Source of the DNA: Bacteroidota bacterium
GTDB taxonomy: Bacteria; Bacteroidota; Ignavibacteria; Kryptoniales; JAKASW01
Assembly (NCBI GenBank): GCA_021812985.1
Contig: JAKAMG010000030.1
Coordinates: 1 to 35,869, forward strand
DNA: 35,869 bases
Direction: 5' to 3'
This document shows positions 1 through 35,869 of this stretch, piece after piece; positions within the stretch are counted from its first letter, which is position 1, and every line of letters starts with the position of its first letter. The translations under genes were made by a program, and so were the position numbers. The notes below the pieces were generated by a model, which was given only the letters and a program-made list of their open reading frames with translations, did no database searches and was not told the DNA's origin.

Positions 1-85
1 GTGCCCGGGACAGGACTTGAACCTGCACGGCCTTGCGGTCACTAGACCCTGAATCTAGCGCGTCTGCCAATTCCGCCACCCGGGC
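1..85 (-). tRNA. tRNA-Leu (anticodon CAG)
   Basis: Read on the minus strand, the acceptor stem GCCCGGG pairs with CCCGGGC. The D-arm has the usual GGCGGAATTGGCAGACGCG pattern, and the anticodon stem CTAGA/TCTAG encloses loop TTCAGGG, giving anticodon CAG (reads CUG). A long variable arm (around GACCGCAAGGCC) marks a class II tRNA, and the T-arm contains GGTTCAAGTCC. The discriminator is A, and only the first base of a possible CCA fits before the window edge, so the 3' end is cut or unencoded. The fold matches bacterial tRNA-Leu throughout. Confidence 0.96.
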
Positions 86-184
86 GCATTCCCCTCAAAA
101 ACTTTTGTGATTTCCGAAGCGGGAATCTTGAGTGTTGCGGCTTTAATATACTCCTTCCCCCCCCTCTAAACAAGATTCTGAACC

Positions 185-225
185 AAAAATAGAGAAGGCG
201 CCGACATAAAATCAGGCGCCCTCTC
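185..225 (-). terminator. intrinsic terminator of the S10 peptidase gene
   Basis: An 11-bp stem with one mismatch (192-202 pairs with 215-225, core GGCGCC) and a 12-nt loop is followed on the minus strand by a run of five T (185-189). It lies just downstream of the peptidase stop codon and upstream of the tRNA. Confidence 0.75.
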
Positions 226-250
226 CTTTTCCGGATTCTCCTGCTTGCCG

Positions 251-1792
251 CTATTTGCCCGGATGAGACATCGAATCTATGAACTTCACCACGTCTTCGT
301 GGAACTGCGGCATCACCGCAGAATTGACGTATACCATGTGCCCTGACTCGTAATATTTGAAATGCACTCGCTTCATAAGGCTGGGAATTGTATAACCAAG
401 ATGATCGACGCTGTATTCCGTCGCGAAGAACGGTGTCGCAAGATCGAAGTAACCGTTCAGCATCAGTATGTTAAGATAAGGGTCCTTCCTCATGACGTCG
501 GCCAGATCAGGAGCGACGTTGGGATTCCTGAATCCAAACTCGCGCAACCCTCTCTGCTTCCAATCCCATTTGAATCCCTCTGAGCTGTAAGCGCTCACAT
601 GGTACGTCTGATCTATCGGAAACTTGAGGTCGTTATGGAGATAGCTGAGAAAATCAGTGATGAACACCGGACTGATCGACGAGCTCTGCGGATCGTAGTC
701 CGCCCACTCGCTGAGTAAGTCCGCCGTGGGACCTGTGTACCTGGAATCGAGCCTTCCGACCGTCTCTTCCCTGCCGCGCAGGAGCTCGGCAGTGAATTCA
801 CCTTCGGTCAACCTTAGATCGGCCTTCGCCCAGTAAGCCTTCGAGATGCCGGTATACTCGTGAAGCTTGTTCAGGACATCATCGTATTCTGAGCTGTCTA
901 TCGACTCCCCCTTGAACAACGCATCGGCGTATTCGCCGCTCGCGAACTTTCGCACCTTGGCGACGAACGACTGGAGGTCTGACGGCTTGTCGGGGAGAGC
1001 ATTGTGATACCATGCCACGGCGGCATACGTCGGGAGGAAGAGCACATACGGAAGATCGTTGCCTTTCGCGAAGGAGAGAGTCTCGAAGTTCCAGACTGTT
1101 GACAGGAATATCACCCCGTTCACCTGTACCCCCATGTTCTCGAAGAGATAGTCGGCAACACCAGCCGAGCGCGTCGTCCCGTAACTCTCTCCGAAGAGAA
1201 ACTTTGGAGAATTCCATCTGTCATATTTGCGGATATATTGGAATATAAACTGGCTGACTGACTTGATGTCCTGGTCGACTCCCCAGAAATCGGACCCCTT
1301 CGCCTTTCCAACCGGCCTGCTCAGCCCTGTCCCGACGGGATCGATCATCACCAAATCGGAAGCGTCAAGTATAGAATACTTGTTGTCCTCAACCTGGTAA
1401 GGGGCAGGCGGCGTGGCGTGAGGATCGTTCAACACAACGCGTTTTGGACCGAGCGCACCCATGTGAAGCCATATCGACGACGAACCGGGACCGCCGTTGT
1501 ACGCGAACGTGATTGGACGCGTGGCAGGGTCCTTGACCCCATCCTTAGTGTACGCAGTGAATCCGAAAAGCGCTATGGGCTTGTCGTTGTCGTCGGTGAG
1601 AAGGAGCGTGCCTGTCGTGGCGGTGTAGTGGATCTGTTCGCCGTTAATTGTGATGACATGCTGAGTGGAGACGACTAACGGCTTCGGTATCCTTGATTCG
1701 TTTGAATCAGCCGCCGATCCCTTCTCTTGCGCCGCGGACACGCCTGCGCAAAGTAGTAACACAATCAGAAGCCTGGAAAGAGTTTTTGACAT
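251..1792 (-). CDS. secreted S10 family serine carboxypeptidase
   Basis: 513 aa. A Sec signal peptide (short basic start, hydrophobic core, likely cut near GVSA-AQ) sends the protein to the periplasm or outside. The alpha/beta hydrolase carboxypeptidase signature is complete: oxyanion motif NGGPGSSS at about residues 99-106, nucleophile GESYG with Ser203, catalytic Asp in NGYFDLATPFF and His in ESGHMVY near the C-terminus. The family removes C-terminal residues from peptides; the substrate cannot be told from sequence. I chose the ATG at 1792 because AAGGAGG lies a few bases upstream and it opens directly into the signal peptide. An in-frame start 48 bases upstream would add a non-signal-like leader. 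It appears monocistronic with its own terminator. Confidence 0.9.
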   Translation of the reverse strand: MSKTLSRLLIVLLLCAGVSAAQEKGSAADSNESRIPKPLVVSTQHVITINGEQIHYTATTGTLLLTDDNDKPIALFGFTAYTKDGVKDPATRPITFAYNGGPGSSSIWLHMGALGPKRVVLNDPHATPPAPYQVEDNKYSILDASDLVMIDPVGTGLSRPVGKAKGSDFWGVDQDIKSVSQFIFQYIRKYDRWNSPKFLFGESYGTTRSAGVADYLFENMGVQVNGVIFLSTVWNFETLSFAKGNDLPYVLFLPTYAAVAWYHNALPDKPSDLQSFVAKVRKFASGEYADALFKGESIDSSEYDDVLNKLHEYTGISKAYWAKADLRLTEGEFTAELLRGREETVGRLDSRYTGPTADLLSEWADYDPQSSSISPVFITDFLSYLHNDLKFPIDQTYHVSAYSSEGFKWDWKQRGLREFGFRNPNVAPDLADVMRKDPYLNILMLNGYFDLATPFFATEYSVDHLGYTIPSLMKRVHFKYYESGHMVYVNSAVMPQFHEDVVKFIDSMSHPGK

Positions 1793-1897
1793 TTCTTCCT
1801 CCTTGGTTGAACGAATGTAACAGGGCGCCACGCCGGACACGATCCTTCCCGAGTCAGACGCGCGCCGCTATTTAACTGGCGATCGAGGCTCCGCGTT

Positions 1898-2236
1898 CTA
1901 TTTGAAGGCCATCACTAAAAACGCTGCGACAGCAAGCGATATCGCCGCGTATGAGACCGGGCTCAGCGTCTCCTTGAGCAACAACAGTCCTAGGACGTTG
2001 GATAGCACGATAGACACGGCGCCAAAGAGTGCCATGGTTTTACCTAATTGGACGGTGGTAAAGACATAAAGTTGCCCAAACATGGCGATCGTCCTGATGG
2101 CGAAGTAAACGATAAACCAGAGGCTTAGGAACGTGGACAGGGTAAAACCATATTTGCGCATATAAGTCCGCGCGAGAAGATCCCCCGTGCTGAAGAGGAG
2201 CTGTGAGCCTACAAGGACGATTATCGACCAGTTCAT
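1898..2236 (-). CDS. small EamA/DMT-type membrane protein
   Basis: 112 aa, almost entirely hydrophobic, with about four predicted membrane helices. The C-terminal part (…SNVLGLLLLKETLSPVSYAAISLAVAAFLVMAF) resembles the end of an EamA repeat, where a conserved LLxE segment precedes the last helix. At this length it is half of a standard ten-helix EamA transporter, similar in size to small multidrug resistance proteins that work as dimers. It lacks enough family signature to name a substrate. The gene stands alone between the peptidase gene and a divergent lipoprotein gene. Confidence 0.7.
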   Translation of the reverse strand: MNWSIIVLVGSQLLFSTGDLLARTYMRKYGFTLSTFLSLWFIVYFAIRTIAMFGQLYVFTTVQLGKTMALFGAVSIVLSNVLGLLLLKETLSPVSYAAISLAVAAFLVMAFK

Positions 2237-2403
2237 TTTCTGTATGAATTTAACAAAAGTGCTCGCACGCCGAAAGCTTTCCGGCGCAAATCATCTCCAA
2301 GGATAGTGAAAACGATTTGCGGTTTGATTAAACTCCATCGGTCAAGTTGCGCCCAAGTACATAGTGGTTACCGGCTTACTTTCAATTCAGAAGGAGTTTT
2401 TCA

Positions 2404-3264
2404 ATGAGGCTAAGAAGATACGTCCCGTTTCTCATCGCGCTGGTTCCTTTCCTGTTCGGCGGGTGCACAAGCATGCTCCTCGTCAAGAGCGCCTGGAACG
2501 GCGAAAAGATCACGATCGACGGCAAGGACGACGATTGGGGGGACACGATGTTCTACATCGAAAGCGCGCAGCTGACCGCCGGAGTGAGAAACGATGACAG
2601 ATATCTCTACCTGATACTCAAGACCACAAACCGCAGACAATCCTTCCAGATAATGGGATTGGGGCTGACTATCTGGTTCGATCCGTCAGGGGGGACCGGA
2701 GAAAAATGGGGAATCCATTTCCCAATTGGCCGCGGTGAGGGAGAGATGGACCGCAAGCCTGAAAGCAGCGACAGGGAAGCTAATCCGAGTTTTGTCCTTC
2801 GCTCCCCAAACGAGCTCGAGCTTCTCGGCGTCAACGAGAACGGGCCGGAGAGACTTTCCATCACAGACCTGAAGGGGATACAAATGCAGATGCAAAACAC
2901 GGGCGACGGGCTCGTGTACGAACTGAGGGTGCCGCTCCACTCATCTCCCCAGGACCCAATCGCTATCAATCCGAAGGGACCACAGATTGGGATAGGCTTC
3001 ATCGGCGGCAAATTTCAATCAAGAGGTAATTACGAACGCCGGGGCGGAAGAGACGGCTTTAGAGGCGGAGAAGGAATGCCCGGCGGTGAAGGCGGAGAGG
3101 GAGGCGAAATGCCGGGCGGCATGGAGGGAGGCATGGGAGAGGGGGGCGAACGCGGCGGGTTCAGGCAACAACCGGGCGAGCAACGCCAGGAACCCAAGCA
3201 GATCGACTTCTGGCTGAAAGTAAACCTTGCCCCTCCACCAGCACAGGCCCCGCCGATAGAGTGA
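2404..3264 (+). CDS. lipoprotein with CBM9-like domain and Gly/Glu-rich tail
   Basis: 286 aa. The N-terminus is a lipoprotein signal with lipobox FGGC (Cys about residue 21), so it is probably anchored to a membrane facing the periplasm or surface. Residues of about 33-200 look like a carbohydrate-binding family 9/DOMON-like beta-sandwich: ITIDGKDDDWGD, then VRNDDRYLYLILKT and LTIWFDPSGGTGEKWGIHFPIG. Residues of about 205-265 are low-complexity Gly, Glu, Met and Arg, with MPGG repeated, followed by a short polar end. AGAAGGAG lies 8 bases before the ATG. Ligand and partner are unknown, and the CBM9 call rests on local motifs only. Confidence 0.7.
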   Translation: MRLRRYVPFLIALVPFLFGGCTSMLLVKSAWNGEKITIDGKDDDWGDTMFYIESAQLTAGVRNDDRYLYLILKTTNRRQSFQIMGLGLTIWFDPSGGTGEKWGIHFPIGRGEGEMDRKPESSDREANPSFVLRSPNELELLGVNENGPERLSITDLKGIQMQMQNTGDGLVYELRVPLHSSPQDPIAINPKGPQIGIGFIGGKFQSRGNYERRGGRDGFRGGEGMPGGEGGEGGEMPGGMEGGMGEGGERGGFRQQPGEQRQEPKQIDFWLKVNLAPPPAQAPPIE

Positions 3265-3550
3265 ACACCGATTAGCACGACCGGGGACCGAAATCCCTTT
3301 GATTTCCGGCGGGTGAACAAGGCACGTCGGACCGAACGCACATTGCTCATCCGCCTTCCCTTTTTCGGACATCAGCGCTTGCATCTCATCTGATGCGAAT
3401 ACGCAAGTGGCCGTCCTCTCTTTGCTTTATTCATCAGGATAGTTAATTTCAACGGAATCGCCGCCGTCATGGTACGGTCTGGCATTCGAGTGAACCGGCG
3501 AGGAGGCCGGCATGCTTTGAACCCCAGGGAGAAACGTCTCGCGAGGAGGA
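3265..3550. other. 286-base gap without a supported gene
   Basis: Reading frames on either strand here are short and lack ribosome binding sites. Small hairpins are visible (GAAAT/ATTTC near 3290-3306; GCATC/GATGC near 3378-3393), none followed by a U-tract. A weak promoter-like pair (TTGCTT, then TAATTT 16 bases later, around 3421-3448) could serve the phosphatase gene, but it is not convincing. Confidence 0.4.
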
Positions 3551-5281
3551 ATGCTTTCATCAGTATATGATCGTCTCCGACTGAACATTTTAATGGAGGA
3601 CCTGACTGACGAACAGTTCAAGTCAGTCCAGCCACATCTTCGCGAGCGTCACTACATCGCGGGTGAGATAATAATGGAAGACGAGAGCGAAGGCTCGGAT
3701 CTACATCTACTCCTCGAAGGGCGGGTGAAATTAACCAGGCGCACGAGATTCGGCGACGAGTTCAGGCTCGCACTTCTTCACCCGGGTGATTTCTTCGGCG
3801 AGCTGTCAATGATAGACGGCCGGACGCGCGCCGGACGTGTCACGGCAACGGACGATTGCACGACGTACGTGATGGGAAAGACTGACTTTGACGTCCTTCT
3901 TGCTGAAAGCCACCCGTTCGCGCTCCGGCTCCTCCTCGTCACCTCAGTTAGGCTCAGATCACAGAACAACCACTTCCTGCACGAACTTGAAAACACGACT
4001 CGGCATCTGGTTACGGACGTCAGGAGACTCGAGCGCGTCATAGACGCCTCCAAGATGATAAACTCCGCCCTCGGCCTCGAAGAACTGCTGAAGGTCATTC
4101 TAGATACGGCAGTCAGGATAATCGATGCCGACAGCGGAACTGTCTACCTAATCGACGTGAAGAAAAATGAATTATGGTCGAAGGTCCTAGAAGCTTCAGA
4201 GCCCATCACAATAAGACTCCCGCTCGGGAAGGGGATCGCGGGATACGTCGCCGCGACAGGCGATATACTTAACATACCTGACGCGTATCTGGATGCGCGA
4301 TTCAATCCCGAAGTCGACAGGAAGACCGGCTATCATACGAAGACAATTCTCTGCATGCCGATGAAAGATAAGGACGGGAAGATCGTCGGCGTGTTCCAGC
4401 TTCTGAACAAACACGACGGGGCGTTCAACGCTGAAGACGAGAGGACCATAGAGGCGCTGTCGATCCACGCTGCGCTGGCGATCGAGAAGGCTCGCCTCTA
4501 CGAGGAGGAGCGGAATAAACTCGCGCTGGAAAAGGAGCTGTCGGCCGCGCACACCGTTCAGGTGGGACTTCTTCCGAAGGAAATACCCACGATAGTGGGA
4601 TATGAGTTTTCAGCCATGTCCCTTCCCGCCAAATCGGTGGCAGGCGATCTGTACGATTTCATTTCCCTTGAAGACGGGAATCTCGCGCTCACTCTCGGCG
4701 ACGTTTCAGGCAAGGGGATGCCTGCAGCTCTTCTCATGGCAAACGTTCAGGCTACATTCAGAGCATACTCCAGACTTAACCCCTCACCAAGCGAATGCGT
4801 TCGCCGCTCGAACGAGCTCTTGTTCGATTCCACGTCCGCAGACAAATTCGTGACGCTTTTCTACGGACTCCTTGACGCCGGGTCGAACGTGTTCCATTAC
4901 ACAAACGCCGGGCACGAGGAGCCATTCTTCTATCGCACGGGGAGCGGACTTTCTAAGCTGAAGGGGGGCGGCGTCCCGCTCGGCGTCGTGAACGGGTTCC
5001 CGTACGACGAAACCTCCGTCGAACTCTCTGAGGGAGACGTCATCGTGATTTTCTCGGACGGACTGGAAGACGCGGTCGACCCGGACGGCAACAGGTTCGG
5101 CTGTGAGAGAATCGGAGAAATTGTCGAGCAGCACGCCGGATTACCGGCAGACAAGATCGCGGACGAGATACTTAATGCCGTCAGGACATTCGTTTCAGAC
5201 ACACCGCAGTTTGACGACATGACACTTCTCGTGATCAGGCGGCCAGCCCGGGACGGCCGCGGCAATATCCCCCTCGCCTAA
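3551..5281 (+). CDS. cNMP-binding / GAF / SpoIIE-type PP2C phosphatase
   Basis: 576 aa soluble signalling protein. Residues of about 16-130 are a cyclic-nucleotide-binding (CRP-like) fold with GDFFGELSMIDGRTRAG. Residues of about 165-315 are a GAF sensor domain (LGLEELLKVILDTAVRIIDADSGTVYLID). After a helical linker, residues of about 345-565 are a SpoIIE/RsbU phosphatase with GDLYDF, GDVSGKGMPAALLMA, FSDGLEDAVDPDGN and DDMTLLV supplying metal-binding Asp residues. Family members dephosphorylate an anti-sigma-factor antagonist in partner-switching; no antagonist or anti-sigma gene lies in the window. AGGAGG sits only about 2 bases from the ATG, unusually close. A second ATG at 3593 would delete the first 14 residues but has no site. 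The 3' end overlaps the stop of the convergent CPBP gene. Confidence 0.88.
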   Translation: MLSSVYDRLRLNILMEDLTDEQFKSVQPHLRERHYIAGEIIMEDESEGSDLHLLLEGRVKLTRRTRFGDEFRLALLHPGDFFGELSMIDGRTRAGRVTATDDCTTYVMGKTDFDVLLAESHPFALRLLLVTSVRLRSQNNHFLHELENTTRHLVTDVRRLERVIDASKMINSALGLEELLKVILDTAVRIIDADSGTVYLIDVKKNELWSKVLEASEPITIRLPLGKGIAGYVAATGDILNIPDAYLDARFNPEVDRKTGYHTKTILCMPMKDKDGKIVGVFQLLNKHDGAFNAEDERTIEALSIHAALAIEKARLYEEERNKLALEKELSAAHTVQVGLLPKEIPTIVGYEFSAMSLPAKSVAGDLYDFISLEDGNLALTLGDVSGKGMPAALLMANVQATFRAYSRLNPSPSECVRRSNELLFDSTSADKFVTLFYGLLDAGSNVFHYTNAGHEEPFFYRTGSGLSKLKGGGVPLGVVNGFPYDETSVELSEGDVIVIFSDGLEDAVDPDGNRFGCERIGEIVEQHAGLPADKIADEILNAVRTFVSDTPQFDDMTLLVIRRPARDGRGNIPLA

Positions 5282-6372
5282 GACCCGGGAGTCTGTTCCT
5301 TCTGAACGTGCATCTTCGACGCGGCGTAATCATATGCCGGCCTGATCCGGTTGTCCACCAGGAAGTAAACGATGGCGATGACGATGACTATCGTCGTCCC
5401 GACGCCCGCCTCAGGGCCGTACCTTCCGCCAGTAAGCCATTCAGGACCGAAATCAGTGGGGATGAATATGGTGCGGTTTGTGAGGAGACCGCTCACCGGT
5501 AGCGACAGGAAAAAGCTCTGCACAAGGTTCCACGCGAAGTGCATCCCGAAGGGAAAATATAGAGTCCTGGTCTTGAGGTAAGCGATGCTGAGCCAGGCAC
5601 CGGCAAGCATGGTGTTCATGGTGGATATGAGTCCGGCGTCCGGATTCATCAGATGCACGAGGCCGAAGAAAACTGACATTAGTATTGTCGCACCGACCGC
5701 TCCGATTCCCTCGATGAGTGCCTGGAAGGGATAACCGCGAAATACAAGCTCTTCACCCAGCGCGAAATAGCCGAAGAACAGGAAGCTCAGGCCGAAATTG
5801 CGGACCAAAAGCGCGACGCCCTGTCCCGGCCTAACATGCAGCCTGATGGCGCCTATCGACATCTCCACCGCGCCGACCACACCGATCATTATCGCTCCGA
5901 TCAGGAACCCCAGCAGAAACTCCTTCGCAATCTTACCATGGTACGGAAAACCCACAGACGCAAAGACGCGGTGATCCACGAACCTCAGCATGAGAATCGT
6001 GACGATGAGAACATCGATGTAAAAGAGAAAGAAGAAAGATTGCGGCGGGACAATACCGGTCAATCTCGCCAGTATTGCCGATAAGTAATAAACTGTGAGG
6101 ACGGCGAGAAGAAACATGATGACCCGCCACCCGCTCCTTATGTAGTGGTCCCTGTCCAAGAGGAGATTGTTGCCGGGAGCAAATTCATCAGGCAAACGAT
6201 TGACGATAAAGCCCGCGGCGACGGCGAAAACGCCAAATACCAAACCGAGCATGAACCAGTATCCCTGGTCCCTCTGCTTCCTTTGTGCCGCGTAAGCCGA
6301 GACAAAACCGGAGAGAACCTGGTAGAACGCCATGAACGGCCAGAAATGGGAAACAAATTCGGAGAAATTCAT
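5278..6372 (-). CDS. CPBP family intramembrane glutamic protease
   Basis: 364 aa with about eight to ten hydrophobic segments. The CPBP/Abi signature is complete: EELVFRG (Glu207, Glu208, Arg212), FFGLVHLMNP (His240) and HFAWNLVQ (His278, Asn282). The family covers prenyl-protein Rce1-like proteases and bacteriocin self-immunity proteins, and the physiological substrate here is unknown. Its TAG stop (5278-5280 on the plus coordinate) overlaps the TAA of the plus-strand phosphatase gene, so the two genes converge with no spacer and no terminator between them. Upstream, 166 bases separate it from the next minus-strand gene. Confidence 0.85.
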   Translation of the reverse strand: MNFSEFVSHFWPFMAFYQVLSGFVSAYAAQRKQRDQGYWFMLGLVFGVFAVAAGFIVNRLPDEFAPGNNLLLDRDHYIRSGWRVIMFLLAVLTVYYLSAILARLTGIVPPQSFFFLFYIDVLIVTILMLRFVDHRVFASVGFPYHGKIAKEFLLGFLIGAIMIGVVGAVEMSIGAIRLHVRPGQGVALLVRNFGLSFLFFGYFALGEELVFRGYPFQALIEGIGAVGATILMSVFFGLVHLMNPDAGLISTMNTMLAGAWLSIAYLKTRTLYFPFGMHFAWNLVQSFFLSLPVSGLLTNRTIFIPTDFGPEWLTGGRYGPEAGVGTTIVIVIAIVYFLVDNRIRPAYDYAASKMHVQKEQTPGS

Positions 6373-6538
6373 TCAGGGCTCCCATCGCTCGATAAACGCA
6401 CCGCCGAAGGCACGATCGGCAGACCGCACGACGCGCTGACAGGAAGTTGTCTCTTCACATTTGTCATGTGCCTTCAATACGAGGATTACGCTAGCTGTGC
6501 AAACGAGCGGATGTTTGAGGTTACGGAAAATGTGCTTT

Positions 6539-6820
6539 TCAATCGTGGCGTTCTTCGGAATGGCTCTTGTCTGCCGGGTTTTTCGTGCCGTTGAGTATCC
6601 TTCTCGCTTCATCGAGTATCTCTTCTTCCTTCCGGCGTTCCTTTTCCTGTTCGCGGTACTCGCGATAGATTGCGAACCCGCCGAGTATCCAGATTATAAT
6701 GGGTACGGCAGTGAAGACAATCTTAGCGGCCGGCGGCGCCTGGCTGTTGAAGAGGACATAAAACGCAATGACCATGAAGAAGAGCGGCGCAAACCAGGAG
6801 AGGAAAATAATTCTGCTCAT
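6539..6820 (-). CDS. small two-helix membrane protein of unknown function
   Basis: 93 aa. Two hydrophobic helices (about residues 5-25 and 32-52) are followed by a highly charged Lys/Glu/Arg tail that probably forms a coiled or helical cytoplasmic extension. I do not recognise a family. It begins 13 bases after the HIT gene stops, so the two are likely co-transcribed. Codon use does not stand out from its neighbours. Confidence 0.6.
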   Translation of the reverse strand: MSRIIFLSWFAPLFFMVIAFYVLFNSQAPPAAKIVFTAVPIIIWILGGFAIYREYREQEKERRKEEEILDEARRILNGTKNPADKSHSEERHD

Positions 6821-6833
6821 ATCGTCAGCAAGC

Positions 6834-7178
6834 TCAGCCCGGCGGCCATTTCATTTGCCTCCCGCCGAGAAGGTGGAGATGAATGTGGCCGACGGTCTGC
6901 CCGCCTTCCGCGCGGCAATTCCAGACAAGTCTGTATCCGCGTTCAGCAAGCGACACCTTTCTCGCAACCTCGACGGCAGTTGTGACAAGTTTGGAAATAA
7001 GTTCAGCGTCGTCCTTTCCTGTTATGTCCGCGAGCGAAGGGACATGTCTGCGGGGAATGATCAGGATATGCGTCGGGGCAGCCGGATGAACATCTCTGAT
7101 GGCAAACACCTCGCCATCGTTCATGACGAAATCGGCCTTCGCCTTTCCGTCGGATATTTTGCAGAAGATGCAGTCCAT
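6834..7178 (-). CDS. HIT family (histidine triad) nucleotide-binding protein
   Basis: 114 aa. It starts with DCIFCKI, typical of HINT-like proteins with an N-terminal CxxC pair, and ends with the triad HIHLHLLGG that binds and hydrolyses nucleoside phosphoramidates. The segment APTHILIIPRRHVPSL is also characteristic. I take the ATG at 7178, which has AAGGAA just upstream and matches the family N-terminus. A longer in-frame version would add 29 basic residues not seen in the family. The acting substrate in vivo is usually uncertain for these proteins. Confidence 0.93.
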   Translation of the reverse strand: MDCIFCKISDGKAKADFVMNDGEVFAIRDVHPAAPTHILIIPRRHVPSLADITGKDDAELISKLVTTAVEVARKVSLAERGYRLVWNCRAEGGQTVGHIHLHLLGGRQMKWPPG

Positions 7179-7356
7179 CTTTTCCTTCAACCGGATTTTC
7201 CGTTTCGCCTCCCCGGAGGGCGAGGGCTGCCTTGCCTCAAAGACCGCTCTCCGGGTCCGAGACAAATTCCCAAATTAAAACCCTAATTCCAAGCCTTAAG
7301 TTTGGCCTAGTTCATCCCAACCCCGCGCCCTTCACTCCAATTCTCGCGAAGGGTTG

Positions 7357-7401
7357 AAAAACTAAAATCATCGCCGGAAAGGTTTCGTCTCCCCTTCCCG
7401 G
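7357..7401 (-). terminator. likely terminator after ispG
   Basis: On the minus strand a 9-bp stem with one G·U pair (7393-7401 with 7374-7382, CCGGGAAGG/CCTTTCCGG) encloses a 10-nt loop. It is followed after six bases by the T-rich stretch TTTTAGTTTTT. The gap before the T-tract makes it less than canonical. Confidence 0.5.
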
Positions 7402-7416
7402 CTCCAGAGCCCGGCG

Positions 7417-8556
7417 TCAGTCAGCTGGCTGGAACTTCCCGACCTCTTCGACAACGGCGTCCACAATCTCTTCCTCCTTAACGCGCCGGATGACCTCCCC
7501 CTTTCTGTAGAGGATGCCTACCCCCTTTCCACAAGCCACACCAATGTCAGCTTCGCTTGCTTCGCCGGGGCCATTGACCACGCAGCCAAGTATCGCAATC
7601 TTCACGGGTTTCTTGACTCCTGAGAGCCTCTCCTCAAGCTGTCGCGTGATTGAGAAGAGGTCCACCTCGAGCCTCCCGCATGTCGGACACGCGATTAGCT
7701 CGACGTTCCTCGTCGCCAATCCGAGCGAGCGGAGTATCTCCTTCCCGACTTCGACTTCCTTAACCGGATCATCAGTCAATGAAACCCTTATCGTGTCGCC
7801 GATACCTTCCGCAAGGAGCGTGCCTATGCCTATCGAGGACTTTATCGTGCCGATCTTCGTCGGACCCGCCTCGGTCACGCCAAGGTGGAGCGGATAATCT
7901 GTTCGCTCGGCAATCAGCCGGTAGGCGGAAATCATGAGCCGGACGTCGGTCGACTTCACCGAAATAATGACGTCATGAAAGTCGTTCTCTTCGCAAATGT
8001 TCGCGTGTCTCATGGCACTCTCGTAGAGAGCTTCCGCGGTGGGATACCCGTGCTTCTCGAGTATGTCCTTCTCAAGCGAGCCTGAATTGACGCCGATTCT
8101 TATCGGCACTCTTCTCTCTTTTGCCAGTGAGAGCACCTGGCGAATCCTGTCTATGCTCCCGATGTTTCCGGGATTTAGACGTACCTTGGCCACTCCCCCT
8201 TCGAGAGCTTTCAAAGCAAAAACGTGGTTGAAATGTATGTCTGCGACAACCGGTATCGGTGACTGTTTAACGATTTCTCCGATAGCCGCGGCGGCTTCCT
8301 TGTCGTTCACAGTTACGCGGACGATATCACAGCCGGCATCGGCCGCTTCGACGATCTGCTTCACGGTCGCGTCGATATCCGACGTCTTTGTCTTGGTCAT
8401 GGTCTGGACCGATATCGGGGAGCCTCCTCCGACCGGCACATTTCCAATCATCACCTTGCGGGACTTGCGCGGCGTTGAGCCGAATTGCAGGACTGCCCCC
8501 GCACCGTGCTCTGCTCCTGATTTTTCTCTATTTGAAATCACGGGAAGATCTATCAT
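7417..8556 (-). CDS. ispG: 4-hydroxy-3-methylbut-2-enyl diphosphate synthase (IspG/GcpE)
   Basis: 379 aa. It catalyses the penultimate step of the MEP isoprenoid pathway, reducing MEcPP to HMBPP with a [4Fe-4S] cluster. Cluster ligands are visible as Cys290 and Cys293 (ACPTCGR) and Cys325 (GCVVNGPGEA), with Glu332 as the fourth ligand of the family. The TIM-barrel start VQTMTKTKTSDIDATV is typical. The protein is the short two-domain form, without the central insert found in plants, Chlamydia and many Bacteroidota. The first 33 residues are a non-conserved extension. The ATG at 8556 has GAGGG five bases upstream. It follows the rhomboid gene by 25 bases, probably in one transcript. Confidence 0.95.
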   Translation of the reverse strand: MIDLPVISNREKSGAEHGAGAVLQFGSTPRKSRKVMIGNVPVGGGSPISVQTMTKTKTSDIDATVKQIVEAADAGCDIVRVTVNDKEAAAAIGEIVKQSPIPVVADIHFNHVFALKALEGGVAKVRLNPGNIGSIDRIRQVLSLAKERRVPIRIGVNSGSLEKDILEKHGYPTAEALYESAMRHANICEENDFHDVIISVKSTDVRLMISAYRLIAERTDYPLHLGVTEAGPTKIGTIKSSIGIGTLLAEGIGDTIRVSLTDDPVKEVEVGKEILRSLGLATRNVELIACPTCGRLEVDLFSITRQLEERLSGVKKPVKIAILGCVVNGPGEASEADIGVACGKGVGILYRKGEVIRRVKEEEIVDAVVEEVGKFQPAD

Positions 8557-8581
8557 CGTACCCTCATTTGTCTTTATTACT

Positions 8582-9499
8582 CTAGTTTATTTTCTTGCTC
8601 GCAGTGAACAGTATTTTCTTTTCCTCATCAGTCAGTGAATCGTATCCTGAAGCGCTGATCTTGTCCAGGATTTCATCGAGCTTGTCCTGGCTCACCCACG
8701 TCTGGTCAGTCTTGCTTTGAGGCTTGACATCTCTGAACTGAGCGTCGGTTACAACCCTCTTGTCCGCGTACCGTTTCCTGGAACGAAATTTCTCCATCGC
8801 GCCTTTCCCTCTTTCCGCGAAAAAATCAGAGACCGTCCGTATCGCCGGGAAGGATTTCTTGTAATACAGTAGATACAAAAATCCGACGAACGCTCCCCCG
8901 AGGTGTGCGAAATGGGCGATACCGTTCTGCGTACCGGTGACGCCGTAGAAGAGCTCTATTGCGATGAAGATTGAAACGAAGTACTTCGCTTTGATCGGGA
9001 AGAGGAAATAGACATACACGGGCGAGTCAGGAAAAAGCATTCCGAACGCAAGGAGCACTCCGTATATGGCGCCCGACGCCCCGATAGTCGGGAGAGGAAC
9101 TGTAAAGAGCGGCGTAAGCAGGAGATTCGAAACGGCCGCGCCCACACCGCAGAGAAAATAATACGTTAGAAATCTTCTAGTTCCCCAGACGTTCTCCAAT
9201 TCCACGCCGAAGAACCACAGCGCGAGGAGGTTGAAGAAGATGTGGAAAAAACCTCCGTGGAGAAAGAGATAGGTGATCGGCTGCCAGATCAGAAAGCCCT
9301 GCCCCAGCGGAAAGAGCGCGAAGAGTCTGAAGAAGACATCGTACAGGTAGACATTGCCGACGCGAAATCCCAACTGAAGAAAGAGCTGGAGAAGGAAGAC
9401 CGCCGAAGTTGATACCAGGAGGAACTTCATCCCCTTCGGGAAGAACCTGAAACTGGACGGTGGCGTATAATAGCCTGAATAATTCGTGTAATAGCTCAT
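8582..9499 (-). CDS. rhomboid family intramembrane serine protease
   Basis: 305 aa with about six membrane helices followed by a soluble tail of roughly 90 residues. The catalytic dyad is visible as Ser142 in GASGAIYG and His199 in HFAHLGGAFVG, with Asn90 (HIFFNLLALW) for the oxyanion site. The N-terminus is short and cytoplasmic. The tail ends with a helix-rich stretch (DKLDEILDKISASGYDSLTDEEKKILFTASKKI), a motif common at the end of Bacteroidota and Chlorobi rhomboids. AGGTGAAAG precedes the ATG. The substrate cannot be inferred. Confidence 0.92.
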   Translation of the reverse strand: MSYYTNYSGYYTPPSSFRFFPKGMKFLLVSTSAVFLLQLFLQLGFRVGNVYLYDVFFRLFALFPLGQGFLIWQPITYLFLHGGFFHIFFNLLALWFFGVELENVWGTRRFLTYYFLCGVGAAVSNLLLTPLFTVPLPTIGASGAIYGVLLAFGMLFPDSPVYVYFLFPIKAKYFVSIFIAIELFYGVTGTQNGIAHFAHLGGAFVGFLYLLYYKKSFPAIRTVSDFFAERGKGAMEKFRSRKRYADKRVVTDAQFRDVKPQSKTDQTWVSQDKLDEILDKISASGYDSLTDEEKKILFTASKKIN

Positions 9500-9551
9500 A
9501 TTTCTTTCACCTTACTGAACAATAGTCGCCCTCCGTCCGTTTCAACATAAA

Positions 9552-10760
9552 TCATTTATTATCGAGAGCTGCGACACCGGGGAGTACCTTCCCTTCGAGG
9601 AACTCGAGCGATGCGCCTCCACCTGTGGAAACATGCGACACCTTGTCTTCCAGGCCGAACTTCGCGATCGCGGCCGCGGAGTCACCGCCGCCTACTATAG
9701 TGGCAGCGCCGTTCTTCGTCGCCTCGACGAGCGAATCGGCGACGGATCTCGTGCCAGCCACGAAGTTGTCCATTTCGAATACCCCCATCGGGCCGTTCCA
9801 GACCACGGTCTTGGCTTTGACAATTTCACCGCGGAAGAGCTCTATGCTTTTCGGACCGATGTCCATTCCGACCCATCCCTGGGGAATAGCATCGACGCTC
9901 ACGTTCTTCTTCGCGGGCGTGTTTTCGAATTTCTCCGCGATGGTGCAATCCACCGGAAGGAGTAGCTTTGCCTTCCCCGTTTTTGTCTTTTCGAGAAGTT
10001 CCTTCGCCAGGTCGACCTTGTCGGCCTCGAGGAGCGAATTACCGATTTCCTTTCCCATCGCCTTGAGGAAAGTGAACATCATCCCACCGCCGATAACGAG
10101 GGTGTCGACCTTTCCGAGAAGGTTGTTGATGACATCTATCTTTCCTGAAATCTTCGCGCCGCCGATGATGGCAACGTAGGGCCTGACGGGGCGGCCTACG
10201 GCCTGCGAGAGATATTTCAATTCCTTTTCCATCAGGTAACCGCCGACTGAAGGCTTAAGGAATCTGGTCACGCCTTCCGTCGAAGCGTGCGCACGGTGAG
10301 CGCTTCCGAAGGCGTCGTTCACATAAACGTCCCCAAGCGCCGCGAGCTCCTTGGCAAAATTGGTGTCGTTGGCTTCTTCCTCAGCGTGAAAACGGAGGTT
10401 CTCAAGGAGTACCACATCACCGACCCCGGCCGAAGCAATCGCAGCCCTGGTCGCCTCGCCGACGCAGTCGGGAGCCATGACCACTTTGGCGGAGAGAAGC
10501 TCTCCAAGCCTTTTTGCCACGGGGGCGAGAGAGTATTCCGGATTCGGCTTTCCTTTCGGCCTGCCGAGATGACTCATCAGAATCGGCGTACCACCATCCT
10601 TCAATATCTTCTTTATTGTCGGCAGCGATTCGACAATACGCTTGTCGTCCGTAATGTTCTTTTGCGCATCGAGGGGGACGTTGAAATCCACCCGTACCAG
10701 CACTTTCTTTCCTTTCACGTCAACGTTATCGATTGTCTTCTTGTTGAATGTATTATCCAT
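9552..10760 (-). CDS. pgk: phosphoglycerate kinase
   Basis: 402 aa, standard length. It transfers phosphate between 1,3-bisphosphoglycerate and ADP in glycolysis. The N-terminal signature [13 protein letters not shown], the substrate loop SHLGRPKG, the segment [15 protein letters not shown] and the C-terminal nucleotide site ([23 protein letters not shown]) are all present. TGGAG lies upstream of the ATG, and only three bases separate it from the stop of the exported protein gene before it. It is the last gene of the gap-containing cluster and shares its direction. Confidence 0.97.
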
Positions 10761-10763
10761 TTG

Positions 10764-11501
10764 TCACTCCAGATTAAAATCAGATTGTTCAATTATTGTC
10801 TTGACGGACCCCACGCTCAGAAAGAGGAACTTAGGTATTGTCTGCGTCTCACTCCTCAGCATGACTGGCAGACCGTTCTCAAGCCTCGTGAAATCAGAGT
10901 AGGACTTGACCTCCGCCTTCCCACGCGGGGTATTCATTTCAAAGTCACGATAAGTCCTGACAGGGAGAAGGGTCGTCGTGTCTATCCAGATTTTCCCTTC
11001 CCCGTCGGCACTTATCGAATCATTTTCCGCGTCGATGGTAAACGAGATCAGAAAACACCTCCTCCCCGACACGAGAGCCGAGTCCGAGTCGATCGTCGCC
11101 CTGAAGTCATACCTCCTATCGGACCTCCCTTTAAAACGCGTCCAGGGAAAGGCTGTTTCGCGGTAAAGCGACATGATAGGTTTGTTGAGCCTTTTGTTCA
11201 ACTCGCGCCCGACCATCGAGACGATCGTCGAGTCGTTCGACGACCACCTGCCGATAAGGTTGTTCGCGTTGTCCCTTCCGTCTTTGACCGCTATCAGGTA
11301 TTTCGCGCTTCCCGACGCCTTCCTACCGAGTATATCGGACTTAAAATCCACTGACAGCTTGAGAGTACCGTTTGACAGGTCCGCGACGGTATCAAGCGAT
11401 GCCACCTTGTTGATTGCGTCGGTCAGGAGCGCGTCGGCGGTCCGGGGTTGCCCATTGGCCGGAAAGATAGCGAGAAGAATAAGGAAGAGCGCGGTCTTCA
11501 A
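10764..11501 (-). CDS. exported LolA-like protein, second of a paralogous pair
   Basis: 245 aa with a short signal peptide (MKTALFLILLAIFPANG-Q), so periplasmic or outer-membrane associated. The body is beta-strand rich and contains segments seen in LolA/LolB-type lipoprotein-carrier folds (GEGKIWIDTTTLLPVRTYRDFEMNTPRGKAEVKSY broken across strands). The start codon is TTG at 11501, overlapping the TGA of the preceding gene, with GGAG six bases upstream; this implies translational coupling. The C-terminal 35 residues align with the end of the preceding gene's product (G-x-P … KFxFL … GxV), suggesting duplication. Exact function is unknown. Confidence 0.7.
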   Translation of the reverse strand: MKTALFLILLAIFPANGQPRTADALLTDAINKVASLDTVADLSNGTLKLSVDFKSDILGRKASGSAKYLIAVKDGRDNANNLIGRWSSNDSTIVSMVGRELNKRLNKPIMSLYRETAFPWTRFKGRSDRRYDFRATIDSDSALVSGRRCFLISFTIDAENDSISADGEGKIWIDTTTLLPVRTYRDFEMNTPRGKAEVKSYSDFTRLENGLPVMLRSETQTIPKFLFLSVGSVKTIIEQSDFNLE

Positions 11502-12205
11502 ATTTTCTCCAACCCTTCATTTTGGATCGTGACCTTGCCTATCTCACCGTGCAGGAAAAAGAACTTGCCGTAGATTCGCATTACGATCCTTGATGGGAAA
11601 TAAACGCCCGTCTTCTTGTCGTGCCTGACATCTATGTGGTCGTCAAATTCCATCCCGAGCGGCAGCCCCTTGAGTCGTTCGCTGATCGAGATTGGCGTAT
11701 AGTCGTACGAGTTCACCACGGCCGAGACTGTGCTCAAGGGATCGCCAGGATCCGACTGGTCTGAGAAGGCGAAATCGATCCGCCGGCTCCCTCCCCCCTG
11801 AGGATCGTCAGACTCGCAGGAGGACAGTACCTTTCCCTTATCCGAGAAGTACTCCGACATGAGAAACATCCTGTCAAAGGCATCATATCCCGCGTTGAAC
11901 CTTTCGCCGTTCGGAACACTCCCGGAGATGAGTCTTCTTTCGAATTTTCCGTTGCGGAGTGTTATGACAAAAGTAAGGCTGTCCTCATCCCCGCTCCGGG
12001 AGGCGATCTGAAGTTTCTGCGTGAACCGGAGATTGAGATGACATAGGACGCTATCTATTCTCCCTGCCCTCTCCTTGCATTTCTCGAAGACTTCGCGGGA
12101 ATTGGCGGACGTCATGGCGCTCCTCGGACCAAGAGAGAGGATGACGGCTGCAACCAAAAAGAAGTTCAAACTACCCTTCCATTTCGTCCCTCTGAATCGG
12201 GACAA
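11498..12205 (-). CDS. exported LolA-like protein, first of a paralogous pair (start uncertain)
   Basis: Up to 235 aa. A hydrophobic signal segment (NFFLVAAVILSLGP) is followed by a beta-rich domain resembling its downstream neighbour. No family name is secure. The most upstream start is a TTG at 12203-12205, but that codon lies inside the U-tract of the gap terminator and has no ribosome site. A TTG at 12169, preceded by GGAAGGG four bases away, is an alternative that would remove the basic n-region of the signal peptide. The gene ends in TTGA shared with the next start. Its place between two glycolytic genes is conserved in direction but gives no mechanistic hint. Confidence 0.65.
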   Translation of the reverse strand: MSRFRGTKWKGSLNFFLVAAVILSLGPRSAMTSANSREVFEKCKERAGRIDSVLCHLNLRFTQKLQIASRSGDEDSLTFVITLRNGKFERRLISGSVPNGERFNAGYDAFDRMFLMSEYFSDKGKVLSSCESDDPQGGGSRRIDFAFSDQSDPGDPLSTVSAVVNSYDYTPISISERLKGLPLGMEFDDHIDVRHDKKTGVYFPSRIVMRIYGKFFFLHGEIGKVTIQNEGLEKI

Positions 12206-12238
12206 AAAAAGCGGGACCGCCGAAGTAGGCGATCCCGC
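12204..12238 (-). terminator. strong intrinsic terminator after gap
   Basis: On the minus strand an 11-bp stem with one U·G pair (12228-12238 with 12211-12221) and a six-base loop is followed directly by seven T (12204-12210). It begins eight bases past the GAPDH stop. It separates gap from the LolA-like pair and pgk, which would therefore need readthrough or a promoter of their own. Confidence 0.9.
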
Positions 12239-12246
12239 GAGGAGAT

Positions 12247-13326
<1,080 letters not shown>

Positions 13327-13431
13327 TCAAGCGATTGAGAAGCCTTAGCACGTCCCACCCTCACAAATTCCCGTTTTTTGGATAATGGAAAAGTGGAACT
13401 TATATTCATCTATCAAGAAAGGCGCGGAAAG

Positions 13432-13731
13432 ATGAAAGAGTTAGAATTCGTACTTGCCCACAAAGTCCAGTTCCTAGAGTACTTTCGTTCCAAATTCCCG
13501 GTTTTTCACAACTCTAACGTGTTCTACAGAGATCTACAATACGCCTTAAATTCTTTCCTCATGGCGGGGTCCTTTAAAGTCTCAGATGTGGAACTTGAAA
13601 GCGTTTTGGAAGCGTTTATCAGAGTGTTGGTTTCAGACGGGTTTTTCAAGAAGGTCGGCGACGGCATATGGAGTCTCAATTATCCCGACTTCCGAACATC
13701 GAAGCCCGGTAAACCATCTTTGAAATTCTGA
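13432..13731 (+). CDS. small protein of unknown function
   Basis: 99 aa from the ATG at 13432 (GGAAAG close upstream); an in-frame start at 13378 would add 18 residues without a good site. The sequence is soluble and mostly helical (VLAHKVQFLEYFRSKFP, ALNSFLMAG, VLEAFIRVLVSDGFF) and ends with a short beta-like segment (KKVGDGIWSLNYPDF). It could be a winged-helix-like or adaptor fold, but I recognise no family. It precedes the Fe-S carrier gene by 161 bases, most of which is a structured element. Confidence 0.55.
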   Translation: MKELEFVLAHKVQFLEYFRSKFPVFHNSNVFYRDLQYALNSFLMAGSFKVSDVELESVLEAFIRVLVSDGFFKKVGDGIWSLNYPDFRTSKPGKPSLKF

Positions 13732-13762
13732 ATAGGTTAGAATAAGAGAACCGGAAAGATAA

Positions 13763-13860
13763 GGGACGCAGGACATCTGCTCCGGAGATTGACGGCAACC
13801 GAAAGGCGCGCACTCGCCCATGAGTAAGGCGGCGGGCTTCTCTTTCGGGGCTTGCGTCCC
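13763..13860 (+). promoter_or_regulatory. structured leader upstream of the A-type Fe-S carrier gene
   Basis: An 8-bp outer helix (GGGACGCA 13763-13770 with TGCGTCCC 13853-13860) encloses a 7-bp helix (CCGAAAG 13799-13805 with CTTTCGG 13842-13848) and smaller hairpins (GCAG/CTGC near 13769-13781; ACTC/GAGT near 13812-13825). There is no U-tract, so it is not a simple terminator. It ends 32 bases before the ATG, which has its own AGGAGG. It could be a cis-regulatory RNA, a protein-bound leader or a small RNA. I cannot match it to a riboswitch family. Confidence 0.4.
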
Positions 13861-13892
13861 ATTCCAAATAAATAATCAGGAGGATGTTATAA

Positions 13893-14246
13893 ATGACTGA
13901 GTTAGAGACAGCCCAGGCAGAAGTAAATATTTCAGATAGAGCCGCAAAGGAAATCAGGCGGGTCATGGCCGAGAACAACATCCCGGAAACAGCCGGCCTC
14001 AGAATGGGAGTTAAGGGAGGCGGCTGCAGCGGTTTCAGCTACCTCCTCGGCTTCGAAGAGAGCTCGCGCGACACCGACAAGATCATCGACTCGAACGGCG
14101 TGAGGGTATTCGTCGACATAAAGAGCCTTCCCTATCTCGCTGGAGTGACACTGGATTATCAGGATGGTCTGAGCGGTAAGGGATTCACCTTCGACAACCC
14201 CAACGCCACGCGGACCTGCGGCTGCGGCCACTCATTCAGCGCCTGA
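13893..14246 (+). CDS. A-type iron-sulfur cluster carrier (IscA/ErpA/HesB family)
   Basis: 117 aa. The three ligand cysteines of the family are present: Cys45 in GGGCSGF and Cys109/Cys111 in TCGCGHSF. The preceding DYQDGLSGKGFTFDNPNA segment is diagnostic. A-type carriers receive [2Fe-2S] or [4Fe-4S] clusters from scaffold proteins and deliver them to apo-enzymes; IspG, LeuC and LeuCD-type hydratases encoded in this window are the kind of client they serve (inference). AGGAGG lies about 8 bases upstream. The exact paralogue (IscA, ErpA or SufA) cannot be settled. Confidence 0.93.
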   Translation: MTELETAQAEVNISDRAAKEIRRVMAENNIPETAGLRMGVKGGGCSGFSYLLGFEESSRDTDKIIDSNGVRVFVDIKSLPYLAGVTLDYQDGLSGKGFTFDNPNATRTCGCGHSFSA

Positions 14247-14360
14247 AGATTCGCACGCTGAATCGTCAGCTTGCAGCAACCAGGTCGGACCGGCAAGGCG
14301 CTTTAGCGGTGATCGAACCGGCGAGCTCGGGTTCTTTTGAAATATGTAAATGGAGATGAA

Positions 14361-14396
14361 CCGCCGGGCACTGTGCCCCATCGGGGGCAAGGGCGG
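14361..14396 (+). promoter_or_regulatory. hairpin in the superoxide dismutase leader
   Basis: CCGCC (14361-14365) pairs with GGCGG (14392-14396) around an inner six-pair hairpin TGCCCC-ATCG-GGGGCA (14374-14389). GGGC (14366-14369) could instead pair with GCCC (14375-14378), giving an alternative fold. It ends 29 bases before the start codon and shares short motifs with the element before the Fe-S carrier gene. Function is unknown. Confidence 0.35.
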
Positions 14397-14425
14397 CTTC
14401 TCACAAAAAAGGAAAGGAATCAAAA

Positions 14426-15016
14426 ATGGCCTACCAGGCAAAGAATTATTCGCATCTCATCGGGATGGAAGGTTTTTCAAAACAGCTCCTCGAAAATCAC
14501 TTCACGCTTTACCAGGGATACGTTACTAACACGAACAAGCTCTCGGATATCCTCTCACAAATGCTGAAGGACGGAAAGACCGCCACGCCCGAATACGCGG
14601 AGCTGAAGAGACGCTTCGGCTGGGAATTCAATGGCATGAGGCTCCACGAATATTATTTTGACAACCTCGGAGGAAAGGAGCCACTGGCCAAGGGAACCGG
14701 GCTTCTGACCGCCATCGAAAGCCAGTTCGGAAGCTACGCAAACTGGGAAGCTGACTTCAAGGCCGCCGGCAGCATGCGAGGAATAGGCTGGACACTCCTG
14801 TATCTCGATTCGACAAATGGCTCGCTTTACAATGACTGGATTAACGAACATGACATGGGCCACCTCGCCGGCTGCACCCCGATCGTCGTGCTTGACGTTT
14901 TCGAACACGCCTTCATGATCGACTACGGTTTGAAGCGTGCCGACTACATCGCAGCCTTCATGAAGAACATCAACTGGAAGGAAGCGGCCGCTCGTTACGA
15001 TAAGGCGCATAAGTAA
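14426..15016 (+). CDS. Fe/Mn superoxide dismutase
   Basis: 196 aa. It converts superoxide to oxygen and hydrogen peroxide. The four metal ligands can be placed: His25 (ENHFTLYQGY), His74 (MRLHEYYF), Asp156 and His160 (VLDVFEHAFM). The core GSMRGIGWTLLYLD replaces the usual GSGWAWL segment, and the N-terminus YQAKNYSHLIGM is that of a divergent SOD subgroup I associate with Bacteroidota and relatives. No signal peptide, so cytoplasmic. Metal choice (Fe, Mn or cambialistic) cannot be read reliably. GGAAAGGA lies about 8 bases upstream. The next gene starts 19 bases later and is probably co-transcribed. Confidence 0.92.
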   Translation: MAYQAKNYSHLIGMEGFSKQLLENHFTLYQGYVTNTNKLSDILSQMLKDGKTATPEYAELKRRFGWEFNGMRLHEYYFDNLGGKEPLAKGTGLLTAIESQFGSYANWEADFKAAGSMRGIGWTLLYLDSTNGSLYNDWINEHDMGHLAGCTPIVVLDVFEHAFMIDYGLKRADYIAAFMKNINWKEAAARYDKAHK

Positions 15017-15035
15017 AACCACAAAAGGAGGAACG

Positions 15036-15470
15036 ATGAGAAAAATAAGGATAGCTACCTTCGTCCTCGCCGCGATACTCGCCACTTCGGCGATGACGCA
15101 GGCTCAGGACATGAAGGATATGAAAGGGATGAAAGGCATGGGCGACATGCACGGCATGAGCATGACGTCCAAGGCCAAGATGACGACGATCCAGGGAGAG
15201 GTTGTCGACCTCGCGTGTTACCTCACTAAAGGCGAACACGGCAAGAGCCACGAGGAATGCGCGAAGATGTGCATCAACAGTGGTCTCCCGGTTGGTATCC
15301 TCTCGAAGGATGGACGCGTGTATCTAGCCATCACGGCGAATCACAAATCAGCCAACTCGCTCCTGGTTCCTTACGCCGCCAAGGAGGTGAAAGTGACCGG
15401 CACCGTGGACAAGAGGGGCGGTATGGATATCGTCGCCGTCGACAGAGTGGAGCCACTCGCGAGCAAATAA
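15036..15470 (+). CDS. exported Met-rich, Cys-containing putative metal-binding protein
   Basis: 144 aa. A Sec signal peptide (cut near TQAQ-D) is followed by a Met/Asp/Gly/Lys repeat (MKDMKGMKGMGDMHGMSM), a pattern common in periplasmic copper-binding segments. The remaining domain has GEVVDLACYL, EECAKMCINSGLPVGIL and KVTGTVDKRGGMDIVAVD: three Cys (C-x15-C-x3-C spacing) and an OB-like beta pattern. I have seen similar domains in exported proteins of Bacteroidota but know no established function. Location after superoxide dismutase suggests metal handling or oxidative defence (inference). A strong terminator follows. Confidence 0.7.
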   Translation: MRKIRIATFVLAAILATSAMTQAQDMKDMKGMKGMGDMHGMSMTSKAKMTTIQGEVVDLACYLTKGEHGKSHEECAKMCINSGLPVGILSKDGRVYLAITANHKSANSLLVPYAAKEVKVTGTVDKRGGMDIVAVDRVEPLASK

Positions 15471-15498
15471 AGCGAAGTGAGAATCAGCTTTGACTGAG

Positions 15499-15525
15499 AA
15501 GGCGGCCTCATCAGCCGCCTTTTTT
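15499..15525 (+). terminator. intrinsic terminator of the sod cluster
   Basis: GGCGGC (15501-15506) and GCCGCC (15514-15519) form a GC-rich stem, extended by AA/TT, with a 7-base loop. It is followed by six T, then G and four more T. It lies about 30 bases past the stop of the Met-rich protein gene. Confidence 0.92.
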
Positions 15526-15619
15526 GTTTTCTATCCTTTATCGATGAATCAGACAAACGGGCGGGAGAATGAACACGAAGGAAACGTGCGAAGCTGTACT
15601 GCGTCCCAACGCCCGGCCG

Positions 15620-16294
15620 CTAAGAAGCCCCCTGCGATTTCGACTTCACTTTCCTGACAAAGTCGACAAGTATTCTACCGGTCAGCCCCCAGATGGTTCC
15701 CTCTTCGGTCCGGTACACATAGACCTTGTGCTTGAAACCGCCCCATGAACCCCAGTAACGCCGAGGCAGACCGAGGTCCCTTGCCGGGAACAGGACAACC
15801 TCTTCCCCCGTCGCCTTGTCCTTATAACTCGGATGCACCTCCGTCATGAGCGTATAGACTTCAGGTTCGTTACTTTCGAAGAAAGAAACGGGGAGAAGAA
15901 AAGCCTTTTCGACTTCCTCGCGGTTTATCACAATCTCCGACCTGTCAACCTCAGCTACGGCGACGAACACGTTTACCAATGTCCCCATCGGAGCGAATAC
16001 GGAATCAAGCTTACCGACAATCTTGATTCGCTCGGGTGGAATGCCGACCTCCTCAGTCGTCTCGCGAATCGCTGTCGCCTCGAGCGAGGCGTCCCCCCTA
16101 TCATGCATCCCCCCTGGGAGTGAAATCTCTCCCCCCTGGCGGATGGATATCGCCCGCTTTTCGAAGAGGATTTTGTATTCTCCATCTTCCGGTATAAGGA
16201 GGAGGAGAACCACCGATGTCCGGTAACCGTCCCCCTGCACGCCGGGTTTCTCAGGGAGCCTGTCGACCAGGCCGGCCAGTTCGTCAAGCTTCAT
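15620..16294 (-). CDS. NUDIX hydrolase, CoA pyrophosphatase-like
   Basis: 224 aa. The NUDIX box is visible as GGMHDRGDASLEATAIRETTEEVGI, written here in two parts: GGMHDRGDASLEATA then IRETTEEVGI. The upstream SLPGG and the DaSleaTAxRE form are typical of the NudL/YeaB CoA pyrophosphatase subgroup. These split coenzyme A or its oxidised form into 3',5'-ADP and phosphopantetheine. A link with the neighbouring pantothenate gene panC (85 bases upstream, same strand) fits a role in CoA turnover. GAGGGAG precedes the ATG by about seven bases. Substrate assignment remains an inference from subgroup motifs. Confidence 0.85.
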   Translation of the reverse strand: MKLDELAGLVDRLPEKPGVQGDGYRTSVVLLLLIPEDGEYKILFEKRAISIRQGGEISLPGGMHDRGDASLEATAIRETTEEVGIPPERIKIVGKLDSVFAPMGTLVNVFVAVAEVDRSEIVINREEVEKAFLLPVSFFESNEPEVYTLMTEVHPSYKDKATGEEVVLFPARDLGLPRRYWGSWGGFKHKVYVYRTEEGTIWGLTGRILVDFVRKVKSKSQGAS

Positions 16295-16379
16295 GCCGCG
16301 ACTCCCTCGGTCAGCTCGTCCCCACTATCGCAGAAGAAAATCTCTGCCTGCGTCAACGAGAGAAGATGGATGCAGCGGC

Positions 16380-17246
16380 TCATATTTCCCGACGAGAAGC
16401 TTCGAGGTACATGTTGTCTATGAGCCTTGTTTTCCCGAAACGCACCGCAAGAAGAGCGAGCGCCTTATCAAGCTTTCCAATCTCCTCGATTCGCTCGAAC
16501 GTCTCTGGATTCACGAAACCTATATAGTCGATCTTGCCTTTCGACCCGGAGCTGATAAGCTTGAGCATCTCGGAGCGGACCGCGACGAGGTCGGTTGTCC
16601 CCTCCCTGACCAGGCCCCGGGCAAGGATGAGTGAGCGGTAAAGGACAGTGGCCTCCCTTCGGTCAGTCTCGGAGAGATAGACATTCCTCGAGCTCATTGC
16701 AAGGCCGTCTTCTTCCCTGACAATTGGGGCGACGACAATGGAAACATCAAAGTTGAGATCCCTTACCATCTTCCTGACTACGAAGGCCTGCTGCGCGTCT
16801 TTCTGCCCAAAGACCGCGAAGTGTGGCTTCACAATATTGAACAGCTTCGCGACAACGCTCGCCACTCCTCTGAAATGAGTCGGCCTGAACTCGCCTTCGA
16901 GGAGGCGCGAGACTCTCTCTACTTCGACGAAAGCGAACTCCTCATCAGGGTACATTTCTTTATCCGCGGGATTGAAAACTATGTCGACACCGCGATCCTC
17001 AGCCAGCTTCAAATCCCTCCCGATATCACGCGGATAGGTCGTCAGGTCTTCAGTTGGGGCAAACTGCGTCGGATTCACAAATACGGACATCACTACGACA
17101 TCCGCCCTCTTCCTGGCTTCGTCGACAAGGCTGAGGTGCCCATCGTGGAGATATCCCATCGTCGGAACGAATCCTATCTTCCTTCCATAGGCACGGAGTT
17201 CATCAGCCGTCCTCTGCATCTCCGTTACGCTGTTTATGACCTTCAT
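16380..17246 (-). CDS. panC: pantothenate synthetase
   Basis: 288 aa. It condenses pantoate and beta-alanine using ATP, the last step of pantothenate (vitamin B5) synthesis. Nucleotidyltransferase motifs are present: FVPTMGYLHDGHLSLV (HIGH-like), FVNPTQFAPTEDL, HFRGVASVVAKLFNIV, FGQKDAQQ and the KMSKS-like segment LAMSSRNVYLS. I prefer the ATG at 17246, which gives the family start MKVI; a GTG nine bases earlier is possible. GGAA is close upstream. No panB or panD is in the window. Confidence 0.95.
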   Translation of the reverse strand: MKVINSVTEMQRTADELRAYGRKIGFVPTMGYLHDGHLSLVDEARKRADVVVMSVFVNPTQFAPTEDLTTYPRDIGRDLKLAEDRGVDIVFNPADKEMYPDEEFAFVEVERVSRLLEGEFRPTHFRGVASVVAKLFNIVKPHFAVFGQKDAQQAFVVRKMVRDLNFDVSIVVAPIVREEDGLAMSSRNVYLSETDRREATVLYRSLILARGLVREGTTDLVAVRSEMLKLISSGSKGKIDYIGFVNPETFERIEEIGKLDKALALLAVRFGKTRLIDNMYLEASRREI

Positions 17247-17281
17247 TTCTTCCACATTGAGTTGATAAAGGAGATGTATCT

Positions 17282-17319
17282 TCCCTTAAAAGGGAGACGC
17301 GGGAATATTGTAATCCCGC
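17282..17319 (-). terminator. possible terminator after the arginase gene
   Basis: Two adjacent hairpins: GCGGGA/TCCCGC (17299-17304 with 17314-17319) and TCCCTT/AAGGGA (17282-17287 with 17290-17295). The first is followed on the minus strand by CTCCCTTTT, a poor U-tract. It may terminate or stabilise the arginase transcript. Confidence 0.3.
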
Positions 17320-17359
17320 CTACCGGTCTCCAATCGCCAGTCGCAATTTCTGTGAAGCG

Positions 17360-18265
17360 TCAGATAATTCTTTTGCCCATCGCGGACGCGACAACCTCGG
17401 TGGCGAACTCGGCCGACTGGTTCTTGATATCGAAGATCGGGTTTACTTCCGTCACCTCGAGCGAACTCATGCACTTGCAGTCGGCAATTGTTTCCATGAT
17501 AAGATGCGTCTCGCGGTAGCTCAGACCGCCGGGGGCCGGCGTTCCGACTCCGGCCGCAACTGATGGATCCACGGAATCGATATCGAAACTTACGTGGAGG
17601 AGGTCCACCTTATCCCTCATGTCCCTCAGTACCCTGCCGATTATCCTGTGAGCGCCGTATTTGTCGATGTCAGACATTGTATAGTGGGCTATGCCCGTGC
17701 GCCTGACAATCTCCTTCTCTGCCCGGTCGATGTTTCGCACTCCGATGAGAGCTACATTTGCGGGGTCGACCTTCCTAAAATCTCCGCCAATTGAAGTGAG
17801 TTCGGGGGCCCCCTCTCCCATCACCGCGGCGAGTGGCATGCCGTGTATGTTTCCTGAGGGAGTGGTCTCCTGGATGTTCATGTCCGCGTGGGCGTCTATC
17901 CAGATCACACCGAAGCGGAGCCCGTGCTTTCTGGCGTAGCATGAGACTCCCGAAATCGTCCCCATCGCAATTGAATGGTCTCCGCCGAGGACGAGTGGGA
18001 CTTCTCCGGCCTCCATGATTGCTTCTACTTTGTGGGCGAGGATCGTACTAACCCTGACAATCTCGGGGAGGTACTTGAGTTTGGGATTGTCTATCTGCTG
18101 GCTCTCCGGGACCTTCACGGCAATATCGCCGTCATCAAAGACGGTGTGACCAATCTCCCGGAGACGCTCCGCGATGCCTGCTATTCGCATCGCCGAAGGG
18201 CCCATGTCCACACCGCGTCTGCCGGCGCCGAGATCCATCGGAACACCGACTATCCGAACTGTCAT
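17360..18265 (-). CDS. rocF: arginase (ureohydrolase family)
   Basis: 301 aa. It is a dinuclear manganese ureohydrolase; the length and motifs match arginase, which splits arginine into ornithine and urea. Metal motifs are GGDHSIAMG, WIDAHADMN, and SFDIDSVDP, with the RocF-type N-terminus VGVPMDLGAGRRGVDMGPSAMR. Substrate-loop residues SGNIHGMPLA support arginase over agmatinase. I chose the ATG at 18265 with GAGG five bases upstream; a GTG two codons earlier overlaps that site. No urease or ornithine genes are nearby, so whether it serves nitrogen supply or polyamine synthesis is open. Confidence 0.92.
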   Translation of the reverse strand: MTVRIVGVPMDLGAGRRGVDMGPSAMRIAGIAERLREIGHTVFDDGDIAVKVPESQQIDNPKLKYLPEIVRVSTILAHKVEAIMEAGEVPLVLGGDHSIAMGTISGVSCYARKHGLRFGVIWIDAHADMNIQETTPSGNIHGMPLAAVMGEGAPELTSIGGDFRKVDPANVALIGVRNIDRAEKEIVRRTGIAHYTMSDIDKYGAHRIIGRVLRDMRDKVDLLHVSFDIDSVDPSVAAGVGTPAPGGLSYRETHLIMETIADCKCMSSLEVTEVNPIFDIKNQSAEFATEVVASAMGKRII

Positions 18266-18454
18266 TTGCACCTCGAATTATTGCGGGGAGTCCCGAATCA
18301 GGAACCCCCTCTGCGGTTCATTGGTATTGTGAGCTTCAGTATTTAATAAGAACAACCGAAAAAATATCTGACCGGCTCTCTAACGACAGTTACCTGACTT
18401 CTTCAACCAGACTCAGGACAAAGCCGGACTTTCCGGACTTCGCCGGTTTCAGTG

Positions 18455-19294
18455 TCAGGATTCGAGGAGACCCAGGAGCTGCGTCATCTTTCCCTTCAGC
18501 TCCTTGCGATGTACTATCATGTCTACAAACCCCTTGTCCAGAAGGAACTCAGACTTCTGGAATCCTTCTGGGAGGTCCTTGCCGACCGCCTGCTTTACTA
18601 CGCGCGGTCCGGCAAAAGCGATAAGCGCGCCCGGCTCGGCAATATTGAAATCGCCCAGCATGGCAAAGCTGGCCGTTACGCCTCCCGTGGTTGGATCGGT
18701 CAGTATCGAAATGAAGGGGAGGCCCGCCTTGTGAAGTCTGGTGAGCCTCGCACTCGTCTTCGCGAGCTGCATCAGGGAGATCGCGGCTTCCATCATCCTC
18801 GCGCCACCGCTTTGGGAAATGAGGATCAGGGGAAGTTTCAGCTTCACCGCCCTGTCTACGGCGCGTGCCACCTTCTCTCCGACCACCGAGCCCATGCTCC
18901 CACCGATGAACTGGAAATCCATGCAGCCGAGGACGACTTTGTGACCGTTGATCTCTCCTGTCCCGGTCCTGATCGCGTCAGTCAATCCCGTCTTCTTTTC
19001 CACCTCGGCGAGCCTAACCTTGTAGGACTTCGTGTCGACGAACTTAAGAGGGTCGTTTGACCTAAGACTCTTGTCGGTCTCCTTGAATGTCTTCCTGTCA
19101 ATCAGAATCTCGATGTATTCCTTGCTTCCGATCCTGAAATGATAATCGCACTTGTTGCAGGTCCACATATTGTCTTCGAGCTGAGACTTGTGGAGCATTT
19201 CGCCGCACTTTTCACACTTAACCCACGAGCCTTCCGGCAAGTCCTTTTTCTCGCTCGAAATTATATTCTTGGTTGAACGTTTAAACCAGGACAT
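18455..19294 (-). CDS. accD: acetyl-CoA carboxylase carboxyltransferase subunit beta
   Basis: 279 aa. Together with AccA it transfers carboxyl from biotin to acetyl-CoA, committing carbon to fatty acid synthesis. The N-terminal zinc ribbon has Cys27, Cys30, Cys46 and Cys49 (KCEKCGEML … CNKCDYHF). The crotonase-like core includes SQSGGARMMEAAISLMQ and DPTTGGVTASFAMLGD. The opening SWFKR…KKDLPEGSWVKCEKC resembles Chlorobi/Ignavibacteria homologues. Its ATG overlaps the stop of tsaB by one base (TGATG), so translation is probably coupled. Confidence 0.96.
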   Translation of the reverse strand: MSWFKRSTKNIISSEKKDLPEGSWVKCEKCGEMLHKSQLEDNMWTCNKCDYHFRIGSKEYIEILIDRKTFKETDKSLRSNDPLKFVDTKSYKVRLAEVEKKTGLTDAIRTGTGEINGHKVVLGCMDFQFIGGSMGSVVGEKVARAVDRAVKLKLPLILISQSGGARMMEAAISLMQLAKTSARLTRLHKAGLPFISILTDPTTGGVTASFAMLGDFNIAEPGALIAFAGPRVVKQAVGKDLPEGFQKSEFLLDKGFVDMIVHRKELKGKMTQLLGLLES

Positions 19295-20001
19295 CAGTTC
19301 TTCTCCACGATTTTTTTGAGTGGGTTACCCTTGATCGCGACAAAATCCTTTATGTAGTGAGGGGCGAGCGTCTTAAGATCAGCGAATTCTCCTCTTGTTC
19401 TCTTCTCCTCCGCCAGGAGGGCGATTTCTGTCGCCGAAGCGAGCGTTTTCTTGAATGAGCCGAAGCCAAACTTCTTCCGCACTTCCTCATGTTCCGCGAA
19501 CGCGGCCGCGCCTTCGCCGACAAAAAGCGTATCGCCCGTGGATTCACCCGCGATCTTCGCCGCCTCGGCGATAGCATACTCGCCTATCTTCTGCATGCGC
19601 CCTCCCGTTTTTTTGAAACGGGCGTAGTAAAACTCTTCCGCGCGGGCGTGAAGAAGGGGCACAACATACGTCCCCTCCGGAACATCTATGAATCTCAGGG
19701 CAAGAGCGTCCAGAGTTGGGACAGCAATCAGCTTCTTGTCCTTGCCGTAGGCAATTCCCTTTGCGACGCTCAATCCGATCCGGAGGCCCGTGAAACTCCC
19801 CGGCCCGTTCGAGACGGCGATCGCCTCGATATCCGAGTAGGCCCGGTGCAGACCGCTGAGGAGCTCATCTATAAGGATGACCAGTCGTTCAACGTGCACC
19901 TGCGGGACGTTGAGCGAAAACTCTCCGAGCACTTCACTCCCTTCCGCGACGGCAACGGAGCAGACCCTTGTAGCGGTTTCAATGGCGAGTATCGCACCCA
20001 T
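19294..20001 (-). CDS. tsaB: tRNA threonylcarbamoyladenosine synthesis protein TsaB
   Basis: 235 aa. TsaB is the inactive Kae1/ASKHA-fold partner of TsaD in the t6A modification of ANN-decoding tRNAs. The N-terminal ILAIETATRVCSVAV and the signature SNGPGSFTGLRIGLSVAKGIAYG are diagnostic. I prefer the ATG at 20001, which has GAGGGG five bases upstream and lies two bases after the tsaE stop; a GTG at 20007 overlaps that stop. The gene is placed directly after tsaE, whose product binds the TsaBD complex, supporting the call. TsaD is not in the window. Confidence 0.95.
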   Translation of the reverse strand: MGAILAIETATRVCSVAVAEGSEVLGEFSLNVPQVHVERLVILIDELLSGLHRAYSDIEAIAVSNGPGSFTGLRIGLSVAKGIAYGKDKKLIAVPTLDALALRFIDVPEGTYVVPLLHARAEEFYYARFKKTGGRMQKIGEYAIAEAAKIAGESTGDTLFVGEGAAAFAEHEEVRKKFGFGSFKKTLASATEIALLAEEKRTRGEFADLKTLAPHYIKDFVAIKGNPLKKIVEKN

Positions 20002-20003
20002 AT

Positions 20004-20432
20004 TCACCCCTCGCTCCCTTCGGTCGAGATTGTTATCTCTCTCGTCGCATCGTCGATGAGGGTCATCCTGACTTCAAACCTGTTTGCAGGGAGTATCCCG
20101 TCGAGCTTTTCCGCCCATTCGACCAGACAGACTCCCCCTCCCTCGAGGTACTCATCGAAACCTATATCCAGAATCTCCTCTATATTCTTCATCCTGTACA
20201 AATCAATATGAAACACGGGCAGCTTTCCGTGGTATTCATTGACGATGGTGAATGTAGGGCTATTCACGACCTCGGAGACGTCAAAGGCCTCGCATACCCC
20301 CTTGACGAAATGAGTTTTTCCGGCCCCGAGATTGCCGTAGAGCCCAACGAAGCTTCCGGGGCCGAGCCGCCTGGCAAATTCCCGGCCGTAGCGCACAGTG
20401 TCGCTCTCGCTTTTCGAAATAAACGTTTCCAT
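20004..20432 (-). CDS. tsaE: tRNA threonylcarbamoyladenosine synthesis ATPase TsaE
   Basis: 142 aa P-loop ATPase that recharges the TsaBD complex during t6A synthesis. Walker A is GNLGAGKTHFVKG; other family motifs are SPTFTIVNEY, HIDLYRM and the Walker-B-like CLVEWAEKL. Length is typical. It follows porX by 14 bases on the same strand and nearly touches tsaB, so the four genes porX-tsaE-tsaB-accD look like one operon. Confidence 0.96.
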   Translation of the reverse strand: METFISKSESDTVRYGREFARRLGPGSFVGLYGNLGAGKTHFVKGVCEAFDVSEVVNSPTFTIVNEYHGKLPVFHIDLYRMKNIEEILDIGFDEYLEGGGVCLVEWAEKLDGILPANRFEVRMTLIDDATREITISTEGSEG

Positions 20433-20446
20433 CGTTTGAAAGATAG

Positions 20447-22018
20447 TTACCTCGGCTCCAGTGTCACAACAGGCAGAATCATTTCTTCAAGTGAAATGCC
20501 TCCGTGCTGGAAGCTGTCGTGGTACTGTTCAAGGTACTTGTGATATTCCGTGGGATACACGAAGTAGAAGTCTTCCTTGGCGATGATGTAGTTGATGGCG
20601 GGCCCGCGTCGCGGAAGCATGTAGTCTTCGGGGTTCTTCACGAAGATCGCCTGCCTGTCGTCGCATTTGAGATTCCGCCCGAACTTGTAGCGCAGGTTAG
20701 TCGAAGCTTCTCTGTCGCCCAGCACCTTTGAGCCGCGCATGCTCCTCACGCTGCCGTGGTCCGTCGTCACGATTACCGTCGCGTCAGTTTCAGCGAGCGC
20801 CTTGAAAAGGTCGAGGAGATACGAATGCTGGAACCACGACTTAGTCAGCGACCTGTAAGCGCTCTCATCAGGGGCAATCTCCTTGAGTATGTCCGAGTCC
20901 GATCGCGAGTGGGCCAGTATGTCGACGAAATTCACGACGATCGCAGTGAGCGGCAGCTTGGCAAAGCTCGATATGTTCGACACGACGTTCTTTCCAAAAT
21001 CAGGGTCGATGATCTTTATATACTTCGGGTCGACCCTGAGCCTCTTGCGAGTCAGTAGCTCCGTGAGAAGTTCTTTCTCGTTGCGGTTGCGGCTGGAATC
21101 GTCGTCCGAGTTCCCCTTGTCCCACAGCTCGGGATACCTCTTCTCCATGTCCAGCGGGAGGAGCCCGCTGAAGATGGCGTTTCTCGAGTAAGGGGTGGCC
21201 GTTGGAAGTATCGAATAGTAATAGTCCTTGCTGATCGCGAACATATCGCGCAGGAACTCTTCCATTATGAGCCACTGATCAAGCCGCATGCAGTCTATAA
21301 CCAGCATGACGACTGACTTCCCCGGTACCATCTTGGGCATCACGTATGTCTCAAATATCTCGTGCGAGAGTTTGGGACGATCTGATTTTGTCTTGACCCA
21401 ATCCTTATAGACGCCGTCAATATACTTGCCGAATGCCGCGTTCGCCGCCCGACGCTGATCCATTAGCGGCTCCTTAAGGCCCGTCTCGGGATGTTCGTCT
21501 ATCTCCAGCTCCCAGTATGTCAGCTTCTGGTGAATGTCGACCCAGTCTTCATGCCCGAGGTCGCTGTCTATCTTGTTGGAAATCTCGCGGAACTCTGAGA
21601 CGTAATCCCTTGAAACCCTCTCTCCTTCGATCCTGTGCCCGTCTATAATCTTCTTCGCGGTCATAAGTATCTGACTCGGATTCACGGGCTTCGTCAGGTA
21701 ATCGCTTATCTTCTGGCCGATGGCCTCTTCCATAAGCGACTCCGCTTCGTTCTTCGTGATCATCACGACCGGAATTTCCGGAGCTATACCTTTAATTACC
21801 TCGAGAGTGCTCAACCCGCCCATTCCGGCCATCATCTCATCAAGGAGAATCAGATCATAGTTCTCCCCCTTGAAGTTCTGTCTGACTAGTTCGATTGCGT
21901 CCTGCCCGTTTGTGGCAGTGTCTACCTGGAATCCTTTATCTTGAAGGAAGATCACATGAGGCTTGAGAAGTTCAATCTCATCATCAACCCATAGGATCCT
22001 TCGCTTATCCCCGTACAT
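20447..22018 (-). CDS. porX: PorX-type response regulator with PglZ domain
   Basis: 523 aa. An N-terminal receiver domain (Asp12/Asp13, phospho-acceptor Asp60 in LILLDEMM, Thr88, Lys110) is joined by a helical bundle to a PglZ alkaline-phosphatase-superfamily domain: VMLVIDCMRLDQW (Asp242), PTATPYSRN (Thr273/Thr275, matching the catalytic Thr of PorX), TTDHGSVRS and GDREASTNLRYKFGRNL. In Porphyromonas and Flavobacterium PorX acts with PorY in controlling the type IX secretion system and can hydrolyse oligonucleotides. No other T9SS gene is in the window. AGAGGAG lies upstream of the ATG. A weak minus-strand promoter-like pair (TTGATA with AATATC) may lie around 22039-22066. Confidence 0.9.
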   Translation of the reverse strand: MYGDKRRILWVDDEIELLKPHVIFLQDKGFQVDTATNGQDAIELVRQNFKGENYDLILLDEMMAGMGGLSTLEVIKGIAPEIPVVMITKNEAESLMEEAIGQKISDYLTKPVNPSQILMTAKKIIDGHRIEGERVSRDYVSEFREISNKIDSDLGHEDWVDIHQKLTYWELEIDEHPETGLKEPLMDQRRAANAAFGKYIDGVYKDWVKTKSDRPKLSHEIFETYVMPKMVPGKSVVMLVIDCMRLDQWLIMEEFLRDMFAISKDYYYSILPTATPYSRNAIFSGLLPLDMEKRYPELWDKGNSDDDSSRNRNEKELLTELLTRKRLRVDPKYIKIIDPDFGKNVVSNISSFAKLPLTAIVVNFVDILAHSRSDSDILKEIAPDESAYRSLTKSWFQHSYLLDLFKALAETDATVIVTTDHGSVRSMRGSKVLGDREASTNLRYKFGRNLKCDDRQAIFVKNPEDYMLPRRGPAINYIIAKEDFYFVYPTEYHKYLEQYHDSFQHGGISLEEMILPVVTLEPR

Positions 22019-22232
22019 CTATACTCCTCTTCTGTAAGATATTTTGACTGAATAAAAAGTTATCAACGGCTCCGTAAAGAAACAAACCGCTGGAATATCC
22101 GCGTCAAGACATCGTTACCGTTCGAATTGGAGGAAATTACAGGGCTCCATGTCTATGGCACCATCGGTCAGCGGCTGTCCCGGCAGGCGCCTAAGCAATT
22201 CAAGATTTCATAAAAATTCTCCGAGATTACTA

Positions 22233-22261
22233 TTGACATCCAAGCACCGATTCCTTATACT
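22233..22261 (+). promoter_or_regulatory. near-consensus sigma-70-type promoter of the BCAA operon
   Basis: TTGACA (22233-22238), a 17-base spacer and TATACT (22256-22261) match the housekeeping consensus at 11 of 12 positions. Predicted transcription starts near 22268, only about six bases before the leader-peptide ATG. An AT-rich run (AAAAATTCT, 22213 on) lies upstream of the -35 box like a partial UP element. Confidence 0.85.
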
Positions 22262-22273
22262 AAAAAAGAGGAA

Positions 22274-22441
22274 ATGAGCGACAGCGGTTCAACATATGAG
22301 TCTAGACTGACAGCGGAAGCAATTTCGCTGTCTCCAGGCGTTATTGTCGACTCAACTCTTCTTGGCCTCCTTTCCATTATTTCTATTCTTATTCTCCTCC
22401 TCCTTAGCGAGGGGAATCTCCTACTCGGCATTATCAGCTAA
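22274..22441 (+). CDS. Leu/Ile-rich leader peptide of the BCAA operon (putative)
   Basis: 55 codons, ATG to TAA. Residues 1-28 are mixed and polar. Residues 29-55 contain 12 Leu and 6 Ile (for example LLGLLSIISILILLLL at 29-44, then NLLLGII at 48-54), exactly the amino acids made by the genes that follow. GAGG lies two bases before the ATG, close to the predicted transcript start. The reading frame ends 190 bases before ilvB, and its 3' end takes part in alternative RNA pairings. In enteric ilv and leu operons such peptides sense charged tRNA supply by ribosome stalling. The hydrophobic run could alternatively be a genuine single-helix membrane protein, but position and RNA context favour a leader. 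Confidence 0.75.
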   Translation: MSDSGSTYESRLTAEAISLSPGVIVDSTLLGLLSIISILILLLLSEGNLLLGIIS

Positions 22442-22511
22442 ATAGCCGAAGGTTATTCCCCGATACCGCGAACCTAAAAAGAAATCCAGACGACATCGAC
22501 GGGAATAACCT
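22411..22511 (+). promoter_or_regulatory. mutually exclusive RNA pairings (candidate attenuator)
   Basis: Segment 1 (GGGGAAT, 22411-22417, inside the leader frame) can pair with segment 2 (ATTCCCC, 22455-22461), reinforced by TCGGC/GCCGA (22425-22429 with 22445-22449). Segment 2 can instead pair with segment 3 as a perfect 11-bp helix (AGGTTATTCCC 22450-22460 with GGGAATAACCT 22501-22511), extended by CGAT/ATCG (22461-22464 with 22495-22498) after a two-base bulge. Further hairpins follow (GTATG/CATAC 22523-22538; GTCCA/TGGAC 22567-22583). None carries a U-tract, so the termination or translation step controlled is not evident. Confidence 0.6.
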
Positions 22512-22631
22512 GAAGCCGGGTGGTATGTAAAGGCATACTGAGGCCAAAGCAACTAGTTGTGACATGGTCCAAGATTTCTGGACGACAGGATGCGGACCAC
22601 GCCCAATTTCAAACAAACACGGAGAAACAGC

Positions 22632-24365
22632 ATGAGCACCAATGAAATGACAGGCGCTGAAATATTTGTCAAGAGCCTGATGGAAGAAAATGTAGACTAT
22701 ATATTCGGTTACCCCGGCGGGGCGGTAATCGGGGTGTACGACGCGTTGCACGACATGTCGCACATCAAACACATACTGACGAGACACGAGCAGGGAGCCG
22801 TTCACGCGGCGGAAGGCTACTCGAAAGCGACGGGGAAGGTCGGCGTAGTCCTCGTGACCTCCGGCCCCGGCGCCACAAATACAGTCACCGGCATCGCCGA
22901 TGCGCACATGGATTCCGTACCGTTGGTCGTCTTCACCGGACAGGTTGCAACCCACCTCATCGGGAACGACGCGTTCCAGGAGGCCGATATAATCGGCATA
23001 ACCCGCTCCATAACAAAGCACAATTTCCTGGTCAAGGATGTCAAGCAGCTGGCGTGGACGATTAAGGCTGCGTTCCATATCGCCTCAACAGGCCGCCCAG
23101 GCCCCGTAGTCGTGGATATGCCGAAAGATGTCATGGCTTCAACGACGCCGTTCATGTACCCGAAAGAGGTAAAACTGCGCGGTTACCACCCGTTCTATTT
23201 CGGCCACATGGGTCAGATAAACAAAGCGGTAGAGATAATAAACGCCTCACGTAAGCCCGTTCTGTATGTCGGCGGCGGCGTCATAAACTCTAACGCTTCC
23301 AAGGAGTTGTTTAACCTGGCGAAGAAACTCAACGCGCCGGTCGCCATGACTCTCATGGGACTCGGAGCCTACCCGGCCGGAGACGAGTTGTCCATGGGAA
23401 TGCTTGGGATGCACGGGACATGGTATTCAAATGTCGCGGTGGACCAGTGCGACTGCCTCATAGCGATCGGATCCAGGTTTGACGATCGCGTCACGGGCAA
23501 TCCTGCCATGTTTTCTCCGAACTCCAAGAAAATACATATAGACATTGATCCGTCGGCCATAAGCAAGAACGTAAAGGTTGATGTACCCATAGTCGGCGAC
23601 GTGCGTCACGTTTTAGAAAGATTGATTCCGCTGGTCAATCCGCTCGACACAAAGGATTGGCTCGCTCAGATAGAAGAATGGAGGGGCGAACATCCTCTCA
23701 GATATGAGAACGGCGAAGAAATACGCGCCCAGTACGTGATTGAGAAAATATACGAGATCACGAAGGGCGAAGCTGTCATAACGACAGACGTCGGCCAGAA
23801 CCAGATGTGGGCAGCGCAGTTCTACGGCTACAAAAATCCGCGCTCCAACATAACATCAGGCGGCCTGGGAACGATGGGCTTCTCATTCCCCGCGGCCATC
23901 GGTGCCGCGTTTGGAGTGGAGGACAGGCCGGTCTTCAGCATAAACGGAGACGGCGGGATACAGATGAATATACAGGAGATGGCTACCGCCGCCGGCAACA
24001 AGCTTCCGCTCAAGATTGTAATACTGAACAACGGCTACCTCGGCATGGTACGCCAGTGGCAGGACCTCTTCTACAAGAAGCGGTACAGCCATGTGACGCT
24101 CGGAAATAACCCCGACTTCGTCAAGCTGGCCGAATCGTTCGGAGCGACGGGCTTCGTCACTGACAAGACGGACATGGTAGTCCCGATCCTGAAAGAGGCG
24201 ATGAAGATAAAGGACCGCCCGGTATTGATGGACTTCAGAACTATTCGGGAGGACAACGTCTACCCGATGATTCCTGGTGGAGGGACCGTTGCACAGATGC
24301 TGGATTATCCAAAATCAGTAAAGGAGCTCAAATTGTCAAAGGCGCATTCGGAGGGGGCGAAGTGA
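22632..24365 (+). CDS. ilvB: acetolactate synthase large (catalytic) subunit
   Basis: 577 aa ThDP enzyme making acetolactate (valine/leucine) and acetohydroxybutyrate (isoleucine). YPGGAVIGVYDAL and RHEQGAVHAAEGYSKATG carry the catalytic Glu; SGPGATNTVTGIADAHMDSVP and the FAD-type middle domain follow; the ThDP motif is GDGGIQMNIQEMATA … NNGYLGMVRQWQ. I chose the ATG at 22632 (GGAG seven bases upstream); an in-frame start 42 bases earlier adds a non-family leader. Its TGA overlaps the GTG start of ilvN, coupling the two subunits. It is the first enzyme gene after the putative attenuation leader. Confidence 0.97.
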   Translation: MSTNEMTGAEIFVKSLMEENVDYIFGYPGGAVIGVYDALHDMSHIKHILTRHEQGAVHAAEGYSKATGKVGVVLVTSGPGATNTVTGIADAHMDSVPLVVFTGQVATHLIGNDAFQEADIIGITRSITKHNFLVKDVKQLAWTIKAAFHIASTGRPGPVVVDMPKDVMASTTPFMYPKEVKLRGYHPFYFGHMGQINKAVEIINASRKPVLYVGGGVINSNASKELFNLAKKLNAPVAMTLMGLGAYPAGDELSMGMLGMHGTWYSNVAVDQCDCLIAIGSRFDDRVTGNPAMFSPNSKKIHIDIDPSAISKNVKVDVPIVGDVRHVLERLIPLVNPLDTKDWLAQIEEWRGEHPLRYENGEEIRAQYVIEKIYEITKGEAVITTDVGQNQMWAAQFYGYKNPRSNITSGGLGTMGFSFPAAIGAAFGVEDRPVFSINGDGGIQMNIQEMATAAGNKLPLKIVILNNGYLGMVRQWQDLFYKKRYSHVTLGNNPDFVKLAESFGATGFVTDKTDMVVPILKEAMKIKDRPVLMDFRTIREDNVYPMIPGGGTVAQMLDYPKSVKELKLSKAHSEGAK

Positions 24366-24853
24366 AAAAGCACACGATCTCAATTCTAGTCGAAAACAAG
24401 TTCGGCGCCCTAAATAGAATAGTGGGCCTCTTCAGCGCCCGCGGATACAACATTGACAGCATATCGGTCGGAACGAGCGAAGACGACTCAGTCGCGCGCG
24501 TCACCATCGTATCCAAGGGTGATGACGACGTTATCGAGCAGATAATTAAACAACTCAATAAGCTCATCGACGTTACGAAGGTCATGGATTTAACTTACGA
24601 CAGCTACGTCGAGCGGGAGCTTGTGCTCGTAAAGGTAGCTGCAAACAGGAACACGCGGTCTGAGTTGATGCAGATATCCGAAATATTCCGCTCGAAAATC
24701 ATAGACATCAGCCCGCGTTCGATAACCATCGAGGCAACCGGCAGCGAACAGAAGGTGGACGCACTGATAAAGATGCTCGATCCGTTCGGCATAAAGGAAA
24801 TCGCGCGTACTGGCCGGGTCGCGCTGAAGAGAGAGTTCGAGGGAGCGGTCTGA
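24362..24853 (+). CDS. ilvN: acetolactate synthase small (regulatory) subunit
   Basis: 163 aa. An N-terminal ACT domain (TISILVENKFGALNRIVGLFSARGYNIDSISVG) is followed by a second ACT-like domain (VKVAANRNTRSELMQISEIFRSKIIDISPRSI). The subunit activates the catalytic subunit and normally mediates valine feedback inhibition. It starts at GTG within GTGA, sharing bases with the ilvB stop; GGAGGGGG lies upstream. The 227 bases before ilvC contain no supported gene; a 70-codon frame there is compositionally unlike its neighbours. Confidence 0.96.
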   Translation: MKKHTISILVENKFGALNRIVGLFSARGYNIDSISVGTSEDDSVARVTIVSKGDDDVIEQIIKQLNKLIDVTKVMDLTYDSYVERELVLVKVAANRNTRSELMQISEIFRSKIIDISPRSITIEATGSEQKVDALIKMLDPFGIKEIARTGRVALKREFEGAV

Positions 24854-25068
24854 AGATGCAGCAGAGGAAAAAGGCCACGGAAGACTGTCCAACGATGTAC
24901 GCGGGGATGTGTTCAGGATCAGCCCGGACAAGGGATGATCGCAGGACACGAAGGCATTCCCACGCGTGCGCCTTCCCTGCCTGCCTTGCGTCCCCTGCTC
25001 TCCCCCACATCGCCCCATCATCAGCAACTCTCGACAAGACTTTTTCACTATCCCAAAACCAGAATTGA

Positions 25069-26079
<1,011 letters not shown>

Positions 26080-26154
26080 CAGTTGAACGAGAATGTCACG
26101 GATGAGGCAAGCCGCTCCCGCGAAGCAATCGGGCACTCAGGTTTGTCCGCTCAA

Positions 26155-26173
26155 CGGGACGGATCCTCCGTCC
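26155..26173 (+). repeat. compact hairpin between ilvC and cimA
   Basis: GGACGGA (26157-26163) and TCCGTCC (26167-26173) form a perfect 7-bp stem with a three-base loop; flanking AACG and CGTT could extend it. No U-tract follows, so it is not a terminator. It may protect or mark a processing end in the operon transcript. GTCC at 26145-26148 offers a competing partner. Confidence 0.45.
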
Positions 26174-26209
26174 GCGACGTTCCCGCATGATTCTGGAAGG
26201 AGGGAGTGA

Positions 26210-27820
26210 ATGACACAAAAAATATACATCTATGATACAACGCTGAGGGACGGCACTCAGGGAGAGGAAATATCCTTCAGCGTTGAGGACAAGGTCAAGA
26301 TAGCCCATCATCTCGACGATTTTGGCGTCGACTACATTGAGGGAGGATGGCCAGGCTCGAACCCGAAGGACATGGAGTTCTTCGAGAAGATGAAGACGGT
26401 CAGGCTTAAGAATGCCAGGCTGGCAGCGTTCGGGAGCACATGCAAGGCTTCCTCGACACCGGATAAGGACGAAAATGTGAACCAGCTCCTTAAGGCCGGT
26501 ACGCCTGCAGTCACAATATTCGGAAAGTCATGGGACCTCCACGTCACCGAGGCGCTCGGCACAACCGCGGAAAGAAATCTCCAGATAATTGCCGAGACTG
26601 TAAGGTATCTCAAAGCCAACGGCAAGGAGGTAATCTACGATGCCGAGCATTTCTTCGACGGATACAAATCCAATCCGGAATACGCTCTTAGGACAGTAAA
26701 GGCAGCTGAAGACGGCGGCGCAGACTTTATCGTCCTGTGCGACACGAACGGCGGAAGCCTTCCGTATGAGGTCGAGGAAATACTAAACGCGGCCAAATCG
26801 GTGGTGAAGGCCAGATTGGGAATTCATGCGCACAACGACTCCGAACTTGCCGTCGCTAACTCGATCGCCGCGGTAAGAATAGGCGCTGTCCACATACAGG
26901 GCACAATAAACGGCTTCGGCGAGCGTTGCGGCAACGCTAATCTCTGCTCGATCCTTCCGAATCTTCAGTTGAAGATGAACCTCCCTGTTCTTCCGGCGGC
27001 AAAGCTGAAAGGACTGACTGAGCTCTCGCGATTCGTCAGCGAGGTGGCAAACCTGCAGCCCCGGAAGAGCCTGCCGTACGTTGGTCAGAGCGCGTTCGCC
27101 CACAAAGGTGGAGTGCACGTCAGCGCAGTAATGAAACTGGCACGGACGTATGAACATATCGAGCCGGAAGTGGTTGGGAATACTCGCCGGGTTCTCATAA
27201 GCGATCTCTCCGGCAAGAGCAACGTTCTCTACAAGGCGGAGCAGCTCGGAATCGAGATCCAGGGAAACAACGGCAAGGCGACGAAGATTGTCAACGAGCT
27301 GAAGTCGCTCGAGAGCCAGGGATATGTATTTGAGGACGCAGACGCGTCGCTCGAGATCCTGATAAGGAAAGACTCAGGCGAGGTCGAGACTCCGTTCGAA
27401 CTTGAAGCGCTGCACATCATAATCGAGAAGAACGACAACTCGGCACTCGCGCGGACTCAGGCCGTTATAAAACTCCGAGTCGGCGACAAAATAGAGCACA
27501 CTGCAGCGGAAGGAAACGGTCCGGTCAATGCGCTCGACAACGCCCTGCGCAAAGCCCTCCTCCAGTTCTACCCGCAATTGGCCGAAACCAAGCTCACCGA
27601 TTATAAAGTGAGAGTCGTCGACGCCGGCGAGGGAACGAGCGCCAAAGTCAGAGTCCTCATTGAAACATCTGACGGCGAAAATGACTGGAGCACTGTAGGA
27701 GTTTCGGAGAACATAATTGAAGCGAGCTGGAAGGCGCTGGTGGATTCAGTTGTATACAAGATGATGAAGGATAACGATAAAAAAAGCAACAAGGAAAGAA
27801 AGTTAGAGGTGGCGAAATGA
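26210..27820 (+). CDS. cimA: (R)-citramalate synthase
   Basis: 536 aa DRE-TIM metallolyase-family enzyme. It condenses pyruvate and acetyl-CoA to citramalate, opening the threonine-independent route to 2-oxobutyrate and isoleucine. [23 protein letters not shown] with [13 protein letters not shown] distinguishes CimA from isopropylmalate synthase (compare leuA downstream: [15 protein letters not shown]). [13 protein letters not shown] and [15 protein letters not shown] give metal and acetyl-CoA residues. A C-terminal LeuA-type regulatory domain (about residues 390-520) suggests isoleucine feedback. AAGGAGGGAG lies before the ATG. Its TGA overlaps the next ATG. Confidence 0.94.
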
Positions 27821-28047
27821 AAGCCGAGACACGAATTGAATTGCTGGAAAGAGCGCTGACCAGCGAAATGGAAACCATAAAGAAGTACAACGACCACGCA
27901 GAGGTCTCAGAAGATTTCGAGACGAAGAGGTTGTTCCGCTCGCTGGCGAGCCAGAAATACGAGCACTACCTCCAAATCGAAAGGCATCTGCGTCAGTTGA
28001 AGGCAAACAACGATATAACCGATGCCATCAACAGCATGTTTCAGTGA
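27817..28047 (+). CDS. small ferritin-like (rubrerythrin-type) helical protein
   Basis: 76 aa, predicted to be two long helices. The pattern [22 protein letters not shown] … [25 protein letters not shown] resembles one half of a ferritin-like four-helix bundle, where E-x6-Y and E-x2-H supply iron ligands. Here the second site reads QKYEHY, so Glu and His are shifted relative to the usual ExxH and the full ligand set is doubtful. It starts in the ATGA overlap with cimA, implying tight co-translation. A role in delivering or sensing iron for the Fe-S hydratase LeuC is speculative. Confidence 0.6.
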
Positions 28048-28088
28048 CGGAAACAGCCTGCTGATGGGCAGAGAGAAAGCACTTCCCT

Positions 28089-28137
28089 GCATCTGAAGAC
28101 TCAAACGGGTCGTAACTCCGGGAGGAGTAGCAGATGC
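28089..28137 (+). repeat. inverted repeat in the leuA leader
   Basis: GCATCTG (28089-28095) pairs perfectly with CAGATGC (28131-28137); inside lies CTCC-GGGA-GGAG. A further imperfect stem (CCGCCGCTT with AAGCCGGCGG, about 28139-28175) follows. The 157-base spacer has no gene. Inverted repeats of this size can arise by chance, so function is unproven. Confidence 0.3.
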
Positions 28138-28204
28138 GCCGCCGCTTGCCGGTCGGCGAGACTCGAAGCCGGCGGGAAGACAAACAGCTGAGGAGAATGA
28201 GGAA

Positions 28205-29764
28205 ATGAAGGACAAGATATACATTTTTGACACGACATTGCGAGACGGCGAGCAGTCACCCGGCTGCAGCATGAATACTCAGGAAAAGCTGAAGATGGCG
28301 AGGCAGCTTGAGGATTTGCGCGTCGATGTGATAGAGGCTGGATTTCCAATCGCATCAGAAGGAGACTTCGAGGCGGTCAGGGAAATCTCCAAAATTGTCA
28401 AAGGCTGCACCATAGCCGGTCTGTCGAGAGCAACTGCCGTCGACATAGACCGGGCCTTCGAAGCGCTCCAGTATGCCGAAAAGCCACGCATTCACACTTT
28501 CATAGCGACCAGCGACATCCACCTAAAACACAAGCTCAAGAAGACACGCGAACAGGTCCTTGAACAGGCGGTCAACGCCGTCGCACACGCCAAAAAGCTC
28601 ACTGCCGACGTCGAGTTCAGCTGCGAAGACGCCAGCAGGAGCGACATCGATTACCTTTGCCAGATTATAGAGGCAGTGATAGACGCTGGCGCCACGGTTG
28701 TCAACCTCCCCGACACTGTTGGGTACGCTATCCCACAGGAATACGGTAGCATGATTAGGACGATTCGCGAGAGGGTGAAGAACATCGACAAGACAATTCT
28801 CAGCGTGCACTGCCATAACGACCTCGGGCTCGCAGTTTCAAACTCGATATCCGCCATCGCGAACGGGGCCAGACAGGTTGAATGCACGGTCAACGGAATT
28901 GGAGAACGGGCCGGCAATGCATCGCTCGAGGAATTCGTCATGGCGCTTCGTACGAGACCAGACGCCCTCCCCTTCAATATCGACGTGAATGCCGAAGAGA
29001 TATACAAATCGAGCAGGCTCCTTTCGACGCTGACCGGCATGATGGTCCAACGGAACAAAGCGATTGTAGGAGCGAATGCCTTCTCACACGAGGCAGGGAT
29101 TCATCAGGACGGAATAATAAAGAGCCGGATGACCTACGAGATCATGACTCCAGAGTCAGTGGGCATAAAGCATTCGACGCTCGTCCTCGGTAAACACTCC
29201 GGGAGGCACGCGCTGAAAAAGCGATTTGAGGAGCTCGGCTATTCGCTTTCGGCAGAAGAGCTCGAGAATGTTTACTCCGAGTTCACGCGCCTCGCCGACA
29301 AGAAGAAGGAAATCCTCGACGAAGACCTGATGGCAATACTCAACACTAAGTTCGAAAGCGATGAATCCCGCTTCACGCTAAAAAGCATGCAGGTGATGAC
29401 AGGGACGGGCATCAAGTCCACTGCGCTGATCGAGCTCACGGATGGCAAAGACACATATGCCGACTCCGCCACAGGAGACGGTCCGGTCGATGCCGCGTAT
29501 AACGCAATCGAGCGGATCACGAAGATGGACGGCCAGCTTGCCGACTACACTATCAAGTCTGTAACCTGGGGCGGAGACGCGGTAGGAGAGGTGTTCGTGA
29601 AGGTAATCTTCCACGATGTTATATTTACGGGTCACGCCGCAAGCACGGACATAGTGACTGGAAGCGTCGAAGCCTATTTGCAGGCGGTCAACCGCGCGCT
29701 CACCGCAAAGTCCGCAAAATCGGCCGAAGAAGTTATGATAAAGAACCAGGCCAATGCCGTCTGA
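28205..29764 (+). CDS. leuA: 2-isopropylmalate synthase
   Basis: 519 aa. It condenses 2-oxoisovalerate and acetyl-CoA, the first committed step to leucine. The N-terminal [40 protein letters not shown] and [18 protein letters not shown] are standard LeuA motifs, and [20 protein letters not shown] marks the linker. The C-terminal dimer domain (from about residue 385) normally binds leucine for feedback. AGGAGAATGAGGAA precedes the ATG. It is a paralogue of the upstream cimA gene, from which it differs in the acceptor-binding residues. Confidence 0.96.
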
Positions 29765-29869
29765 GACTTACAGGGCTGAGGCAAAGAGGTAGCAAGGCAC
29801 GAAGAACGAATTCGGAATCATGGATGGAGACGGAGATATAGTAGTCAGCAGCGGGCCGGTCCGAGAGAG

Positions 29870-29917
29870 CGGAACGCAATTCCGAGCATCCTACGCGTCT
29901 GCCGATCCGGCGTTCCG
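29870..29917 (+). repeat. inverted repeat between leuA and leuC
   Basis: CGGAACGC (29870-29877) pairs perfectly with GCGTTCCG (29910-29917) across a 32-base loop. It lies in a 246-base spacer without a supported gene; a 66-codon frame there overlaps the leuC start and looks spurious. No U-tract follows. Confidence 0.3.
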
Positions 29918-30010
29918 TTTATCTGCCGCAAGCCTCTCCTCTGACCTTGCCAAGATGGACCTTTCCATACAAATTCTTAACCACATCAGAGAAGAAAAGA
30001 GAGACTTAAG

Positions 30011-31309
30011 ATGGGAATGACAATCACAGAAAAGATCCTTGCCGGTCACTCCGGTAGAGATAAAGTTGTACCAGGAGAGAATGTCTGGGTAAACGTGGAC
30101 ATCCTGATGACCCACGATGTAACGGGACCCGGCACGATCTCGATATTCCGGAAAGAATTCGGCGAAGACGCCAGGATATGGGACCGCGACAAGGTAGTTG
30201 TGATTCCCGACCATTACATATACACCGCGGACCAGCATGCGCAGAGAAACGTCGTGTTCCTCCGCGACTTCGTGAAGCAGCAGCAGATCGACAATTTTTA
30301 TGACGTCGGCACCCCGGATTACAAGGGAGTCTGTCACGTCGCTCTCCCCGAAGAAGGTTACACGAGACCGGGTGAGGTTCTCTTCGGCACCGATTCGCAC
30401 ACATGCACCGCCGGCGCGTTTGGAGAATTCGCGACCGGCATAGGCAACACGGACGCCGCGTTCATACTCGGCACCGGCAAGCTCTGGGTCAAGGTGCCGC
30501 AGACAATGCGCTTCGTGTTTGACGGTGAGATGCCCGACTATCTTATGGCCAAGGACCTGATACTCCGCATAATCGGAGACATAGGCGTCGACGGAGCATC
30601 GTATGCCGCGATGGAATTCGCGGGAGACGCGGTCCACAGCCTTAACATCGAAGAGAGAATGACGCTCTGCAATATGGTCATAGAGGCAGGGGGCAAGAAC
30701 GGAATAATCTCCCCCGACGAAGAGACACTCAAATACGTGAAGGCCAGGACAAACAAGCCGTTCGATCCCGTGCAAAACGACAGCGACGCCAGGTTCGCGT
30801 TCGAAAAGAAATACGACGCGGCGAAGATGGTGCCGCTCGTGGCGAAGCCGCACTCGCCGGAGAACGTTGACACCGCAGAGAATCTCTCGGACGTTAAAGT
30901 AGACAGAGTGTACATCGGCTCATGCACCGGGGGAAAGCTGACCGATTTCAAGGCGGCGGCAAGGATACTCAACGGAAGAAAGGCTGCCGTCGACACTTTC
31001 ATAGTTCCCGCCACTACTGACGTCGCAAAGGGATTGCGAGACACGAAGATCGACGGAAAGTCACTCCATCAGATATTCGAGGAGGCAGGTTGCCGAATCG
31101 GAAACGCGAGCTGCGGTGCATGTCTCGGCGGCCCTGACGACACATTCGGGCGACTGAACGGCGAAGAGGTCTGCCTCTCGACGACCAACCGTAACTTCCC
31201 CGGCAGGATGGGCTCGAAGAAGTCGCAGGTTTATCTCGCCTCCCCGCTTACGGCCGCCGCGACCGCGGTCAACGGCACGATAACAGACCCGAGAAAATAC
31301 ATAGCCTGA
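30011..31309 (+). CDS. leuC: 3-isopropylmalate dehydratase large subunit
   Basis: 432 aa aconitase-superfamily protein that, with LeuD, isomerises 2- to 3-isopropylmalate and, with CimA present, probably also citramalate to methylmalate. The [4Fe-4S] ligands are in YIGSCTGGKL and SCGACLGGPDD; FGTDSHTCTAGAFGEFATGIGNTD is the active-site segment. It is the shorter LeuC2/HacA-like form (about 420-430 aa) found in archaea and many bacteria, not the 465-aa E. coli form, which fits a relaxed substrate range. A GAGAG site lies upstream; ATG at 30017 is an alternative. Confidence 0.95.
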   Translation: MGMTITEKILAGHSGRDKVVPGENVWVNVDILMTHDVTGPGTISIFRKEFGEDARIWDRDKVVVIPDHYIYTADQHAQRNVVFLRDFVKQQQIDNFYDVGTPDYKGVCHVALPEEGYTRPGEVLFGTDSHTCTAGAFGEFATGIGNTDAAFILGTGKLWVKVPQTMRFVFDGEMPDYLMAKDLILRIIGDIGVDGASYAAMEFAGDAVHSLNIEERMTLCNMVIEAGGKNGIISPDEETLKYVKARTNKPFDPVQNDSDARFAFEKKYDAAKMVPLVAKPHSPENVDTAENLSDVKVDRVYIGSCTGGKLTDFKAAARILNGRKAAVDTFIVPATTDVAKGLRDTKIDGKSLHQIFEEAGCRIGNASCGACLGGPDDTFGRLNGEEVCLSTTNRNFPGRMGSKKSQVYLASPLTAAATAVNGTITDPRKYIA

Positions 31310-31344
31310 AGTGAAACCCGGCCAAACAAGGAGATTGAAATTTA

Positions 31345-31929
31345 ATGTCACAAAATAAGATTACAGGAAGAGCGTACGTCGTCGGAGACAACATCGACAC
31401 GGACCAGATCATCCCGGCAAAACATCTGGTTTACAACACGCATTCGCCCGAGGAAAGAAAACTTTACGGGAAATTCGCGATGAGCGGAGTCCCGGAAGAA
31501 AAGTCAGGCCTCCCAAAGGGGGGAATAAAGTTCATCAGGGAAGGTGAATACCAGTCGGAGTTTGACATAATCGTCGGCGGAAAGAACTTCGGATGCGGTT
31601 CTTCCAGGGAACACGCCCCGCTCGCGCTCCAGGTAGCAGGCGTGAAGGCGGTCGTGGCACAGACCTACGCTCGGATATTTTACCGGAATTCGGTCGACGG
31701 CGGCTTTGTCATGCCGCTCGAATCGGTCGACAACATATATGAGTCATTCTCGACCGGGGACCAGGTGGAGATAGACCTTGCCTCGAACCAGATAAAGAAC
31801 GTTTCGACGGGAAAGTCATTTGAGCTTCGTCCTCTTGGCGACGCCGCCGACATCATCAACGCCGGAGGGCTTTTCGCCTACGCCCGCAAGATTGGCATGA
31901 TCAGTCAGAAGGCGGGGGCAAATGTTTAA
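31345..31929 (+). CDS. leuD: 3-isopropylmalate dehydratase small subunit
   Basis: 194 aa partner of LeuC. The swivelling domain shows [21 protein letters not shown] and [18 protein letters not shown], the substrate-binding signature. The segment [17 protein letters not shown] is also typical. Length exceeds the shortest LeuD2 forms (about 165 aa) because of a segment around residues 45-65. AGGAGA precedes the ATG, 35 bases after leuC. The last eight bases overlap leuB. Confidence 0.95.
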
Positions 31930-32989
31930 GATAGCCGTAATCCCCGGTGACGGAATCGGGACCGAGGTCACTTCGCAGGCCATCAGGATACTGAAGAAGG
32001 CCTCGCAAATACTTAATGAGCCTCTGGAGTTTACCGAGCTCAAGGCAGGCGGAATAGCCATCGATACATTCGGCAAGCCGCTCCCGGAAGAGACGCTGAA
32101 GGCTGCCCTCGCGAGCGACGCGGTACTCCTCGGCGCAGTCGGCGGACCTAAGTGGGATTCCCTTCCCTACGAGTTAAAACCTGAACAGGCTTTGCTCGGC
32201 CTCAGAAAGGGACTCGAGCTGTACGCCAACATCAGACCTGCGATAATGTTTGATGCGCTCGTTTCCGCCTCGTCACTGAAGAGCGAGGTGGTCAAGGGGA
32301 TAGATATCGTCGTCGTGCGGGAGCTGACTGGCGGAATTTACTTTGGAAGGCCCGCGGGCATATTTGAAGAGAACGGTACACGGCGCGGCGTCAATACGAT
32401 GACGTACACGGTTCCCGAAATCGAGAGGATCGCACACACCGCTTTCAGACTTGCGAAGACAAGGAAGAACAAAGTGACCTCCGTCGACAAGGCAAACATT
32501 CTCCACACATCGATGCTTTGGCGCGAAGTTGTCAACGAGATACACAAGAAGGATTATCCCGATGTGCAGCTCGATCATATGTACGTTGATAACGCTTCGA
32601 TGCAGCTCGTGAGAAACCCGAAGCATTTTGATGTGATCCTCACCGAGAACATGTTTGGAGACATACTGAGCGACGAGGCTTCGATGCTCACCGGATCCAT
32701 AGGCATGCTTCCCTCAGCCAGCATCGGCGAGACTCACGCTCTGTACGAGCCTGTCCACGGCAGCGCGCCAGACATCGCCGGGAAGGGACTGGCAAATCCA
32801 ATCGCAAGCATACTCTCTGCCGCAATGCTTCTGGAATATTCATTAAAGCAGAAAGAGCTCGCGAGAAAGATCTTCCGGGCCGTCGAAGGTGTTCTCGGCG
32901 AAGGATGCAGAACCGCCGATATCGCTTCCGCCGGACAGAATGTCCTTTCGACCGAAGAGATGGGACGCAGGATAGAGAACGCGTTGTGA
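31922..32989 (+). CDS. leuB: 3-isopropylmalate dehydrogenase
   Basis: 355 aa NAD-dependent beta-decarboxylating dehydrogenase; it produces 2-oxoisocaproate for leucine and, in the citramalate route, 2-oxobutyrate. Motifs: [75 protein letters not shown] and [19 protein letters not shown]. Start overlaps leuD by eight bases, so translation is probably coupled. It is the last gene of the operon and is followed by a strong terminator. Confidence 0.97.
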
Positions 32990-33023
32990 AGTGACAATTC
33001 CCGCCAAGGTGCGGGGATACTAA

Positions 33024-33051
33024 GGGGGGTCGCTTGCGACCCCTTTTCTTT
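33024..33051 (+). terminator. intrinsic terminator of the BCAA operon
   Basis: GGGGTCG-CTTG-CGACCCC (33026-33032 with 33037-33043) forms a stable stem, extendable by two G·U and two A-T pairs at the base. It is followed by TTTTCTTTTCTT. It starts 36 bases past the leuB stop. Confidence 0.92.
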
Positions 33052-33104
33052 TCTTGCCTTTTTTCCCCTGCTTTACGCCAAACTGCCCCTCGTCCCCTTT
33101 GAAG

Positions 33105-33133
33105 TTGAAAAGCACCCCACCAGCCTCTATATT
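33105..33133 (+). promoter_or_regulatory. near-consensus promoter upstream of spmA
   Basis: TTGAAA (33105-33110), a 17-base spacer and TATATT (33128-33133) give 10 of 12 consensus matches. Predicted start near 33140 leaves a leader of about 145 bases before spmA. The leader contains GGGGG/CCCCC-type pairing around 33207-33240 and a 44-codon frame described in the findings. Confidence 0.65.
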
Positions 33134-33285
33134 TAACCTATCGTAATAATCGGACTTATGGCGAAGTTTTTAAGTTGTTTAAGAATCGACGATGTTAACT
33201 CATTCAGGGGGCTCTGGAGGATTGACGGTTTCGGCTCCCCCGGACCAGTCCTGACAGGAGACCGGCTCACGCCTGGTGCAAAACC

Positions 33286-34239
33286 ATGCTGAACTACGTC
33301 TGGATTGCCCTCGTTCTGATCGGGGTGCTGACAGCCGCGGGGAGCGACATCTATGATGCTTCCACTGACCGATACAGGAACGGCGAGCCATTTGAGCTCC
33401 AGTTCGACAGCACCTCATCAAACTCCGGACGCGTCTTCTACACACGCGAGTACTACGATGCTTTCTACGGCGTTTCAATTGAGTCACCGGACACTCTCGT
33501 CTTTCCGGCATCAATCGGGGGGAATAGTCTTAAGATCACGACAGGGGACTCCTCCCCCGAACTTTGGAAAACCATAGCCAAGACAGACGACAAGTCCGAC
33601 CAGATTACGGCCAAGGTTCAGAGCCGGAAGGGGGAGAGTATGGCCATACTCCTTCCGACCACGTCGCTCGTAAAGACAAAGGCGGTTCTCGATGCGGTCA
33701 TAAGCTATAGTGAGATGGGGGTGAAGATCGCGCTTGGCCTAATAGGTGTTATGGCTTTCTGGCTCGGCATAATGAAGCTTGCCGATGACAGCGGAATGAT
33801 AAAGATCATCGCGCGTGTCATGAAGCCGGTGATGGTGAGAGTTTTTCCTGATATTCCGCCGGACCATCCGGCCATCGGAGCCATGATAATGAACATGGCG
33901 GCCAACATGCTTGGGCTGAACAATGCCGCGACACCGCTAGGTCTCAAGGCTATGGACGAGCTCGAGAAGCTGAACCCGCACAAGGGGACGGCATCGAACG
34001 CGATGATAACCTTTCTTGTGATTAATACGGCGGGGCTGACGCTGATACCTGCGACTGCCATCGCAGTCCGGGCCGCGCTCGGCTCCAAGGACCCGACAAT
34101 CATTCTCCTCACTTCATTTTTCGGTGCGGGCCTCGCTACAATTGCCGGAATCACAGCCGCAAGGATTCTCCAGCGTCTTAAAGTATATAGGATCAAGGAA
34201 ACCGTGGGAGAAACGAACGACGGGAGAAATCCGGGATGA
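33286..34239 (+). CDS. spmA: SpmA-like nucleoside-recognition-domain membrane protein
   Basis: 317 aa. The C-terminal two thirds match SpmA (spore maturation protein A, a Gate/nucleoside recognition family): GVMAFWLGIMKLADDSGMIKIIARVMKPVMVRVFPDIPPDHPA, given here only in part, then ANMLGLNNAATPLGLKAM and MITFLVINTAGLTLIPATAIAVR. Bacillus SpmA is about 196 aa; this protein has about 115 extra, mostly polar residues (24-138) between helix 1 and helix 2. Function outside sporulators is not established; transport has been proposed. No clear ribosome site precedes the ATG. Its TGA overlaps the spmB ATG. Confidence 0.85.
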   Translation: MLNYVWIALVLIGVLTAAGSDIYDASTDRYRNGEPFELQFDSTSSNSGRVFYTREYYDAFYGVSIESPDTLVFPASIGGNSLKITTGDSSPELWKTIAKTDDKSDQITAKVQSRKGESMAILLPTTSLVKTKAVLDAVISYSEMGVKIALGLIGVMAFWLGIMKLADDSGMIKIIARVMKPVMVRVFPDIPPDHPAIGAMIMNMAANMLGLNNAATPLGLKAMDELEKLNPHKGTASNAMITFLVINTAGLTLIPATAIAVRAALGSKDPTIILLTSFFGAGLATIAGITAARILQRLKVYRIKETVGETNDGRNPG

Positions 34240-34772
34240 TTAGGGAGACACTTGAATCGCTCTCGATAATCGCCATCCCATTGATCGTAGCTCTCTTCGT
34301 GGCTTACGCCGCGAAGAAGAAGGTGCCCGTCTACGAGTCCTTCGTCGCCGGAGCCAAGGGAGGATTTGACGTCGCCGTAAAGATCATTCCATACCTCGTG
34401 GCAATGCTCGTGGCAATCGGAATATTTCGCGCGAGCGGCGCCATGGAGATGCTTGTCACCGCCCTCTCACCTGTCGCGCGACTCATAGGGATGCCGCCCG
34501 AAGCCTTGCCGATGGCCCTCCTCCGCCCGCTCAGCGGAAGCGGCTCTCTCGGACTGATGGCCGATATAATGAAGAAGTACGGACCCGATTCCTTCATCGG
34601 CATACTTGTGTCGACTATGTACGGGAGCAGCGAGACGACTTTTTATGTTCTGGCAGTCTACTTCGGAGCCGTGAACATCTATCGAACCCGGCATGCCGTC
34701 GCGGCGGGGCTTATAGCCGACTTTGTCGGCATGCTTGGCGCTCTTTTCATATGCAGAATACTGTTAGGTTAA
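34236..34772 (+). CDS. spmB: SpmB-like nucleoside-recognition-domain membrane protein
   Basis: 178 aa, the usual SpmB length, with about five membrane helices. Conserved segments are VPVYESFVAGAKGGFDVAVKIIPYL, MALLRPLSGSGSLGLM and MYGSSETTFYVLAVYFGAV. It begins in an ATGA overlap with spmA, and the pair almost certainly forms one membrane complex. In Bacillus both genes are needed for spore core dehydration, but this organism shows no sign of sporulating, so the role is presumably solute transport or an unrelated one. Confidence 0.88.
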   Translation: MIRETLESLSIIAIPLIVALFVAYAAKKKVPVYESFVAGAKGGFDVAVKIIPYLVAMLVAIGIFRASGAMEMLVTALSPVARLIGMPPEALPMALLRPLSGSGSLGLMADIMKKYGPDSFIGILVSTMYGSSETTFYVLAVYFGAVNIYRTRHAVAAGLIADFVGMLGALFICRILLG

Positions 34773-34787
34773 CAAATGAGGATAAAA

Positions 34788-35869
34788 ATGAGAATTCTAT
34801 CGACAACGTTGGTATCACTCCTGGTTCTTAGCGGCACTTTGCTCGCCCAGAACTATCCGAAGCCTTTGCTTGCGGCGGGCGAAAGTCAGGTGGCAGGCGG
34901 ACTCGGCATCTCATGGATAAATGAAAACAATCAGACCACCCCTTACTACATGGTGGGGGTGATGCCTGACCTGCAGTTCGGCAAGATCGGCGTCGGACTC
35001 GACCTCACACTTCGCATTTCTGCCAACGACGGAAAAATACGCAAGGCAGACTGGGCGGACGGGGCCTATCGCAAGATCATCCGATACGTAAGCTGGGGCC
35101 AGAAGCATGACCCTGTCTACGCAAGGGTCGGCCAGATGGACATGACGACAATAGGTCACGGCTTCATCATGGAAGATTACAACAACAGCCCAAGCTACGA
35201 CGACAGGAGAATCGGAGCGGAACTCGATCTCGATTTCTCAAAATTCGGCTTTGAGACAATGTACGGCGACTTCCAGCAGGCTGGCCTGATGGGTGCAAGA
35301 GGATACGTCAGACCCTTCCAATTCACAACACTCGCCCCTATCCCCGTAATCGGCGGCTTCGAGTTGGGCGCTACTTACGTTACTGACCAGAACAAGAATT
35401 CGGGAATGGTGTACACCGATACTTCCCTTACCGCACCCCCCGGCTTCGCTAACGAAGGAAAAATTGCCGAATACGGCTTCGACGCGGGACTCCCGCTCCT
35501 CCGCATTCCATTCGTCGATGCTGACCTCTATTACGATTATGCCCAAATCCACAATTTCGGACACGGCTCCGCCGCAGGAATTCGCTTCGACTTCAACGGA
35601 CTCGGACTCGCGAACGCATCCGTTAAACTCGAGCACCAGTGGATCGGCGACAGGTTCATGCCTGAATACTTCGACCAGTTCTACGAACTTAACCGATATG
35701 TCCCCGGCGACTCAGGTTACTTCAGCAAGGCCACTCAGCTGCAGAACGCCAAGGGCGGCAACGGATGGTACGGCCAGATTACCGTGGCAATCCTTCAGAA
35801 TTTCCAGATCATAGGAGGGTACAGAGGCATAGACCACGACCCGAACGGCGGGCTCCTCCACCTCGAGAC
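34788..35869 (+). CDS. outer-membrane beta-barrel protein (partial, 3' end cut by window)
   Basis: The frame stays open from 34788 to the window edge (at least 360 codons). A signal peptide (MRILSTTLVSLLVLSGTLLAQ-N) precedes alternating amphipathic strands rich in Gly, Asp, Tyr and Phe (for example VPARVGQMDMTT-like turns such as VYARVGQMDMTTIGHGFIMEDY, and VDADLYYDYAQIHNFGHG), as expected for an outer-membrane barrel. I recognise no precise family; an outer-membrane porin-like or DUF-type barrel is plausible. I prefer the ATG at 34788 because GAGG sits six bases upstream; an ATG at 34776 adds four residues. It follows spmB by 15 bases and may share its transcript. Confidence 0.75.
   Translation, partial: MRILSTTLVSLLVLSGTLLAQNYPKPLLAAGESQVAGGLGISWINENNQTTPYYMVGVMPDLQFGKIGVGLDLTLRISANDGKIRKADWADGAYRKIIRYVSWGQKHDPVYARVGQMDMTTIGHGFIMEDYNNSPSYDDRRIGAELDLDFSKFGFETMYGDFQQAGLMGARGYVRPFQFTTLAPIPVIGGFELGATYVTDQNKNSGMVYTDTSLTAPPGFANEGKIAEYGFDAGLPLLRIPFVDADLYYDYAQIHNFGHGSAAGIRFDFNGLGLANASVKLEHQWIGDRFMPEYFDQFYELNRYVPGDSGYFSKATQLQNAKGGNGWYGQITVAILQNFQIIGGYRGIDHDPNGGLLHLE

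Follow-up and report, generated by a model that had tools for sequence, protein, structure and literature searches.

Does the short Leu- and Ile-rich open reading frame (ORF) that lies between a promoter and the branched-chain amino acid (BCAA) gene ilvB in this Bacteroidota genome sense the products of the genes behind it, and if so, by what output? The frame (positions 22274 to 22441, + strand, of the 35,869-nt stretch of DNA analyzed here, referred to as the window) consists of 55 codons from an ATG start to a TAA stop and encodes MSDSGSTYESRLTAEAISLSPGVIVDSTLLGLLSIISILILLLLSEGNLLLGIIS. Translation confirmed the original prediction of an uninterrupted frame with 18 Leu or Ile residues in 27 codons, its densest stretch. 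The runner-up among the 289 ORFs of 30 to 100 amino acids compared across the whole window reached 11, and the maximum per ORF in third-order Markov replicas of the window was 14 (n = 60; no ORF with 18 or more). The leader frame is real and far above chance. Its predicted placement behind a strong promoter was likewise borne out by a sigma-70-like TTGACA-N17-TATACT element (22233 to 22261, + strand; 11 of 12 matches), both boxes of which are kept in 11 genus members. In the window, 12 nt separate the −10 box from the leader ATG (22262 to 22274), and across all genus members the spacing is about 12 to 15 nt; therefore, the mRNA is probably nearly leaderless, and the ORF is probably translated from it without a properly spaced Shine-Dalgarno (SD) site. 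A PorX-type T9SS response regulator gene (20447 to 22018, − strand) diverges from the leader promoter.

Downstream of the leader lie eight genes, ilvB, ilvN, ilvC, cimA, leuA, leuC, leuD, and leuB, the first of which (22632 to 24365, + strand) opens the ilvBNC-cimA-leuACDB operon. The nine-gene BCAA operon proposed originally was thus verified for eight genes; the ninth was not confirmed, the two ORFs after leuB being Gate-domain (nucleoside recognition) proteins. The further proposal that the sensed amino acids match the operon's products agrees with an ORF whose codon runs specify what the operon makes. Two genes of the ilvD family lie outside the operon (G000:C14:10726-12348 and G000:C2:169971-171587), and neither is preceded by a comparable Leu/Ile leader.

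Every genus genome for which an ilvB was detected (11 of 11) has both the promoter and the leader frame; the genus includes a MAG labelled Candidatus Kryptoniota (L025). As anticipated, the frame in these relatives stays rich in Leu and Ile while its N-terminal half varies: across the 11 leaders, this part differs in sequence and carries indels, and only a few residues, the last of them T-Y, are kept. Conservation is strong over the last 28 codons and nearly complete over the last 16, more than a plain run of codons would call for in this second half. A hydrophobic, conserved C-terminal half and a partly conserved N terminus could also belong to a real small membrane protein; however, we did not find the pattern of such a protein, in which amino acids are conserved and synonymous sites vary freely. 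Where leaders share an amino acid within the last 20 codons, the codon was identical at a frequency of 0.83, versus 0.44 in ilvB, in which no 20-codon window exceeded 0.55. Dominance of synonymous changes, the outcome that the original prediction had named as speaking against it, was thus not seen. Since synonymous sites are held more tightly in the leader than in ilvB, the constraint lies on the RNA and not on a membrane protein, and this rigidity points to RNA structure. In addition, the middle part varies freely with indels, the peptide has no Pfam match, and other families keep only Leu/Ile/Val richness and the pairing positions, which makes a membrane protein very improbable.

Codon choice within the leader is also restricted. 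Over their final 28 codons, the 11 leaders together encode Leu by CTC or CTT at 103 of 117 positions, compared to 63% in window genes (where CTG accounts for 23% of Leu codons), and ATA accounts for only 3 of 69 Ile codons, compared to 40% in genes, the remainder being ATT or ATC. By standard decoding rules, we take the leader's Leu and Ile codons to be read by one Leu and one Ile isoacceptor. The bias toward ATT and CTY may be due in part to RNA structure.

The leader region folds better than shuffled sequences (z = −4.35), and its segments can form three mutually exclusive helices, 1:2, 2:3, and 3:4, with control codons in segment 1. Segment 1 (AUUCUCCUCCUCC; 22391 to 22403, + strand) contains Ile-Leu-Leu-Leu codons and pairs in the minimum free energy (MFE) fold with GAGGGGAAU of segment 2 (GAGGGGAAUCUCCUACUCGGC; 22409 to 22429, + strand), which has segment 3 as its other partner. 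Segment 3 (GCCGAAGGUUAUUCCCC; 22445 to 22461, + strand) loops out the stop codon when it pairs with segment 2 and contains GGUUAUUCCC (22451 to 22460), the partner of segment 4 (GGGAAUAACC; 22501 to 22510, + strand). The 3:4 loop spans about 40 nt and is A/C-rich and G-poor. When the ORF was recoded synonymously, the native 2:3 energy was reached in only 0 to 4 of 500 trials and that of the 1:2 hairpin in 1 to 15 of 500. Among 14 dissimilar leaders of the class, native pairing was stronger than cross-pairing between leaders for both 3:4 (−24.1 versus −14.7 kcal/mol; permutation P = 2 × 10−4) and 2:3 (−17.2 versus −13.2 kcal/mol; permutation P = 2 × 10−4); the pairings have therefore covaried, with 2:3 strong in about half of these leaders and weak in the rest. 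Inside family f4, the alignment shows nearly invariant helices with few compensatory changes, and for this reason the weight rests on the cross-family pairing test. A further candidate helix, 4:5 (ACCUGAAG with GAGGUC), appeared conserved in the genus by eye, but its native pairing did not surpass cross-pairing (P = 0.53) and it was dropped. Structure of this strength might equally come from a ligand-binding riboswitch or a known RNA motif (T-box or ilvB-OMG) that happens to contain an ORF. This is scarcely credible, since the conserved bases are those of the helices and control codons; no Rfam covariance model, T-box or other, matched the window region at E values up to 10, and the only Rfam matches in relatives were SAM riboswitches away from the leader.

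We modelled the choice between these helices by masking 27 nt around a ribosome, folding the remainder at equilibrium, and averaging the result across all 11 leaders of the genus. Without a ribosome, or when one sat at the stop codon, 1:2 plus 3:4 prevailed (8.6 expected pairs each in the latter state). With the A-site at −17 to −14 from the stop, 2:3 rose from 0.7 to 3.6 to 4.7 expected pairs, and 3:4 fell from 8.3 to 2.8 to 4.2. The shift spanned A-site positions −19 to −13 and was strongest at −17 to −14, which is the Ile/Leu run; one codon beyond the range, 3:4 was back. These positions define a control-codon window at codons 37 to 43 (S I L I L L L; 22382 to 22402, + strand), on the basis of the 11-leader mean and of L007. 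The same stall effect, favoring 2:3 over 3:4, was not seen at equilibrium in the window's own leader (L002), where 3:4 stayed at 0.96 to 1.0 at every ribosome position; a switch there would therefore need cotranscriptional folding, in which 2:3 would form before segment 4 is made.

Taken together, these data argue for a ribosome-mediated attenuator with charged tRNA-Leu and tRNA-Ile as its signals, a reading to which we assign a probability of roughly 0.8. Translation of the peptide very probably reports the supply of Leu and Ile by choosing between two RNA folds. When both amino acids are plentiful, the ribosome would reach the stop codon, 1:2 and 3:4 would form, and expression of the operon would drop. 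Under a shortage of Leu or Ile, the ribosome would instead stall on codons 37 to 43 and cover segment 1; 2:3 would then form and block 3:4, and ilvBNC-cimA-leuACDB would be expressed. Comparison among relatives gives the sensor part good support, and leader-peptide attenuation, as originally predicted, is upheld for sensing by competing helices with control codons in segment 1; the account of the output is extended here.

For the output, the 190-nt untranslated leader between the leader stop and ilvB (22442 to 22631, + strand) is informative. A terminator scan of the window found no intrinsic terminator or U-tract after 3:4; the output step is therefore unproven. An intrinsic terminator of unusual shape could have escaped the scan, and some relatives do have U-runs 8 to 15 nt after the 3:4 stem, the outer stems of L117 and L028 (AAUAC/GUAUU) run into U-tracts, and T-runs follow the leaders of Chlorobiaceae. 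The window and most genus members, however, lack such features (L007 alone among the genus leaders has a U7 run, which is not adjacent to a stem), and we regard this explanation as improbable. Because 3:4 lacks a U-tract and access to the ilvB ribosome binding site (RBS) hardly changes between modelled states, we tentatively favor, at somewhat less than an even chance, factor-dependent (Rho-type) transcription termination or pausing within the untranslated leader as the likeliest output in the window genus. The overall C/G ratio in this region is 0.8 to 1.0. Besides a complete rho gene (G000:C53:44368-45660), the genome carries another gene (G000:C51:58741-59790) that resembles rho more weakly, at 418 bits, which is under the curated cut-off.

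Leaders of this kind extend well beyond the genus. Fifty genomes of the class have ilvB, and the 32 that lie outside the window's order were examined. In 27 of these 32 ilvB loci, ilvD or ilvB is immediately preceded by a BCAA-rich leader with the same layout (26 Ile/Leu/Val-rich leaders plus that of L105, on the same contig as L028, at a lower threshold); it is missing from L122, L134, L135, L136, and the short contig L126. Of the 20 ilvD loci in family f4, 18 have a leader, and Chlorobiaceae have Val-rich leaders before ilvD. Seven order-mates of the window (f2) lack a leader before ilvB. Leader-peptide sensing thus appears, from these sequence comparisons, to be a common control of BCAA synthesis in the whole class. 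SAM riboswitches occur close to the genomic neighborhood of ilvD leaders in two relatives (L131:57-175, − strand; L111:2526-2648, + strand). Short leaders resembling E. coli ilvL precede ilvD in other members of the phylum (L191, L193, and L203; e.g., MLSTVISLVIIRVIGISYRSGKAIC), and loci labelled Desulfobacterales or Deltaproteobacteria (L072, L098, L102, and L104) have short leaders upstream of BCAA genes (e.g., MKNLPAINNLIGLILLLVGEIILCCGDRG).

The relatives also bear on whether the same sensor might instead control ilvB translation through folds that mask or free its SD sequence. ErmC-type attenuators work in this way: stalling of a ribosome within the ORF makes the SD sequence of the following gene accessible. 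In the models, a ribosome stalled in the leader made the SD sequence at least 3 kcal/mol easier to open than did no ribosome or one at the stop, both in every one of the 6 leaders of sister family f17 and in 8 of the 18 leaders of f4 (in L146, at a single stall position only). SD opening in f4 cost 5.8 with segment 3 free and 11.7 with segment 3 sequestered, and the pairing of the mid-leader with the RBS was specific (P = 5 × 10−5). The predicted masker is segment 4 in f4 and the 3:4 loop in f17, and the codons at which stalling opens the SD sequence are mostly Leu, Ile, or Val in several f17 and f4 leaders. Family f10 showed no or negligible SD masking. These models predict an ErmC-like translational switch in f17 and part of f4, with the SD sequence closed unless a ribosome stalls; 3:4 would be the ON state there, the reverse of the window genus. 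In the window genus itself, however, ilvB SD accessibility was nearly equal in all modelled states (opening cost, 4.8 versus 4.4 between states and 6.25 to 5.3 along the ORF) and no conserved anti-SD sequence was found. Masking of the ErmC type was accordingly rejected for that genus, and a translational output in place of the transcriptional one is unlikely. It is possible, although we consider it somewhat doubtful, that an ancestral 2:3/3:4 sensor has acquired different outputs, namely transcription-level attenuation free of a U-tract in the window genus and ErmC-like SD masking in f17 and f4, with opposite meanings of 3:4.

Among known systems, the attenuators of E. coli ilvGMEDA and leuABCD (ilvL and leuL) combine a BCAA-rich ORF, control codons in segment 1, and competing helices. 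The locus described here shares the type of ORF, the segment 1 control codons, the 1:2/2:3/3:4 helices, and the genes controlled, and the modelled stall behavior (11-leader mean) matches E. coli-type geometry. In contrast to these attenuators, segment 2 lies inside the ORF, the stop codon sits in the 2:3 loop, the start is near leaderless, and 3:4 has a 40-nt A/C-rich loop. A defining feature of the E. coli type, a 3:4 intrinsic terminator with a U-tract, was not found, and we therefore do not file the locus as a plain member of that type. The leader peptides of Actinobacteria ilvB (BCAA-rich upstream ORF [uORF], alternative folds, poly-U terminators; PMC1262725) and the Corynebacterium ilvB-II uORF (BCAA-rich, alternative RNA folds, terminator; PMC10272879, PMC11857589) share the uORF and the alternative folds but have terminators, and no Rfam relation was detected. 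The ilvB-OMG and ilvB motifs likewise comprise BCAA-rich uORFs before ilvB (PMC10272879), with no Rfam match here. The Staphylococcus aureus ilvD leader is similar in its Leu/Ile-rich peptide before an ilv-leu operon but belongs to a Firmicute, with a terminator 52 nt after the peptide stop and additional action of CodY (PMC5794164). The f17 and f4 relatives resemble ErmC in their predicted SD freeing but would sense amino acid supply, not a drug.

A 2010 account described leader-peptide systems as known from Proteobacteria and Actinobacteria alone and itself added Firmicutes (PMC2965389). Strong clues for leader-peptide attenuation before amino acid operons have been reported in Flavobacterium psychrophilum (PMC9723704), and clues to such systems in Bacteroidota receive short mentions (PMC9723704, PMC7366714). 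The expectation that such control would be notable in a Bacteroidota/Chlorobi-like genome holds for this lineage, where it is hardly described; given the Flavobacterium clues, its presence in the phylum at large is not entirely without precedent. We found no paper that describes leaders of this sort from Chlorobi, Ignavibacteria, or Kryptoniota in those portions of the literature available to us; Lopatovskaya et al. 2010 (cited in PMC4833913) may list some. The Chlorobiaceae with leaders include cultured species, so leader control of BCAA synthesis can be tested. If the prediction for the sister families is true, translational attenuation by amino acid supply would be a form of control rarely or never demonstrated for a biosynthetic operon. 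The missing terminator, together with SD masking in the sister families, would show one sensor reused with different outputs.
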